64,000 nt of DNA, from NCBI RefSeq assembly GCF_963678245.1, contig NZ_OY782768.1, positions 1 to 64,000 on the forward strand. Direction: 5' to 3'. The notes under the pieces were generated by a model. The model saw nothing but the letters and a program-made list of their open reading frames with translations. It was not told the origin of the DNA and searched no databases. The position numbers were made by a program, and so were the translations under genes. Shown one piece after another: positions 1-64,000 of this stretch. This DNA is from an uncultured Sunxiuqinia sp. Its GTDB lineage: Bacteria > Bacteroidota > Bacteroidia > Bacteroidales > Prolixibacteraceae. How positions within the stretch are numbered: the first letter of the stretch is position 1; each line of letters opens with the position of its first letter.

Positions 1-30
1 AAATAACCAGCATGTCTCTCAAAGCGGCTG

Positions 31-60
31 CAAATATAGACACCTTTTCCGGTCTAACAA
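31..60 (-). promoter_or_regulatory. Bacteroidota-type promoter pointing out of the window
   Basis: Read on the minus strand there is a TTG (58-60), then 19 bases, then TATATTTG (31-38). This fits the Bacteroidota consensus of a TTTG-like -33 box and a TAnnTTTG -7 box. It faces left, away from modC, so it would drive a gene that starts beyond position 1. No coding sequence is recognisable in 1-123. Confidence 0.5.
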
Positions 61-123
61 TACCTTTTGTAATTTATTTTTACCCCTTTTTGAAGATAAA
101 ACCTCAGACGCTCTATCAAACAA

Positions 124-1215
124 TCACTTACCAATGCTTAATATTTTTATACTACTCGACTTGATAAGACAAAACACTTGCTTGCCTTCTTTTAAATTCA
201 TTCGTTCCATAGAAGAGCTAGTGATTTCAACCAATAATGGAAACCCAATATCAACCATACAAAACACCTTTCGACCAACTCTTTTAATTGAAGTTATTAT
301 TCCCTTCAGCTGATTTCTTGTCGATATAGCATCGACCTGCTCAAGCGAAAGGCTAATATTTTGTGGAGCAATACTTACTATTAATTGGTCATCGGGGACT
401 AATTGCTCCTCAACATCCACCATTAAATAATTGGAAGAGTAATCGGAATAATAATAAAAGGCTGTCATTCCATTGACAACATCTATACTTTGTGCTTTCA
501 ATCGAACCGAGTTTATTTCTTCTTGCTGTTGAAGAATTGGACCGACGACGGAATCAAAAAGCAAGTCATAATAGTTTCCACTCCCCAGGATTCGTCCATT
601 ACTAATAATCATTAATTGGCTGGTGAGCATTAACAGGTCCGCAATATCGTGACTAACCACCCAGATGGGTAACCGGTATTTTTCGTGTATTTCTATCAGG
701 TATGGTATTATATTACGTCTCAGTCGCTGGTCGAGCGCCGAAAAAGGTTCATCCAACATTAAAACCTCTGGTGAATTTAACAGCATCCGTCCAATAGCGA
801 TGCGCTGTTTTTCGCCACCAGAACACTGATCTGGCTTTTTATCTAATAGATGATCGATCTCCAGGAGGTCAACCACTTCTTTCAAACTAATGGACGAGTC
901 GGAATCGTGACCATACAATAAGTTCTTTCGAACGGTCATATGTGGGAATAGTCGTCCTTCCTGAAAGACCAGCCCGACTTTACGTTTTCGGGCAGGGACT
1001 TTTATTTTGCAGGAACGGTTATAAAACTCATGGCCACGAATAATAATCTGCCCGTCGTCTGGAAATTCAATACCAGCCAGTATTTTTAACAGCGAAGATT
1101 TGCCAGACCCAGATGGACCAAATATGCCAACGATCCCATCAGGAATAAAATCTTTCATCTGTAGCAGAAAGTTTCCGCGCCTGTATTTTATGTCGACATA
1201 AACAGGTCTGCTCAT
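124..1215 (-). CDS. modC: Molybdate ABC transporter ATP-binding protein ModC
   Basis: This ATPase powers molybdate import at the inner membrane. The 363-residue protein has a Walker A motif GPSGSGKSS (33-41), a Q-loop (VFQEG, Q85), an ABC signature with Cys in place of the usual Leu (CSGGEKQ, 131-137) and Walker B VLMLDE (151-156). The C-terminal third (about 280-360) resembles the TOBE/Mop oxyanion-binding domain typical of ModC. Its start overlaps the modB stop by 4 bases, so the two are probably translationally coupled. It is the last gene of the nif-mod series, and supplying Mo for the iron-molybdenum cofactor is the obvious role. Confidence 0.9.
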   Translation of the reverse strand: MSRPVYVDIKYRRGNFLLQMKDFIPDGIVGIFGPSGSGKSSLLKILAGIEFPDDGQIIIRGHEFYNRSCKIKVPARKRKVGLVFQEGRLFPHMTVRKNLLYGHDSDSSISLKEVVDLLEIDHLLDKKPDQCSGGEKQRIAIGRMLLNSPEVLMLDEPFSALDQRLRRNIIPYLIEIHEKYRLPIWVVSHDIADLLMLTSQLMIISNGRILGSGNYYDLLFDSVVGPILQQQEEINSVRLKAQSIDVVNGMTAFYYYSDYSSNYLMVDVEEQLVPDDQLIVSIAPQNISLSLEQVDAISTRNQLKGIITSIKRVGRKVFCMVDIGFPLLVEITSSSMERMNLKEGKQVFCLIKSSSIKILSIGK

Positions 1216-1919
1216 ACTTTGACTGATTTTTGATAACGACGATTAACCAACTCCGAAGCCAGCATGGCAATAAATGAGATCACAATAGAAATAAGCATCA
1301 GGCGAAATGCTTCACCTTCCTTTCCGGGAGTTTGCATGGCCGAGAATAAAGCCAAAGGTATTGTTCGTGTTTCTCCAAAAATATTTCCTGCAAACGTAAT
1401 GGTTGCACCAAATTCTCCCAGACTACGGGTAAAGCTCAGCAAAAAACCACTCAATATACCTGGAAAAGCCAATGGAATTGTAATCGTGAAAAATACTTTT
1501 ATGCGTCCTGCTCCTAAAATTTCGGCGGCATCCTCCAAACGCTTATCCACCATTTCGACGGCCTGTTTAACAGCCCGGACAGCTAGTGGGAACGACACAA
1601 TAATAGAAGCAACAACAGCCGCGGTGAAACTAAAAGCTATTTTTATTCCGAAATACTCGTTTAAAAATTCACCAAAAAAACCATGAGCACCAAATACCAA
1701 GAGCAACACATAACCAGTGGTAACCGGTGGCATTACCATGGGAACATGCAAAAAAGCTTCAACAAAAGCCTTTAACTTAAAATCTTTTCGAGCCAGAATC
1801 CATCCAAAAACAACGGCAAAAGGCAATGAAAAAAAAGCGCAGAGTAAGGACACCCTGACTGAAATTGACAAAGCTGACCACTCTGCGTTTGTTAATCCTA
1901 TGGATAATAATTCGGTCAA
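1212..1919 (-). CDS. modB: Molybdate ABC transporter permease ModB
   Basis: This 235-residue integral membrane protein has five to six predicted transmembrane stretches. It carries the EAA-type cytoplasmic loop that contacts the ATPase (around EDAAEILGAGRIKVFFTI, roughly residues 130-150). The sequence GEFGATITFAGN near residue 170 is characteristic of ModB. It forms the channel for molybdate handed over by ModA and driven by ModC. Both ends overlap neighbours by 4 bases (modA upstream, modC downstream), which supports a single transcript with coupled translation. Confidence 0.92.
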   Translation of the reverse strand: MTELLSIGLTNAEWSALSISVRVSLLCAFFSLPFAVVFGWILARKDFKLKAFVEAFLHVPMVMPPVTTGYVLLLVFGAHGFFGEFLNEYFGIKIAFSFTAAVVASIIVSFPLAVRAVKQAVEMVDKRLEDAAEILGAGRIKVFFTITIPLAFPGILSGFLLSFTRSLGEFGATITFAGNIFGETRTIPLALFSAMQTPGKEGEAFRLMLISIVISFIAMLASELVNRRYQKSVKV

Positions 1920-2656
1920 TCGATAATAAATGAATAATTGGTTAACACATTATCTGTTTCTGCAGAATAAAGATAATCGTAAAATTGCTTCGCCAAATTT
2001 TTATCCGAAATTAGTGCTCGAAAGTATTCTACTGGCTTATGTGTTTCCTCTGGAAAAATATAAATCACGTTCACCTTTTTCGATTGCAGAGCATCAGTTT
2101 TATAGACCACCCCAAAATCAGCTTCTCCTAATTCAACCATCATTAAAGCAGAACGGACATTCTGACTTTGCATATACCGATCCTCCAAGTTGAGCTGGTA
2201 ATAATCGAAAACCTGCATGGCATATTTGCCTGCCGGCACAAAGCCCGGATCTCCGATCGCAATTTTGCATTCAGAATTCGTCAATAATGAGTCCACCTTT
2301 TTAAATTGAAAGTCCTTGTTCAGTGGCGAAATCAAAACCAAATCGTTTTTTGCAAAAACAGCTGTTTCCTTCGTCTTTTGTTTTTCCACCAGAAAATCCA
2401 TCCAGTTTTTATTCGCCGAAAGGTACACATCAGCCTCAGCTCCTTGGTCAATCTGGCGAGCTAAGGTGCCCGATGCAGCTAAATTCAACTTCACTGTTAC
2501 ATTATACTCCTGCTCAAATTTTTGAGCAAGCTTTGTAATAACATCAGTTAAGCTGGCAGCAGCAAACACCTTAATTTCTTTCTCATTAACTCTTTTTGAC
2601 CCACTGCAAGAGACAAGAAGAAATAGACTTAACATAGCGTAAAGGATTCTTTTCAT
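1916..2656 (-). CDS. modA: Molybdate-binding lipoprotein ModA
   Basis: This is the periplasmic solute-binding protein of the molybdate importer, 246 residues. It begins with a lipoprotein signal peptide (lipobox LVSC, Cys17), so it is probably anchored to a membrane. The mature N-terminus has the ModA pattern KVFAAASLTDV followed by an ASG-type ligand loop (LAASGTLARQI), the usual oxyanion contacts. It lies 10 bases downstream of the small HEPN-like gene and overlaps modB by 4 bases. Molybdate rather than sulfate or tungstate is inferred from family resemblance and the nif context. Confidence 0.9.
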   Translation of the reverse strand: MKRILYAMLSLFLLVSCSGSKRVNEKEIKVFAAASLTDVITKLAQKFEQEYNVTVKLNLAASGTLARQIDQGAEADVYLSANKNWMDFLVEKQKTKETAVFAKNDLVLISPLNKDFQFKKVDSLLTNSECKIAIGDPGFVPAGKYAMQVFDYYQLNLEDRYMQSQNVRSALMMVELGEADFGVVYKTDALQSKKVNVIYIFPEETHKPVEYFRALISDKNLAKQFYDYLYSAETDNVLTNYSFIID

Positions 2657-2666
2657 CGCACTAAAA

Positions 2667-3065
2667 TTAACAGGATTCTTCTAAAACATCTATCGTTCTA
2701 TCAATCCAATCTTTCAAATCTGCAACGAATTTAACCATCCGATCAATTTCTTCGTCTGTAGGTTCCAGCATTTCAAGCATTTCCAACGAGCAAAAATTCA
2801 TGAACCGATTAAAAAACCGACTTTCATCAGTAAAAGCTTCCGGCACCTCATACTTCTTTTCTATCATGCGCAACATGCTCGAAATACTTGAGTGTTCAGG
2901 CAGATCGTCATCTTTAGCAATGACTGCTGTTAAAAAACCTTCCAACGAAAGACCGATCATATTGTAATAAACCAGGTTCCCAAACGGGCGATCTTTTTTT
3001 CGTGCCCCTACTACTGTTTTATAGTAAGCTGCTGCCTCTTCGTAATAACTATTCCAACCTTCCAT
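2667..3065 (-). CDS. Small HEPN-like protein in the nif-mod operon, function unknown
   Basis: The 132-residue protein is predicted to be almost entirely helical, with no signal peptide. The start is placed at the ATG at 3063-3065; an in-frame upstream ATG at 3084-3086 would add seven residues. It opens with WNSYYEEAAAYYKTV and has several Tyr- and Glu-rich helices. The general look resembles HEPN-fold proteins, but I cannot see a confident Rx4-6H motif. Its position between the ModE-like gene and modA in the same direction implies a link to nitrogen fixation or Mo handling. No function is assigned. Confidence 0.65.
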   Translation of the reverse strand: MEGWNSYYEEAAAYYKTVVGARKKDRPFGNLVYYNMIGLSLEGFLTAVIAKDDDLPEHSSISSMLRMIEKKYEVPEAFTDESRFFNRFMNFCSLEMLEMLEPTDEEIDRMVKFVADLKDWIDRTIDVLEESC

Positions 3066-3128
3066 AATCCTAAATTTTAATTGCATTTTTAAATTGATTC
3101 TTCGTTATTTATTTTCCAATAACGACAT

Positions 3129-3473
3129 CTAAAAAAAAGGCTCCAAATTCTTATTCATCTCCTTAATAAACTGATCAAACTGCTTTTGAGCTTCGTTGTA
3201 TACTTTCACAATTTGATGTCCTTCAATAGTCAGTTCGGCAAATCCACCACCAACACCACCACGGGCCGAAACGACTAACTTCTGTTTGGCTGCACAGTTT
3301 AGCTTTACAATTTCGTTGTATATTTTAGAGTACGAAGTTCTCATTTGTTGGGCTGTACCCGATATTGAACCGGTTTCGTTGATTGAACAAAGAATTCGCA
3401 TCCACAAGTGGCATTTTACTCCCTCGTCGTTCATATCGAACCAAACGGCACCGTCAATTAAATTCTTTTTCAT
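3129..3473 (-). CDS. ModE-type winged-helix regulator lacking the molybdate-binding domain
   Basis: This 114-residue protein matches the N-terminal LysR-like winged helix of ModE (INETGSISGTAQQMRTSYSKIYN, about residues 31-53, contains the helix-turn-helix). Full-length ModE has two further Mop domains that bind molybdate; they are absent here. It could control the nif or mod genes without sensing Mo itself, or with a separate sensor. Its start overlaps the end of nifV by 4 bases, so it is co-translated with the nif genes. Confidence 0.8.
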   Translation of the reverse strand: MKKNLIDGAVWFDMNDEGVKCHLWMRILCSINETGSISGTAQQMRTSYSKIYNEIVKLNCAAKQKLVVSARGGVGGGFAELTIEGHQIVKVYNEAQKQFDQFIKEMNKNLEPFF

Positions 3474-4606
3474 TTCTGTTCGTTTGTCGAATAAGAATTT
3501 AAAAGCATCAACGCATCTTCGTAGTTTAACGCTTTTTTGGCTTTGTGAGCAATTTCCTTCATCCGAAACATGATATCTTGCAACTGCTCCTTCGAAGTCA
3601 GAATTCCTTTTGACCGTAGATAGTGATTTAATCCACCACTGCCGGAATGCTTCCCAAAAACCAATTCGGTTTCGCGACCAAAATCAGCTGGATTGAAGGC
3701 CTGGTAGCTCAATTCGTTTCGAACCAAACTGCGACAATGAATACCCGATTCGTGACGGCAAATCATTTCGCCAACAATAGGCTTCGATTCGGGCAATTTA
3801 CGAAGCGACAATTCCGAAACCGTTTTGCACAATTCCTGCAATTTGTCGAGCTGAATACCACAATCAGACTGCGCTGAAACTTTCATGGCGGCAGCAACTT
3901 CTTCTAAGCACGCATTTCCTGCACGTTCTCCCAGTCCGTTTACAGTTAAACTTGCTGAAGCACATCCTGCAAGAGCAGCTGAAACCGTATTGGCAGTGGC
4001 CATTCCTAAATCATTGTGTCCATGAAATTCGAACTCGACACCAGGAAATTCCTGAACTAACCAGCTAAACAAGTCCATTGTACACATTGGGTTCAACGTA
4101 CCAACCGTGTCAGCAATTCGAATGCGATTAACTCCTTCGGTTAAACATGCGGTAATAAATTGGTGCAAAAACGCCCGATTTGCACGACTGGCATCCTGTG
4201 CGCCAACAGCCACAAAATCGAAACGTTCACGAGCAAAAGCCACCATCGGTTTGATGCGATCCATCACCCACTTCCGGTTTTTATCAATAGATACCTGCTG
4301 AATGTCAGAAACCGGAAATGAAATATTCATCCGTCCGGCACCTGTTTTTTCGGCTGCTACCATATCTTCTTCGGTTGCACGCCCCCAACAAGTCGATTGA
4401 AACCGAAAACCCGCGTTTACAATTTCGCGAATAACCCTTTGCTCGTTCTCCCCCATAATAGGAGTGCCAACCTCCAATTCTTTCACCCCGGCTTCGTCAA
4501 GCAAAGCGGCAATCTTCAGTTTTTCATCAAAACTGAAAACCACTCCGGGGGCTTGTTCGCCGTCCCGAAGGGTTGTGTCAATTATATGGAGTGATCTAGC
4601 GGTCAT
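3470..4606 (-). CDS. nifV: Homocitrate synthase NifV
   Basis: NifV condenses acetyl-CoA with 2-oxoglutarate to homocitrate, the organic acid of the iron-molybdenum cofactor. The 378-residue protein has the HMGL/IPMS-type TIM barrel. Visible motifs are DTTLRDGEQAPGV (residues 10-22), the metal-binding HGHNDLGMA and the family signature NGLGERAGNACLEE. The FGKHSG motif near the C-terminal side is typical of homocitrate synthases. The length fits NifV and lacks the regulatory domain of isopropylmalate synthase. It ends one base before the ferredoxin gene's stop region and overlaps the ModE-like gene by 4 bases. The nif context separates it from lysine-pathway homologues. Confidence 0.93.
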   Translation of the reverse strand: MTARSLHIIDTTLRDGEQAPGVVFSFDEKLKIAALLDEAGVKELEVGTPIMGENEQRVIREIVNAGFRFQSTCWGRATEEDMVAAEKTGAGRMNISFPVSDIQQVSIDKNRKWVMDRIKPMVAFARERFDFVAVGAQDASRANRAFLHQFITACLTEGVNRIRIADTVGTLNPMCTMDLFSWLVQEFPGVEFEFHGHNDLGMATANTVSAALAGCASASLTVNGLGERAGNACLEEVAAAMKVSAQSDCGIQLDKLQELCKTVSELSLRKLPESKPIVGEMICRHESGIHCRSLVRNELSYQAFNPADFGRETELVFGKHSGSGGLNHYLRSKGILTSKEQLQDIMFRMKEIAHKAKKALNYEDALMLLNSYSTNEQK

Positions 4607-4912
4607 TTAATCTGCAATCAAATATTCCTCTACTGATTCACCTTCTTCCAGCGCATCCAGAATTTCGTCGATACGCTCTTCTGTGATTCCACCGTACCAT
4701 AAGTTTAATGGTTGAACCACCATAACTGGTCCTTGCGAGCAAACATTTAAGCATGCAGTTGATGTAACAGCGACATCGATGCCACGGTCATTGCATTCTT
4801 CCATGATGTATGGAATAAAATCAGAAGCGCCGGTTTTGTTACAAAACCCTTTAGCGTCGCCTGCCACCCGGTACGAATTGCAAACTAAAATGTGATATTC
4901 AGGTTTTTTCAT
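4607..4912 (-). CDS. Thioredoxin-like [2Fe-2S] ferredoxin of the nif cluster
   Basis: This 101-residue protein has the four cysteines of thioredoxin-fold [2Fe-2S] ferredoxins: C11, C24 (C-x12-C) and C54, C58 (C-x3-C). The motif ACLNVCSQGP is typical. Relatives sit next to nifB in other anaerobic diazotrophs and probably serve electron transfer in nitrogenase function or cofactor assembly. The gene begins immediately after nifV upstream of it in coordinates (adjacent, no gap). Its 5' side is unusual: a 72-base micro-ORF ends 18 bases before its start codon, and the same arrangement precedes an ampG-like gene at 21280. Confidence 0.9.
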   Translation of the reverse strand: MKKPEYHILVCNSYRVAGDAKGFCNKTGASDFIPYIMEECNDRGIDVAVTSTACLNVCSQGPVMVVQPLNLWYGGITEERIDEILDALEEGESVEEYLIAD

Positions 4913-4930
4913 ACGATTAAAATTGTTTAT

Positions 4931-5002
4931 TTATAAAGTATCATATGGAACTCGCACTTTAATCATTACCTTTTGTGTATTGACTAAATATGCTCGTTTC
5001 AT
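4931..5002 (-). CDS. Putative 23-residue micro-ORF (leader-like) before the nif ferredoxin
   Basis: An ATG at 5002 opens a 24-codon frame ending in TAA at 4931-4933. The peptide starts MKRAYLV and ends KVRVPYDTL. A second copy at 21190-21261 has the same length, 65 of 72 bases identical and no indels. Both copies are followed by a matching 18-base spacer and then ATGAAAAAA of the downstream gene. Most base changes between copies alter the amino acid, so conservation may be of DNA or RNA rather than peptide. It could be a leader peptide, a duplicated promoter/leader segment or a dispersed repeat. Confidence 0.45.
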   Translation of the reverse strand: MKRAYLVNTQKVMIKVRVPYDTL

Positions 5003-5035
5003 TGTTGAAAATATTTAAAGGTTGATTTATTTGTT

Positions 5036-5116
5036 GTTGCCCTGATTTTGTTTCAGGATCTGTTTGATAAACGTATCTTTCCTTATTAGATGGAGATCCC
5101 GAAATAAATTCGGGAT
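5036..5116. repeat. REP-like intergenic repeat with two stem-loops
   Basis: Between nifB and the ferredoxin gene, CCTGA/TCAGG (5041-5057) forms one short stem. ATCCCGAA with TTCGGGAT (5096-5116, loop ATAAA) forms a second. The second stem is of the widespread Bacteroidota type that translates as FISGSP in one frame. A 77-codon open frame over this region (4959-5192) is explained by the repeat and is not called as a gene. Confidence 0.7.
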
Positions 5117-5139
5117 GACTATGTCTTTTCAGAAACGGT

Positions 5140-6399
5140 TCATCCGCAACCAGTGCCACTGCCGGAACACTCGGCACCACAGCGGAAAACATCAGCCTTT
5201 TTAACCGTCTTCAAGCTTTTGCCTTTGTAGATAGCATCCAACCCATCATCAATCAGCCCAGTCATTTCTATAATTTGAATTCCCGAGCGGCCAATGATCG
5301 ATGATGGAGAAGGTCCAATTCCTCCCACTAACAAGGCACGGCAATCGTCAATACTTTTACCCAGCGCTTCCCATCGATTATTTCCGGTTCCGGATGGTGG
5401 CGTACGACGCTCTTCAACTAAACGGTAACCCGAAGGTGTTTCTTTATATATATATAATGAGTCGGCTTCGCCTAAGTGTTGGTTGACCAACATTCCTTCA
5501 TTACTGGCAACAGCGACATATTTGCGAGTCTCATCAACTTCTACCGACATTTTTGCTACATCACTCAGCAGTTTCTTTGCTTCCGGATCATCTTGCCCGA
5601 GTAAACCAACAGCATCAGCACGACAGCGAGCACAGTGAGTCATTGGTTTTATGTGCTGTGCTATTTTAGCACGAACTTCACGCATGGTAATCGCTGATGG
5701 CTCTTCCAAATCTTCGAATGGTGTATCAGCAACCGGATAAAGAGGAATTGCATTCATCAGATCTGCTCCCAGCTCTTTCGCCGATTTAGCGATATCGCCA
5801 ACCAAGTGATCATTGATTCCTGGCACAACGATGGTATTGATCTTAACAGTAATACCATACATTTTCAGCATTTTTATCGCTTCCAGTTGTTTTGCCAGCA
5901 ACATTTTTGCTGCTTCTTTTCCAACATATCCACGCTTATCTAATCTCACCCAGCTATAAATATCTTTGGTAACTTCGGCGTCTAACGCGTTCATGGTAAT
6001 GGTAACGTGGCTTACTTTTAGTTCGGCCAGTTCATCAACATAAGGAGCTACATTCAATCCGTTTGACGACAGACACAAGATCATTTCCGGAAACTCCTTG
6101 CGGATCAAGCGCAAAGTAGTCATGGTTTCAACCGGATTTGCGAATGGGTCGCCGGGACCTGCAATTCCTACAACTGAAAGATGAGGCATTTTCTCCTTCA
6201 ACTTAATCAGGTAAGTTAATGCTTGCTCGGGTGACAAAATTTTACTGGTTACTCCCGGACGGCTCTCGTTTACACAATCATTATCCCTCTTGCAATAATT
6301 ACATTGAATGTTACATTTGGGAGCTACAGGTAAATGAACCCGTGCATATTTTCCTTTCGCTTCTTTGCTAAAACATGGATGTTTTTCAATATCTATCAT
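5140..6399 (-). CDS. nifB: NifB radical SAM FeMo-cofactor maturase with fused NifX-like domain
   Basis: NifB builds the carbide-containing [8Fe-9S-C] precursor of nitrogenase cofactors using S-adenosylmethionine. The 419-residue protein has the radical SAM triad C29, C33, C36 (PKCNIQCNYC), an upstream C9 and the HCARCRADAVG pair (C256, C259), all NifB hallmarks. Residues about 292-400 resemble the NifX/NafY cofactor-carrier fold, so this is the long two-domain form. The tail is Cys-rich (RCGAECSGSGTGCG). No separate nifX is present in the window, consistent with the fusion doing that job. It follows nifN after 72 bases that hold a perfect palindrome. Confidence 0.95.
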   Translation of the reverse strand: MIDIEKHPCFSKEAKGKYARVHLPVAPKCNIQCNYCKRDNDCVNESRPGVTSKILSPEQALTYLIKLKEKMPHLSVVGIAGPGDPFANPVETMTTLRLIRKEFPEMILCLSSNGLNVAPYVDELAELKVSHVTITMNALDAEVTKDIYSWVRLDKRGYVGKEAAKMLLAKQLEAIKMLKMYGITVKINTIVVPGINDHLVGDIAKSAKELGADLMNAIPLYPVADTPFEDLEEPSAITMREVRAKIAQHIKPMTHCARCRADAVGLLGQDDPEAKKLLSDVAKMSVEVDETRKYVAVASNEGMLVNQHLGEADSLYIYKETPSGYRLVEERRTPPSGTGNNRWEALGKSIDDCRALLVGGIGPSPSSIIGRSGIQIIEMTGLIDDGLDAIYKGKSLKTVKKADVFRCGAECSGSGTGCG

Positions 6400-6425
6400 A
6401 GCGTTCTGGTTTTTGTGGGTCTTTT

Positions 6426-6458
6426 AGTGATCGGATGACTTCAAGTCATCCGATCACT
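6426..6458. repeat. Perfect 33-base palindrome between nifN and nifB
   Basis: AGTGATCGGATGACTT (6426-6441), one central C, then its exact reverse complement (6443-6458). There is no T-run directly after it on the minus strand, so it looks more like a REP element, or an RNA-processing or stabilising hairpin, than a classical terminator. Confidence 0.75.
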
Positions 6459-6471
6459 GTCGCTCCCAGTT

Positions 6472-7890
6472 CTACATATACTTATAGCCGACCGAAGAAT
6501 GGTCTTGTTTATACTCTATTAATGCGTTTACAACTTTGTCGAACAGTTCCTGAGTGCCCGAATAGCCAACATGCTTAATGCGCTGACCACCGATTCGGTC
6601 GTGGATTGGAAATCCACTGCGGATAATTGGAACCTGCAATTCGCGGGCGATGTAATACGCCTTGCTGTTTCCCACGAAAAGGTCTGGCTTGTTTTCCTGA
6701 CACCACTCATGAATATTTTCGTAGTCGAAATGGTTTTTAGCCAAAATCTTCTCTCCCCGCTCGGGGCAATATTTACGAATTTCTGATTCAAGCTTCCCAC
6801 TTTCGCCGCCGGTAGCAGCAAGAACGACGTCAATTCCAATTTCATCAAGGAAAGTAGTCATGGCAATTACAAAATCTTCTTCGCCATAAACCACCGCTTT
6901 CTTTCCGAAAATGTATTTGTGTCCATCAGCGTAGGAATCAATCAAACGGCCACGCTCACGCATGTAGCGGGTAGGCATTTCTTTTCCTGAAATTTTCTCA
7001 AGAGCTTCGAAAAATGCGTCGCTCAACTTCACTCCTATCGGCATCGGCATTTGGTAATTTTCAACCCCAAATTCCTTTTGGAGGTATGAGGCTGCAGTCG
7101 ATGATAAGCTCTTACTTCTCACCCGACCCGAGAGTGATCCTTGATTGATAACAGTGCCAAACTCAATGGAAGCAGCTGCTGAACCGCAGGTTTCAATTTC
7201 GCTAATTGATGTGCCGCCTTCTGGGATTCGCTTGTACGATTTCCAAATTGGGTTGTCAAGCGTATCCGAATAATCGGGAACCATCACATAATCAAGACCA
7301 AAATCACTCAAAATATATTTTAACTGACGTAAGTCTTCGGTAGAAACAAAACCAGGGAACAGGTTCACATGCTCGCCTTTCGCACCTGCTTTGGCGAAAG
7401 TTCTCACCGCCGAAGCAACCGCTTCATGAAATCCGTCCATGTGCGATCCCTGGTAGCTAGGGGTAGATGCTGTTACGATGTGAGGTAAATTCTCATGCTT
7501 ATTATCTTCTTTATAATTGTGCATGTATAAATTAACATCGTCGCCAATCGTTTCTGATAGACAAGTGGTACACATGGCAACCACTTCAGGATTGTATTGT
7601 CCAATTACATTATTAAGAGCTGTATAGCAATTGGCACCGCCACCAAATACGGTCGCTTCTTCTGAGAAGTTTGACGAAGCAATATCAACCGGTTCTTTGT
7701 AGTGGCTAATCAGGTAACGACGAATGTAGGTCGCGCAGCCCTGTCCACCATGAATAATGGGGACACATCCGCGAATTCCCTTAAAAGCTATGCTGGCACC
7801 TAGTGGAGCACAGAGCTTACAAGCATTCCGCGTGGCTGTGAATTCTTTTGTCGATTTTAATTTGGGTGCATTTTCAAACATATTCTTCAA
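6472..7890 (-). CDS. nifN: FeMo-cofactor scaffold subunit NifN
   Basis: NifN pairs with NifE to form the scaffold on which the NifB product receives molybdenum and homocitrate. The 472-residue protein is related to NifK. It keeps the NifK-like N-terminal Cys pattern (C24, C27, GCVPIIHGGQGC with C42 and C52) and CTTCLSETIGDD (C110). It is a distinct gene from the upstream nifK and follows nifE, the usual NifN position. No NifX or NifB fusion is seen. The gap to nifE is 63 bases without a hairpin. Assignment as NifN rather than a second NifK rests on gene order and weaker conservation of the substrate-side residues. Confidence 0.9.
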   Translation of the reverse strand: MKNMFENAPKLKSTKEFTATRNACKLCAPLGASIAFKGIRGCVPIIHGGQGCATYIRRYLISHYKEPVDIASSNFSEEATVFGGGANCYTALNNVIGQYNPEVVAMCTTCLSETIGDDVNLYMHNYKEDNKHENLPHIVTASTPSYQGSHMDGFHEAVASAVRTFAKAGAKGEHVNLFPGFVSTEDLRQLKYILSDFGLDYVMVPDYSDTLDNPIWKSYKRIPEGGTSISEIETCGSAAASIEFGTVINQGSLSGRVRSKSLSSTAASYLQKEFGVENYQMPMPIGVKLSDAFFEALEKISGKEMPTRYMRERGRLIDSYADGHKYIFGKKAVVYGEEDFVIAMTTFLDEIGIDVVLAATGGESGKLESEIRKYCPERGEKILAKNHFDYENIHEWCQENKPDLFVGNSKAYYIARELQVPIIRSGFPIHDRIGGQRIKHVGYSGTQELFDKVVNALIEYKQDHSSVGYKYM

Positions 7891-7953
7891 TTTCTTTGAG
7901 TTTCGGGTTACGAGTTCCGTTTCACCAGCCTTCGTTTTCCCTTTTCCACCTTT

Positions 7954-9282
7954 CTACTTCATGAATTGCCAAACCGGACTGCAAACCGAAGCGTGTACTT
8001 CCTTTGCAAAATTCAGCATGCCATCGTATCCCGCGAGAGCTTCTTTACGTTCATGATTGTGATCGCAGAAACCTAATCCTAATTTGTACGCGATTGGTCT
8101 TTCTTTCACTCCACCGATAAATAAATCGGCCCCGGTTTGTTTCACGAACTCTGAGAGTTCATTTGGATTGGAATCATCAACGATGATTGTTCCTTCATCA
8201 CACAAGTCTTTCAATAAATCATAGTCGTCCTGATTACCTGTTTGTGAGCCAACCACAACGGCTTTCATTCCGATTAAGCGAAGTGCTTTTACCAGAGAAA
8301 TAGCTTTAAAAGCACCGCCAACATAAATGGCTGCTTTCTTGCCCTCCAGATCCTGACGATACTTTTGTAAGGCAGGCAGCAATTTGCTTAGTTCTTCTTT
8401 TACCAGCTTCCGGGCTTTTTCCATCATTTCGTCTGATTTGAAGAATTTGGCGACTTCGTAAAGTGCGTCCGACATATCTTCAATTCCGAAATAGGAAACT
8501 TTCATAAACGGAATACCGTATTTTTCTTTCATTCCTTTTGCCAGGCCAATCATCGATCCTGAACATTGCACAACGTTTAACTGGGCCGTGTGCGCTTTGC
8601 GAACATCATCTATCCGTCCGTCACCTGTCATACAGGCAACCATGTTCACACCCATTTTTTTGTAGTATTCTGATAACATCCAGAGTTCCCCAGCCAAGTT
8701 AAAATCTCCAAGAATGTTAATACTGTGTTCCGGTGCTTTATAGGTCGTGTCGGTACCCATTAGTTTTGCCAATGCATCGCAAGCCACTTTGTAGCCATCT
8801 TTTTTACTTCCTGCGAAACCTGCTGCCATTACTGGAATAACATCGATGCCTTTTTCGCGTGTAACCCGCCTACACACAGCTTCAACATCGTCGCCAATTA
8901 CTCCAACTATACAGGTTCCATAAACAAAAGCGCCTTTGGGTTTGTACATATCAATCAAACTAGCCAAAGCGTTGTACAGTCGTTCTTCGCCACCAAAAAC
9001 AACTTCTTTTTCTTTTAAATCCGTGGTAAAACTCAACCGGTGAAGTTGTGGTCCGGAAGAAAGAGAACCACGAATATCCCAAGTGTAAGCAGCACAACCA
9101 ACCGGGCCATGAATTAAATGCAAGGCATCGGCAATGGGGTACAACACAACACGTGATCCGCAGAATACACATGCCCGCTGACTGACCGATCCGGCCACAC
9201 TGGCTTTACCACAAGCGATTTTTGCATCGCCATCTCCTTTCGTGAGAATTTGTGTTTGCCTGTCTTTTATAAATGTATTCAT
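7954..9282 (-). CDS. nifE: FeMo-cofactor scaffold subunit NifE
   Basis: NifE is the alpha-like subunit of the NifEN cofactor-maturation complex. The protein is 442 residues from the ATG at 9280-9282 (MNTFIKDRQTQIL). The same frame is open to another ATG at 9351, but that start would translate through a strong hairpin at 9302-9327, so the shorter form is preferred. Conserved features are RACVFCGSR, HGPVGCAAYTW, GTCIVGVIGDD and the cofactor-site-like QLNVVQCSGSM. It lacks the FeMo-co His region and the insert of NifD. It lies 150 bases after nifK. Confidence 0.92.
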   Translation of the reverse strand: MNTFIKDRQTQILTKGDGDAKIACGKASVAGSVSQRACVFCGSRVVLYPIADALHLIHGPVGCAAYTWDIRGSLSSGPQLHRLSFTTDLKEKEVVFGGEERLYNALASLIDMYKPKGAFVYGTCIVGVIGDDVEAVCRRVTREKGIDVIPVMAAGFAGSKKDGYKVACDALAKLMGTDTTYKAPEHSINILGDFNLAGELWMLSEYYKKMGVNMVACMTGDGRIDDVRKAHTAQLNVVQCSGSMIGLAKGMKEKYGIPFMKVSYFGIEDMSDALYEVAKFFKSDEMMEKARKLVKEELSKLLPALQKYRQDLEGKKAAIYVGGAFKAISLVKALRLIGMKAVVVGSQTGNQDDYDLLKDLCDEGTIIVDDSNPNELSEFVKQTGADLFIGGVKERPIAYKLGLGFCDHNHERKEALAGYDGMLNFAKEVHASVCSPVWQFMK

Positions 9283-9301
9283 ACGCTTAATCTTTAGAAG
9301 A

Positions 9302-9327
9302 AAAGGGGGCTGCGGGTAGCCCCCTTT
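9302..9327 (-). terminator. Intra-operon hairpin between nifK and nifE
   Basis: AAAGGGGGCT, loop of six, AGCCCCCTTT: a perfect 10-base-pair GC-rich stem. On the minus strand it is followed by TTTTCTTCT. It sits in the 150-base nifK-nifE gap, so it could end most transcripts after nifK or protect the 3' end of a processed nifHDK message. Confidence 0.7.
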
Positions 9328-9432
9328 CTTATTTGACATTATGAAGAACATGTTTAGAGGGATGTCTCCCTGAAGATCCTTCCATTTTGGCTGAAGAGAA
9401 GGATGTTTTATACATAGAGATAGATGTAAAGA

Positions 9433-10815
9433 TTACATGACAAGTTCGAATGATTCCTCGATAGCTGTTGCATCGATTTTATCCATGATGCCACTCAGGA
9501 TTTTTTCGACGATACGCAAACCTCCCAGATAACCTACCGTTGGGAAATAACTGTGGCCGATACGGTCGATGATTGGGAATCCCATGCGAACGAATGGTAT
9601 ATTTTCATCACGAGCGATGTATTTTCCATAGGTGTTACCAACAATCAGGTCAACGGCCTCTTGTTTAATCCACTGGTGCATCAACAGCATATCAGCTTGA
9701 GGGCCGTTTTTGTATTTGGCTTCCGGGCAACGTCCTGCAAATATCTCTTCCATTCTCCTTGCGAAAGCTTTTCCTGGAGTTCCTGAAACGATGTAAACTG
9801 GTTTCATGTCCATATCCAACAAGAATTCTACTAATGGAATGATGTTATCAGGGTCACCAAAAACAGCTACACGTTTTCCGTATAAGTACTGGTGCATATC
9901 TGTGATAGCGTCAACCAAACGTCCGCGCTCATCGGCAATGGTTTCAGGAATTGAAACTTTACCGGCAGTTGCTAAAGCCTGAATAAAACGGTCAGTTGCT
10001 TTCAATCCAATTGGAAGGTCGGTGATATCATAGGAAACTTTGCACTTGTTGTCCAACATTTTGGCAGCCTTTTCAGTTCCCCAAGCTCCTAGCCCAACAG
10101 TTTTCATGCTATCACCCATGCTAACCATTTCAGGAATAGTCGTACCACCTTTAGGGTACATTTCGTATTTTCCGACCATTGGAGTATCCAAAACATCCGA
10201 GGTATCCGGAAGAAGTACAGATTTAACTTTCATTAATTCTGTGATTCTTTTCAACTCGCGCATGTCAGAAGGTTCTACCCAACCAGACAACAAGTTTATT
10301 TGCTTAATTTTGTCGTCCGTTTTTTCTGCGAAATATTTTGCAAATGCTTCCAACATGTTGGCATAACCAGTAACGTGAGACCCAACGTAAGAAGGTGTTG
10401 AAGCCTGAATTACGTGTCTTCCTTCCGGAATTCGACCATCATCTTTAGCTTTAGCGACGATTTGCCCAAGGTCATCACCAATTGTTTCAGACAAACAGGT
10501 TGAGTGAACAGCGATGATTTCAGGTTCGTAAATTCCGAAGATATTGTCAACCGCTGTCAGCAAGTTGGCTTGTCCTCCAAACACTGAAGCACCCTCGGTA
10601 AATGAACTTGTTGCAGCCATTACCGGCTCTTTGTAGTGACGGGTTAATGCACTTCTGTGATAAGAACAGCATCCTTGCGAACCATGACTATGTGGTAAAC
10701 ATCCGTGCACTCCCAGTGCGGCGTACATTGCTCCGACCGGTTGGCAAGTTTTTGCCGGGTTAACGGTTAGGGCTTTTCGCTCTTTTACTTGATCTGTTGT
10801 ATGTTTTAGTAACAT
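9433..10815 (-). CDS. nifK: Nitrogenase molybdenum-iron protein beta chain NifK
   Basis: NifK forms the alpha2-beta2 MoFe protein with NifD and shares the P-cluster. In the 460-residue protein the P-cluster cysteines are C24, C49 and C107 (TCQPVGA, HGSQGCCSYHR, HSTCLSETIGDD), and STPSYVGSHVTG is also conserved. The N-terminus lacks the roughly 50-60 residues found in Azotobacter NifK, as in clostridial enzymes. There is no VnfG/AnfG delta-subunit gene between nifD and nifK, so this is a Mo enzyme. A strong AGGAGG sequence lies a few bases before the ATG, unusual for Bacteroidota. It is 18 bases downstream of nifD. Confidence 0.96.
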   Translation of the reverse strand: MLLKHTTDQVKERKALTVNPAKTCQPVGAMYAALGVHGCLPHSHGSQGCCSYHRSALTRHYKEPVMAATSSFTEGASVFGGQANLLTAVDNIFGIYEPEIIAVHSTCLSETIGDDLGQIVAKAKDDGRIPEGRHVIQASTPSYVGSHVTGYANMLEAFAKYFAEKTDDKIKQINLLSGWVEPSDMRELKRITELMKVKSVLLPDTSDVLDTPMVGKYEMYPKGGTTIPEMVSMGDSMKTVGLGAWGTEKAAKMLDNKCKVSYDITDLPIGLKATDRFIQALATAGKVSIPETIADERGRLVDAITDMHQYLYGKRVAVFGDPDNIIPLVEFLLDMDMKPVYIVSGTPGKAFARRMEEIFAGRCPEAKYKNGPQADMLLMHQWIKQEAVDLIVGNTYGKYIARDENIPFVRMGFPIIDRIGHSYFPTVGYLGGLRIVEKILSGIMDKIDATAIEESFELVM

Positions 10816-10833
10816 GATAATTCCTCCTGATTT

Positions 10834-12468
10834 TTATGCGTCAATAGTCATACTTCCAACGATTTCAGGCTCATTTTTCCATGGTGTATCTACCAATTTC
10901 CAAATGTTTGTAGCCAACATACGTTGCATTTCTTTGTAGAAGTTAATTGCACCATCAAAGGCCGTGTAAGGACCACCGTAATCATAAGAGTGCAACTGTT
11001 TTAGAGGGACGCCATATTTTTGAACAACGTATTTCTCTTTAATACCAGCACAAAATACATCTGGCTTGTAGAATTCAATCAGCTTCTCCGTTTCCCAGTG
11101 GTTTACATCATCGATAACGAGTGCATTTTTGCTCATCTCAGGCATCATACCAACGTAATCGCTGAATTTGTATCCGGATTTTTCAAGCTCTGCTTTTTTA
11201 GTAGCTAAATCGTCGCGGAACAGTTCTTCATCTTTCGTAACTGTAATTTCCTCAATGTTACGGGTGTCAGCATCAATCTTGATGTTTGGAATTACCTCAC
11301 GTCCTTCGTAGTCATCACGGTGAGCGAACTCATATCCGGCAGAAACAACGTTGATTCCAAGTTCTTTGAAAAGATCTTGATAATGGTGAGCACGAGATCC
11401 ACCAACAAACATCATTGCTAATTTGCCTTCAACTGATGGTTTTACCTCTTGACGAACAGCTTCAACTTTAGCAATTTCGCGTGCGCAAATCTCATCAACT
11501 TTGGTGGTCAATTCAGCGTCGCCAAAATACTCGGCAATTTTCTTCATTGATTTCACCGTTGACTCAGCGCCAACAAAGCTTACTTTAATCCAAGGAATAC
11601 CGTATTTTTCTTCCATCATCTCAGCGATGTAGTTGATTGAGCGGTGACACATGACCATGTTCAAATCGGCCGTGTGTGCATATTCCATACTTTCGATGGT
11701 TGAGTTACCAGAGAAGGTAGACAACAGTTCGATTCCGGCTTCTTCGAATAATGCTTCAATTTCAAAAGCATCACCACCAATGTTGTACTCACCCAATAAG
11801 TTCACCTGAAACTTACCTGAACGTTCGCGGTCGTTCAATCCAACTACGTTTTTGAATACTCCGTTGTTGGCGATGTGGTGACCTGCAGACTGAGATACAC
11901 CGCGGTAACCTTCGCAACTGAATCCGAAAATATTGATGCCTAGTTCTGCTTTCATTTCGCGCGAAACAGCGTGAACGTCGTCACCAATCAAACCAACCGG
12001 ACAAGTTGAGAAAATACCGATTGCTTTAGGCTTGAACATTTCGAACGCTTCGCGAACTGCTTCTTTCAATTTTACTTCTCCTCCGAAAACAATGTTTTCA
12101 TCTTGCATGTCAGTTGAGAAACAGTAGTTAATGAAGTTATCACCACCCTCAGGAACACGTGTTTGGTTCCGACGTGTTAACCAAGCGTAAAAACTACATC
12201 CGATTGGGCCGTGCACCAAGTTAATGATGTCACGTGTGGGCCCTAGAACTACCCCTTTACATCCGGCATAGGTACAACCACGTTGTGTTATGATACCGGG
12301 AACCGTTCTTACATTAGCAAGGATTTCCTTACTTCCCGCCTCCGGTTCATTTATAACCATTGACTTGGCACGCTTTTTAGCGACTTTTCGGGGATATTTT
12401 TTCAGAATCTCTTCTTTGAGTTCTGAAGGATCTGGTAATCCGTTTGTATAATCTATTTTTCTAGCCAT
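10834..12468 (-). CDS. nifD: Nitrogenase molybdenum-iron protein alpha chain NifD
   Basis: NifD carries the FeMo-cofactor, the site of N2 reduction. In the 544-residue protein the P-cluster ligands are C65, C91 and C156 (RGCTYAGCKG, HGPIGCSFYAW, FSTCPVGLIGDD). The cofactor ligands are C274 (NMVMCHRSINY) and H493 (LHSYDYGGPY), and GVSQSAGHH is the homocitrate/His195-equivalent region. Between HRDDYEGR (about 383-390) and ALVIDDV (about 449) there are about 50 more residues than in Azotobacter NifD, the insert known from Clostridium-type enzymes. It lies 15 bases after nifI2, the usual place for NifI-regulated nitrogenases. Confidence 0.97.
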   Translation of the reverse strand: MARKIDYTNGLPDPSELKEEILKKYPRKVAKKRAKSMVINEPEAGSKEILANVRTVPGIITQRGCTYAGCKGVVLGPTRDIINLVHGPIGCSFYAWLTRRNQTRVPEGGDNFINYCFSTDMQDENIVFGGEVKLKEAVREAFEMFKPKAIGIFSTCPVGLIGDDVHAVSREMKAELGINIFGFSCEGYRGVSQSAGHHIANNGVFKNVVGLNDRERSGKFQVNLLGEYNIGGDAFEIEALFEEAGIELLSTFSGNSTIESMEYAHTADLNMVMCHRSINYIAEMMEEKYGIPWIKVSFVGAESTVKSMKKIAEYFGDAELTTKVDEICAREIAKVEAVRQEVKPSVEGKLAMMFVGGSRAHHYQDLFKELGINVVSAGYEFAHRDDYEGREVIPNIKIDADTRNIEEITVTKDEELFRDDLATKKAELEKSGYKFSDYVGMMPEMSKNALVIDDVNHWETEKLIEFYKPDVFCAGIKEKYVVQKYGVPLKQLHSYDYGGPYTAFDGAINFYKEMQRMLATNIWKLVDTPWKNEPEIVGSMTIDA

Positions 12469-12483
12469 AACTTTTCAATTTTA

Positions 12484-12858
12484 TCAAAGTATTGTTGTAC
12501 CGGTCTCACCGGTTCGGACTCGCATGGCATCACCCAGAGGCAATACAAAGATTTTTCCATCGCCCGGATTTGAAGTCTGATTCACTTCGATGATGGTATC
12601 AATTGTAGTTTGAACGTTTTCATCAGAAACAGCAATGTTTAACACACGCTGAGGTCTGAGTCTTGGTTCTTTCCCAAGAAGTTCCAATGCTTCAGGTTGG
12701 TCGTTTTTAACACCTTCCAAAACTTTAGCATCCCAGAGTCCTTTCCCACGTCCGAAGACTTTTCCTGTTGCAGTCATTGATGAAATTCCTGCTTCAGTTA
12801 AGGCCCTCTTTGTAGCGTTCATTTTATCTATGCGTATAATCGCTAATATCATTTTCAT
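12484..12858 (-). CDS. nifI2: PII-like nitrogenase regulator NifI2
   Basis: This 124-residue GlnB-family protein begins MKMILAIIRIDKMNATKRAL and ends in a PII-type C-terminal strand (GDGKIFVLPLGDAMRVRTGE). In methanogens and clostridia, NifI1 and NifI2 together bind NifDK and switch off nitrogenase, with release by 2-oxoglutarate and ATP. The long T-loop region (VFGRGKGLWDAKVLEG onward) lacks a GlnB-type uridylylation Tyr that I can recognise. It lies between nifI1 (19 bases) and nifD (15 bases), exactly the known order nifH-I1-I2-D-K. Confidence 0.93.
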   Translation of the reverse strand: MKMILAIIRIDKMNATKRALTEAGISSMTATGKVFGRGKGLWDAKVLEGVKNDQPEALELLGKEPRLRPQRVLNIAVSDENVQTTIDTIIEVNQTSNPGDGKIFVLPLGDAMRVRTGETGTTIL

Positions 12859-12877
12859 AGTCCTGAATTTTTAGTGT

Positions 12878-13204
12878 TTATAACTCTTTCGATCCGCGAC
12901 TAATAGTATAAGCTTCGTCTACAGGGGTCACAAAGATTTTTCCGTCACCAAAAGCTCCTTTTGGAGTTGTAATTGCAGCGTCCATAATGGCTTTAAGGGC
13001 AAAGTCTTTGTCTTCGTCGTTTACAACAACGATCAACATTTCCTTTGGCAGCTCATCATAAGTAACATCACCAATCTTGATACCGCGTTGTTTTCCGCGA
13101 CCGACGACCGGAATTTTTGTTACTGCAGGGTAACCAGCTTCAAAAAGCGCTGTCAATACTTTACTTGATTTTTCGGGGCGGATAATTGCTCTGATCATTA
13201 ACAT
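12878..13204 (-). CDS. nifI1: PII-like nitrogenase regulator NifI1
   Basis: This 108-residue PII family member (MIRAIIRPEKSSKVL; GFGDGKIFVTPVDEAYTIS-like end) is the partner of NifI2 in direct post-translational control of the MoFe protein. Two ATGs are possible, 13204 and 13198. The first is 8 bases from an AGGAGA sequence and is used here, although typical NifI1 proteins begin close to the second. It follows nifH after 56 bases. Together with NifI2 it suggests ammonium switch-off by protein contact, not by DraT/DraG ADP-ribosylation; no draT or draG is in view. Confidence 0.92.
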   Translation of the reverse strand: MLMIRAIIRPEKSSKVLTALFEAGYPAVTKIPVVGRGKQRGIKIGDVTYDELPKEMLIVVVNDEDKDFALKAIMDAAITTPKGAFGDGKIFVTPVDEAYTISRGSKEL

Positions 13205-13260
13205 ATCTGTGTTCTCCTATTTTTTTGTTAGTTGACTAAATGAAGGGGTGGGGTGATGAA

Positions 13261-14190
<930 letters not shown>

Positions 14191-14262
14191 CTATATGTCT
14201 GATTTTATGAATCTTAAATCTGGAACACTTTTTTGGTAAGGCTTTTTACACTTTCCGGATTT

Positions 14263-14378
14263 CCTACATTTTTGTAAGAAGCCCCTATCTGAACTACATT
14301 TCATGTTGAAAAGCATAAAGCCCTAACTTTAGGGAGTTAGGAGGGTGTTAATATAGGCTTAACCTACATTTATGTGGG
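14263..14378. promoter_or_regulatory. Candidate nif operator region with three related dyads
   Basis: Upstream of nifH, CCTACATTTTTGTAAG (14263-14278) and CCTACATTTATGTGGG (14363-14378) are imperfect palindromes exactly 100 bases apart. A third, weaker copy, CTACATTTCATGTTG, lies at 14294-14308. A separate short inverted repeat, CTAAC/GTTAG, lies near 14324-14340. I find no sigma-54 -24/-12 element and no TAnnTTTG box toward nifH. The region is shared with the divergent CNNM gene, so the dyads could serve either side. Confidence 0.4.
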
Positions 14379-14500
14379 AAATGGCAATTTTTGAGAATGA
14401 GTGCTCCGACTAGATTCTGCTTCTTTTTAAATCCAAACTGGTGATGTCTGGACAAAAAAAAGAAAATTATTAAAGCTGACTATCCTTGAGGCAAAGTCTC

Positions 14501-15667
14501 ATGGAATTATTTGATTGGAAAAGACTCCAAAAGTTTACCTCGGCCTTATTAAAAGAGATCTTCTCTTTTGATCATGTTGGATTGTCCGATACAATTCTTA
14601 TCTTTTCAAAAAAACAAATCACATCTATGGGTATGCTCATCTTTTATCTGGTATTGGCACTGGGAATTTCATTTTTATGTTCCATTCTTGAGTCGGTGCT
14701 TCTTTCGGTCAACATGTCTTTTATTTATTTAAAAGAAGAAAGTGGCAGTCGGCCTGCGAAAGTTTTGAAAAAACTGAAGAACCAGATCGACCGTCCTCTT
14801 GCAGCCATACTTACTTTAAATACCGTAGCTCATACTATTGGTGCGGCAGGTGTTGGATCGGAAGCCACTAAATTGTTTGGTGAGGTTTATTTTGGAATCA
14901 TTTCAGCCGCACTCACGATACTAATCCTTGTGTTTTCCGAGATCATCCCAAAAACCATTGGCGCACAATTCTGGAGACAGCTTTCTTTGCCGTCAGCCAG
15001 AATTATCCAGGTGCTTATCGTTATCACCTATCCGTTAGTGTTACTTACCGAATTTATAAGCAAAATAATTTCGAAAGAGAATAAAAAACAATCCGTTAGT
15101 CGGGAAGAAGTGGCCATGCTGGCATCTCTGGGGCTGGATGAAGGTATTTTTAAAGAAACTGAAAGCAAAATAATCATTAACCTGATCAGGCTCCGGGACA
15201 TTAAAGTGAAAGACATCATGACTCCCCGAACAGTCATGCTCACAGCAGTTGAAACCATGACACTAGCTGAATTTTTTGGACAGGAAAATTTTTTCCAGTT
15301 TTCACGCATTCCTATTTTTCAGGAGAGTATTGATAAAATATCCGGTTATGTATTAAAACAAGATGTGATGGAAAAGCTGGCTGCCGGGGAAAATAACAAT
15401 CAGATTAAGAACCTGAAAAGGGATATTATTGTGAGCTATGAAAATATTACAGTTCCGGTACTTTTCGAAAAACTACTTTTCAAAAAAGAGCATATTGCCC
15501 TGATTATAAATGAATATGGAGGGACAGAAGGATTGGTAACGATGGAAGATATTATTGAAACGATCTTGGGGCTTGAAATCACTGATGAAAGAGACATTCA
15601 AACCGACATGCAAGAACTAGCTCGGGAGCGTTGGGCAAAACGGACTAAGCACATCAACATCAAGTGA
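14501..15667 (+). CDS. CNNM/DUF21 membrane protein with CBS pair
   Basis: The 388-residue protein has an N-terminal DUF21 (CNNM) transmembrane domain (about residues 45-185, with LGISFLCSILESVLLSV and VFSEIIPKTIGA) and a CBS-domain pair (about 225-350, RDIKVKDIMTPRTV and INEYGGTEGLVTMEDIIETILG). Relatives transport or control transport of Mg2+ or other divalent cations. The C-terminal CorC/HlyC domain common in the family is missing; the protein ends soon after the second CBS. A TTG 15 bases upstream is in frame, but the ATG is preferred. It is transcribed away from nifH across a shared 415-base gap. Confidence 0.85.
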   Translation: MELFDWKRLQKFTSALLKEIFSFDHVGLSDTILIFSKKQITSMGMLIFYLVLALGISFLCSILESVLLSVNMSFIYLKEESGSRPAKVLKKLKNQIDRPLAAILTLNTVAHTIGAAGVGSEATKLFGEVYFGIISAALTILILVFSEIIPKTIGAQFWRQLSLPSARIIQVLIVITYPLVLLTEFISKIISKENKKQSVSREEVAMLASLGLDEGIFKETESKIIINLIRLRDIKVKDIMTPRTVMLTAVETMTLAEFFGQENFFQFSRIPIFQESIDKISGYVLKQDVMEKLAAGENNNQIKNLKRDIIVSYENITVPVLFEKLLFKKEHIALIINEYGGTEGLVTMEDIIETILGLEITDERDIQTDMQELARERWAKRTKHINIK

Positions 15668-15774
15668 GAAACAGCGACAAATAGATAGCATAACAACAGC
15701 CTATCCCAACACTAAAACCCTCTAGAACAACACGCTATACAAACACGACAAGAATACCTGTAAATACGTAAATA

Positions 15775-15801
15775 TTTATTACTCATTTGGTACTATATTT
15801 G
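15775..15801 (+). promoter_or_regulatory. Possible promoter of the cell-wall cluster
   Basis: TATATTTG at 15794-15801 is a perfect TAnnTTTG -7 box, 49 bases before the GHL10 start codon. The -33 side is poor: TTTA at 15775-15778 gives a spacing of only 15, and a TTTG at 15785 is too close. Confidence 0.35.
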
Positions 15802-15850
15802 GCAGAATAGACCTATTTTTAGATTTGAAAATCGTTTTAATGATTGATTT

Positions 15851-17350
15851 ATGCGCATAAAGCTATCTATCCTATTTCTATTCCTTTTTCTAACAGGTTT
15901 CTCACAGGTAGTACCCAAGCGAGAATTTAGGGGAGCCTGGGTCGCAACGGTAAATAATATTGACTGGCCTTCAAAGGCAGGGCTAAGTGCAGCGCGGCAA
16001 CAATACGAAGCGATTGCAATACTTAACCTTCTTCAAAAAACGGGGATGAATGCCATTATTTTACAAATTCGTCCTTCGTCGGATAGCTTCTATCCTTCAG
16101 ATCTTGAACCTTGGTCCAGATACCTGTCAGGCAAGCCTGGGGAAGATCCTGGTTATGATCCGCTGCAGTTTTGGATCGAACAATGTCACCTTAGAAATAT
16201 GGAGTTCCATGCCTGGATAAATCCGTTCAGAGTCGCTCTGAAATACGATGACCCCTTGGCGTCAAATCACATTGCGTTTCAACATAAGGACTGGGTACTC
16301 AAATACGGTAATTCCCTGTACTTTGACGCCGGCATGCCAGAAGCCCGGCAATTTATCACGGACGTCGTCGTTGATATTGTACGCCGATATGACATTGATG
16401 CCATCCACTTTGACGACTATTTCTACCCCTACCCGATTATTGGTGAAGCCTTTCCCGATAGCACTTCTTTTAAAAAGCATTGTGGAAATTTTGCCGAAAA
16501 TCAACTTGAAGACTGGCGGAGAAATAATGTTGACCTAACGATTGAAAAATTGAGCAATGCTGTAAAATCAATCAAGCCATGGGTGAAATTTGGAATTAGC
16601 CCGTTTGGCGTCTGGCGTAACATTACAAACGATCCACTAGGCTCAAAAACATCAGCTGGCAATACCAATTACGACCACCTGTATGCCGACGTCGTCAAGT
16701 GGATGAAGAATGGCTGGATTGATTACTTGATTCCTCAAATTTATTGGTACATTGGACATCCGGCAGCCGACTTTGAAACACTCTGCCACTGGTGGAAACT
16801 GCATGCCTATGAACGAGCGCTGTATGTTGGACATGCCCTTTATAAGATAAATCCAGCATCATCAATCATTCAGTGGCAACAAGCCGACCAACTACCCAAA
16901 CAGGTCAGACTCACTCGCGAGATACCCGAGATCGAGGGAAGTGCTTTTTTTAGTGCCCGCCATTTTTATCGCGACCTTATTGGATTTCAAGATACTTTGG
17001 AAAATCAGCTCTATAACTATCCGGCGCTAATTCCCGAAATGCCTTGGATTGACAACCAGGCACCGACGGAACCACGAAAAGTAAAGAAAGGATGGGGAAA
17101 AATACTGAAATGGAAAAAGGATAAATCAGAAATTGAGTTGGATAAGACCAACCGATACATTATATACAGGAATAAAGTTGGACAACAATTTAACCCCAAT
17201 GACCCACGATTTATTTTCAAAATAACTCCGGAGAACAAGATTCATCTCACAAAGAAAGACAATAGGGTGGAATATGAATTTAGGGTTTCTGCGCTCGATA
17301 GGCTGAACAATGAAAGTAAAATCTCGAATCCTGTTATTATTAAATTGTAA
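15851..17350 (+). CDS. GHL10 (glycosyl hydrolase-like 10) family exported protein
   Basis: The 499-residue protein has a signal peptide (about 1-18, ending TGFSQ). The following domain, starting KREFRGAWVATVNNIDWPS, is the GHL10/DUF187 TIM-barrel family. Conserved stretches are MNAIILQIRPSSDSFYPS, HAWINPFR, DIDAIHFDDYFYPYP and DYLIPQIYWYIGH; the Asp/Glu-rich strand ends would be catalytic. The last 100 residues (about 395-499) look like a fibronectin-III-like beta domain. It probably acts in the periplasm on cell-wall or related glycans. It is first in a tight run with GT2, DUF4922, SpoIID and AmpG (3-base gap to the next gene). Confidence 0.88.
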   Translation: MRIKLSILFLFLFLTGFSQVVPKREFRGAWVATVNNIDWPSKAGLSAARQQYEAIAILNLLQKTGMNAIILQIRPSSDSFYPSDLEPWSRYLSGKPGEDPGYDPLQFWIEQCHLRNMEFHAWINPFRVALKYDDPLASNHIAFQHKDWVLKYGNSLYFDAGMPEARQFITDVVVDIVRRYDIDAIHFDDYFYPYPIIGEAFPDSTSFKKHCGNFAENQLEDWRRNNVDLTIEKLSNAVKSIKPWVKFGISPFGVWRNITNDPLGSKTSAGNTNYDHLYADVVKWMKNGWIDYLIPQIYWYIGHPAADFETLCHWWKLHAYERALYVGHALYKINPASSIIQWQQADQLPKQVRLTREIPEIEGSAFFSARHFYRDLIGFQDTLENQLYNYPALIPEMPWIDNQAPTEPRKVKKGWGKILKWKKDKSEIELDKTNRYIIYRNKVGQQFNPNDPRFIFKITPENKIHLTKKDNRVEYEFRVSALDRLNNESKISNPVIIKL

Positions 17351-17353
17351 TTC

Positions 17354-18808
17354 ATGACTCAGCAAATTGATTGTTTTATTGCTTTTACAAGCCACTCAGA
17401 AACACAAGATGTAATCAATCGACTTCGTAAATCGAAACAGGTTCAATGTATTTTTGTGATTAGCAATGAAAAGCAAAACCTGACAGGAGCCGAACTAATA
17501 CTTGCCGACCACATTCATTCGACCGACTGCATCAATAAGATTGCAGAAGCGACAACAAACCAATATGCATTTCTGACACTTCAAAATACAAAATTGGGTT
17601 TTGGGCAGTTCCCACTCGAACGATTACTGCAAGTTGCTAACGCCTGTAATTCCAGTATGTGCTATTCAGATTATGCCGAAGTAAAAGGAGGTGTCCGGTC
17701 AAATCATCCGGTAATTGATTATAAATTAGGAAGCCTTCGCGACGATTTTAACTTTGGCCCCGTTCAACTATATCGCAACGATGTATTGAAAGCATTCTTG
17801 AAAGAAAAACATCCCGATTGGAAACAGTCCGGATATTACGCCTTGCGTTTACAAGCTTCGAGAATGGGCGACATTTGCCGTGTACCTGAATTTTTAGTTA
17901 GCATGACCGAAACCGACATCCGTAAATCGGGCGAAAAACAATTTGACTACGTGAGTGCCAACGCCCGCGAAAAACAAATCGAAATGGAGCAAGCCTGTAC
18001 AGAGCATTTAAAAGCAATTGGAGGTTTTCTGCAACATCCGTTCAAGTCAGTTCATTTTGAAGGCGAGTTTCCGGTTGAAGCCACCGTGGTTATTCCTGTT
18101 CGCAACCGGATTAAAACGATTCAGGATGCTGTAGATTCGGTGCTGAAACAAAAAACCGAATTCCCGTTCAACCTGATTGTTGTCGATAATCATTCGACTG
18201 ACGGCACAACAGAGCTATTGAGCAAATATGAAGATGAACGTCTGATACTTGTAGTTCCTGAATCAAATAGCTTAGGAATTGGAGGCTGCTGGAACGAAGC
18301 AGTTTTCCACCCATCATGTGGAAAATTTGCCGTCCAATTAGATAGTGATGATCTGTATTACGACGAAAGTACTTTGCAACAGGTGGTCGATAAATTTTAC
18401 GAGGAACAATGTGCCATGGTCATTGGATCGTACCAAATGTGTAACTTTCAGTTGGAGGAAATTCCTCCCGGCCTGATTGACCACAAAGAATGGACTGCTG
18501 ACAATGGACCGAACAATGCTCTGCGGATAAATGGACTTGGAGCGCCGCGTGCTTTTTACACTCCTGTGTTGCGAGACATTCGCATTCCAAACACCAGTTA
18601 TGGCGAAGATTATGCGGTAGGCCTGGCTATCTCCCGAACCTATAAAATAGGTCGTATTTACAACCCGATTTACCGCTGCCGACGTTGGGAAGAAAACTCG
18701 GATGCTTCGCTGGATATTGCCAAAGAAAATACGCACAATGCATACAAAGACAGCTTGCGGACTTTTGAGTTAAAAGCGCGCATCAAACGAAACAACGAAA
18801 ACCACTGA
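17354..18808 (+). CDS. Glycosyltransferase family 2 protein with extra N-terminal domain
   Basis: The 484-residue protein has no signal peptide. Residues from about 238 form a GT-A fold: [29 protein letters not shown] and the metal-binding DSDD ([14 protein letters not shown]). The first 230 residues resemble a second, degenerate nucleotide-sugar transferase-like domain with no DXD that I can see. The sugar donor and acceptor are unknown. The gene is packed 3 bases after GHL10 and 4 bases before DUF4922, so a joint role in cell-wall glycan handling is likely. Confidence 0.85.
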
Positions 18809-18812
18809 TACC

Positions 18813-19790
18813 TTGAGTGAGCGCGACGAAAATAGACCTTGCAATTTGCCCGATGAAGTAAATAAACTCATTCAACAGCAAAAAAAAGGATGGGAGTTGG
18901 CTCGCAAAAACTATGAAGGGCTTAAGTCCGTCGAAACGAAAACCTTCGACTTCGAAGACTTTAAGATTATCGCTCAATTCAACTCGGAACGAATCCGTTC
19001 ATCCGCTGCAAAAACCGATTCCAAATCGATCCGCGAGCGGCCATGTTTTCTTTGCGAAAAGAATAAACCACAGGAACAAGCCGGAATCGAGTTCAATTCC
19101 AACTATTCCATTTTAATTAATCCATTTCCTATTTTCAGCGAGCATTTAACGATTCCGTTAAAAGAACATCTGCCACAAGAGATTCAACCCTATTTTCACG
19201 ACCTTCTGACAATAAGTAGAAAACTGCCACAATTTACCTTCTTCTATAACGGCCCAAAATGCGGTGCGTCGGCTCCCGATCATTTTCATTTTCAGGCTTG
19301 CTCCAAGAATCAAATGCCGGTTGAAACCGAAATAAATGAAATTGCAGCAGCCCATGAAACCCTTCTTTTTCAGGATCAAAATTCAACAATTACCGCGATT
19401 GGCAATGAGTATCTTCGAAAGTTGATCCATATAAGCTCAAGATCGGAACAGGATCTGATTCATCATTTTAAAATTATCATTAATTCTCTGGAGGAAAGGG
19501 GGCAAGAAGGTGAGCCAATGCTAAATCTACTCGCTAACTTTGAAGGAGATCGGTGGGAGATTATTCTTTTCCCGAGAGACCAACAACGACCAAAACAGTT
19601 TTTTACTGAAGGGGTCGATCAGATGTTGATCAGTCCGGCATCGGTAGAAATGGGCGGCCTTGTTATTCTTCCCCGGAAAGAAGATTTTGAGAAACTCACC
19701 AAAGATGACCTGAAGGATATCTACAATCAGGTGAGCATGAATGATGAAGATTTTAAGCAATTAAAAGAAAAATTAAGAGTGCGCTTATGA
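18813..19790 (+). CDS. DUF4922 protein, HIT/GalT-like nucleotide phosphorylase fold
   Basis: In this 325-residue cytosolic protein, residues about 70-180 resemble the Ap4A phosphorylase/GalT branch of the HIT superfamily: RPCFLCEKN, NPFPIFSEHLTIPL and the histidine motif PDHFHFQA (HxHxQ). Members of that fold transfer nucleotidyl groups or phosphorolyse nucleotide sugars. The start is TTG, since no in-frame ATG lies near the beginning. The 3' end overlaps the SpoIID gene by 4 bases (ATGA). The substrate is unknown; a nucleotide-sugar from recycled wall material is a guess from context. Confidence 0.8.
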   Translation: MSERDENRPCNLPDEVNKLIQQQKKGWELARKNYEGLKSVETKTFDFEDFKIIAQFNSERIRSSAAKTDSKSIRERPCFLCEKNKPQEQAGIEFNSNYSILINPFPIFSEHLTIPLKEHLPQEIQPYFHDLLTISRKLPQFTFFYNGPKCGASAPDHFHFQACSKNQMPVETEINEIAAAHETLLFQDQNSTITAIGNEYLRKLIHISSRSEQDLIHHFKIIINSLEERGQEGEPMLNLLANFEGDRWEIILFPRDQQRPKQFFTEGVDQMLISPASVEMGGLVILPRKEDFEKLTKDDLKDIYNQVSMNDEDFKQLKEKLRVRL

Positions 19791-21119
19791 CAGTACAACC
19801 AACCCTACAAGTCGGCATAATGGCCGAAGAAACCATCAGCTTCGAACTGTCTGGCGACTATACGTTGAATGATGAACGATGCGAATCTTATTATCAAGCG
19901 ACCATTGAAGGCGACCTGATCATTGTAAAATCGAAAAATGAACCAATACTCTCCGGTAAGGAATTCATCTTTCACTCAAACAATATTGATGATTCTTTTT
20001 TGCTCGAACAGGTTACCATTGGCATTAACTTCCATTGGGAACAAACAGAGAACCAACGCTTTCGCGGCAACTTAAAACTACTGATTGAAAACGATAAAGT
20101 GAGGGCTGTTAATGTTGTTCCACTTGAAGAATACCTTCGATCGGTCATTTCTTCGGAAATGAGTGCGAGCAGCTCGACCAACTTACTCAAAGCACATGCG
20201 GTTATCTCGCGAAGTTGGTTGCTGGCTCAAATGGAAAAGAGCGAAAAGATAAAAGCTGCTTCATACAAGCCTCCTTCAACACATCAAAATAAAAACGAAC
20301 TTATTAGTTGGTACGACCGCGAAGACCATCAGCTGTTTGACGTATGTTCCGACGATCATTGTCAACGCTACCAGGGAATTTCTAAAATAATCAGCGAAAA
20401 AGCCAGTCAGGCCATCGACGACACTAAGGGTGAAGTATTAGTTGCTAATGGTGAAATTTGTGATGCCCGCTTTTCGAAGTGCTGTGGAGGAGTTTCAGAG
20501 AATTTTGAAAACGTCTGGGAACCCGTGCGACACAGTTACCTGACCAAAATTGTGGATTCGGAACAGGCAGCAACAACCTGCATTGACCTGCGACAAGAGG
20601 AAGAAGCAGAGGATTGGATCAGAGATAATCCATCGGCATTTTGTAATACGAACAACAAGCAAATACTCTCGCAAGTATTGCCCGACTTCGATCAGAAAAC
20701 CGTTGATTTCTATCGCTGGCAAATCAGCTATCTGCAACAAGACCTTTCAGCCCTTCTGCAAAAAAAAAACCGGTATTGACTTTGGCAAGATCATCCGTTT
20801 AGAAGCTGTTCGCCGGGGTCATTCTTCGCGTATCATTAAACTGAAGATTACAGGCAGCAAGCAAACGTTAGTTATTGGCAAGGAGCTGGAAATCCGTCGG
20901 GCACTGTCCGAATCTCATTTGTACAGTTCGGCTTTTGTGGTCGATCATTTGGGTGAACAAGATGGCATTCCGCAACAATTTGTGATCAACGGAGCCGGCT
21001 GGGGGCATGGTGTTGGCCTTTGCCAAATTGGGGCTGCCGTAATGGGAGAAAAAGGATACAACTACCAATCCATTTTAAAACACTATTTTCAAGGATCAGA
21101 ATTGAAGAAAATTTATTGA
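19787..21119 (+). CDS. SpoIID/LytB domain protein, interrupted by a frameshift
   Basis: SpoIID-type proteins are lytic transglycosylases that cut stripped peptidoglycan. The first frame (19787-20779, 330 residues) contains VVPLEEYLRSVISSEM and KAHAVISRSWLL, typical SpoIID motifs, and then stops at NRY. The rest of the domain, including VINGAGWGHGVGLCQIGA, continues in another frame to 21119. The switch is at a run of ten A (20760-20769); removing one A gives an uninterrupted protein of about 443 residues. No signal peptide is seen at the N-terminus. Either an assembly/sequence slip, phase variation, or programmed slippage is possible. Confidence 0.85.
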
Positions 21120-21122
21120 AAG

Positions 21123-21182
21123 ACGAAACGAGCATGTAAAAGTCACTTCATGCCAGTTCCATCAAATACCGATAAAAATTAA
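21123..21182 (+). repeat. Degenerate copy of the micro-ORF leader
   Basis: ACGAAACGAGCATGT followed by AGTTCCATCAAATACC resembles the micro-ORF at 21190-21261, but the start is ACG instead of ATG and part of the middle is missing. The open frame reads KRAC at the start and VPSNT near the end. It lies 7 bases upstream of the intact copy, like a decayed tandem repeat. Confidence 0.5.
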
Positions 21183-21189
21183 ATTTACA

Positions 21190-21261
21190 ATGAAACGAGC
21201 ATGTTTAGTCAAAACACAAAACGTAGCGATTAAAGTGCGAGTTCCATCTGATACCTTATAA
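21190..21261 (+). CDS. Putative 23-residue micro-ORF (leader-like) before the ampG-like gene
   Basis: ATG at 21190, TAA at 21259-21261. The peptide starts MKRACLV and ends KVRVPSDTL. It matches the micro-ORF upstream of the nif ferredoxin (4931-5002) in 65 of 72 bases with equal length. The spacer to the next start codon is 18 bases in both places and matches in 16 of 18. Five changed codons alter the amino acid and one is silent, so coding function is not proven. Confidence 0.45.
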   Translation: MKRACLVKTQNVAIKVRVPSDTL

Positions 21262-21279
21262 ATAAACAATTGTAATCAT

Positions 21280-22557
21280 ATGAAAAAAGCCACAACCCGC
21301 AATGCCTGGGCTTGGATTCCCTCTCTATATTTTGCTGAAGGTTTACCATACGTTTTTGTAATGACCGTTTCGGTAATCATGTACAAGCGGCTGGACATTT
21401 CCAATACCGACATTGCTTTATACACCAGTTGGCTTTATTTACCTTGGGTCATCAAACCCATTTGGAGCCCGATTGTGGACAACCTCCGTACCAAACGATT
21501 CTGGATTATCAACATGCAAATACTCGTTGGCGGAGCACTTGCCGGTGTGGCGTTTACTCTGCCCATGAGCAATTTTTTGCAATACAGCCTGGCCTTTCTT
21601 TGGTTGATGGCTTTTAGCTCGGCCACCCATGATATTGCTGCCGATGGCTTTTACATGTTGGGACTTTCCAAACACGACCAGGCATTTTTTGTGGGTATTC
21701 GAAATACGTTTTACCGTTTTGCCATGCTAGCCGGACAAGGGCCCTTGGTGATTCTGGCGGGCCACATGGAAACCATCGCCAGCAATACGTCGTGGGCATG
21801 GAGTATCACGTTCTTTATTTTTGCAGCGCTGTTTGCAGCATTTTCACTCTATCACCTGTTCATTCTGCCCTACCCTAAAGGCGATCAGAAACGGGGGGAC
21901 AAAAGCATGCGAGAAATAATGGCCGACTTTGGAGAAACTTTTGTTTCTTTTTTCAAAAAAGAAGGCATCTGGACCGGACTAACTTTCATTTTAGTTTTTC
22001 GTTTGGGAGAGGCACAACTAGCGAAATTGGCTTCTCCGTTTCTACTCGATGATGCATCAGCAGGAGGCCTCGGGCTCACAACCAGCAACATTGGGTTCGT
22101 ATACGGAACCGCTGGCATTATTGCACTAACACTCGGGGGGATACTGGGTGGCATTGCCGTTTCAAAACATGGAATTAAAAAATGGCTTTGGCCAATGGTC
22201 ATTGCCATGAACTTACCCAATCTAGTCTACGTTTTTCTGGCCTTTGTTCAAACTCAACAACTCGGAATCATTACTGCTTCGGTTGTGATTGAGCAGTTTG
22301 GCTATGGATTTGGGTTTACCGCCTACATGCTTTATATGATTTATCTTTCGGATGGTGAGCACAAAACAGCCCACTATGCGCTGTGTACCGGTTTTATGGC
22401 TTTGGGAATGATGTTGCCGGGAATGATTAGTGGATGGATCCAGGATATGATTGGATATCAATATTTTTTCATCTGGGTCATGTTATGCACAATCCCCGGC
22501 TTTGTGATTGTCAACTTCCTGAAAATTGATCCGAAGTTCGGCACAAAAGAAAAATAA
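21280..22557 (+). CDS. AmpG-like MFS permease
   Basis: The 425-residue protein has about 12 transmembrane segments of the major facilitator type. The N-terminus (WAWIPSLYFAEGLPYVFVMTVSVIM) and WLYLPWVIKPIWSPIVDN resemble AmpG, which imports anhydro-muropeptides for peptidoglycan recycling, and related permeases of Bacteroidota. It lies downstream of GHL10, GT2, DUF4922 and SpoIID in the same direction, which supports a wall-fragment substrate. The exact substrate is inferred. It is preceded by the 23-codon micro-ORF and followed by a hairpin terminator. Confidence 0.85.
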   Translation: MKKATTRNAWAWIPSLYFAEGLPYVFVMTVSVIMYKRLDISNTDIALYTSWLYLPWVIKPIWSPIVDNLRTKRFWIINMQILVGGALAGVAFTLPMSNFLQYSLAFLWLMAFSSATHDIAADGFYMLGLSKHDQAFFVGIRNTFYRFAMLAGQGPLVILAGHMETIASNTSWAWSITFFIFAALFAAFSLYHLFILPYPKGDQKRGDKSMREIMADFGETFVSFFKKEGIWTGLTFILVFRLGEAQLAKLASPFLLDDASAGGLGLTTSNIGFVYGTAGIIALTLGGILGGIAVSKHGIKKWLWPMVIAMNLPNLVYVFLAFVQTQQLGIITASVVIEQFGYGFGFTAYMLYMIYLSDGEHKTAHYALCTGFMALGMMLPGMISGWIQDMIGYQYFFIWVMLCTIPGFVIVNFLKIDPKFGTKEK

Positions 22558-22561
22558 AAAA

Positions 22562-22585
22562 AGCCTGACTTTAACTAGCCAGGCT
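22562..22585. terminator. Bidirectional terminator between convergent genes
   Basis: AGCCTG and CAGGCT form a stem 4 bases after the ampG-like stop, preceded by an A-rich stretch on the plus strand that gives a T-run on the minus strand. It separates the plus-strand cluster from the minus-strand lipoprotein gene. Confidence 0.65.
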
Positions 22586-22607
22586 CTCAAAATATTTTGT
22601 GCACAAA

Positions 22608-23486
22608 CTATTTTGTGTATTCAGCATTATTCAAGAACTCGTAACTTTTCTCAACACTCACCATCGGCTCAAAGTTGTATCGTTCAACCTCAACAATGTA
22701 ATCTTTCATTCCGGCTTTTTCAGCAGTCTCGAAAATTGGTTTGAAATCCATCTCGCCACTTTCGCCCAGCTCTTTTTCGTCTTTTACGTGGTATAGCTCG
22801 AAACGACCAGGATATTTCTCGAAGTAGTCAACGGCGCTTTTTCCACCTTGGTGAATCCAGTATAAGTCCAATTCAAACATCACCTTATCCGGATCGGTAT
22901 TCTCAACCAGGTAATCGTAAAAAAGATGTCCTTCCAGCTCTGTTTCAAACTCATGAGCATGATTGTGGTATCCAAACCGAATTCCCGCGTCATTACACAT
23001 CGCTCCAACCTTATTGTAATAATCACAATACATCTGCAAGGTATCCAAACTCCGGTATGCTTCCTGTCCCATTGATGGTTTGACAATCCATTCAGCCCCG
23101 GCTGCTTTATGAGCAGTAATGCATTGTTCCCACCAAGTCATGGCTTCATCCCACTCATCTTCCTTAGGCAAGTTCATCCCAGTATGAGAACCTTTCATAC
23201 TCATACCATTTTTCTCCAAAAGAGCTTTGAATGCGGAAGGCTCCATTCCATAAAATTTTCCATCACCATATCCGGCTGCCTCAACATAAGCATAACCAAT
23301 CTCTCCAAGTTTCGCAATTGTTAATTCGGGGCTACTTTTCATGTCATCACGAACCGACCAAAGCTGAATGCCAATTTCTTTCTCGTTATTAGAACTGGTC
23401 GTACAACTCGAAAAAATAAGTGATGTGCATGTAGCAAAGAAAAGGGCAAAGAGTAGACCTTTTCCGTAAAAAAAAGAATTTTTCAT
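22608..23486 (-). CDS. Sugar phosphate isomerase/epimerase-like lipoprotein
   Basis: The 292-residue protein has a lipoprotein signal (lipobox-like IFSSC near residue 27). The rest is a xylose-isomerase-like TIM barrel: IGIQLWSVRDDM, KGSHTGMN, IRFGYHNHAHEFE, MFELDLYWIHQGG and YHVKDEKE carry the usual metal-binding Glu/His/Asp residues. It probably acts on a sugar or sugar derivative in the periplasm; many Bacteroidota genomes carry such exported isomerases next to Gfo/Idh/MocA oxidoreductases, two of which occur at 27164-30329. A TATCTTTG -7 box lies at 23530-23537 on the minus strand, 44 bases upstream. Confidence 0.85.
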   Translation of the reverse strand: MKNSFFYGKGLLFALFFATCTSLIFSSCTTSSNNEKEIGIQLWSVRDDMKSSPELTIAKLGEIGYAYVEAAGYGDGKFYGMEPSAFKALLEKNGMSMKGSHTGMNLPKEDEWDEAMTWWEQCITAHKAAGAEWIVKPSMGQEAYRSLDTLQMYCDYYNKVGAMCNDAGIRFGYHNHAHEFETELEGHLFYDYLVENTDPDKVMFELDLYWIHQGGKSAVDYFEKYPGRFELYHVKDEKELGESGEMDFKPIFETAEKAGMKDYIVEVERYNFEPMVSVEKSYEFLNNAEYTK

Positions 23487-23706
23487 TTTTTATGATTTAA
23501 TAGATTTTAGTTGGTAAAAAAATCAGTTTCAAAGATAAAGAAATTCATTTTAATGCACAGCACAATCTTTAAACATAAACACGAACTGAAAATCGAATCA
23601 AGTTCCTTCTTTTGTATTCACAATCATTAACAATAAAATACCATTACATCTTTAAACTATTGTCCAATGGTGGTGTCATAGAAAATAGATAACCAAAATA
23701 CTTAAA

Positions 23707-26178
23707 ATGAAAGTTAATTTACTCTTAGCTATAGCAATCTTATTTACAAGCTACACAACAATTGCTCAGCCCCCAAAACCGAATCCCGATGAGTCTCCTT
23801 CGCTTAGCAAGGCTGTCATCAGCGGTAAAATTATTGATTCCGGAACGGGCAAGGCTATGGAATATGCGAATTTCTCCCTCTTCTTATCGCAAGACTCATC
23901 GCTGATTTCGGGCGGTATTACCGACGCAAACGGCGAATTTGTAATTCGAAAAATTGATTTTGGCACCTACTATGCCGAAGCTAATTTTATCGGTTTTAAT
24001 AAAGTGCGTATCAATAATATCACTATAACAGCAGACAATCGGCATGTAAACATGGGAGTATTGAAGCTTGAGCCTTCGAACCAGGAAATTGGAACGGTTG
24101 ATGTTGTAGCGGATCGTTCGAGAGTTGAATACAAGATTGATAAAAAAGTAATCAATGTTAGTCAGGATATAAATGCCACGGGAGGAACAGCTGTAGATGT
24201 GTTAGAAAATACCCCTTCAGTTGAAGTAGATATTGAGGGAAATGTCAGCGTACGCGGGTCTTCAAATTTCACCGTGCTTATCGACGGTAAACCAAGCGTA
24301 CTGGAAGGCAATGATGCATTACGCCAACTACCGGCATCCGTGATTGAAAACATTGAGATCATTACCAATCCATCGGCAAAATACGATCCGGATGGGATGG
24401 CTGGAATTATCAACATTGTGATGAAGAAAAATATTCTTTCAGGATTCAATGGTATTTTAAATGCCATGATTGGCAGCCGTGATAAATATCGGACAGACTT
24501 AACGCTGAATTACAAAACAAAGAAAACCAACTTGTTTTTTGGTGCCGACATTAGTGACGAAACCTACTATGGAAGTGGAAATTCGTATCGGGAAACATAC
24601 AAGGGGGACACCACCACTTACCTTATCTCAGACGGCGAGCGAAATTATGGGCGAAACGGACACCGCTTAAAAGGTGGACTTGACATCTACCTAACAGATT
24701 TAGCTACCCTAACCTTTTCAGGAACGTATGGTGAATATGGACGAAAAAGCGGAGGAATGGGTAATGTTCACGAATATAAAGTTCCGGGAAATTATGATGT
24801 TTACTCGGTAGAAGATGAAAACTCAAAAAGGGAAGGCACCTACTACAACACAAACATCAACTTTCAACAAAAATTTAATGAAGACGGAACGCATAAACTT
24901 GATGCACTATTTTACTATTCGAACAGTGTAGGCGACGATTATGAATTTGAAGACGAATATAATACAAATGAAAATTATGAGCGAACTGGAGGCTATTTAG
25001 CCCGAATAAAAACTCTTGAAACAGAAGATGAAGACGAATACCGAATTGAGTTGGACTATACCAAACCAATTGGAGATGATGGTCGTTTTGAAGCCGGCCT
25101 GCAAAGTCGTATCGATCGCGAGTTTGAAGATTATTCGTTCAACGATTGGGACAATAGCACCAATGATTATATTGACAATCCGCAGTTTTCGAGTTCACAA
25201 CATTTTAAAAGAGATATTATCGCCGGGTATTCAACATTTGCCAACGGAGTCGGTAATTTCAAATATCAACTCGGACTTCGTGGAGAATATACCAACCGTA
25301 GTATTGAACACGAGAAAGCTGCAACCCCAGCAGAGATTAACCGTTTCGATCTATTTCCAACACTTCATTTCTCGTACGAATTTCTGAACAAACTACAATT
25401 GATGACCAGCTATAGCCGACGTATTGACCGTCCCGGAGGTCGTGATCTTGACCCATTTCCCAATTACTATAACCGCTACACCATTCGCTATGGCAATCCG
25501 GAACTAAAACCAGAATATACAGACTCTTACGAGTTGGGAGTCATGAAAAACTATGGCAAGTCTTTCGTCTCTCTTGAAGGTTTTTACCGAATAACCAACA
25601 ATTTAATCACCCGAGTTACAGAACTGGGCGACGATGGCATTTTCTATCTTAATACAATGAACCTGAACAACGATTATTCCCTCGGATCTGAACTGATGGG
25701 GAACTTGAATATTGATGACTGGTTGATTTTCAACTCCAGCCTATCCGTTTATCGTTACCGTATTGAAGGCGAAATTTTAGGCGAATCGATTGACAGAAAA
25801 AGCACCAATTATACCGGACGCTTGAACACCACGGTAAAGTTTGCTCCGGATTCTCGGTTACAATTAACTGGTTATTACAGGGGACCGTCAGTTTCAGCTC
25901 AAGGCGAGCGTTCCAGTTTCTTTTTTACAAATATCTCCTATCGACAGGATTTATTAAAACGAAAACTAACTGCAACGCTTAGCTTGAGAGATGTTTTTGG
26001 TACAATGAAATTTGAACGGACTTCATCCGGAGTCGACTTCACCGATACTTATAAGCGAGAACGAGAATCTCAAGTGGTGACTTTAACCCTGAGTTACAAA
26101 ATCAATAATTTCAAAATGGATCGCTCAAGTGGTGGCGATGGTGTAAGAGAGGTAGAATATGATGATGGAGGATTTTAA
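23707..26178 (+). CDS. TonB-receptor-like outer membrane beta-barrel protein
   Basis: The 823-residue protein has a signal peptide (about 1-20, ending TIAQ). Residues about 38-118 form a CarboxypepD-regulatory-like beta domain (SGKIIDSGTGKAMEYANFSL). Residues 130-245 form a plug-like domain (DVLENTPSVEVDIEGNVSVRG, PASVIENIEIITNPSAKYDPDGMAG is split over its end). The remainder is an outer-membrane barrel of the OMP_b-brl_3 type rich in Tyr/Asn/Asp strands. No SusD partner is adjacent, so it is not a standard polysaccharide-utilisation pair. The cargo is unknown. It stands alone between a divergent gene and a strong terminator. Confidence 0.88.
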   Translation: MKVNLLLAIAILFTSYTTIAQPPKPNPDESPSLSKAVISGKIIDSGTGKAMEYANFSLFLSQDSSLISGGITDANGEFVIRKIDFGTYYAEANFIGFNKVRINNITITADNRHVNMGVLKLEPSNQEIGTVDVVADRSRVEYKIDKKVINVSQDINATGGTAVDVLENTPSVEVDIEGNVSVRGSSNFTVLIDGKPSVLEGNDALRQLPASVIENIEIITNPSAKYDPDGMAGIINIVMKKNILSGFNGILNAMIGSRDKYRTDLTLNYKTKKTNLFFGADISDETYYGSGNSYRETYKGDTTTYLISDGERNYGRNGHRLKGGLDIYLTDLATLTFSGTYGEYGRKSGGMGNVHEYKVPGNYDVYSVEDENSKREGTYYNTNINFQQKFNEDGTHKLDALFYYSNSVGDDYEFEDEYNTNENYERTGGYLARIKTLETEDEDEYRIELDYTKPIGDDGRFEAGLQSRIDREFEDYSFNDWDNSTNDYIDNPQFSSSQHFKRDIIAGYSTFANGVGNFKYQLGLRGEYTNRSIEHEKAATPAEINRFDLFPTLHFSYEFLNKLQLMTSYSRRIDRPGGRDLDPFPNYYNRYTIRYGNPELKPEYTDSYELGVMKNYGKSFVSLEGFYRITNNLITRVTELGDDGIFYLNTMNLNNDYSLGSELMGNLNIDDWLIFNSSLSVYRYRIEGEILGESIDRKSTNYTGRLNTTVKFAPDSRLQLTGYYRGPSVSAQGERSSFFFTNISYRQDLLKRKLTATLSLRDVFGTMKFERTSSGVDFTDTYKRERESQVVTLTLSYKINNFKMDRSSGGDGVREVEYDDGGF

Positions 26179-26217
26179 TTCTTTTTTTTCATACAGTTTG
26201 AGAGTTAGTTAATTAAA

Positions 26218-26244
26218 GAAAGGAGGTCGACATGACCTCCTTTC
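26218..26244 (+). terminator. Terminator of the TonB-like gene
   Basis: A perfect 11-base-pair stem, GAAAGGAGGTC with GACCTCCTTTC, loop GACAT, 40 bases after the stop codon. Confidence 0.75.
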
Positions 26245-26266
26245 TTATCAGGTTTACAACATAAAA

Positions 26267-26294
26267 AAAAGGATATTCTTTCGAACATCCTTTT
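26267..26294 (-). terminator. Terminator of the peroxiredoxin gene
   Basis: AAAAGGAT and ATCCTTTT form a stem; on the minus strand it is followed by a T-run (the A-run before 26271). It lies about 45 bases after the peroxiredoxin stop. Confidence 0.65.
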
Positions 26295-26337
26295 GATACT
26301 AATATAAACCTCTAATCTTACTTGTTATGGCGTTTTC

Positions 26338-26868
26338 TTACAATGTTGCTTGCCCTGGCTCCCAGTCACAAGGAGTAAGTTGCCCGGTTTGAAGCGCTTC
26401 TAAAACACGCAATACTTCAGGAACATTACGACCTATTGCCAGGTCATTTACACTCACCCAACGAATGATGCCTTTGTCATCAATAATAAATGTTGCCCGG
26501 TAAGCAATTTTCTCGTTCTCTTCTAAAATTCCAAGATCCTCTGCCAATGACTTCGAAGTATCAGCCAACATCGGAAATTTCAATTTTTTCAAACCAGCAT
26601 GATCATTTCTCCAAGCTAAGTGAACGTATTCAGAATCTGTAGATGCTCCAATTAAATTGGCATCCAATTTTTTAAATTCCTCATAATGATCATTAAATGC
26701 GGTAATTTCTGTTGGACATACAAATGTGAAATCTTTAGGCCACCAAAAAACAACGCTCCATTTACCGTCGATATCTTTATTTGAAATGGTATCAAACTCT
26801 TTACCGGCGTCTAAAGAAACTACAGCCGTTTTTTCAAACTCTGGAAATTTTTGTCCTATTGTTAACAT
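26338..26868 (-). CDS. AhpC-type 2-Cys peroxiredoxin
   Basis: This enzyme reduces H2O2 and alkyl hydroperoxides using a thiol donor. The protein is 176 residues from the ATG at 26868 (MLTIGQKFPEFEK); the open frame extends 23 codons further but crosses the promoter. The peroxidatic cysteine is C51 (DFTFVCPTEI) and the probable resolving cysteine is C167 (LTPCDWEPG), which makes it a typical 2-Cys AhpC/AhpE-like enzyme. It stands alone, with its own promoter and terminator. It may protect the oxygen-sensitive metabolism of this organism, but that is general inference. Confidence 0.92.
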   Translation of the reverse strand: MLTIGQKFPEFEKTAVVSLDAGKEFDTISNKDIDGKWSVVFWWPKDFTFVCPTEITAFNDHYEEFKKLDANLIGASTDSEYVHLAWRNDHAGLKKLKFPMLADTSKSLAEDLGILEENEKIAYRATFIIDDKGIIRWVSVNDLAIGRNVPEVLRVLEALQTGQLTPCDWEPGQATL

Positions 26869-26910
26869 GATCTTATCGTTTTTAATTGTGATTGAATAAA
26901 AATTATAAAG

Positions 26911-26942
26911 CAAAGATAAAGGTAGACGACATACCAATCAAA
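26911..26942 (-). promoter_or_regulatory. Promoter of the peroxiredoxin gene
   Basis: On the minus strand TTTG (26939-26942), 20 bases, then TATCTTTG (26911-26918): a full match to the Bacteroidota primary sigma consensus. The -7 box is 42 bases from the chosen start codon and lies inside the longer open frame, supporting the shorter protein. Confidence 0.65.
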
Positions 26943-27066
26943 TTGATTTTTTTTATTCGAAATAGACAAAAGCTATATCCAATATCAACGAAACAAACTC
27001 CTTTCATCAACGCAACTAACAAGTAATCAACACAAAAAACCTACCATCTATTCGACAAACTAATAA

Positions 27067-27098
27067 TTTGTGCTTATGTCCAAAGAATTATATCTTTA
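27067..27098 (+). promoter_or_regulatory. Promoter of the first Tat oxidoreductase gene
   Basis: TTTG (27067-27070), 20 bases, TATCTTTA (27091-27098). The -7 box differs from TAnnTTTG only at the last base. It lies 65 bases upstream of the start codon. Confidence 0.5.
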
Positions 27099-27163
27099 TC
27101 GCGTCTTTCGAATTTCTTTAATTTTCGAAAAACAAGTATACCTAAATCAAAATATAGTAAACC

Positions 27164-28678
27164 ATGAAAAAGCTTTCAAAAGAATCAAAGCAACTTTCTA
27201 GAAGGTCATTTCTGGGCACTGCAGCAACTGCAGCTGCCGGAATCACAATTCTTCCCAGCAATGTTATTGCTGGCCTTGGGCACAAAGCTCCCAGTGACAA
27301 ACTCAATATTGTTGGCGTTGGAGTCGGTGGTATGGGCTTTGCAAACCTGAAAAATCTGGAGTCGGAAAACATCGTTGGTCTTTGCGATGTAGACTGGAAA
27401 TATGCAAAGCATTGTTTCGACCATTTCCCAAAAGCAAAAAAGTACAAAGACTGGCGAACAATGTATGATGAGATGGGTAAAGAGTTCGATGCTGTAGTAA
27501 TTGCCACAGCAGACCATACCCATGCGATTACTGCTGCCCATGCAATTACTATGGGAAAACACGTTTACCTGCAAAAACCTTTGACCCACACAGTTTATGA
27601 ATCACGCTTGCTAACCAAACTTGCCGACCAATACAATGTAGCAACTCAAATGGGAAATCAGGGAGCCTCGGGAGCAGGTGTTGCTGAAACATGTGAGCTG
27701 ATTTGGAGTGGTGCCATAGGCGAAGTCACAAAAGTTGAAGCATTTACCGACCGTCCGATATGGCCTCAGGGTTTGAATACTCCTGAACAAGGTCAATGGG
27801 TACCAGACACACTGGATTGGGACCTCTTTGTTGGGCCTGCAAAAATGCGTCCTTTCAATGAAATTTACCATCCCTGGAACTGGCGCGGCTGGTGGGATTA
27901 TGGTACAGGTGCTTTAGGAGATATGGCCTGCCACATCCTTCACCCTGTTTTTGAAGGATTGAAATTAGGCTATCCAACAAAAGCACAAGGGAGTTCAACC
28001 TTATTATTAAACGACTGTGCTCCAACTTCACAAGCTGTAAAACTAACTTTCCCTGAAAGAGAAAAAGTAGGAAAAGTAAAGATGCCTGAAGTAGAAGTAA
28101 ACTGGTTTGATGGAGGTATTAAACCCATGTTACCCGACAATTGGCCAGCAGGTAAAAATCCGAACAAGTCTGGTGGCGGTACTTTTTTCTACGGAACAAA
28201 AGGAATACTGCACGCTGGCTGCTATGGTGTACAACCCGAAATTATTGGAGGCGAAACTCCTAAGGTTGCCAAAACAGAAAGAAGAGTGGAAGATGAATTA
28301 GGCTTAGCATGGAATAAAGGGGCTCATGAAATGGACTGGGTTCGCGCTTGTAAAGAAAAAGCTGAGAACAGAAAACCAACCACGTCCGATTTTGCTGAAG
28401 CAGGCCCATTCAACGAAATGGTTGTTATGGGAGTGCTTGCTGTTCGCTTGCAAGCTTTAAACAAAACACTTGAGTGGGACGGTGAAAACATGAAATTTAC
28501 AAACATTGGAGATGACGAGGTTATTAAAACCGTTGTAAGAGATGGTTTCAAAATCCACGATGGTCATCCAACTTTTGATAAAACCTGGACTGATCCGGTT
28601 CCCGCAAAAGAATTTGCAGCAGAATTGATCAAGCATGACTATCGTAAGCCATGGAGCTTGCCTGACATGCCAGCTTAA
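27164..28678 (+). CDS. Tat-exported Gfo/Idh/MocA family oxidoreductase
   Basis: The 504-residue protein has a twin-arginine signal (SRRSFLGTAATAAAGITILP, about residues 12-31). A Rossmann NAD(P) domain follows (LNIVGVGVGGMGFANL), then DYxxM-like and EKP/QKP regions (KHVYLQKPLTHTVYE) and the C-terminal alpha/beta domain. Such exported members often oxidise or reduce sugars with a tightly bound cofactor. It is a close sister of the next gene (28842-30329), sharing GHKAPSDKLNI and WNWRxWWDxGxGALGDMACHI. The substrate is unknown. Its own promoter and terminator are visible. Confidence 0.9.
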   Translation: MKKLSKESKQLSRRSFLGTAATAAAGITILPSNVIAGLGHKAPSDKLNIVGVGVGGMGFANLKNLESENIVGLCDVDWKYAKHCFDHFPKAKKYKDWRTMYDEMGKEFDAVVIATADHTHAITAAHAITMGKHVYLQKPLTHTVYESRLLTKLADQYNVATQMGNQGASGAGVAETCELIWSGAIGEVTKVEAFTDRPIWPQGLNTPEQGQWVPDTLDWDLFVGPAKMRPFNEIYHPWNWRGWWDYGTGALGDMACHILHPVFEGLKLGYPTKAQGSSTLLLNDCAPTSQAVKLTFPEREKVGKVKMPEVEVNWFDGGIKPMLPDNWPAGKNPNKSGGGTFFYGTKGILHAGCYGVQPEIIGGETPKVAKTERRVEDELGLAWNKGAHEMDWVRACKEKAENRKPTTSDFAEAGPFNEMVVMGVLAVRLQALNKTLEWDGENMKFTNIGDDEVIKTVVRDGFKIHDGHPTFDKTWTDPVPAKEFAAELIKHDYRKPWSLPDMPA

Positions 28679-28708
28679 TTATTGAATTCAATTTCAATTA
28701 GATACCGA

Positions 28709-28737
28709 CGGGCTAAGATTTTTTCTTAGCCCGTTTT
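28709..28737 (+). terminator. Terminator after the first Tat oxidoreductase
   Basis: CGGGCTAAG (28709-28717) pairs with CTTAGCCCG (28725-28733), followed by TTTT. It shows that the two sister oxidoreductase genes are mostly transcribed separately. Confidence 0.8.
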
Positions 28738-28841
28738 CTATTTAATGTGAAACCCCGGTTTCACTTCCCCAAAAAAATGTACTTCACAAAACCAACATTT
28801 CTTACTAAATTGCTTTCCGCATTCCTCAAACAATCAACCCG

Positions 28842-30329
28842 ATGAAATCAAAAAATAGTGCATTAAGCCGCAGACATTTTATCCAATCGACAAGTACCGC
28901 TTTGGCCGGATTCACCATATTACCAAGCCACGTTGTTGGAGGAACAGGACATAAAGCACCAAGCGACAAACTCAACATTGCAGGTATTGGTGTTGGGGGA
29001 ATGGGCTATCGCAATCTGAAAAATATGGAGACTGAAAATATTGTTGCCCTTTGTGATGTAGATTGGAAGTATGCAAACAGAAATTCTTTTCGTGAATGGC
29101 CAACTGCTCCACAATACAAAGACTATCGGGTGATGTTTGAAGAGCAAAATGATATTGATGCTGTTATGATTGCAACGCCGGATCATTCGCATGCACTGCC
29201 AGCGTTAATGGCTATGCGTCAGGGAATACATGTTTACCTGCAACAACCGCTGACGCATTCGATATATGAAAGTCGTACATTAACAGAAACCGCTAGAAAA
29301 TACAATGTGTCCACACAGATGGGGAATCAGGGCAACTCAAATGACGATATTCGCAAAATTTGTGAATGGATATGGGCTGGAAAAATTGGCGACGTCTCCA
29401 GAGTCGATGCCTGGACAAACCGACCGATTTGGCCTCAGGAGTTAGAAAGACCGAAAAAGGAAATGCGCATTCCGAAAACGCTGGACTGGGATTTATTTAT
29501 TGGCCCGGCCGAGTACCGTCCATACAACGAAATTTATACCCCTTGGAACTGGCGCAGCTGGTGGGACTTCGGCAGAGGCGCTCTTGGCGACATGGCCTGC
29601 CACATTCTCGACCCCGCTTTTAAAGCACTAAAACTGGAGTACCCTATTTCGGTACAAGGAAGCTCTACTCCTGCAAATACAGAATCGCCTCCAAATGCTG
29701 AAATGGTGATCTACGAATTCCCGGCACGCGACAACTTACCCAAAGTAGCCATGCCGCCGCTAACGGTTAATTGGTACGATGGAGGTCTGCTACCTCCAAG
29801 ACCGGAAGAGTTAAGTGAAGGCGAACAAATGGGCAACGAGAGTGGCGGTTGTATTTTCTACGGAACAAAAGGAAAAATCATGTGCGGATCATCCTCTGAA
29901 AATCCAACACTTCTGCCAAGCTCTGAAATGGCAAACTTTAAACAACCCGAAAGAATCATACGTCGAATCCCCTATGCGACGGATGGAGGTCATGAACAAG
30001 ACTGGATTCGAGCATGTAAAGAATCGCCGGAAAACAGACTGGCACCGTCCTCCAACTTCGATTATGCCGGCCCATTAAACGAAATGGTGGTTATCGGGAG
30101 CCTGGCAGTTCGTTTACAAAGTCTTCAACGCAAGTTATTGTGGGATGGATCAAATATGCGTTTCACCAATATCGGAAGTAATGACCAGATACAAATACTG
30201 ACTAGCAATGATTTTGAAATGATTAAAGGCGACCCGAAATTTAACAAAGAATATACGACACGATCGGCGAAACAAATGGCTGAGGAATGGATTCGCCATA
30301 CCTATCGCCAAGGTTGGGAGCAGATTTGA
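28842..30329 (+). CDS. Tat-exported Gfo/Idh/MocA family oxidoreductase (sister copy)
   Basis: The 495-residue protein has a twin-arginine signal (LSRRHFIQSTSTALAGF, about 7-23), a Rossmann motif (IGVGGMGYRNL) and the same C-terminal domain as its neighbour. The typical Lys of the EKP motif is replaced: this copy reads HVYLQQPLTHSIYE, against QKP in the first copy. That position is often catalytic in the family, so the two may differ in chemistry. The pair likely arose by tandem duplication. Substrate unknown; GH51 downstream and an exported isomerase upstream hint at sugar breakdown. Confidence 0.88.
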   Translation: MKSKNSALSRRHFIQSTSTALAGFTILPSHVVGGTGHKAPSDKLNIAGIGVGGMGYRNLKNMETENIVALCDVDWKYANRNSFREWPTAPQYKDYRVMFEEQNDIDAVMIATPDHSHALPALMAMRQGIHVYLQQPLTHSIYESRTLTETARKYNVSTQMGNQGNSNDDIRKICEWIWAGKIGDVSRVDAWTNRPIWPQELERPKKEMRIPKTLDWDLFIGPAEYRPYNEIYTPWNWRSWWDFGRGALGDMACHILDPAFKALKLEYPISVQGSSTPANTESPPNAEMVIYEFPARDNLPKVAMPPLTVNWYDGGLLPPRPEELSEGEQMGNESGGCIFYGTKGKIMCGSSSENPTLLPSSEMANFKQPERIIRRIPYATDGGHEQDWIRACKESPENRLAPSSNFDYAGPLNEMVVIGSLAVRLQSLQRKLLWDGSNMRFTNIGSNDQIQILTSNDFEMIKGDPKFNKEYTTRSAKQMAEEWIRHTYRQGWEQI

Positions 30330-30365
30330 TCAACACCAACATCAAGATGAGCCGATTACGACTGA

Positions 30366-30491
30366 TATTATTTCACAGGAAGGATTTTTTATGGTGAGTT
30401 TGAAATTTTTGAAGTAAACGAACCTGATATTGAAGCGGAAAACAACTTCGATCAAACTAAGGTTAAATCGATTCAAAAAAGAATCAGGTAA
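30366..30491 (+). pseudogene. Possible remnant of a protein-coding gene
   Basis: A 41-codon open stretch without a start codon (after a TGA at 30363) has protein-like composition: it reads YYFTGRIFYGEFEIFEV at the start and ends KSIQKRIR. It lies directly after the second oxidoreductase. No family is recognised. The rest of 30330-30665 shows nothing else apart from AT-rich DNA before the GH51 gene. Confidence 0.25.
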
Positions 30492-30665
30492 CATCAAAAA
30501 GGAAGATCTATTCACTTATAATTTCCCTCCTCACTCATTCATAATATTGAAAGGTAAAATTGTTAAATAGATTTTACCTAAGTTAACAGCTTAAGGAAAA
30601 CCAGTTTGCGTGAAAAAAATAACTAGTATTGCAATACGAACAACATTCAATAGAAATACTTAATC

Positions 30666-32198
30666 ATGAAAAAACTAAAATTTAGCCTTTCAATCTTATC
30701 CCTAATGTTTGCTATAACAGCATTTAGTCAAAGTACGCTCAGCTTACACACCGATCAGGCAAAAACCCCAATAAGCAAAAACATTTACGGGCATTTTGCA
30801 GAACATCTGGGACGCTGCATATACGGAGGTATCTATGTCGGTGAAGATTCTGAAATTCCAAATGTCAGAGGGTTCCGTGATGACGTGATCGGTGCGCTGA
30901 TTGATATGAGAATTCCATTGTTACGATGGCCCGGAGGCTGCTTTGCCGACACTTACCATTGGAAAGACGGAATTGGACCTCGCCAACAACGCCCATCAAT
31001 GGTCAATGTTCATTGGGGAGGAGTTACTGAAGACAATAGCTTCGGAACACACGAATTTCTTGATTTCTGTGATTTGATTAAAGCAGAACCATATATCAAT
31101 CTGAATGTCGGTTCAGGAACTGTACAAGAAGCCTCAGAGTGGGTTGAATACGTCACTTCAAAAAATATCAGCCCAATGACCGATTTACGAAAAAAAAATG
31201 GACGCGAAGAACCATGGGATGTGAAATTTTGGGGAATTGGCAACGAAAACTGGGGCTGTGGAGGAAACATGACTCCGGAATACTACGCTGATTTATACAA
31301 CCGATTTGCCAGCTATTGCCGTGGTGATTTGTACAAAATTGCCGGTGGCCCAAATGTAGACGACTACAATTGGACGGAAGTCCTGATGCAAAAAACAATG
31401 CGTCATCCACACTTGGTGCAGGGAGTTTCGCTACACAACTACACATTCACAACAGCATGGGAAGATAAGGGACATGCAACTGAATTCGGTGAAAAAGAAT
31501 GGATTTCAGTATTAGACAATACACTAAAGATGGAAACGCTGGTAAATCGTCATTCAACCATTATGGACAAATACGATCCACAAAAGCGTGTCGGGTTAAT
31601 TGTTGACGAATGGGGCAACTGGTTTAATGTAGAAGAAGGAACAAATCCAGGCTTTCTTTACCAACAAAATACATTGCGAGATGCCCTGGTAGCGGGCATA
31701 AACCTTAACATTTTTAACAACCACGCCGACCGTGTTAAGATGGCAAATATTGCGCAAACCGTAAATGTTTTGCAATCGGTTATTTTGACCAAAGATGATG
31801 AAATGGTACTAACACCGACTTACTATGTGTTTAAAATGTACAGTGTTCATCAAAATGCAAAACTGATACCAGCAAACCTTGAAACAGGAACTTATAAGTT
31901 AGATGGCAAATCAGTTCCTGCTGTGCATGTTTCGGCATCAACAAAAGACGATGTGGTTTCGATTACACTTTGTAACCTGAACCCGAATAAAAGCGAATCA
32001 GTCGATATAAATATAACCGGCAATGATTTCTCTTCGGCATCGGGACAAATTATTACGTCAGAAAATATGAATGATTATAACGACTTTGGCATTGAAGAAT
32101 CGGTAAACATCAAAACCTTTGATGTATCAAAGCCTAAGAACGGAAAACTAACTATTAATCTTCCATCGAAATCAGTTGTATTAGTACAAATGAAATAA
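30666..32198 (+). CDS. Exported alpha-L-arabinofuranosidase, GH51
   Basis: This enzyme removes arabinofuranosyl side groups from arabinan or arabinoxylan. The 510-residue protein has a signal peptide (about 1-21). The GH51 barrel shows [30 protein letters not shown], the acid/base in [11 protein letters not shown] (E194) and the nucleophile in [10 protein letters not shown] (E315). The C-terminal beta domain runs to the end. A 336-base gap separates it from the oxidoreductases, so it probably has its own promoter, although the match there is poor (TTTG at about 30608, no clean -7). A terminator follows. Confidence 0.93.
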
Positions 32199-32218
32199 AA
32201 CTTACTGCTCACGAGATG

Positions 32219-32251
32219 AAAAAGGCTGTCCAAGATTGGATAGCCTTTTTT
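32219..32251 (+). terminator. Terminator of the GH51 gene
   Basis: AAAAAGGCT and AGCCTTTTTT frame a hairpin ending in a T-run, 20 bases after the stop codon. Confidence 0.75.
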
Positions 32252-32705
32252 AGTCCACTTAAGCGTTACATTTTCGGGGTATTAAATTGTGTCATTTCAG
32301 AGGAGAAAAGAAATTGGTTTTGGTCCCCCCCCAACAAAAGCAATAACCTAAGATTGACTGAAAATAAAGTCATATTAAAATGATCAACATAAGTGGAACT
32401 CTCTCTGTCGCATTTGCGATGTCTTGTCCTTCTCTTCCAGAAGAACAGCGATAAATCCGCAAACGGACGTTAGGGGGAGTAGTTACCAAGAACTACATCT
32501 AAAACCAAGATAAGAAGACATTTATTAAGCATCTGAGCAATTCGCTAACAGATTCTGAGACAAGTTCTGGAATACTTGAAGTCTGGTTATCAGGCCTGAC
32601 AGAAAATAAACCAGCCACCATTTTTTCTTAAATATTTAAACAGATGGTCATATTACCACAACTGTTTTATTCATTCTTCTTATCTTTATATGAAAATTAA
32701 CTGTC
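32252..32705. other. Intergenic region without a recognised gene
   Basis: No coding region or RNA gene is recognised. A run of seven C lies near 32325. A TATCTTTA (-7-like) lies at about 32684-32691 shortly before the next gene. Confidence 0.5.
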
Positions 32706-33131
32706 ATGCAAAAATCAAAAAAAGCGTTAGAAAAATTCCCTTCATATAATTGTGCACAAACTGTTTTCTCCGTATTTGCAGACGAACTGATGCTGGATGA
32801 AGAGACAGCTCTTAAATTAACCAGTGGTTTTGGTGGTGGCATGGCTCGTGGCGAAACATGTGGAGCGGTAACGGCGTCGTACTTGGTTATTGGACTAAAA
32901 CATGGTCATGCCAGCGCCGACCTGTTAGAAAAAAACGACACAAAGGAACTCATCCTGAAATTCAACAAGAAATTTGTCGCAAAACACGGCTCATTGATAT
33001 GTAAAGAGCTAGTTGGCTGCGATATTTCTACACCGGAAGGACAAGTAAAAGCCAAAGAAAAAAATGCATTTAATGAATTCTGTCCTCACTTTGTAGCAAC
33101 AGCCTGCGCCATCTTAGAAAACGATTTTTAA
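32706..33131 (+). CDS. C_GCAxxG_C_C family redox-type protein
   Basis: The 141-residue protein has the spaced cysteines that name the family: YNCAQTV near residue 16, RGETCGAVTASYLVIG near 56, then LICKELVGCDI and FCPHFVATACAI. The cysteines could bind a metal or Fe-S centre. Family members are common in anaerobes and their function is not established. The gene is isolated, with a long perfect inverted-repeat terminator about 85 bases downstream. Confidence 0.85.
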   Translation: MQKSKKALEKFPSYNCAQTVFSVFADELMLDEETALKLTSGFGGGMARGETCGAVTASYLVIGLKHGHASADLLEKNDTKELILKFNKKFVAKHGSLICKELVGCDISTPEGQVKAKEKNAFNEFCPHFVATACAILENDF

Positions 33132-33216
33132 GTGGAGAGAAACGCAATTACTGATAAGAAAAGCGTGACCTGCATGTAGATTATGCTTATAGATTCAAAA
33201 ACAGAATGCGGATGAT

Positions 33217-33270
33217 AGTAAAATAAGGAAAGGGGGATTGCCGCTGCAATCCCCCTTTCCTTATTTTACT
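33217..33270. terminator. Very long perfect inverted repeat, bidirectional terminator
   Basis: Two 24-base arms (33217-33240 and 33247-33270) are exact reverse complements around a 6-base loop CCGCTG. The core is GGAAAGGGGGATT with A/T-rich outer ends, which gives T-runs in both directions. It separates the plus-strand C_GCAxxG gene from the minus-strand RND operon. Confidence 0.8.
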
Positions 33271-33283
33271 ATTTTGAAGGTGT

Positions 33284-36200
33284 CTATTCTTCTTCAACCA
33301 CTTTCGGTGTTTGATTATCTTCTGGCAGCAGTCCCATCATCTTTTTAATGCGGTAATTAATCCGGATGGTCAACATGTACATCACCGGAGCAATGAGCAA
33401 GGTTAAGAATGTCGCAAATGTTAATCCGAAGATAACGGTCCACGACATGGGTCCCCAAAAAGCCACACTTTCGCCACCCAGCGAGAAATCAGGTTGAAAA
33501 TGAGTGTAAAGGGTAATGAAGTCGAAATTTAATCCAACAGCCAGTGGCACCAGTCCGAGCACAGTTGTTATAGCCGTTAAAAGTACCGGCCGCAACCTGG
33601 TTTTACCGGCCAAAACCAAACATTCAACCTCAACACTTGCCGGAAGAAAAGCCCCTTCGCTAAAGCCCAATTCCTCACGCTTCTGTTTTCGCATCAGGTC
33701 GATGTAATCGATCAGCACAATTCCGTTGTTCACCACAATTCCGGCCAACGAGATAATTCCGATACCGGTCATGATCACTACAAATTCCATTTTGAAAGTT
33801 GCCAGACCGAGAAATACACCAATTGTACTAAACAACACGGTCATCATGATAATCATTGGGCGGATGAATGAGTTAAACTGGGTGATCATGATTAATCCAA
33901 TTAACGCGACGGCAACCAACAAGGCAAAAATCAGGAACTCGCTACTTTCGTCCTGCGACTGCTGCTCACCGGTAAAGGCATAATCGTAACCCCGCGGCAT
34001 ATCGTACTCCTGCAATACCTGCCTGATTCGGCTGTTAATTTCGTTGGCGTTGTATCCTTCCACCACATTGGAGCTGATGGTAATCGTACGCTTAAAGTCG
34101 ATCCGATTTACCTTATCGTAAGTTGAAGAGTACTCGAAGTCAGCTACTGCAGAAATCGGAATCTTATTGCCCTCAACCATCAGCTTTTGGTTCATCATGG
34201 ATGAAACATCGTTGCGGAATTCATCTTTTAGACGAATAAAAATGTCATATTCATCTTCACCATCTTTATAGTCGCCCACGTCATACCCATATAACGAGTT
34301 GCGCAGTGCCATGGCAATCTGTTGGGTCGACAAGTCATACCGACGTGCTTTATCACGATCAACTTTGATCAGCATTTCCGGCTGATTCACATTAATATCC
34401 AGTTTCAATTCGTCAATTCCCGGAATATTGTCTTCGTTGATTTTCGTTACAAAATCGTTAGTAATTTTGATCAGCTGGTCGAAGTCATCACCCGACACTT
34501 CAATATTGATCGGAGCTCCAACCGGAGGCCCCTGATCTTCTTTTTCGACAAATATTTTAGCCCCCACAAATCCTTCAAGGTTTGCTGAAACCTCCTTCAT
34601 AACATCCGATGTATTGATGTCGTCGCGCAATTTAAATTCGACAAAAGAAATGGTTGTCAGCGATTTATTTGGGCTGGAACTATCTGAACTCTCGAACATA
34701 CCTCCTTTACCGGTACCCACCGAAGTTGTTACCGATTTTACAATCTTCTGATAAGGCTCAATGGTGCTGTTGATGATACTTTCAACCCGTCGTGATACTT
34801 CATCGGTTTTCTCAATGGCGGTTCCGAGTGGCAGTTCCATGGTTACATAGATCGTTTGTGGATCGGTATCGGGGAAAAATACGACACTCGGCTGACGGAT
34901 AATGTAAAAAGATACAGACCCGATCAGCAATACAAATGTTCCGGCAAAATACACGATTGGTTTCCAGCCAGTTAACGCTGAACGCAATTGCCCTTCGTAG
35001 AAATTCTCTAACCACACCAAAAAGCGCAACTGAAACCATCGGGCCAGAGGGCGAAATGCGACCACATTCAATACCATAATAAGCACAACTGTCATCAGGA
35101 TATTTCCGATCAAATATATTTTGGTGAAATAGAATAATACAGAAATTAGGGCAAGTATTCCCGCGATTTTAAGCGTCTTCTTCCATTCAACCTTTTCCCG
35201 AATATCGTCAATCTTCATAAAACGAGCAATAAACGGGGGATTGAGCACGAGCGCTACAAATAAAGATGATGCCAATACCACAATCAACGTTTGGGGTAAA
35301 ATTCCCATAAACTCACCAACAACGCCCTCCCAAAACATCAGTGGAACGAATGCTGCCAGCGTAGTCAGTGTGGAAGAAATAATTGGAAACGCAATTTCAC
35401 TAACTCCCTTCTTTGTTGCTTTGGAGGCTGAATAGCCCATGCCGTGAAGACGATAGACGTTTTCAACAACAACAATAGCATTATCGACCAACATCCCTAA
35501 GGCCAAAATCAATCCATACAATACCATCGAGTTAAGTGTAGTACCCGACTGATCGAGGATAACAAAGGACAGGAACATCGACATCGGAATGGCTAAGCCC
35601 GAAAACAAGGCATTCCGGAATCCAAGGAAGAGGTACAAAACAAAAATTACCAGAATCATTCCAAGGATAATACTGTTTTCCAGAGTCGCAATATCATTTT
35701 TCACATAAGTCGACATATCGTTGGTAACGATGATATCCAGATTTTTGGGCAAATAGCCATCATCTACCTGATCTTTCAGCACCTGACGAATCTGGTCGGT
35801 TGCTTCTAAAATGTTTGCCCCACTCTTTTTTACCAACGACAGCGATACCACCGGCTTATTGTCCAACCTCGAGATGGTCGATTGTTCTTTGTAGCCATCA
35901 ACAACATCTGCAACATCGCGCACATAAACCGGCTTGCCATTGTTCAGCTTGATAATGGTGTTTCGCAGCTGGTCCATGTTGGTATAATCGGACTCAGTGC
36001 GCACCACCCTGCGGGTGTTATCCGCAGTGAACTGCCCGGCACCAATCGTAACATTCTCGGACTGGAGGGCAAAGGCAATATCGTTGTAACCGACGCCACG
36101 CGCTTCCATTTTATGCGGATCTACATTGATCTGAATCTCCCGATCGTCGATCCCTTGAATATTCGCTTCAGAAATCTCAGGGAGGCTTTCAAATTCATCT

Positions 36201-36730
36201 TGAAGAATTTCGGCAAAGTCTTTCAACTCACGCATACTGTAGTCGCCCGAAAGGTTGACGTTCAGAATGGGGAACTCGGAAAAATTTAAATCCATCACCA
36301 AAGGGTCGTTCTCCAGATCATCCGGCAAATCAGACTGCGCTTTGTCCACATTGTCTTTGGTATCCTGTAAGGCCTGTTTTATTTCAACATTGGTGCTAAA
36401 CTCAACCACAATGGTACTTACATCCTGATACGACGCTGACGACACCTTTTTCACTCCGTCCATTCCCTTCAGTTCCTGTTCAATGGGCCGGGTAATCAGA
36501 TTTTCGATATCAACCGGCGAGTTCCCCGGGTAAACGGTTTGTACAAAAATGTAGGGAATAACGATCTCTGGCATCGCTTCCCTAGGCATTTGCTGATATG
36601 AAAAAAGCCCGAAAAATACCAGCATGAGCGTCAGAATATAAACCGTAGTTTTATTCTTCAGTGCCAGATAGGTTGGCTTAAACTTCCGTGTTATACTTTG
36701 CGACTTGTCGCTTGTTTTTTCTTTATCCAT
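33284..36730 (-). CDS. RND-family efflux pump, inner membrane subunit
   Basis: The 1148-residue protein is a proton-driven tripartite efflux transporter of the AcrB/HAE type. The N-terminus has PREAMPEIVIPYIFVQTVYPG, and the fourth transmembrane helix has LGMLVDNAIVVVENV with a single Asp where AcrB has two. The protein is about 100 residues longer than AcrB; part of this is an extra pair of hydrophobic segments around residues 510-560 (LKIAGILALISVLFYF, MTVVLIMVLNVV) between the two halves. It is the last gene of a tetR-tolC-mfp-rnd operon, 31 bases after the adaptor gene. Substrates are unknown. Confidence 0.93.
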   Translation of the reverse strand: MDKEKTSDKSQSITRKFKPTYLALKNKTTVYILTLMLVFFGLFSYQQMPREAMPEIVIPYIFVQTVYPGNSPVDIENLITRPIEQELKGMDGVKKVSSASYQDVSTIVVEFSTNVEIKQALQDTKDNVDKAQSDLPDDLENDPLVMDLNFSEFPILNVNLSGDYSMRELKDFAEILQDEFESLPEISEANIQGIDDREIQINVDPHKMEARGVGYNDIAFALQSENVTIGAGQFTADNTRRVVRTESDYTNMDQLRNTIIKLNNGKPVYVRDVADVVDGYKEQSTISRLDNKPVVSLSLVKKSGANILEATDQIRQVLKDQVDDGYLPKNLDIIVTNDMSTYVKNDIATLENSIILGMILVIFVLYLFLGFRNALFSGLAIPMSMFLSFVILDQSGTTLNSMVLYGLILALGMLVDNAIVVVENVYRLHGMGYSASKATKKGVSEIAFPIISSTLTTLAAFVPLMFWEGVVGEFMGILPQTLIVVLASSLFVALVLNPPFIARFMKIDDIREKVEWKKTLKIAGILALISVLFYFTKIYLIGNILMTVVLIMVLNVVAFRPLARWFQLRFLVWLENFYEGQLRSALTGWKPIVYFAGTFVLLIGSVSFYIIRQPSVVFFPDTDPQTIYVTMELPLGTAIEKTDEVSRRVESIINSTIEPYQKIVKSVTTSVGTGKGGMFESSDSSSPNKSLTTISFVEFKLRDDINTSDVMKEVSANLEGFVGAKIFVEKEDQGPPVGAPINIEVSGDDFDQLIKITNDFVTKINEDNIPGIDELKLDINVNQPEMLIKVDRDKARRYDLSTQQIAMALRNSLYGYDVGDYKDGEDEYDIFIRLKDEFRNDVSSMMNQKLMVEGNKIPISAVADFEYSSTYDKVNRIDFKRTITISSNVVEGYNANEINSRIRQVLQEYDMPRGYDYAFTGEQQSQDESSEFLIFALLVAVALIGLIMITQFNSFIRPMIIMMTVLFSTIGVFLGLATFKMEFVVIMTGIGIISLAGIVVNNGIVLIDYIDLMRKQKREELGFSEGAFLPASVEVECLVLAGKTRLRPVLLTAITTVLGLVPLAVGLNFDFITLYTHFQPDFSLGGESVAFWGPMSWTVIFGLTFATFLTLLIAPVMYMLTIRINYRIKKMMGLLPEDNQTPKVVEEE

Positions 36731-36761
36731 TTTCTGCTTGTTTAAAGCTTTTCAAACTGAA

Positions 36762-37919
36762 TCATTTATTATCTCGGATTGGTGAACCGTCAAAAATCTG
36801 GCTAAAACCTTCAGAAATAATTTTTGTGCCCACACTTAGTCCTTCTTTCACCTCAGTCGTATTATTATTGGAAACTCCAGGCGTAACATATACCTTTTTG
36901 GCAACCAGTCCTCTTTGGCCTTTTTCGGCTACATAGGTGTATTTACCTTTAAAATCTTCTTTAATCAAAAGCGAAGGAATGACGATAGCGTCTTTGGCAG
37001 CATAATCGCGAATTTTAACGACGGCCTCCATGTTGGGTTTAATCATTTTATCCTGATTTTTCAGATCCAGCCGAATGCGGAACGTTCGATTATCCGGATC
37101 AATATAATTTCCGATTAACTGAATTTTGGTTTTACGCTCTTCGCCAATAGCCGGAAAGTAAACCGACACATCATCATTTTCATTAATCTTTGTTAGGTAT
37201 GACTCCGACACATCAGCATAAATTTTGATTTTATCGATATTCACAATTTTACCGAACGGAATCTGGGGGCTAGCAATTTGACCTTGCTTTTGGTAAATTA
37301 CATCAAGAATTCCACTAACCGGTGCTTTAATAATCGACATGTCTTTCTGTGCCTCCAGGTTTTCCAATTGTTTTTCGAGCGATTCCTTATTTGATTTCGC
37401 TTGCAGGTACTGCAGTTCCGAACCAATATTTTGGTTCCACAGATTCTTTTGGCGTTCGAAGGTTGTTTGTGCCAACTCCAGGTTAATTTTAGTTTGTTCT
37501 ATTGAACGGTCAATTGGCTCGGAATTGAGTGCCGCTAAAACTGTTCCTTTAGCTACACGTTGACCTTCTTTCACCTTAATATCGAGTATTTGACCTGATC
37601 CCTCCGGGCTTACATTCACTTCCTGATCAGCCTCAACGCTACCCGTCACTTCAATAAAGTGCTCAAAGTCGGTAGCTTGCAATTCGCTCAATACAACTTC
37701 TACTCTTTCTACATCTGCAGTTTTACTAAGCTCCGCTTCAAGCTCTTTAATTTTCAAATTCAAGTCGTGAACCTGTTGCTTATATTCTGCCAGTTGAGCC
37801 TGCTTTCCCTGCCTGTCATCATTGTCTGCATTTTCCGAAGAGCAAGAAACCAGAACCACTGCGAATAACAGAATAGCAAAATGGCTCATCAATTGTTTGT
37901 GTGTAAATGTTCTGTTCAT
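36762..37919 (-). CDS. RND efflux periplasmic adaptor (membrane fusion protein)
   Basis: The 385-residue lipoprotein (lipobox VVLVSC, Cys near residue 26) links the inner membrane pump to the outer membrane channel. A coiled-coil hairpin (about 38-70 and 140-190), a lipoyl-like domain (SGQILDIKVKEGQRVAKGTVLA) and beta-barrel/membrane-proximal domains follow in the usual order. It sits between the TolC-type gene (11-base gap) and the RND gene. Confidence 0.92.
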   Translation of the reverse strand: MNRTFTHKQLMSHFAILLFAVVLVSCSSENADNDDRQGKQAQLAEYKQQVHDLNLKIKELEAELSKTADVERVEVVLSELQATDFEHFIEVTGSVEADQEVNVSPEGSGQILDIKVKEGQRVAKGTVLAALNSEPIDRSIEQTKINLELAQTTFERQKNLWNQNIGSELQYLQAKSNKESLEKQLENLEAQKDMSIIKAPVSGILDVIYQKQGQIASPQIPFGKIVNIDKIKIYADVSESYLTKINENDDVSVYFPAIGEERKTKIQLIGNYIDPDNRTFRIRLDLKNQDKMIKPNMEAVVKIRDYAAKDAIVIPSLLIKEDFKGKYTYVAEKGQRGLVAKKVYVTPGVSNNNTTEVKEGLSVGTKIISEGFSQIFDGSPIRDNK

Positions 37920-37930
37920 TGTTTTATTAT

Positions 37931-39313
37931 TTAAAGTTTTCCGATTGCTTTTTCCAGTGTAATTTTTGAGTTCAATAGCTGAATGACTGATGCCACCCAG
38001 GCTCCTTGAGACTGAATGTACTGCGTTTCGATTTGCGAAAGCTCGACACTACTGCTAATCCCATTGTTATATTTTATGGTTGTCTTGTCATAAATTTTCT
38101 TCGCTAGCTTTTTATTTTCAATATCATTATGATACTGGTCGATGGCACTTTCAATGTCTGCCACAGCCGACAGATAGTCCTTTTTCAAGGTTTGCTCAGC
38201 CAAGGCTTGCTCGTTTTCCGACTGTTGATACGAAAACCTAGCTTGCTGTACTTTAGCCATTTGCTGACCTGATGTAAAAATTGGAATCGAAAGATTGAAT
38301 CCAAACATGGAAGATTTATACCAGGGAACACTGCTTTTATATAAGTTCGCATTATCTCCGAAAGACATTTTGCTCCAATTGTAGAATGCAGTAAGACGAG
38401 GTAGGTAGGCTGCCTGAGCGAGCCTTAATTCCTTCATGCTTAGCTGACGTTGGGTATCTAACATTCGATAATCGATATGCGAAGAATAGTCGAATCCTCC
38501 CAAATTTTCTTCACCATCAAGCAAGGGGTTCAAAAACTCAGTCAGTGGTTGAGTCAGTACAATCCTTTCTTCAACATCTATCCCCATCGTATACTTTAAC
38601 ACCATACGAGATACCCGAATTTCGCGTTCAGCTTTCAAAATTTCATTTTCAGATTTTTGAACCAGCAAGCGCATCTGATCAACATCTTGCTCCTCGGTAA
38701 AACCATTTTCGTAAAGTGCCTTAGTATCCGACTCCAGCTTCTCAGAGTTTTTCAGATTTTCCTTCATTACTTTGAGGTTTTCCTCAGCTGCCAGCACCAA
38801 GAAATAAGACTGAGCCACGGCCTGCTTGATTTCTATCTCTGTTTTCTCCTTTGTTTCCGCAGCCATCTGGAGGTAAATCTTCGCAGAATTAACGCCTACA
38901 ATATAGGAACCATCAAAAATAAGTTGGTCGATTTTAAAGCCATAGTCTGCGTTAAATTTCTGAGCAAATGAAATAGGGAACGTACCATCAAGGGGAGTAT
39001 CCTCCGGAATTCCAAGTGGAAACCAAAAATCTTTGGGTATGATTGCAACTGGCATTGGGCTTTTGGCTGCATCTATGTTTTTCGTATAATTTGATGTTCC
39101 CGAAACCTGAGGAAGTCCCATAGCAATGGTTTCCCATACCTTTTTCTTCGCCGCATCAACATCAAGCTTACTATTCCGGATAACGTAAGAATTGCTTAAC
39201 GCATACTCCTGAGCTTCGGCTAAAGTAAAATCGAATTCATCCTGAGCCTTTACCCCGGAGCTAGCAATCAGGAATAAAAGCAAGATAAATAATTGTTTTG
39301 TTTTAGTTTTCAT
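37931..39313 (-). CDS. TolC-type outer membrane efflux protein
   Basis: The 460-residue protein has a signal peptide (about 1-23, ending GVKAQ) and two repeats of the outer-membrane efflux domain with long helices (TLAEAQEYALSNSYVIRNSKLDVDAAKKK; the C-terminal half contains LRLAQAAYLPRLTAFYNW). It forms the exit duct of the tripartite pump. Its start overlaps the end of the TetR gene by 11 bases, indicating coupled translation. Confidence 0.92.
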   Translation of the reverse strand: MKTKTKQLFILLLFLIASSGVKAQDEFDFTLAEAQEYALSNSYVIRNSKLDVDAAKKKVWETIAMGLPQVSGTSNYTKNIDAAKSPMPVAIIPKDFWFPLGIPEDTPLDGTFPISFAQKFNADYGFKIDQLIFDGSYIVGVNSAKIYLQMAAETKEKTEIEIKQAVAQSYFLVLAAEENLKVMKENLKNSEKLESDTKALYENGFTEEQDVDQMRLLVQKSENEILKAEREIRVSRMVLKYTMGIDVEERIVLTQPLTEFLNPLLDGEENLGGFDYSSHIDYRMLDTQRQLSMKELRLAQAAYLPRLTAFYNWSKMSFGDNANLYKSSVPWYKSSMFGFNLSIPIFTSGQQMAKVQQARFSYQQSENEQALAEQTLKKDYLSAVADIESAIDQYHNDIENKKLAKKIYDKTTIKYNNGISSSVELSQIETQYIQSQGAWVASVIQLLNSKITLEKAIGKL

Positions 39314-39926
39314 TCTGAACTTTGTTTAATTGTTTTTTATAGTATTTTAAACCTTTGTCGGTACAAATGCCATGAAAATGATAATCCATAACTTGATCAA
39401 AAAGACTGATGTTTCGCACTTCTTCCTGTGTAAACAAACCGTAATCAGGATTAAAAACAAGCAGGAACCGACCTACGCTCAATCTTGATACCAAATCTGA
39501 ATTCACTTCAACTCTAAAAAATCCTTCTTGTTTCCCTTGTTCTATTACAGAAAAGCTATCCTCATAAAATCGCTCTTTCTTATATTCTGAAATCTTTTTG
39601 TACAGTTTTGGATAACTCTTTTTCAAATCGTACTCCAAATTATTGTGTGCAAGCTTCAACAGGTTATTTACGTGTTCTCGCATCCAGAAGACCCGATCAA
39701 TTGCATTTAGTGTATCATTTTCATGACAATGGCATTGCTCATTTTTCGATAAAAAAGATTCAACCACTTGTGAGACTAACTCTGCTTTGTCTTTAAAGTT
39801 TTGATAAAGTGTTTTCTTCGAAACACCCAATTCTGCTGCAACGTCATCCATGGTCACACTTCTGATGCCATGCCGCATATACATTTTTCCAACCTCCTCC
39901 AGAATATACTGCTTCTTGTCTTTCAT
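39303..39926 (-). CDS. TetR-family regulator of the efflux operon
   Basis: The 207-residue protein has the TetR helix-turn-helix at residues about 10-55 (ILEEVGKMYMRHGIRSVTMDDVAAELGVSKKTLYQNF, read in parts). The C-terminal ligand domain is divergent. It is first in the operon it probably represses. A TATATTTG box (39935-39942, minus strand) lies only 8 bases before the ATG, so the transcript would be nearly leaderless or begin at another site. Confidence 0.9.
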   Translation of the reverse strand: MKDKKQYILEEVGKMYMRHGIRSVTMDDVAAELGVSKKTLYQNFKDKAELVSQVVESFLSKNEQCHCHENDTLNAIDRVFWMREHVNNLLKLAHNNLEYDLKKSYPKLYKKISEYKKERFYEDSFSVIEQGKQEGFFRVEVNSDLVSRLSVGRFLLVFNPDYGLFTQEEVRNISLFDQVMDYHFHGICTDKGLKYYKKQLNKVQNEN

Positions 39927-40150
39927 AATTTCGGCAAATATAAAGCACCTTTTTGAAATGGAAACTATTTCAACGGCAAAAGTTTCTTTAGTTTACAAAA
40001 CTTAACGCTAAAAAAAGAAATTCTTTACAATCCGACACGAAACTATACTGTTATACAAAGTTTCCTGAACAGTTATCGGTAAACAGAGATATAAATCGAG
40101 GAATGGTGATAATACGGCTGACAAAGATTAAGAAAGCCATCTGGTTGTCG

Positions 40151-40813
40151 CTACTTCAGCAAGGCTGTTGCAATTACAAGGTCTATTGGCCGGGTTATTT
40201 TGAGGTTTTCCACATTACCATCAACCAGATGAATTGGAACACCATTAGCTTCGCAAACAGAAGCATCATCAGTAAAAAAAGGAACCTCGGCTTGCTGATA
40301 CGCTTGTTTAATGGTACTGCTTCTAAAAGTTTGCGGTGTTTGTACCAACCGATATTGGCTTCGGTCGACATGTTTGCTTTGGTCACCATCAACTTGCCTT
40401 AACGATTCAACAACTGGTGCAACCGGTAGTGCATTCCCTTTTTCAAGCGCCATGCGATAACAATTGTCTAAAGTTTCAGACGAAACCAGCGGACGAACAC
40501 CATCATGAATAAAAACAATTCTTTCGTCGGGAATCTGGTTTAGCCCGCTTCTTACAGATTGGAACCGTGTTTCGCCACCTTTTGCCAAGACGATACTTTT
40601 GGAGAGATTAAATTCAAGAGCTATTTCCTTCCAATAGTTAAACTGACTCTCTGGTAACACCAGTACAATATTAATATCCTTGTCGAATGCTTTGAATCGT
40701 TCAATGGTCCAAATCAATATTGGCTTTCCGGCAATTCGAATAAACTGCTTGGGAACCTCCGCTCCCATTCTTTGGCCAACACCTCCGGCAACTATTAATG
40801 CAAACTTTTTCAT
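40151..40813 (-). CDS. ispD: 2-C-methyl-D-erythritol 4-phosphate cytidylyltransferase IspD
   Basis: IspD is the third enzyme of the MEP isoprenoid pathway, making CDP-methylerythritol. The 220-residue protein has the nucleotidyltransferase loop VAGGVGQRMGAEVPKQF (about 8-24), HDGVRPLVS and the conserved FTDDASVCEANG. Length and motifs match IspD. It stands alone. A TACTTTTG box lies at 40830-40837 on the minus strand, 16 bases before the ATG, without a clear -33 partner. Confidence 0.94.
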   Translation of the reverse strand: MKKFALIVAGGVGQRMGAEVPKQFIRIAGKPILIWTIERFKAFDKDINIVLVLPESQFNYWKEIALEFNLSKSIVLAKGGETRFQSVRSGLNQIPDERIVFIHDGVRPLVSSETLDNCYRMALEKGNALPVAPVVESLRQVDGDQSKHVDRSQYRLVQTPQTFRSSTIKQAYQQAEVPFFTDDASVCEANGVPIHLVDGNVENLKITRPIDLVIATALLK

Positions 40814-40941
40814 GAATTAGAATGTTAAGCAAAAGTAATATTCCATTTTAAAATTCGAGTGGTCTAAATAACCAAACAATCTTATTTTTATTTCCAATGA
40901 AGATATTATAATCAAATTAGTAATCTCATACTCCAAAGCCA

Positions 40942-41598
40942 ATGAAAGCAATTCTAGATTTTTTAAACGACCTCAGAAAAAATAATAATCGTGAATGGTT
41001 TAACGACAACCGGAAACGCTACGAAGAAAGCAAAGAACAGATGCTGTTTTTTACCGAGCTAATGATCCAGGAAATCCATAAATTTGATCCGGAAATTCCA
41101 TTTCTAAATCCCAAAGATTGCTTATTCAGAATATTCAGAGATGTTCGTTTTTCAAAAGATAAAAGCCCTTATAAAACTCAAATGGGAAGTTTTATTGCTA
41201 AACACGGACGTAAAAGCGGACGGGCAGGTTATTACATCCACATCGATCCGGGAAACTCGTTTTTAGGTGGTGGAGTCTGGCGCCCACAGGCTGATACTTT
41301 AAAGGCCATTCGGACTGAGATTCTTGAAAACACAAACGACTTTAAAGAAATACTAGCTGATAAAGATTTTGCCAAATATTTTTCACTAATGAATGACGAT
41401 AAGCTAAAAATGGCCCCCAAAGGCTTTCCGAAGGACTTTGAAGATATCGAACTACTTAAACACAAATCATATGTTTTTGGCTACAAAATTGGAGACAAAA
41501 CTATTTCCGGAGATCAATTTGTGAGCTTGTCGGTTGATGTTTTCAGGGAGTTGCACAAAGCAAATCGGTTCATAAATCATGCTTTGGACAAGAAATAA
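40942..41598 (+). CDS. DUF2461 (TIGR02453) family protein
   Basis: The 218-residue cytosolic protein matches a widespread conserved family: FLNDLRKNNNREWFNDNR near the start, FRIFRDVRFSKDKSPYK and GGGVWRPQADTLKAIR. The function of the family is not established. The gene is alone, divergent from ispD across 128 bases. Confidence 0.88.
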   Translation: MKAILDFLNDLRKNNNREWFNDNRKRYEESKEQMLFFTELMIQEIHKFDPEIPFLNPKDCLFRIFRDVRFSKDKSPYKTQMGSFIAKHGRKSGRAGYYIHIDPGNSFLGGGVWRPQADTLKAIRTEILENTNDFKEILADKDFAKYFSLMNDDKLKMAPKGFPKDFEDIELLKHKSYVFGYKIGDKTISGDQFVSLSVDVFRELHKANRFINHALDKK

Positions 41599-42138
41599 AT
41601 AAACAATATATTTTCGTTCATATGAAATATAGCCCATTTCTCACTCCAAAAAGTGCAGTTCATCCATTTTTTTTAAAAGTGGGGTTACTTTTTGCTGTAT
41701 AGGTGAATTAACTTATAGAATAGTTTCTTCCCAATCAACTCATTTTATAAAAAGGAGAAATCGGGTATCATAGATATCCGGTTTTTTTTGTTCCATTCAT
41801 TCTCCTCCAAAATACTTGTGAATCCGAGAACGCAGTCTCATTACGCATGCTCAGAAAGATTAATAGGGTTTATTTAGCGTCAACTTGGATTGAAAGCCAC
41901 AAAATCACCATCATACTTGTGTCTTAGATGATCACATCACCTTATCTGACACAATTTTATATTGACTGCAAAAGCAAGACAACTTCAACACCTTCTTAGT
42001 TAGCTAATCTACCGAACTAAATTAATCGACTAAAAATTGAAAAAAACAATACCAATTATATAAGATACTAGCCAGATAGCTGTTTTTTATTATTTTAGCG
42101 AATTCATTTCTATTACGAAAAACTTTAAAAAAACCAAA
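41599..42138. other. 540-base intergenic region with one terminator-like hairpin
   Basis: CGGGTATC and GATATCCG (41762-41780) form a short stem followed by eight T (41782-41789) on the plus strand, 160 bases after the DUF2461 stop. No purine-riboswitch core was recognised upstream of the nucleobase permease pair. TATTTTAG at about 42093 could be a weak -7 box. No gene was recognised. Confidence 0.45.
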
Positions 42139-42825
42139 ATGAAGAAATTTTTACTTGCTCTGTTTGTGAGTGTTCTTGCATCGGGTGCTTTTGCCCAAAA
42201 TGTACAAGTTCATTATGATTTCGGCAAAGACCGTAAGCTAATTACTTCGACAGTTGAAATGTTCCGTCCTGATAAATACGGTTCAACTTTCTTTTTTATT
42301 GACTTTGATTATGGCTCCGATGTACGGGACGTCGATACCGGTGCATCGCTCGCTTACTGGGAAATTGCCCGGGCTTTTAAGTGGACCGAAAACCAAAAAA
42401 TTATGCCACGCGTAGAATTTAACGCCGGAGTATTTAAGCTCGACGGAGCCGGTAACCCATTCATTCCTATTGAGAATTGTTGGTTAGCAGGAGTCGAACG
42501 TACTTGGGCATCGGCCGACTTTTCTAAAATCCTGACCTTGCAGGCAAACTACAAAAACATTAAAGACAAAGAAGATGCTTCATTTCAGCTAACAGCTGTT
42601 TGGACCGTTCAAATGCTAAAAGGGAAAATGACCTTCACCGGATTCGCCGATTTCTGGAAAGAAGAAATGTTCTGGGGTACTGATTACCGCTTTTTAACAG
42701 AACCACAACTGTGGTATAATTGCTATCCTAACTTTGCTGTTGGAACTGAAGTTGAGATCAGTAATAACTTTGTCAAGAATGGTACAGTTGTAAATCCAAC
42801 TATCGCCGCCAAGTGGACTTTTTAA
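42139..42825 (+). CDS. DUF5020 outer-membrane channel-like protein (Tsx-related)
   Basis: The 228-residue protein has a signal peptide (about 1-19, ending GAFAQ). The mature part is rich in alternating aromatic/polar beta strands and ends in F (IAAKWTF), as outer-membrane barrels do. It matches the DUF5020 family, which resembles the nucleoside channel Tsx. It lies 18 bases upstream of an NCS2 nucleobase permease, so the two probably carry purines or nucleosides across the outer and inner membranes in turn. Confidence 0.85.
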   Translation: MKKFLLALFVSVLASGAFAQNVQVHYDFGKDRKLITSTVEMFRPDKYGSTFFFIDFDYGSDVRDVDTGASLAYWEIARAFKWTENQKIMPRVEFNAGVFKLDGAGNPFIPIENCWLAGVERTWASADFSKILTLQANYKNIKDKEDASFQLTAVWTVQMLKGKMTFTGFADFWKEEMFWGTDYRFLTEPQLWYNCYPNFAVGTEVEISNNFVKNGTVVNPTIAAKWTF

Positions 42826-42843
42826 TCCAAAATCTCCGATAAT

Positions 42844-44133
42844 ATGAAACGTTTTTTCAAACTCGAAGAAAATAATACATCCGTAAAAACGGAAGTACTG
42901 GCCGGTATTACCACCTTCATGACAATGGCCTATATTTTGGCGGTAAATCCCAGCATTTTAAGCGCTACCGGAATGGATAAAAATGCACTATTTACAGCCA
43001 CTGCTCTTGCCGCATTGGTTGCAACTTTAGTAATGGCATTGGTTGCCCGTTTGCCTTTTGCATTGGCTCCGGGGATGGGACTAAATGCATTTTTTGCTTT
43101 CACAGTTGTGCTGGGCATGGGCTACAGCTGGCAATTTGCTTTAACCGCCGTATTTCTCGAAGGTATCATATTCTTGATACTTACAGCCTTTAATATTCGT
43201 GAATTGATTGTTAATGCAATTCCGCTTTCATTAAAGCACGCTGTTTCTGCGGGTATTGGACTATTTATTGCCTTTATCGGACTTCAAGGTGCCGGAGTAA
43301 TTATAAATAATGACGCTGTGTTGGTTGGTCTCGGAGATATGGGATCACCAAGTGTATTGATTGCATTATTTGGTGTATTACTTACCGGCGTACTTTTGGC
43401 CTTAAAAGTAAAAGGAGCTCTTTTGATTGGTATTTTTTCGGCTACAATTGCCGGAATTCCATTCGGAGTAACCCAATTGCCAGACGGACATCTGGTTTCC
43501 TTGCCCCCTTCAGTCGAGCCTATTTTCTGGAAGTTTGACTTTTCACAAGTCTTTACAATCGACATGTTGATTGTACTATTTACATTCCTTTTCGTTGATA
43601 TGTTCGATACAGTTGGCACCCTTGTTGGCGTCTCATCAAAAGCCAACATGCTTACACCAGATGGAAAAGTACCTCGTGCAAAGCAGGCACTATTTGCTGA
43701 TGCGATAGGAACAACGTTTGGCGCAATGATTGGAACAAGTACCGTTACAACTTATGTTGAAAGTGCATCAGGTGTTGCCGAAGGAGGTCGTACCGGATTA
43801 ACTTCTTTGACTACTGCTGGCTTATTCTTCATCGCATTGTTTTTCGCTCCATTGTTTATCATGATTCCGGGAGCTGCCACGGCACCAGCGCTAATCCTGG
43901 TCGGCTTGTTTATGCTTTCGCCAATCATGAAAATAGATCTTGAAGATTTTACCGAGTCTATCCCAGCATTCATGACCATCATTATGATGCCATTAACTTA
44001 TAGCATTGCCGAGGGAATTGTGTTTGGTATGTTGGCTTATGTCCTTCTGAAATTGCTAACAGGCAAGCACAAGGAAATTTCGCCAATCATGTACATTCTG
44101 GCAGTACTCTTTATATTTAAGTTTATCATTTAA
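42844..44133 (+). CDS. NCS2-family purine/nucleobase permease (AzgA-like)
   Basis: The 429-residue protein has 12-14 membrane segments. The start TEVLAGITTFMTMAYILAVNP and ALAPGMGLNAFFAF are typical of the AzgA-like (hypoxanthine/adenine/guanine) branch, as are VDMFDTVGTLVGV and GTSTVTTYVESASGVAEGGRTGL. It is co-transcribed with the DUF5020 channel gene. Substrate class is from family resemblance; the exact base is unknown. Confidence 0.92.
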   Translation: MKRFFKLEENNTSVKTEVLAGITTFMTMAYILAVNPSILSATGMDKNALFTATALAALVATLVMALVARLPFALAPGMGLNAFFAFTVVLGMGYSWQFALTAVFLEGIIFLILTAFNIRELIVNAIPLSLKHAVSAGIGLFIAFIGLQGAGVIINNDAVLVGLGDMGSPSVLIALFGVLLTGVLLALKVKGALLIGIFSATIAGIPFGVTQLPDGHLVSLPPSVEPIFWKFDFSQVFTIDMLIVLFTFLFVDMFDTVGTLVGVSSKANMLTPDGKVPRAKQALFADAIGTTFGAMIGTSTVTTYVESASGVAEGGRTGLTSLTTAGLFFIALFFAPLFIMIPGAATAPALILVGLFMLSPIMKIDLEDFTESIPAFMTIIMMPLTYSIAEGIVFGMLAYVLLKLLTGKHKEISPIMYILAVLFIFKFII

Positions 44134-44158
44134 GAAACAATATAAAGTCAAGCTTAAG

Positions 44159-44192
44159 AAAGCTCCAAGGGGATTAACCTTTGGAGCTTTTT
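44159..44192 (+). terminator. Terminator of the DUF5020-NCS2 operon
   Basis: AAAGCTCCAA and TTGGAGCTTTTTT form a stem with a T-run, 25 bases after the permease stop. Confidence 0.8.
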
Positions 44193-44198
44193 TATGTT

Positions 44199-44616
44199 GC
44201 TTCGCTCCAAGATCAGCTTAAGCAAGGAGTAGTGCGATGAAAAAGATGATAGCAAGTACATGTGCTTATCGACAAAGAATAATCTCCATCCCGTGCACTT
44301 CCAGTTGCTTATACGAATACGCAAATGGTAATCGTTTCTAAATGGCTTCGAAAAGAGGCTAGAAAAGTACTCACAACAGAAATAAACGGTAGCACGACCA
44401 AACTATATCGACAGATCACTGGAATTGCAGAATAGGCCAATGAAGCACTAGACCATAAAAATCAAATTCGCACTGAAGAAGTCTCAGAATTAAGCGTACA
44501 GAAATAAGCTCTTTGGCTACACAATTGAAGCGTCCAACATGAACAGCCCTCGGGTACTCCTTTAAAATAAAACCCCAGACACAACTAAATAAACGATCTG
44601 AAAATATAATGGTCAC
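44199..44616. other. Intergenic region with only weak coding hints
   Basis: A 34-codon frame at 44237 follows an AAGGAG sequence, and a longer start-less frame near 44285-44433 reads KWLRKEARKVLTTEINGSTT. Neither matches anything I know, and the second is cut by stops. This could be decayed coding DNA. Confidence 0.3.
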
Positions 44617-44664
44617 AAGAAAACAGGCCGTTTCAAAATTAATTTTGAAACGGCCTGTTTTCTT
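44617..44664. terminator. Perfect 48-base palindrome, terminator-like
   Basis: The two halves (44617-44640 and 44641-44664) are exact reverse complements with no loop; the core is GGCCGTTTCAAAATT and its complement. It lies 56 bases downstream of the TPR lipoprotein stop on the minus strand and ends in T-rich DNA on both strands. Confidence 0.7.
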
Positions 44665-44719
44665 TTAGCTTCCTAGTCTAATAGCTCATTGGCTATTTAG
44701 GATAGTATATCTTGAGCGC

Positions 44720-46474
44720 TTATTTTACAATCTCTTGAAATTTAGCGTCATTCCAGTATTTTGCAAATTCTAAGTCTGTTGCTGCTTTCTCTTTTAATTC
44801 AGGCTTCATTTCAACAGCGTTTTCCAAGCTTTCGTACATCAGGTTTTCTTTCGCGGTACGAGCACCTACAACTGCTTTAAAGTATTCTTTCATGTAGCAA
44901 CCTTCCCAAGTACAGTTCTCCAATGATTTCAATGCACCATTATTGTCACCTGCCAAGATTTTAGCTAAACCTACGTTTGGAGAATCGCTATCGCCGAACA
45001 ATTTAACCGCTTTGTCGTATTCACCTTTTTTCAAGGCTACAATACCCAAGTTGTAATTTACTTCGTCGCCAGCACCTGAAGCTGCTCCGAATAATGATTC
45101 AGCCTTCTCAACATCACCATTATGCAATGCAACAGCACCTAAGTTATTTTTAATGATTGGCTCGCTCGAAGCTAAACCTTCAGCTTTTTCAAATAATGGT
45201 TTTGCCTCATCAAATTTTCCTTGCTGAGCCAATACCATCCCTGCGTTATTATAACCTCTCCAGTCTTTTGGGTATACTTTAGAAAAAGAGTTATAAATAG
45301 CTAATTTTTTGTTTTGATCAGTAGTTAAAGTAGCAGCATAAAGCAATTCTGCTGGATTCAACGATGATGGATCAGAATCAGCTAAAGCAGCAATTTCCTC
45401 ATCAGTTTTTCCAATCAAATCAACGCTAGCTGAAATCTTTGCACGACGTAATTCAGGAAGAATTTTGTCAGCAACTACCGTAAACGCCTGAGATAAATTT
45501 CTGATTTCACGCTCACGAACTTCAGGATCAGAATACATAGAAAGAACACGCAAGATCAATTCTTTATCCTGAATGTCTGACTCTTCCATTTTTTCTTTAA
45601 AACCTTCCCAATCTTCGGGAGTGAATTTTGTTTTCAACTCAGCCTCGATGTTATCTCTTCTAAGTTGACGAGAAACTACTTTGTTTGAAGATCCTTCACG
45701 TTGCTGTGACAGCTTAGCATTCCAATCCAACTCACCATCAGGAGATGCATAAGCCGAGATCTCAACACCTTTTAATTCCTTACGTTCTGCTTCAAAAGCG
45801 TCTTTTGTATAAGCATACAATTTTTCAATGTCATCACCTTTCAGTTCAGTTCCGCGAACATATGAACTGTTTATTAGGTAATGAATGTCAGCTACATACT
45901 GATCAGGGACAACACGTTGAAATTCATCAATATTCGGATCGTAAATACCTGTAGTATTTTTCTCACGTTGAACACCCAAAATAGGAGTAGGATAGTTGAT
46001 TACCATTTCTGAAGTCGCGATTACACCATCAGCAACTTTGATTGGCTCAAAGTCAAGGCTTTTGCTTCCTTGCGAAGCCGTAATCCGAATTTCAAGATCC
46101 GACATACGCATGTCGTCTTTATAATCAACTGCATCTTTATATGCAAAGCTTCCTCCATTTGAATAGCTGATAACTTTATTGTTGGCATCAACCTTTTCAC
46201 CTTGCAAGGTTACCGGCTCGAATGCTGTTTCACCACCCTCGTAGGTTAACACCGGAGTGGCAACCAAGGTAGCTTTTTTGTTGAAGTATTTCGCGGGAAA
46301 CCGACCATTGATCGCAACATCCACATCGCCACCATGGGCTTCTAATATTTCAGGTGTTACATTAAAATCGATTTGGTCTGCGTTCTTCTTCATCTTTTGT
46401 AAGCCAGAACAGCCTGCAAAAAGCACAGCAGCCAGAGCAAAAAAGGCAAGAGGTTTTAAGCTAATTTTTTTCAT
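44720..46474 (-). CDS. TPR-containing envelope lipoprotein
   Basis: The 584-residue protein has a lipoprotein signal (VLFAGC, Cys22). The N-terminal 230 residues are beta-rich with an unknown fold. A segment around 245-265 (GVEISAYASPDGELDWN) resembles the loop of OmpA-like peptidoglycan-binding domains. Residues about 400-530 contain tetratricopeptide repeats (DWRGYNNAGMVLAQQGKFDEA and the following units). Such proteins are abundant in Bacteroidota envelopes and may organise the outer membrane. A TAATTTTG box lies at 46524-46531 on the minus strand, 50 bases upstream. Function is inferred from architecture only. Confidence 0.8.
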   Translation of the reverse strand: MKKISLKPLAFFALAAVLFAGCSGLQKMKKNADQIDFNVTPEILEAHGGDVDVAINGRFPAKYFNKKATLVATPVLTYEGGETAFEPVTLQGEKVDANNKVISYSNGGSFAYKDAVDYKDDMRMSDLEIRITASQGSKSLDFEPIKVADGVIATSEMVINYPTPILGVQREKNTTGIYDPNIDEFQRVVPDQYVADIHYLINSSYVRGTELKGDDIEKLYAYTKDAFEAERKELKGVEISAYASPDGELDWNAKLSQQREGSSNKVVSRQLRRDNIEAELKTKFTPEDWEGFKEKMEESDIQDKELILRVLSMYSDPEVREREIRNLSQAFTVVADKILPELRRAKISASVDLIGKTDEEIAALADSDPSSLNPAELLYAATLTTDQNKKLAIYNSFSKVYPKDWRGYNNAGMVLAQQGKFDEAKPLFEKAEGLASSEPIIKNNLGAVALHNGDVEKAESLFGAASGAGDEVNYNLGIVALKKGEYDKAVKLFGDSDSPNVGLAKILAGDNNGALKSLENCTWEGCYMKEYFKAVVGARTAKENLMYESLENAVEMKPELKEKAATDLEFAKYWNDAKFQEIVK

Positions 46475-46570
46475 GTCGACAGTATTAAAATATTTGATTT
46501 TATAATTATTCAGTACTCGTTTACAAAATTAGCAATGTTTTAGTGAAATAAAAGAATATTGAACACTTTT

Positions 46571-47209
46571 TTAATCCATCAAAAACCTGTTAACCCCAGT
46601 AGAATAGTCGTTTTCGAAAATAGCAGAACACAATCTTTCATACTGATTCTCATCGTCGACGAAATCAATTTTAGTGGTATCAATAATCAAAATCGGGAAC
46701 TCATTTTGTCTTTTGAAGAACGAAAAATAACCGGCTCTGATTTTCTCTAAATAATCGGGATCGATGTTTCGTTCATAATCTCGTCCTCGTTTCTTTATAT
46801 TCTGAAGCAATTTATCGACATCGGAATGCAAATAAACATACAAATCGGGCTTTGGAAGTTTATCGTAAATAATCGTGAAAAACCGCTCGTACAGCAAGTA
46901 CTCATCTCGGGAAAGTGTGTTTTGAGCGAAAATCAGAGACTTCATGAAATAATAGTCCGAAATCAAAAAAGAGCTGAACAGTTCAAACTCGCGAATATTG
47001 TTTTTCAGCTGATTATAGCGATCTGCCAAAAAAGACATTTCGAGCGGGAAAGCAAACTTTTCTTGGTCTTCATAAAATTTGGGTAAAAAGGGGTTATCCT
47101 CAAATCCCTCAAGTAATTTCCGCGCTCCATACTGTTTGGCAATACGGTTTACCAATGTAGTTTTTCCCGAACCAATATTTCCTTCAATGACTAAATAGTT
47201 GATCTTCAT
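46571..47209 (-). CDS. Deoxynucleoside kinase
   Basis: The 212-residue protein phosphorylates deoxynucleosides for salvage. The start at 47207-47209 (MKINYLVIEGNIGSGKT) is chosen over an in-frame ATG 39 codons upstream because the P-loop GNIGSGKT then sits at residues 10-17, as in the family. Also visible are FLADRYNQL, a DRY-like core, and the lid KKRGRDYERNID. The upstream DNA is a patchwork: a copy of the 3' end of the prolyl oligopeptidase gene lies at 47287-47400. A second, diverged copy of this gene's 5' part lies at 51256-51357. Confidence 0.9.
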   Translation of the reverse strand: MKINYLVIEGNIGSGKTTLVNRIAKQYGARKLLEGFEDNPFLPKFYEDQEKFAFPLEMSFLADRYNQLKNNIREFELFSSFLISDYYFMKSLIFAQNTLSRDEYLLYERFFTIIYDKLPKPDLYVYLHSDVDKLLQNIKKRGRDYERNIDPDYLEKIRAGYFSFFKRQNEFPILIIDTTKIDFVDDENQYERLCSAIFENDYSTGVNRFLMD

Positions 47210-47286
47210 AACAAAAAAATTCCGAAAGCATTTTAACTTCCGGAACATAAAAGTACAATATTTCCTGTTGAATAATAAACTCAGGA

Positions 47287-47400
47287 CTACATCTTCATTC
47301 CTAAATGATAAAAGAGAAATGACCACACATCCGTGTATTCTTCAATCACTTTAGCAGTGGGTTTTCCGGCTCCATGCCCCGCTTTTACATCTATGCGAAT
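47287..47400 (-). pseudogene. Fragment of the 3' end of a prolyl oligopeptidase gene
   Basis: It encodes the last 37 residues of the enzyme at 51377-53482 ([19 protein letters not shown] region, ending GMKM and TAG). The peptide is identical to that of the intact gene, but about a dozen bases differ, nearly all in third positions. It ends abruptly at 47400 where REP and RAYT DNA begins. Confidence 0.85.
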
Positions 47401-47409
47401 CCCGCCTGT

Positions 47410-47439
47410 CCCTCGTTTGAGCGAAGCGGAAACGAGGGG
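47410..47439. repeat. REP element 1 next to the transposase gene
   Basis: CCCTCGTTT and AAACGAGGG frame the loop GAGCGAAGCGG. A second small stem, GAGTT/AACTC, follows at 47451-47463 just before the RAYT stop codon. The same pair follows the second RAYT gene. Confidence 0.75.
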
Positions 47440-47466
47440 TTCGCTGTCCTGAGTTTGTAACTCATT

Positions 47467-48018
47467 TCACAATGTTGTTTGGACATTCACAAATCCTTTT
47501 TCCCCGGCATAATCTCTTGCCGAACTGTAAAGATAATCTTCTGCCCGTGAAACAATCATTGCGCGGACCGGATTTTCATGCGTATAATTAATCCGTTGCT
47601 CAATCAATCTCGTATTATCCAGCAAAATGGCATGGTTTGTTTCCTGACAAAATTTATAGGTTTTGATTCTGTTATCAAACTTTCCGGTATACCGAAAGCG
47701 GTACAGCATCCATTCCTTCCGGCTTTCTCCTTGATTTTCAACAATAGCTTCAATGATGGCTTTACTAGTAAACTTCTTAAAATCCCGGAGAATGTCCGGC
47801 AACAAATGCCCTTCTTTTGCCCTTACTATTAAATGCACATGATTTGTCATGATGCACCAGGCAAATAGTTCAAGTCCTTTGTGTTTCTGACAATAATCCA
47901 AGTTCTCAACTAAAATGTTCTTGTACTCATTGCGCGTAAAAACATCTACCCACCCTTGAACAGCAAAGGACACGAAATAAACTCCATCAGCATTATGAAA
48001 CTTATACTTACGGCTCAT
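47467..48018 (-). CDS. REP-associated tyrosine transposase (RAYT, TnpA-REP)
   Basis: The 183-residue Y1 HUH-type transposase acts on REP hairpins at the single-strand level. It starts MSRKYKFHNADGVYFVSF; the HUH motif is in CIMTNHVHLIV and the likely catalytic Tyr in the YLYSSARDY region. It is flanked by a REP hairpin downstream. Its 3' half and the following REP are nearly identical (about 99%) to those of the broken copy at 48894-49445, while the 5' halves are much more different. Confidence 0.9.
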   Translation of the reverse strand: MSRKYKFHNADGVYFVSFAVQGWVDVFTRNEYKNILVENLDYCQKHKGLELFAWCIMTNHVHLIVRAKEGHLLPDILRDFKKFTSKAIIEAIVENQGESRKEWMLYRFRYTGKFDNRIKTYKFCQETNHAILLDNTRLIEQRINYTHENPVRAMIVSRAEDYLYSSARDYAGEKGFVNVQTTL

Positions 48019-48120
48019 TGAGTTTTGTACTAATAAGGCAAAGATAAGAAGACAACCCGGAAGTTATAATATCTTAACTGGCTTAGCCCAACAAAGCACG
48101 GATCACAGATCCGCGCTAGC

Positions 48121-48237
48121 GGGGGGTATCCGGTAAAGATAACCACTGCTGGTGTCATAATCGTACTGTTCATACTCCGTAGTTCCGTTAAAATATTTGC
48201 GGTACAGGCGGCCTTTGCTGTCGTATTCAAAAGTAAT
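48121..48237 (-). pseudogene. RHS/YD-repeat protein fragment
   Basis: Thirty-nine codons without a start read ITFEYDSKGRLYRKYF then NGTTEYEQYDYDTSSGYLYR, clear YD-repeat sequence of RHS proteins. An in-frame TAA precedes it and a stop follows soon after. Next to it, CGGATC ACA GATCCG (48102-48116) is another short palindrome. It is a relic of a polymorphic-toxin delivery gene. Confidence 0.75.
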
Positions 48238-48309
48238 TTATAAGAAGCTACCCTGCAACTGCCTGATAGCTTCTTTGGTTTGTTAAATTACTTTCTCACA
48301 TATTGTCTA

Positions 48310-48720
48310 TTAAAGATTTTGCCAATCAACTGTGCTATATAAGTAAATAGAACAAACCAGACTAACCATTATCAGTAGTGAAACAAAAATTACACAAAAG
48401 ATTCCGAACCGATCCTTCTTTTTATTAAGTCCCTCAAACATCAGGATTTTGTCCTTCCATTTTCCTTTATGTAAAAAATAAAAGTGATTAAACGCATAAA
48501 CGGACATGCTCCCAATTATGGGTAAAGTTGCTGATTCAGGTAATAGATCCAGTTTAAATTTGTACATAAAAAAACCGTAAATTGACAATAATACAAAACC
48601 AGTTAACAAACAAATCGTTATCACTGCTTTCCAATCACTCCACCAACGAGAGGGAGCGTTTTCCCAGAATCGATAAATGACATAAAAAAAGTAATCATAA
48701 ATCTTTTGTACCGTTCCCAT
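48310..48720 (-). CDS. Small three-helix membrane protein, candidate toxin immunity protein
   Basis: The 136-residue protein has three hydrophobic segments (AVITICLLTGFVLLSIYGFF; LPIIGSMSVYAF; FGIFCVIFVSLLIMVSLVC). No family is recognised. The ATG at 48718-48720 lies 2 bases after the stop codon of a toxin-tip remnant (48723-48821), the layout of an RHS toxin with its immunity gene. Membrane immunity proteins often guard against pore-forming or envelope-active toxins. A 9-base-pair hairpin (48242-48275) follows the gene. Role inferred from position. Confidence 0.6.
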   Translation of the reverse strand: MGTVQKIYDYFFYVIYRFWENAPSRWWSDWKAVITICLLTGFVLLSIYGFFMYKFKLDLLPESATLPIIGSMSVYAFNHFYFLHKGKWKDKILMFEGLNKKKDRFGIFCVIFVSLLIMVSLVCSIYLYSTVDWQNL

Positions 48721-48722
48721 TA

Positions 48723-48821
48723 TCAATACCCTCCAATATCTTTATACATATTCCAGCTTGGACCTAATATGTTCTGATTTTTTTGAATTAGCCTGCTTTG
48801 ATCATTAATAGTGCCACCCCG
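48723..48821 (-). pseudogene. C-terminal remnant of an RHS-type toxin tip
   Basis: A 32-codon start-less frame ends KNQNILGPSWNMYKDIGGY and a TGA, immediately before the membrane protein gene. The sequence looks like the end of a secreted toxin tip. Everything upstream is replaced by a REP element and the second RAYT gene. Confidence 0.5.
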
Positions 48822-48835
48822 CTACCCCCGAACTG

Positions 48836-48866
48836 CCCCTCGTTTGAGCGAAGCGGAAACGAGGGG
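48836..48866. repeat. REP element 2
   Basis: CCCCTCGTTT and AAACGAGGGG form a perfect 10-base-pair stem with loop GAGCGAAGCGG. It has the same sequence and position relative to the RAYT stop as REP element 1. Confidence 0.8.
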
Positions 48867-48893
48867 TTCGCTGTCCTGAGTTTGTAACTCATT

Positions 48894-49445
48894 TCACAAT
48901 GTTGTTTGGACATTTACAAATCCTTTTTCCCCGGCATAATCTCTTGCCGAACTGTAAAGATAATCTTCTGCCCGTGAAACAATCATTGCGCGGACCGGAT
49001 TTTCATGCGTATAATTAATCCGTTGCTCAATCAATCTCGTATTATCCAGCAAAATGGCATGGTTTGTTTCCTGACAAAATTTATAGGTTTTGATTCTGTT
49101 ATCAAACTTTCCGGCATACCGAAAGCGGTACAACATCCATTCTTTTCGGCTTTCCGGTTCTTTTTCAATCATCTTCAAAATTGTCTTTGAAGTGAACTTC
49201 TTAAAATCCCGGATTATATCGCTTATCCTGAAATGTTCTTTTGCCTGGCAAACTAAATGCAAGTGGTTTGACATTAGGCTTCAGGCAAACAATTCCAGTC
49301 CTTTGTTTTCGATGCAATAGTTTAAGGAATCAGCTATAACAACTTTGTATTCTTTTCGTGTAAAGACATCAATCCAGTCAATTACCGTAAAGGTTAAAAA
49401 GTATAGGCCATTTTGATCGGTGATAAAATAGTTGTCGGCAGACAT
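48894..49445 (-). pseudogene. RAYT transposase gene broken by an in-frame stop
   Basis: From the ATG at 49443-49445 the frame has the same length as the intact copy (552 bases). At the codon before the HUH segment, where the intact copy has Trp (ELFAWCIMTNHVH), this copy has TGA (GLELFA-stop-SLMSNHLHL). A shorter product from the ATG at 49274 would keep the HUH motif but lack the N-terminal part. The 3' 300 bases match the first RAYT almost exactly. Confidence 0.85.
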
Positions 49446-49753
49446 TTTTAATTGAAAGATATTAAGAAATGCTTCTCAATGCAATACGTCTGTGTATTGT
49501 CGTTACAAACGACGACCAGCTTACCCCTCGTCAACGCTCACGCTAAGACGAGGGGTAGGTGGGGCAAACTTTTGCTTTTGCAAAGCAAGGCACGGGACAC
49601 AGACCAGCGCCAGTAAGGAGATAAAATAGTTGTCGGCAGACGTTTTTAATTGAAAGATATTAAGAAATGCTTTTCAATGCAATACGGCTGTGTATTGTCG
49701 TTACAAACGACCATCAGCTTACCCCTCGTCACCGCTAACGCTAAGACGAGGGG
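49422..49753. repeat. Two 134-base direct repeats each ending in a REP hairpin
   Basis: 49422-49555 and 49620-49753 are about 94% identical. Each contains the first bases and upstream region of the RAYT gene and ends with CCCCTCGTC/GACGAGGGG (REP elements at 49524-49555 and 49722-49753). In the second copy the RAYT start codon is lost. The 64 bases between them contain a degraded GCACGG-type palindrome. Confidence 0.8.
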
Positions 49754-49796
49754 GCTTAAATACTTCTTTAATAAAAATATTGCTGCTCTATAAAGT

Positions 49797-49824
49797 AAAA
49801 AAGCCCGATTGCTCGGGCTTTTTT
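49797..49824 (-). terminator. Terminator of the CXXCG immunity gene
   Basis: AAAAAAGCCCGA, loop TTGC, TCGGGCTTTTTT: a strong hairpin with T-run directly after the immunity gene on the minus strand. Confidence 0.85.
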
Positions 49825-49827
49825 ATT

Positions 49828-50484
49828 TCAATCTATTTTGATTACATCAAATTTGAGATTTTCAAGTCTTTCTTCTTCTAATACAATTTTTAATCGCTCA
49901 CTCACAATCAACATTGGTCGAGCATATCTTACAACCAAATTTCCTTTAGCCTCTCTGTTAGATAACCCCATATGCTCCCATGAGTTAAAAAAGTCACTTT
50001 GTTTTTTTAAGTCTAAATTTAAATCACTATAATTTAATTCTAATGGGATTACTTTCGTTGGTATATTTTTTTCTAAATCTCCAATGATAACATCATTAAA
50101 ATATCCATTTCTTTTGCACGTTTGACATTGACTATCTATTATCAAACCACTAAAATTAGTTGTTTTAGGAAAACTCAGCTCTGTATACAAATGATAAAAA
50201 GTTAATTGATTATTCTTAAAATCAACAACTTTATCCAGGTCGCCGATTTTAATTCCCTTCTCAACCAATTTAATATGTAATTCCTCTGAAATTAAATAGT
50301 CCCCATCAACTGTCTGAAAAAAATTCTTCTTAGCCTTATTTAACTTCTTTGTTTTCAAAGAGCCTGATAATTTGGCTCCAGTACCGCAAGTTTCACAAGC
50401 TTCATCTAAAATATATTCAGTAGAACAGCTTTCCCCACTTTCTCCAATGGGTTTTCCTGTATATGTTATTACAAAATATTCCAT
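49828..50484 (-). CDS. Double-CXXCG-type candidate immunity protein
   Basis: The protein is 218 residues from the ATG at 50482-50484 (MEYFVITYTGK). It has two zinc-knuckle-like pairs: CETCG near residue 29 and CQTCKRNGYF near residue 126. This resembles the double-CXXCG family known as SitI6 immunity proteins in Myxococcus, whose partner toxins carry an AHH nuclease domain. The gene upstream (7 bases away) encodes just such an AHH-containing tip, so pairing is supported on both sides. The family name is recalled, not searched. It appears intact and has its own terminator. Confidence 0.7.
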   Translation of the reverse strand: MEYFVITYTGKPIGESGESCSTEYILDEACETCGTGAKLSGSLKTKKLNKAKKNFFQTVDGDYLISEELHIKLVEKGIKIGDLDKVVDFKNNQLTFYHLYTELSFPKTTNFSGLIIDSQCQTCKRNGYFNDVIIGDLEKNIPTKVIPLELNYSDLNLDLKKQSDFFNSWEHMGLSNREAKGNLVVRYARPMLIVSERLKIVLEEERLENLKFDVIKID

Positions 50485-50491
50485 CACAATA

Positions 50492-51250
50492 TTAATATAA
50501 GAATTTAACAACTAAATCAATCCATTCAGGATAATTACTATATGCTTGTTTATAGGCATTTATAAGCTGGGGTTTTGTATATGTTTGACCATACGGTAAA
50601 AGCTGTTGCAAAGTCTTTGTCATGGCTGCATGGTCTGTTCGACTTAAAATGACAGAAGGAGCATTCTTTGTAGACATCATTAATCTTCTTAAATGACGGA
50701 CTTCAACTAAATGGTGTGCTTGAATTGCACCTTTGTATCCTCTCGTCATCTTTGCAAGCTTAGCATAAGTTCCAAGCTTACCTATTCCAGGAGTTGGAGT
50801 AACCCCCATAATTGGAGCCAAACCTGTTGCTTTTCCATCTATATTGTAATGATAACCATCAATATTGCCACCTGTCCAGAAATACTTAGCTCCTCCCCAA
50901 AAACCACTAAAGTTTTGGTCGGGTGCCCCATCTAATAAAGACATTGTTCCCCTTGGGAATTCGCATGCCAAGCTTGCCCATAGGTCTGTCTTACATTATT
51001 AAGTTCATCATTAACTTTTTGTTCGGCATTACTTCTGTCAATATTTCCAGTATTAAACACTTCTTGTCCGTTTATCTTAACATTTGCATTTACTTCACCT
51101 TCTCCATTTAAGGTACCACCAACACCAACACCAACACCAACAGGAGGTACCCAATCAGGCACCATCGAATTAAGGCCATTTTCATACTCTCCGGATTTAT
51201 GGTTATATCCGCCATTTAATTTTCGCCAAAACCAATCATACCCATCACCA
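50492..51250 (-). pseudogene. RHS toxin tip with AHH nuclease-like domain, truncated and frameshifted
   Basis: The upstream frame (to about 50957) reads DGYDWFWRKLNGGYN, a typical RHS tail, then PPVGVGVGVGG from a CCAACA hexamer repeat and GQAWHANSQG. The toxin part continues in another frame: MSLLDGAPDQNFSGF and QAHHLVEVRHLRRL, an AHH-type HNH nuclease motif, ending at 50492. The shift lies around 50945-50965. No start or RHS core is present; the left side joins a kinase gene fragment at about 51250. An ATG at 50942-50944 could still start a free toxin domain. Confidence 0.7.
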
Positions 51251-51255
51251 ATGGA

Positions 51256-51357
51256 GTAAAAAGGGATTATCCTCAAATCCCTCGAGCAATTTCCTGGCTC
51301 CAAAGTCCTTGGCAATACGGTTCACCAGGGTCGTTTTACCCGATCCAATATTTCCTG
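51256..51357 (-). pseudogene. Fragment of a deoxynucleoside kinase gene
   Basis: It encodes IGSGKTTLVNRIAK and KLLEGFEDNPFL, the P-loop and following residues of the kinase at 46571-47209. It differs from that gene at about 17% of bases but in only two amino acids. It joins the tail region of the prolyl oligopeptidase gene on one side and RHS DNA on the other. Confidence 0.85.
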
Positions 51358-51376
51358 TTGAATAATAAACTCAGAA

Positions 51377-53482
51377 TTACATCTTCATTCCTAAATGATA
51401 AAAGAGAAATGACCACACATCCGTGTATTCTTCAATCACTTTGGCGGTTGGTTTTCCGGCTCCGTGTCCAGCTTTCACATCAATGCGTATTAACGTTGGC
51501 ATTGGCCCGGTGTGATACTCCTGCAAGCGGGCAATGTATTTAAACGAGTGCGCGGGAACAACCCGGTCATCATGATCGGCAGTTGTTACCAGCACCGCCG
51601 GATAGTCAACTCCCTTTCGGATATTGTGATACGGCGAATAGTGATACAAGTAATCGAACATTTCCTGATTATCTTCGCTGGTTCCATAATCGCCAGCCCA
51701 AGCCCATCCAATTGTAAATTTATGAAACCGGAGCATGTCCATTACGCCAACAGCCGGTAAAGCGACTTTAAATAAATCGGGACGTTGATTGACTACTGCT
51801 CCAACCAACAAACCACCATTCGATCCGCCCATCAAGGCCAGTTTTTCTTTTGAAGTATATTTCTCAGCAATCAAATGTTCGGCAGCCGCAATGCAATCGT
51901 CAAACACATTTTGCTTATTCAGCTTTGTTCCTGCCTGATGCCAATCCTCACCATACTCGCCACCTCCACGTAAATTTACCACAGCATAAACTCCTCCATT
52001 CTGCATAAAAGCCATCCGGGTGGCCGAAAATGTCGGTGTCAGGCTGATATTAAATCCACCATAACCATACAACAAGGTAGGATTATCGCCATCCAACTCA
52101 ATTCCCTTTTTGTGCACAATAAACATCGGAACACGCGTTCCATCCTTCGATTCGAAAAACTCTTGTTTTACCACAAAATCATCTGGATTAAACGTTACTT
52201 CAGGGCGATAAAACAGCTCCGATTCCTTTTTATTGAAATCGTACTGATAAATTTCGCCCGGGGTATTATACGATGAATAGCTATAAAGAGCAACGGATTC
52301 ATCCTTTTTACCAGAGAAACCGCCAACACTGCCAATTCCGGGTAATTCTATTTCATATTCATAGGTGCCATCATAATTATAAATCTCGACTACACTGTGT
52401 GCATCCTCCATGTAATTGGCTACAATTTTGCCACCCACAAAACTTGTCCCTTCCAGTATTTCATCTCCTTCCGGAATAACCTCAACCCAATCTTTCTCTT
52501 CGGGTTTGTTGATATTGATCTTCAACAGGCGATACTTGGGTGCGTTATAATTGGTCAGCACAAATAGATCTTCGCCAATATTTTCCTGAACATGAAACTC
52601 ATAGTTGATTTCTTCCATCAATGGAATGTAATCCGCGCCTTTTTTTGTCAGATCTTTAACCGACAATGCATTCCCATGAGAAGCCTCGCTCATTGAGATT
52701 AACAGGAAGCGCTTATCATCCGTAATTCCAGCTCCAAACATGCGATTCGGATTTTTATCATCTTTCCTAATCAACTGATCATCGTTCTGCGGAGTGCCTA
52801 ACTTGTGATAGTAAATCTTTTGGTATTGATTGGATCCAGACAGCTCGTCTCCTTCATTCGGCTCATCATAAGCACTATAGTAAAACCCATTATCGAACCA
52901 CGCCAAACCTGAGAATTTCACCCACTCAATATGGTCACTCAGCGTCTCTCCTGTCTCAATATCTTTTACAAAAATCTCATTCCAATCGGAACCAGATTTG
53001 GCGACCATGTAAACGAGGTATTTCCCATCCTCGGACAGCTCAGTCCCGGACAAAGCGATCGTTCCGTCTTCTGAAAAGGTATTCGGATCCAAAACAACCT
53101 GAGCCTTTTCATTCAACGCCTCAGTTATGTAAAGCACGTTTTGATTTTGAAGACCATCATTCTTGAAAAAGAAATATTTACCGGCCTTTTTAAATGGTGT
53201 CCCGTGCCTCGGATAGTCCATCAGCTTGGTTAGCTGCTGCTTGATTTCTTCACGATTGGGTAACGAGTTCAGATAATCAAAAGTGACGTTGTTTTGAGCT
53301 TTCACCCATTCGGCTGTTTCTTCCGAATTGTCATCTTCCAACCAACGATATGGATCTTCAACAACGGTTTCGAAGTAAGTATCTTTAACATCTCCTTTTT
53401 GGGTGACAGGATAGTCAATGGTTTTTTTCTTACTGCAAGAACACATCAATACTAAGAATAAAATGTAGTTTAATTTTGTCAT
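51377..53482 (-). CDS. Prolyl oligopeptidase family serine peptidase (S9A) lipoprotein
   Basis: The 701-residue enzyme cleaves short proline-containing peptides. It has a lipoprotein signal (LVLMCSC, Cys near 16), so it acts in the envelope. A seven-bladed propeller (about 70-420) precedes the alpha/beta hydrolase domain with nucleophile Ser in GGSNGGLL (near residue 553), Asp in ADHDDRVVP (near 637) and His in KAGHGAGKP (near 673). The gene is intact, but the last 37 codons are duplicated at 47287-47400. Confidence 0.95.
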   Translation of the reverse strand: MTKLNYILFLVLMCSCSKKKTIDYPVTQKGDVKDTYFETVVEDPYRWLEDDNSEETAEWVKAQNNVTFDYLNSLPNREEIKQQLTKLMDYPRHGTPFKKAGKYFFFKNDGLQNQNVLYITEALNEKAQVVLDPNTFSEDGTIALSGTELSEDGKYLVYMVAKSGSDWNEIFVKDIETGETLSDHIEWVKFSGLAWFDNGFYYSAYDEPNEGDELSGSNQYQKIYYHKLGTPQNDDQLIRKDDKNPNRMFGAGITDDKRFLLISMSEASHGNALSVKDLTKKGADYIPLMEEINYEFHVQENIGEDLFVLTNYNAPKYRLLKININKPEEKDWVEVIPEGDEILEGTSFVGGKIVANYMEDAHSVVEIYNYDGTYEYEIELPGIGSVGGFSGKKDESVALYSYSSYNTPGEIYQYDFNKKESELFYRPEVTFNPDDFVVKQEFFESKDGTRVPMFIVHKKGIELDGDNPTLLYGYGGFNISLTPTFSATRMAFMQNGGVYAVVNLRGGGEYGEDWHQAGTKLNKQNVFDDCIAAAEHLIAEKYTSKEKLALMGGSNGGLLVGAVVNQRPDLFKVALPAVGVMDMLRFHKFTIGWAWAGDYGTSEDNQEMFDYLYHYSPYHNIRKGVDYPAVLVTTADHDDRVVPAHSFKYIARLQEYHTGPMPTLIRIDVKAGHGAGKPTAKVIEEYTDVWSFLFYHLGMKM

Positions 53483-53537
53483 GATAATATCTCTTCAAGC
53501 TTTTCTTAAGCTATCTGTAATGAACCTGTCGGAAATA

Positions 53538-54023
53538 TTACAGTATTTTTTGATTCGCTCTGATTTTGGCATCTTTCTGTCCTCCGACAAACTGCCCAAC
53601 AAGCAATCCAACGACCAACGGCGGAATAATAAAAAACCAGCGGTCGATCGAGGAAAAGAAGAAGCTTGTCAACAAACCTAAAACTCCACCAATCAGCGTA
53701 TAAAAAAAGCTCAATGAATAGCGATAGAAAAATGGTGGGTAAAAACCATGTTCCTTTTTCATATGCCGGGCCAACCGGTCAATGTGTCGATCGTAATTTC
53801 GTCGGTCTTTTCCAGTGTTATTAACCGCATTGCTAATCGTGTTCACTTGTAGTTCTATTTCTTTCTGAAATTGCTGGCATTGATCACAATCCCTCGAAAA
53901 ATCGTCAACACGCTTTACCATTCGCAGGTATTCAGCAACGCGCAAAAAACGCAGGTCGCTATCTTTTGTACCTGACAACTTTTGCTCAATATCGGCGGAA
54001 ATTTTTTGACTCCATTCACCCAT
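53538..54023 (-). CDS. Hypothetical protein with C-terminal membrane hairpin
   Basis: In this 161-residue protein the first 105 residues are charged and helical, possibly coiled-coil, with a CDQC pair (DFSRDCDQCQQF). Two hydrophobic segments follow (FFYTLIGGVLGLLTSFFF and WFFIIPPLVVGLLVGQFVGG). No family is recognised. It follows pnp in the same direction after a terminator and precedes the peptidase gene by 55 bases. Confidence 0.7.
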   Translation of the reverse strand: MGEWSQKISADIEQKLSGTKDSDLRFLRVAEYLRMVKRVDDFSRDCDQCQQFQKEIELQVNTISNAVNNTGKDRRNYDRHIDRLARHMKKEHGFYPPFFYRYSLSFFYTLIGGVLGLLTSFFFSSIDRWFFIIPPLVVGLLVGQFVGGQKDAKIRANQKIL

Positions 54024-54036
54024 AACTAATGAAAAA

Positions 54037-54059
54037 AAATGCCCGACAAGCGGGCATTT
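54037..54059 (-). terminator. Terminator after pnp
   Basis: AAATGCCCG, loop ACAAG, CGGGCATTT, then a T-run on the minus strand. It lies 20 bases after the pnp stop codon. Confidence 0.75.
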
Positions 54060-54079
54060 ATATAAATTTAAACGTTGAA

Positions 54080-56344
54080 CTAATCTCTGTTTTCTCTTGG
54101 AGGTCTGCGATCTCCACGACGATCACGGCTATCGCGATTTCCATCACGTCCGCTACCATCACGACGAGGAGGACGACGATCGCCTCCGCGGTCGCTACGC
54201 TCACGCTCTACATAACCTTCGGGTTTTGGCAATAATGCTTTACGAGAAAGCTTCAGTTTTCCATCGCGGTCGATGTCCAACAGCTTTACTTCAACTTCTT
54301 CGCCTACTTTAAGGGCATCTTCAACATTTGATAAACGCTCCCAAGTAATTTCAGAAATATGAAGCAAACCTTCTTTTCCAGGCATAATTTCAACAAAGGC
54401 ACCAAAAGTTGTGATGTTTTTTATTTTCCCTTTGTAGGTTTCGCCTTTCTCCGGAAGAGCAATAATACGCTTCACACGTTCTTTTGCAGCATCCATAGCT
54501 TCTTTGTTCAAGCCCGAAATTTCAACCCAACCAAAGTCATCACGTTCTTCAATAACGATAACAGTATTGGTTTCTTCCTGCATTTGCTGAATATTTTTAC
54601 CTCCAGGTCCAATGATTGGTCCAATCATATCCTTAGGAATCTGAATGGTTTCAACACGTGGAACATTTGGTTTGTATTCTACACGAGGTTCAGGAATAAC
54701 TTCAAGGATTTTTCCAAGGATATGCTCACGACCTTCTTTGGCCTGATGCAAAGCTTGCGACAACACTTCGTATGAAAGCCCGTCAACTTTAATATCCATT
54801 TGGGTTGCTGTAATACCTTTTTCAGTTCCGGTTACTTTGAAGTCCATGTCACCCAAGTGATCTTCATCTCCCAGAATGTCAGAAAGCACCGCGAACTTAT
54901 CCGAATTCTTATCGGTAATTAGTCCCATGGCGATACCCGAAACCGGACGCTTCATATTCATTCCGGCATCCATCATACACATGGTTCCGGCACAAACTGT
55001 TGCCATTGATGATGATCCATTTGATTCCAAAATATCAGAAACAACACGAACAACATATGGAAAATCTTCAGGAATCATTCGCTTCAAGGCACGGAAAGCC
55101 AAGTTACCATGACCAATTTCACGACGCCCTAATCCACGAGGTGTTTTCGCATCACCAACACAAAATGGAGGGAAATTGTAATGCAATAAAAACCGCTCAG
55201 TTCCCTGGAACGTTACATTATCAATTTTTTTAATGTCCATTTTAGTTCCCAAAGTGATTGAAGAAAGCGACTGTGTTTCACCACGAGTAAAAATGGCTGA
55301 ACCATGAGCTCCTGGCAAATAATCAACTTCTCCCCAAATTGGACGAATTTCATCTGTTTTACGACCATCCAAGCGAATACCTTCATCCAAAATCATGCGA
55401 CGCATAGATTCTCCCTCTACTTTGTGGAAGTATCGGCGGATAAGCTTTTCATCTTGAACTAAGTCTATTTCTTCGTTTTCAGCATTTTCTTCAAGGTACT
55501 TCTCAACATAGTCATCTACAATTTTAGCAAATGACTCAATACGTAGTTGTTTATCTTTTAGTTGCTGTTTTGCAATATCGTAACAAGCATCGAATAAGTC
55601 TGCTTCTACTTTAGCTTTCAGTTCTTCGTTGTTTACTTCGTGACAATACTCGCGTTTCACAACACCAACTTCGGCAGCTAATTCTTCCTGTACTTTACAG
55701 TGAATTTTAATGGCATCGTGAGCAACTTTAATGGCTTCAAGCATCTCTTCTTCTGACACTTCATCCATCTCACCTTCAACCATCATGATATTGTCGTAAG
55801 TTGCAGCTACCATGATGTCAATATCGGCTTCAGCCAACTGAGCGCTACTTGGGTTGACAATCATCTCGCCGTCAACACGTCCAACACGCACTTCAGAAAT
55901 TGGCGCCTCAAAAGGAACGTCAGATACAGCGATTGCTGCTGATGCAGCTAATCCGGCCAATGAGTCGGCCATAACGTCTTTGTCATAGGAAATAAGGCTG
56001 ATCATTACCGCAGTTTCAGCGTGATAATCAGCTGGAAAGAGTGGACGGAGGGCACGGTCAACCAAGCGGGCAACCAAAATTTCATCGTCACTCGGACGAG
56101 CTTCACGTTTCAAAAACCCACCGGGGAAACGACCTGCAGCAGAGAATTTTTCGCGATAATCAACCGATACCGGCATAAAATCAACATCCTCTCTAGCATC
56201 TTTCGCTGAAACCACAGTGGCCAGCAACATGGTGTCACCCATCCTAACGACAACTGCACCATCAGCTTGTTTGGCTAAACGACCTGTTTCAATCGTAATT
56301 TGCCGGCCATCGCCGAGGTCAATTGTTTTAATAATTTGATTCAT
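54080..56344 (-). CDS. pnp: Polynucleotide phosphorylase
   Basis: This phosphorolytic 3'-5' exoribonuclease and RNA-degradation enzyme is 754 residues long. It has two RNase PH cores ([40 protein letters not shown]), a KH domain (about 575-630, [21 protein letters not shown] is split by its GPGG loop) and an S1 domain (about 640-715, [19 protein letters not shown]). The C-terminal tail of 40 residues is an Arg/Asp/Gly-rich extension that probably binds RNA and is longer than usual. It is downstream of rpsO, the classical rpsO-pnp order. Confidence 0.96.
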
Positions 56345-56413
56345 AATTAATTTTTGTGATAAAATTTAACAATACGAACTTTGTCGAATGGTGGTGGGGA
56401 TTTCAAAAATAAG

Positions 56414-56435
56414 AAAAGGCAATAAATATATTGCC
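56414..56435 (-). terminator. Hairpin between rpsO and pnp
   Basis: GGCAATA and TATTGCC form a stem followed on the minus strand by TTTTCTT. It would allow separate levels of rpsO and pnp mRNA. Confidence 0.55.
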
Positions 56436-56451
56436 CCTTCTGTGTATAAAA

Positions 56452-56721
56452 TTATCGACGTAATTTCAATTCTTTTACAATTGCACGATATCTTTCAATA
56501 TCTTTCTTTTTTAGGTAGTCGAGTAAACTACGACGTTTACCTACCAAGCGAACCAACGAACGCTGTGTACTGTAATCTTTTTTGTTCTTTTTCAAGTGCT
56601 CGGTTAAGTGAGAGATCCGGTATGAGAACAAGGCAATTTGCCCTTCGGCTGTACCCGTGTCTTTTGCATCTTTACCAAACTTTTCAAAAAACTCTGTTTT
56701 CTTTTCTGAAGTTAAATACAT
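56452..56721 (-). CDS. rpsO: 30S ribosomal protein S15
   Basis: The 89-residue protein matches S15 in length and sequence: GTAEGQIALFSYRISHLTEHL and the end RSLLDYLKKKDIERYR. It binds 16S rRNA in the small-subunit platform. It is co-directional with pnp and preceded by a good promoter. Confidence 0.96.
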   Translation of the reverse strand: MYLTSEKKTEFFEKFGKDAKDTGTAEGQIALFSYRISHLTEHLKKNKKDYSTQRSLVRLVGKRRSLLDYLKKKDIERYRAIVKELKLRR

Positions 56722-56809
56722 TTTCTTTAATGTTTAAAAGTGATACAATTTTTAAACCGTTGCATCGCATTCAATAACAACCGCTTAAAATTAATTTCAA
56801 AAACTAGCG

Positions 56810-56839
56810 CAAAAGTAATCAAAAAACTTTGATTTTCAA
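56810..56839 (-). promoter_or_regulatory. Promoter of rpsO-pnp
   Basis: On the minus strand TTG (56837-56839), 19 bases, TACTTTTG (56810-56817). It lies 89 bases before the rpsO start, leaving room for a leader that could be autoregulated by S15. Confidence 0.6.
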
Positions 56840-56983
56840 TCTCATGGTGAGAAAATTAGGTAGTAGCTATTGAAAATGGCTTTTATTTAATCCTTACTTT
56901 TATTAGCAAATATGCTCCTCTGTAATTTTGAAAAAACAACTAGGTGCATCCAACGCAAGCCAGAATCATCTAACATTGAAGCG

Positions 56984-58015
56984 TTACGAATACTTAGGCG
57001 ATTCCAGCGACTCTCTGAAAGATTTCACTTGGTCGGGTGAACCAATGACAAATAGCTGATCGCCACGACTCAATGTCAAATTCGGGTCAGGATTAAACAC
57101 ATACTTGGCACCACTAATTTTAATTCCAATGATATTGACTCCCGAAGAGTCTTCGTCCTTCAATATACTAATCGGCTTATTCACAAAATAATCAGCCATA
57201 TTATTACAGTTGATTTCCTCTAAACTAACATCTTTACTTTTCTGCAGTAAAATGTATTCGAGAAACTCAACTACATCAGGCTGAGTAACTAATTTAGCCA
57301 TGCGCTGACCTCCGATACGTTCGGGCATAATAACATTCGTTACTCCAGCACGCTTCAGCTTCATATCCGATTCCATTTCAGAAGCACGGCTTACAATTCG
57401 TAAACTCGGATTCATGCTTCGGGCTGTAAGAGCTACAAAAACATTATCGGCATCATTCGGGGTAGTGGCAATCAAAGCTCGCGCCCGGCCAACACCGGCT
57501 TTTTTCAAAACTTCTTCATGTGTCGCGTCTCCCTGAATATATAGCAACCGAACATCCTTACGGATACGTGCCAAGACATTTTCGCGTCGTTCGATGATCA
57601 CAAATTCAACTCCATGATCACGCAGCTCAATGGCCGCTTGTTCTCCGTTACGTCCGTAACCGATAATAATAACATGATCTTTCAATTTCACGATTTTTTT
57701 ATCCACACGATAGGTTTTTAAATAGTTCATTAATTCGCCATCGAACACAAAGCTGGCCATACTTGAACCGACATATGCCAAACTACCCAAGCTGAAAAAT
57801 ATTAATCCGGAGGTGAATAACTTGCCACCATCAGACAGCGGATGAATTTCGCCAAAGCCAACTGTCGAGACGGTGATAATAGTCATGAAGAACGCATCAA
57901 TCAGCGAAAAATCTTCAATGTACCAAAAGCCAGCCGTTCCAAGCGAAACCATGAAAATCAGCAAAAAAATACCGGTTTGGATTGTTCTATGTGAAACTTC
58001 CTGAAATTTATTCAT
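56984..58015 (-). CDS. Potassium channel with RCK (TrkA-N/TrkA-C) domains
   Basis: The 343-residue protein has two membrane helices flanking the selectivity filter TVSTVGFGEI, then a Rossmann-type RCK domain (VIIIGYGRNGEQAAIEL) and a TrkA-C domain at the end (about 255-340). GFG in place of GYG at the filter is seen in some bacterial channels. Gating by nucleotides or ions through the RCK ring is typical. It lies 3 bases after the DUF2851 gene, so they share a transcript. Confidence 0.9.
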   Translation of the reverse strand: MNKFQEVSHRTIQTGIFLLIFMVSLGTAGFWYIEDFSLIDAFFMTIITVSTVGFGEIHPLSDGGKLFTSGLIFFSLGSLAYVGSSMASFVFDGELMNYLKTYRVDKKIVKLKDHVIIIGYGRNGEQAAIELRDHGVEFVIIERRENVLARIRKDVRLLYIQGDATHEEVLKKAGVGRARALIATTPNDADNVFVALTARSMNPSLRIVSRASEMESDMKLKRAGVTNVIMPERIGGQRMAKLVTQPDVVEFLEYILLQKSKDVSLEEINCNNMADYFVNKPISILKDEDSSGVNIIGIKISGAKYVFNPDPNLTLSRGDQLFVIGSPDQVKSFRESLESPKYS

Positions 58016-58018
58016 GGG

Positions 58019-59323
58019 CTAACTTATTTCCCCTTTAATCGCGTGATTAATTAATTTGGTTCCTACGTGGCAATTTAAACATTTTTTGGGATTGCAATAA
58101 CAATTTTTCAACTGAATCAATGCTTGGCTGTCATATGCCGAGCGAACATCGACCCCTAATTTTTGCCAATTTGAAATGATTGAGTTTTTTTCAGCCGGAA
58201 TACGTTCAAGAAAATCAAGTGCTTTCTCTTTCAAATGAGCCTGGTTGTGGTACTCACCATAAATAAAAAGAAAGGGCACCACGGTATTAATCATCAGGTT
58301 TTGAAAAGCTGTATCGCCAAGTACTTTTTTTCGTTTCGCTGAAGCTTTATTAAACCGATAATGAGTATCCCAGTACTCCGAAGCTTGCACCTTAAACAGT
58401 TTTTGAATTTCGGCCAAATCATCTAACTCAACGAGCGATGAAAATAATGCTGAAGATTGGTGAATATGTGCGGCAAATTCGGCCAAACGTACTGTTGGAA
58501 AGTTAACCGGACGCAAACGCAAAAACTTCCATATATGTGTTTCAACGGACTTCAGTCGGTATTTTTTATATAAAAATGAATATTCCTTCCGCAATGCCAA
58601 ATAATAATCGTCGCCCAATAACTGTTCGTTCAACAAACCGGCTGTTCCAAAAAGTAATGCTTCAACCTGAAACAAGTTGTTTTTATGCTTGCCTAAAATT
58701 TGCAACGGCAAGGCGTGGGCCAGCATTTCAAAGGGTTGGTCATTCACTTTAAATCCAAAGTTACGGGCCAGCATCTGGTAGAATGTTTCGTTCCAATCGT
58801 TTTTATTCTGCTCCAGCCGATCAACAATATTTTGTGTCTTTTGCTGAAGTCGCTCAATCATCAAACCATGAAACCAAATTTGCAAAGCCATCGGATCGGC
58901 TTCGTGAAAACGATCAGCGCAGGCAATCCACCGGTCCGATTTTAAAAGTAGCTGATAGTTCGCCTCCAAATGTTTCGGATAATCCAACACCATGGCAGGA
59001 ATTAATTCGCCCTTTGAATTACGAATTTCTTCATCATTATCGCGAACCACGTGCAATATCACGTTATTATACGCCTCGTCCGTTTCATGCTGATGTCGAT
59101 ACCAATCTGAAGCTTTTTGATGAATTTCCACATTTCCGGCCCAAGTGGTCTCCCCGATTTTGATACGTGAATTAAAGAAATCAGGGCCGGCGTCCGAATT
59201 ATGTTGTCCCACTTGAAGAATTTGAACAGGCTGACGATCAACTTTCAACTGTTCTGTACTGAATAACTTATGTTTCCATATAAACTGAAGAAAAGCTTCA
59301 TTCATAACAGAGTGATTTTTCAC
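58019..59323 (-). CDS. DUF2851 family protein
   Basis: The 434-residue cytosolic protein belongs to a family found mainly in Bacteroidota: NEAFLQFIWKHKLF near the start, VGQHNSDAGPDFFNSRI and GNVEIHQKASDWYRH. The C-terminal part has a Cys cluster (CYCNPKKCLNCHVG) that may bind zinc. Function is unknown; the family fold has nuclease-like features (GPDFxNxRI and GNVEIH), which is only suggestive. It is followed directly by the potassium channel gene. Confidence 0.88.
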   Translation of the reverse strand: MKNHSVMNEAFLQFIWKHKLFSTEQLKVDRQPVQILQVGQHNSDAGPDFFNSRIKIGETTWAGNVEIHQKASDWYRHQHETDEAYNNVILHVVRDNDEEIRNSKGELIPAMVLDYPKHLEANYQLLLKSDRWIACADRFHEADPMALQIWFHGLMIERLQQKTQNIVDRLEQNKNDWNETFYQMLARNFGFKVNDQPFEMLAHALPLQILGKHKNNLFQVEALLFGTAGLLNEQLLGDDYYLALRKEYSFLYKKYRLKSVETHIWKFLRLRPVNFPTVRLAEFAAHIHQSSALFSSLVELDDLAEIQKLFKVQASEYWDTHYRFNKASAKRKKVLGDTAFQNLMINTVVPFLFIYGEYHNQAHLKEKALDFLERIPAEKNSIISNWQKLGVDVRSAYDSQALIQLKNCYCNPKKCLNCHVGTKLINHAIKGEIS

Positions 59324-59369
59324 TAAAGTTATGAAAAATACCAGAAACTATTATAGTCAATCCCGGAAG

Positions 59370-60134
59370 CTATTCAACATCTTCAAGTTTTGAATTCAGT
59401 CTCTCAATCACTTTTTCCTGATTCGCTATTTGGCTTTCAATATCCTGTTGCTGCTTGTAATTCCGTCTCATCCTTCTCTCATAGCCTTTGAGCTTTCGCT
59501 TCTGGCCTTTTGTAGCACCATCAATTTCTACCGGATCATCTAAAATTACAAGCTCCCCGAAGTATTCATCCTTTCTATTGGCCATCTTCTTTCGAAGCCT
59601 CTTGCCTTTTTTCTTCAACTTTCGGAGTTTCTTCTCAAGCTTGGACAACGCTTTCTTCTCACTGTCAATTTCAGTCTGGATAGTCTGCTGAGAAAGCGTT
59701 ACGGCATATTGTTGAACAAAGCTCTCTGCATTTCGAATATCCTTCGCTGGATTATAATCGGAAGATCCTAAAAACTGATTGTCCTGAATAAAGAAAAAAC
59801 GGACATAGGTCAAGTCATCGTAATCAGCCGCTTGAAAAAGAACAACCATCGGTTTATCACTCACGGTCTTAAAGTCAAACTCTTCAGTCATCCACTCTTC
59901 TCCGCTCTTTTTCGAATCAGCCTTCTTCTTGATCAATCCAAAGAACTTTTTCTCGTGCATCGAATTTTCAAACAATTCTTCGGCGTCCTTCACACTGGCA
60001 TTAGGAACAGCTACTTCAAAAGCCGGCTGAATCCCCATGGAAGATGGTCGTTCGGCTATTTCAACCTTTAACGGTTGTTGAGAAAATACACTTATCTGAA
60101 TAAACAACAGGGAGAGTAAAAATATTTTTTTCAT
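59370..60134 (-). CDS. Exported coiled-coil protein, function unknown
   Basis: The 254-residue protein has a signal peptide (about 1-19, ending SVFSQ). The middle is unremarkable; residues about 150-254 are very rich in Lys/Arg/Glu and predicted as two coiled-coil arms (KALSKLEKKLRKLKKKGKRL; EKVIERLNSKLEDVE). No family is recognised. It follows a 378-base gap and precedes DUF2851 by 46 bases. Confidence 0.7.
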   Translation of the reverse strand: MKKIFLLSLLFIQISVFSQQPLKVEIAERPSSMGIQPAFEVAVPNASVKDAEELFENSMHEKKFFGLIKKKADSKKSGEEWMTEEFDFKTVSDKPMVVLFQAADYDDLTYVRFFFIQDNQFLGSSDYNPAKDIRNAESFVQQYAVTLSQQTIQTEIDSEKKALSKLEKKLRKLKKKGKRLRKKMANRKDEYFGELVILDDPVEIDGATKGQKRKLKGYERRMRRNYKQQQDIESQIANQEKVIERLNSKLEDVE

Positions 60135-60512
60135 AGATTATTTTTTTTAGGCACCACAAGGATCAGAAATAAGAACTAACAGTCAACAACTTAATCTTCC
60201 AAACTATTGAATCCGGGAAAAATCTCGTCAACAAACTCGCTGATTCCGATTAATTCAGGAACCCAATCCTAGATGCACATTATTCATGAAACAACAAATC
60301 TGACTGAATAGTTGTTGAGAACGCTGTTAGATCTGAGTCCGAAAGTTCAGTTATATGATACACGCTCACAGTCTGACGTCAACTAATGAAGTGGTCAATC
60401 TGACATTTGTAGTTTTATTCCATAATAATATGGCTATTTTTGCGACGATAAGCGAATTAAGCTTAAGCAAGAAAACTGAAATTCTCAGTAATTTCTCAAA
60501 AAATAAATAGTT
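60135..60512. other. Intergenic region between divergent genes
   Basis: No gene recognised. TATTTTTG (60435-60442) is a -7 box toward the DUF819 gene, with a TTTG at 60406-60409 that is about 25 bases away, longer than the usual spacing. Confidence 0.4.
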
Positions 60513-61769
60513 ATGCAGACTGAACATGCCAGCGCCCTTATCCAAAACGATGCGATTACTTTAGGTCTTTTACTCCTATTATTGGCCGGGATATTTTATA
60601 CAAGCAATTCATCCAGCCCAATTTTCAAAAAGTTTTACAGCATCATACCGATGCTACTTTTGTGCTATTTTTTGCCCAGTTTGCTAACTACTTTTGGCAT
60701 TGTTGATGGTGAAAACTCGCAGCTTTATTTTGTGGCCTCGCGCTATTTGCTCCCTGCCAGTTTGGTTTTACTCACTCTCAGTATCGATTTAAAAGAGGTT
60801 TTTAAACTCGGAAGCAAAGCACTAATTATGTTCGTGACCGGAACTTTTGGGGTGATTATCGGAGGACCATTGGCGATCTTGATTACCTCTGCCATTAATC
60901 CTGATTTAATTGGTGGAGCTGGTCCCGACGCAGTATGGCGAGGAATGACGACCATTGCCGGAAGCTGGATTGGTGGTGGCGCTAACCAAGCGGCCATGTA
61001 CGAGATATTTAAACCCTCAGATCGGCTCTATTCCATCATGATTACCGTTGATGTTTTAGTAGCTGAGGTTTGGATGGCTATTTTATTGATCGGTGTTGGC
61101 AAAGCTAAGCAAATCGATAAATTTTTCAAAGCAGATGCCAGCAGTGTCGACCACCTGCAAAAAAAGATGCACGATTTCAGCTTAAAAACAGCGCGAATAC
61201 CAAGTACCACTGACCTGATGGTTATTCTGTCCATTGGACTTGGAGTAACAGGGTTCGCACATTTCGTTGCTGATGTAATAGTCCCATACATCGAGATTCA
61301 TGCTCCATCTCTCAATAAATTTAGCTTGACATCCAGGTTCTTTTGGTTGATTATTCTATCAACAACAATCGGCATTGGACTATCATTTACCAAACTGCGC
61401 AACTACGAAGGAGCCGGAGCATCGAAAATAGGAACCATCTTTATTTATGTGCTTGTTGCAACTATTGGAATGAAAATGGACATCACCAAAATATTTGATA
61501 ATATAGAGTTATTTGCCGTTGGTGGTATCTGGATGTTGATTCATGTCATCTTGCTCTTGATTGTTGGGAAACTCATCCGAGCTCCATATTTTTTTCTGGC
61601 AGTTGGAAGTAAAGCCAATATTGGAGGTGCTGCCAGTGCGCCGGTTGTTGCAGCGGCTTTCCATCCTTCGTTGGCTCCCGTTGGCGTTTTGCTGGCCGTT
61701 CTTGGTTATGCAATGGGAACATACGGTGCGTGGCTGTGTGGATTGATTATGCAAGCCGTTGCACCATAA
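60513..61769 (+). CDS. DUF819 family membrane protein
   Basis: The 418-residue protein has about ten hydrophobic segments. Conserved stretches are GTFGVIIGGPLAILI, IAGSWIGGGANQAAMYE and VGSKANIGGAASAPVVAAAF, typical of DUF819 (YjcL-like). Glycine-rich re-entrant loops in both halves suggest a transporter with an inverted repeat. The substrate is unknown. It stands alone, with a terminator shared with pyrF. Confidence 0.88.
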   Translation: MQTEHASALIQNDAITLGLLLLLLAGIFYTSNSSSPIFKKFYSIIPMLLLCYFLPSLLTTFGIVDGENSQLYFVASRYLLPASLVLLTLSIDLKEVFKLGSKALIMFVTGTFGVIIGGPLAILITSAINPDLIGGAGPDAVWRGMTTIAGSWIGGGANQAAMYEIFKPSDRLYSIMITVDVLVAEVWMAILLIGVGKAKQIDKFFKADASSVDHLQKKMHDFSLKTARIPSTTDLMVILSIGLGVTGFAHFVADVIVPYIEIHAPSLNKFSLTSRFFWLIILSTTIGIGLSFTKLRNYEGAGASKIGTIFIYVLVATIGMKMDITKIFDNIELFAVGGIWMLIHVILLLIVGKLIRAPYFFLAVGSKANIGGAASAPVVAAAFHPSLAPVGVLLAVLGYAMGTYGAWLCGLIMQAVAP

Positions 61770-61787
61770 ACATTGCAAAAACAAAAA

Positions 61788-61807
61788 AGCCCGACAATAG
61801 CCGGGCT
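61788..61807. terminator. Bidirectional terminator between DUF819 gene and pyrF
   Basis: AGCCCG and CGGGCT form a stem preceded by a run of six A (T-run on the minus strand), between two convergent genes. Confidence 0.7.
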
Positions 61808-61831
61808 CGATATAATAGATAAAAATCGTTT

Positions 61832-62665
61832 TTACAACAATTCTGCTTCAAGCAGTAATTCTTCCATATCAACCTGAATTTCCATTGCTGCCTCTCTGGC
61901 TTTTTCTGCAAAATCAGTATCGCCCGATGCATAAATAATTCCACGCGACGAGTTCACCAACAATCCACACTGGTCGTTCATACCGTATTTGGCAACTTCT
62001 TCCAGACTTCCACCCTGTGCTCCAACTCCTGGAACCAATAGAAAATGCTCAGGGATAATCACACGAATTTCTTCCAATTTCTCAGCTTTGGTGGCACCAA
62101 CAACATACATCATATTGTCAGTAGTTCCCCACGTTTGAGAGGTTTTCAGAACCGACTCATACAGCATGTCCCCATTCTCTTCATTTTTGATGAACTGAAA
62201 ATCGAATGCTCCTTTATTTGATGTTAGTGCTAATAGAATCACCCATTTATCCAAATAAGTCATAAATGGTTTTACTGAATCTTCTCCCATGTAGGGAGCG
62301 ACTGTCACCGCGTCAAAATCCATGCGATCGAAAAAAGCACGAGCATATAAATTGGATGTATTCCCAATATCGCCGCGCTTCGCATCGGCAATAATAAACT
62401 GCTCCGGATACTTTTCACGAATATAACGCACCGTTTTATCCAGGCTTTCCCAGCCGACAACTCCCAGACTCTCGTAAAAAGCCAGGTTTGGTTTGTAAGC
62501 CACGCACAGATCTTGTGTGGCGTCAATAATTTCTTTGTTGAAAGCAAATATCGGATCTGTAGTTTCTTTCAGGTGAACCGGAATTTTGAGGATATCAGAA
62601 TCCAATCCGACACACAAAAAGCTTCTTTTTTTCTTGATCTGTTCAAATAATTGTTCACGGTTCAT
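61832..62665 (-). CDS. pyrF: Orotidine 5'-phosphate decarboxylase
   Basis: This is the last step of UMP synthesis. The 277-residue protein is of the longer (group 2) type: [10 protein letters not shown] near the start, then [15 protein letters not shown] with the catalytic Asp-Lys-Asp set (DAKRGD), and [12 protein letters not shown] near the phosphate-binding end. Length and motifs match the PyrF of Bacteroidota. It is 53 bases downstream of the GIY-YIG gene, with a REP-like stem between. Confidence 0.95.
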
Positions 62666-62679
62666 GTTTGTTTTTTATC

Positions 62680-62711
62680 ATTCCGGCATTACACGTCGTT
62701 TCAGCCGGAAT
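62680..62711. repeat. REP-like stem-loop upstream of pyrF
   Basis: ATTCCGGC (62680-62687) pairs with GCCGGAAT (62704-62711). It resembles the palindromic repeats seen around Bacteroidota genes that encode GIY-YIG proteins and lies just after the stop codon of such a gene. Confidence 0.55.
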
Positions 62712-62718
62712 CTGTTCG

Positions 62719-63009
62719 TTAATCAGTATACCAATCTTTCGATAAGTCTTTCCACTCAGGATTCATTTCGTTAATCAAATTTAGCTTCCATTGTCTTTTC
62801 CATTTCTTCATTTGTCTTTCTCTCTGAAAAGCTTCAAAACTATTTTCAAATTCTTCGAAATAAACCAACTTACTCAAATTATACTTGTATGTGAATCCTT
62901 TTACTTGTTTCGTTTTATGTTCCTTAATTCTTCTCTCAAGGTAATTCGTAAAACCAATATATAACACACCATCAGGCTTATTGGTTAATATGTAAACGTA
63001 GTAACTCAC
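62719..63009 (-). CDS. Small GIY-YIG nuclease-domain protein
   Basis: The 96-residue single-domain protein has YYVYILTNKPDGVLYIGFTN, the GIY-YIG core in the variant YVY...YIG, followed by LERRIKEHK and YFEEFENSFEAFQRERQMKKWKR, with Arg/His/Glu residues of the active site. Such small UvrC-like endonucleases are common in Bacteroidota and often move between genomes. It is flanked by two REP-like stems (62680-62711 and 63020-63039), as if it were carried as a unit with them. Confidence 0.9.
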   Translation of the reverse strand: MSYYVYILTNKPDGVLYIGFTNYLERRIKEHKTKQVKGFTYKYNLSKLVYFEEFENSFEAFQRERQMKKWKRQWKLNLINEMNPEWKDLSKDWYTD

Positions 63010-63019
63010 TCACAGAAAG

Positions 63020-63039
63020 ATTCCTGCCTTCGCAGGAAT
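63020..63039. repeat. REP-like stem-loop between prfA and the GIY-YIG gene
   Basis: ATTCCTGC and GCAGGAAT frame the loop CTTC, giving a perfect 8-base-pair stem 10 bases upstream of the GIY-YIG start. Confidence 0.55.
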
Positions 63040-63044
63040 GTTAA

Positions 63045-64000
63045 TTAAATTTCTGCTTCTTTCAGCCTTTCTGAGTTTTCTTCCACCATTAACTTCTCGA
63101 TAATCTCATCGATATCACCATTAATAATGGCTTGCAAATTATAAAGCGTCAGGTTAATTCGGTGATCAGTCACCCGTCCTTGCGGCCAGTTGTAAGTTCG
63201 GATTTTTGCCGAACGGTCGCCGGTTGAAACCATCGTTTTTCGTTTCGAAGCAATTTCATCCAAGTATTTTTGGTGCTCCATGTTATAAATCCGCGACCGT
63301 AATTCAACCATCGCCTTATCCAGGTTTTTCAGTTTCGATTTTTGATCCTGACACTGCACAACAATTCCGGTTGGAATGTGTGTCAGCCGAATGGCTGAGT
63401 AAGTCGTATTTACCGACTGCCCACCGGGACCAGAAGAACAGAACTCATCGCGGCGGATATCTTCATTACGCAAGTCGATATCAAATTCCTCCGCTTCGGG
63501 AAGTACAGCTACCGATGCAGCGGATGTATGCACACGTCCTTGTGTTTCGGTTTGTGGCACGCGCTGTACCCGGTGTACCCCTGATTCGTATTTCAGAATA
63601 CCATAAACGCCTTCGCCTGAAACATTGGCCACAATTTCTTTATAACCACCGGAAGTTCCTTCATTCACGGTAGTAACTTCCATACGCCAGCCTTTTTTCT
63701 CGCAGTATTTAGTGTACATACGAAACAAATCGCCGGCAAAGATACTGGCCTCATCTCCACCTGTTCCGGCACGAATCTCAAGAATTGCATTTTTGCTATC
63801 TTCGGGATCAGCAGGAACCAGGAGCATTTTGATTTCTTTTTCTTTTTCAGGAAGTTGCTCTTCGCTGCCTTCCATTTCTTCTCTGGCCATTTCTCGAATT
63901 TCCTCATCTGTTTCCTGTGCCAGCATTTCTTTGCCTGATTCAATATTATCAACCAGACTTTTATATTCTTTGAACGCCGCTACCAGCGACTCTAATCGTT
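63045..64000 (-). CDS. prfA: Peptide chain release factor 1, 5' end outside the window
   Basis: RF1 reads UAA and UAG stop codons and releases the finished protein. The visible 317 codons contain the GGQ motif ([16 protein letters not shown]) that reaches the peptidyl transferase centre and the RF1-type end [21 protein letters not shown]. The frame stays open to position 64000 ([22 protein letters not shown]), so the true start lies beyond the window. The ATG at 63926 is internal, not the start. Confidence 0.93.

Follow-up and report, generated by a model that had tools for sequence, protein, structure and literature searches.

A short folded repeat unit of about 90 bp was found directly before the start codons of two genes in the 64,000-nucleotide stretch of Sunxiuqinia DNA analysed here (the window), and copies of it recur in the rest of this genome and in many other Bacteroidota. 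Sequence comparison makes it probable that the unit is a non-autonomous mobile element of about 90 nt, which works as a folded single strand and inserts precisely 5' of ATGAA. By analogy, its geometry is best read as IS200/IS605/REP-like.

Results

Two complete copies and one decayed copy lie in the window

The preliminary description of this DNA reported two 72-base open frames before unrelated genes, at 5002..4931 (-) in copy A and 21190..21261 (+) in copy B. Read directly from the window, the frames were identical at 65/72 bases with 0 indels, the 18-base spacers behind them agreed at 16/18 positions, ATGAAAAAA followed both spacers (at 4912 and 21280), and 5/6 changed codons altered the amino acid, all as reported. 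Two features had been overlooked: the repeat unit comprises all 90 bases up to the ATG, beyond the micro-ORF, and a third, decayed copy is present at 21125-21182 (+) (25 bits, E = 1.3e-6 with the family model). Copies A and B scored 69.9 and 71.7 bits against the family model, far above the best unrelated window match (6.9 bits), so their likeness is not due to chance. Coordinates are collected in Table 1.

Copy A sits between a native leader and the ATGAA of a 101-aa ORF (4607-4912), and by match coordinates this site was filled in one related genome (G004) and contiguous, that is empty, in another (G003). The 101-aa protein, previously labelled 'nif ferredoxin', had no Pfam match at 1e-5; the gene after copy B encodes an MFS/AmpG-like protein (Pfam MFS_1, BT1), and the two genes do look unrelated. 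We read the decayed copy as running to 21189. With copy B taken out, its end would read ...AATTTACA|ATGAAAAAA, and the two copies together may be read as repeated insertion at one start codon. Upstream of copy A, window positions 5041-5116 (-) hold the REP-like palindromes TCCCGAATTTATTTCGGGA and CCTGAAACAAAATCAGG, and short matches to this segment recur elsewhere in the same genome.

Table 1. Element copies, targets and paired segments located in the window
Feature	Position	Strand	Basis and remarks
Element copy A, complete, 90 bp	4913..5002	-	Sequence and family-model matches; first 72 bases are the micro-ORF
Element copy B, complete, 90 bp	21190..21279	+	MFS/AmpG-like gene (21280-22557) begins with ATGAAAAAA immediately behind it
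Older decayed copy abutting copy B (end as read)	21125..21189	+	Model matches 21125-21182 and 21123-21176 (E = 0.17); joined flanks
Target ATGAA at the start of the gene after copy A (start codon and next bases)	4908..4912	-	Sequence; ATGAA after copies
Target ATGAA at the start of the gene after copy B (start codon and next bases)	21280..21284	+	Sequence
Conserved GAGTTCCAT box, copy A	4945..4953	-	Sequence and covariation; holds proposed guide TTCCAT
Conserved GAGTTCCAT box, copy B	21239..21247	+	Sequence and model match
H2 left arm CATATGAT, copy A	4940..4947	-	Pairs with 4917-4910 (ATCGT|ATG), one T.G wobble; H2 covariation
H2 left arm CATCTGAT, copy B	21245..21252	+	Pairs with 21275-21282 (ATCAT|ATG), one mismatch; sequence and H2 covariation

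The element is abundant in a large group of Bacteroidota

The first family members were found by a DNA query with the first copy against its own genome, and a sequence-only model (R1) was built from 16 own-genome copies. The preliminary description had suggested searching the whole genome and related Bacteroidota; with R1, this search gave 83 matches at E < 0.01 in the 4.87-Mb genome, eight of which (E 5e-4 to 0.005) were left out of later sequence analyses, and matches in 44/61 genomes, the own genome included, with high numbers mainly within the same bacterial family. The unit has the layout ATGAAACGA - hairpin - GAGTTCCAT - A/T-rich tail, followed directly by ATGAA. A pattern scan of 84,980 species returned at least 120 stretches; the pattern fixes ATGAAACGA, GAGTTCCAT and ATGAA, and these boxes are thus no evidence in any analysis of the pattern set. 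Among the 120 stretches listed, 117 titles name Bacteroidota or genera placed in it. The other titles were 'Bacterium BMS3Abin03' (two) and Klebsiella pneumoniae (one MAG contig, L395), the latter probably a chance match or a misplaced contig. Most of the listed stretches with a discernible order were Bacteroidales/Marinilabiliales and two were flavobacterial.

In a phylum sample, 21/296 genomes had matches; three of these genomes lie outside the class, among them G220, with 14 matches by number scored. Four matches came from viral contigs, and of these at least L412 is probably a chance match. In 20 genomes picked for holding a pattern match, the number scored ranged from 1 (two Parabacteroides) to 150; such counts depend on the model, G035 having 48 matches with R1 at E <= 0.1 and 30 with model R2 at E <= 0.001. 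High copy numbers were seen in isolates such as Thermophagus xiamenensis, Labilibaculum and Carboxylicivirga. Ten downstream genes were tested against Pfam, and 9/10 had a match, the exception being the 101-aa protein after copy A. Genes found behind copies encode an MFS transporter, a LepA-like GTPase, a FolD-like dehydrogenase, a Ham1 protein, phosphoglycerate mutase, a low-molecular-weight phosphatase, D-Ala-D-Ala ligase, an ABC ATPase and SHMT.

Several loci showed further peculiarities. At G000:C10:164338-171827 (L092), three near-identical copies stand in a row, each with similar sequence on both sides; here a block that includes the element has been duplicated. In relatives, several copies (L071, L230, L234, L235) contain a nested palindrome, CCGCCAGCTGGCGG or CCGCCAGTTGGCGG, in the H2 loop, and L199 has an insert, CTCCGTCAGCTGACGGA. 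At G000:C1:859379-859437 (L116, also L007), a different palindrome (TCCCGAATTATCGGGA) replaces the interior of H1 between intact boxes.

The reading frame is not the conserved feature

The preliminary description offered a new small-protein family or a leader peptide, with peptides of the form MKRA...KVRVP, among its explanations, and some own-genome copies do have open frames of 23-31 codons. In 125 copies of the pattern set, the GAGTTCCAT box lay in frames 1, 2 and 0 relative to the left ATG in 43, 43 and 39 copies, and the most frequent micro-ORF length was four codons (32/125). Since all three frames are equally represented and lengths peak at four codons, the reading frame is not what is conserved, and NCBIfam had no match for 4/4 micro-ORF peptides. 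The peptide is incidental: the micro-ORF exists because the left end of the element begins with ATGAAACGA where the native start used to be. At the level of the family this refutes the protein reading, to which we give almost no credence; individual peptides may still act locally.

Covariation supports a folded structure that includes the target ATG

Covariation analysis, which had been suggested as a check on structure, revealed compensatory changes in three helices (H1, its inner hairpin P2, and H2). In H2, CATnnnnn pairs with n'n'n'n'n'|ATG, in which the ATG is that of the target. In the set of own and related copies, four variable positions of H2 each exceeded 1000 permutations. In the pattern set, positions 0 and 1 were Watson-Crick paired in 116/128 and 118/128 copies, against permutation means of 43 and 51, with four and three pair types; position 2 was also above permutation and positions 3-5 were not. 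These 128 copies share only four with the 140-copy anchored set described below, and the permutation tests ignore kinship among copies.

H1 consists of an AAC/GTT foot, a conserved GA opposite GA, a closing GC (also CC/GG), the inner hairpin P2 and a conserved unpaired stretch. In the GAGTTCCAT box of copy A, GTT pairs with the AAC of the left end (the H1 foot) and CAT with the target ATG (H2). The foot is invariant and therefore gives no covariation evidence. In the pattern set, inner positions 0-4 of H1 were above 2000 permutations, as were positions 2-4 and 6 of P2, while positions 0, 1, 5 and 7 of P2 were not. In the first copy set (100 copies), only inner position 0 of H1 was clear, and positions 1 and 3 were not above permutation.

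For the full structure, removal of similar, atypically long or short, and doubtful copies (among them L299, L395, L403 and L406) left 44 copies, of which 40, together with five earlier ones, formed a 45-copy alignment (A3); the doubtful copies except L412 stayed in the pattern-set covariation, mismatch and frame counts. On these 45 diverse copies, 86.1% of cells were paired compared with 76.2% after shuffling, and the covariation score was 0.271 compared with 0.115 (0/500 shuffles; slid controls <= 0.083). RNAalifold saw almost no structure in 16 own copies; the structure emerged with diverse copies. These results demonstrate that the structure is real and that one helix uses the target ATG as an arm.

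The two strands gave different indications as to which one folds. RNA parameters slightly favoured the gene strand (58/89 copies) and DNA parameters did not (42/89). Mismatches relative to permutation were 0.72 for G.T, 0.59 for A.C and 0.45 for the others. The conserved GA/GA fits the gene strand, and G.T in the foot fits the opposite strand.

The element lacks fixed terminal inverted repeats, since the bases at its right end are hypervariable and change in concert with an internal arm. This feature weighs against a MITE moved by a DDE transposase, which the short, non-coding, multi-copy nature of the element would suit, as it would an RT-mediated retro-element. RVT_1 was absent in 5/14 element-bearing genomes, four of which have 122-148 matches, and a reverse transcriptase is thus not needed. 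We regard both origins as very unlikely.

Comparison supports precise insertion before ATGAA and recent multiplication

Flanks of 13 own loci were joined without the element and searched in the genus. Empty sites were found at base level for lepA (5 same-genus loci), folD (5) and a gene that we take from its N-terminal motif to encode a HAD-like phosphatase (4), the native leader being contiguous with ATGA; small indels occurred near some empty junctions, with a larger one at the HAD locus L178. By match coordinates only, sites were empty for an rdgB-like gene in four genomes and for the gene after copy A in one. The sister genome G004 was filled at 12/13 loci, judged by the gap between flank matches, and had no clear orthologue of the 13th.

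In a related genome (G002), four copies agree at every base over 94 bp and have different upstream flanks; a fifth copy departs from them at one base. Three of the four reach the end of a contig, with their right flanks out of view. The element is mobile, since these identical copies occupy unrelated places in one genome. Head-to-tail stacking with a common ATGAA was also seen, the target being another copy in 13/125 pattern-set cases; the left-end ATGAA of each copy is itself a target. Taken together, these comparisons support insertion at ATGAA and recent multiplication. As in IS200/IS605, insertion appears to occur next to a short fixed target without duplication, with precise junctions and ATGAA in the right flank, a pattern from which a 5-bp duplication of ATGAA would be indistinguishable.

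The right flank was examined in 140 of 168 matches, kept for a complete right end and recognisable boxes under an anchor that required [AG]TGAA; it read ATGAAA in 123 copies, ATGAAT in 10, ATGAAG in 4, GTGAAA in 2 and ATGAAC in 1. Pattern-set targets were gene starts (60), intergenic (27), within called genes in sense (19) or antisense (2), another copy (as above) or too near an end (4); we infer that at least some of the 19 sense cases are micro-ORFs running into the gene. The ratio of gene starts to intergenic sites (60:27) compared with 236:515 for background ATGAA outside genes (Fisher odds ratio 4.85, p = 2.5e-11). Setting aside copies that have another copy behind them, 40/49 in the own genome and 64/85 in relatives precede an ORF that either measures 60 aa or more or runs off the stretch. 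Some intergenic copies lie, as judged by eye, just before terminator-like hairpins. Start codons are thus favoured about fivefold as targets and are not exclusive.

According to the preliminary description, an ordinary dispersed repeat would be recognised by further copies that lack an open frame or lie at random relative to genes. Many copies do lack a frame, whereas their position relative to genes is far from random and they have a covarying structure in common. Its suggestion of a mobile 5' leader/promoter cassette holds for the mobile leader, given the empty sites and the identical copies elsewhere, but not for the promoter: a box resembling TAnnTTTG, the Bacteroidota -7 box, occurred in 11/128 copies (2/128 after one base shuffle each) and is not general.

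Much of the same evidence bears on whether the unit is a cis-acting RNA regulator (riboswitch, thermosensor or protein-binding leader) in which H2 would hide the AUG and the unpaired stretch of H1 would sense something. The structure is conserved, H2 takes in the start codon, and the element is oriented with the following gene and enriched at starts. However, the genes behind copies are unrelated (LepA, FolD, D-Ala-D-Ala ligase, SHMT, Ham1, phosphatase), the same genes lack the element in congeners, copies stack in tandem, and the 27/125 intergenic copies have no called gene start. Regulation would at best account for retention, not for spread, and we assign this reading a low probability.

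Copies are not enriched beside Y1/RAYT genes

Of 91 Y1/RAYT loci, some of them repeated, three held a match at E < 0.01 (L421, L282 and L426; five matches), against 2.25 matches expected from density. Copies are therefore not enriched beside these genes. In Anaerophaga (L421, G063:C198:9696-13034), a 150-aa Y1 frame has two same-orientation copies about 0.5 kb or less upstream of it. L282 has two copies, both decayed, about 0.7 kb from a RAYT fragment. At both loci other palindromes stand nearer the Y1/RAYT genes, by eye, those of L421 being CGCCCCTTTGGGGC. No PF01797 match was found in G071 (a MAG with 128 element matches), G066 (18) or G080 (8), and G062 (148) had one weak match. A RAYT query found homologues in 27/61 genomes, the own genome included, and none at E <= 1e-5 in G011 (65 element matches) and G023 (36). 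When 1264 ORFs from 124 loci were clustered, the 14 largest clusters, viewed by eye with one sequence each, contained no recurring transposase. The elements are about 90 nt without a Y1 tnpA inside; a long gene-carrying copy would not show as one match with the models and pattern used.

The window itself contains an open REP-associated tyrosine transposase gene at 47467-48018 (-) (NCBIfam NF047646, 89 bits, above the cut-off) and, beside it at 48894-49446 (-), a second one broken by TGA, with the palindrome CCCCTCGTTTCCGCTTCGCTCAAACGAGGG behind each. Y1_Tnp matches in very long frames (about 1000-1300 aa) were seen at G016:C12:95679, G016:C82:27419, G061:C10:15336 and G063:C198:33727 and are perhaps Y1-domain fusions. 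An IS200-like gene with the motif YIKNQEEHH (subclass-1.2-like) lies amid repeats such as CCCCCGGATTTATC and AACCGGGCTTTAGCC at G004:C35:108500-112000 (L189); PMC6006769 reports subclass 1.2 as generally without terminal structures.

The element might be the REP of a Bacteroidota RAYT (TnpA_REP subclass 2.6), that is, a canonical REP/REPIN. According to PMC6006769, transposases of subclass 2.6 have 'atypical secondary structures' beside them, further copies of which occur in the same genome. The open and the broken RAYT gene of the window, the single-guide geometry and the Y1 gene of L421 with its two nearby matches all speak for this identity. Against it, the window RAYTs are flanked by their own, different palindromes, L282 is the only one of 30 RAYT-like loci that holds a match, and two element-rich genomes (G011, G023) gave no RAYT homologue at the cut-off above. 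We consider it unlikely.

Discussion

We place the element among small mobile repeats that fold, but keep it apart from REPs. Like REP/REPIN with RAYT as described in PMC6006769, it is short, folded and non-autonomous, with tens to hundreds of copies, and a guide beside the hairpin foot fits our proposal. Unlike REP/REPIN, it is about 90 nt long with two coupled hairpins, abuts ATGAA and is enriched at start codons. In place of the GT[AG]G guide of REPs at the hairpin foot, it has the boxes GAAACGA / GAGTTCCAT, and its copies are not enriched beside the 91 Y1/RAYT genes; subclass 2.6 is also without GT[AG]G, according to PMC6006769. The element could be among the unspecified 'atypical secondary structures' that PMC6006769 mentions for Bacteroidetes transposases of subclass 2.6.

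With the ends of IS200/IS605 elements (IS608, ISDra2; HUH Y1 TnpA), the element shares the order target | ... guide - hairpin - cleavage site on one strand, and insertion 3' of a short fixed target without need of a target-site duplication. It differs in having one hairpin and, as proposed, one guide for both ends, in lacking tnpA, and in its target, ATGAA/TTCAT. MITEs, reportedly described in Porphyromonas gingivalis (PMC4596501), are likewise small non-autonomous repeats, whereas the element has no fixed terminal inverted repeats and its right end covaries. Rfam gave one unrelated weak match for nine loci at E <= 1 and none for 14 loci at gathering thresholds, and our literature searches found no published description of the element or its boxes, in agreement with the preliminary description, which knew of no such element.

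Read on the non-gene strand, the sequence runs TTCAT| - spacer - ATGGAA - hairpin - TTTCAT|. This order of target, guide, hairpin and end is that of IS200/IS605 and REP and thus favours a trans-acting HUH/Y1-type ssDNA nuclease; the guide logic is taken from PMC6006769. Such a nuclease is our first choice for the mover, held tentatively and at less than even chances. A single internal sequence, TTCCAT (ATGGAA on the other strand), would serve as the guide, pairing with both cleavage sites through the left-end ATGAAA and the right-flank ATGAA; we infer this role from the arrangement of the boxes.

The next choice is a tyrosine recombinase acting on a folded site like that of integron attC, with paired ATGAAAC/GTTCCAT, an unpaired GA spacer, an inner stem and exchange within ATGAA. 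The boxes of integron attC sites have the consensus RYYYAAC/GTTRRRY. The element resembles attC in its folded strand, its outer and inner boxes, its unpaired spacer and its variable end, and ATGAA is common to both junctions. Unlike attC, its boxes ATGAAAC/GTTCCAT are off the consensus, its target shows only ATGAA, and it lies outside cassette arrays with no integrase tied to it. This mover is unlikely, and most of the remaining odds fall to some other enzyme.

Under the mobile-element reading, the micro-ORF would arise as the native start region comes to precede the element's own ATGAAACGA, and the host gene would gain a new initiation region from the A/T-rich end, a gain that would account for the tolerance of insertions before lepA, folD, glyA or ddl. 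The excess at start codons may reflect that many genes begin with ATGAA, that insertions within genes are lost and that copies at starts are probably retained. As a possible account, held at less than even odds, we propose a new kind of mobile element centred on start codons, in which one guide would pair with ATGAA at both the left end and the target, the mover would be neither a canonical Y1/RAYT nor a reverse transcriptase, the element's own translation-start region would spare essential genes, and the AUG would be placed in a hairpin.

The element is abundant in a large group of Bacteroidota, in which it alters the 5' leader and the surroundings of the start codon in many genes, housekeeping genes included. 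Automatic gene prediction could be misled by it, calling a spurious micro-protein family or setting starts in the wrong place. Should the single-guide model be true, the element would be a minimal guide-targeted ssDNA element, of use for studying target finding and host tolerance of insertions at start codons.
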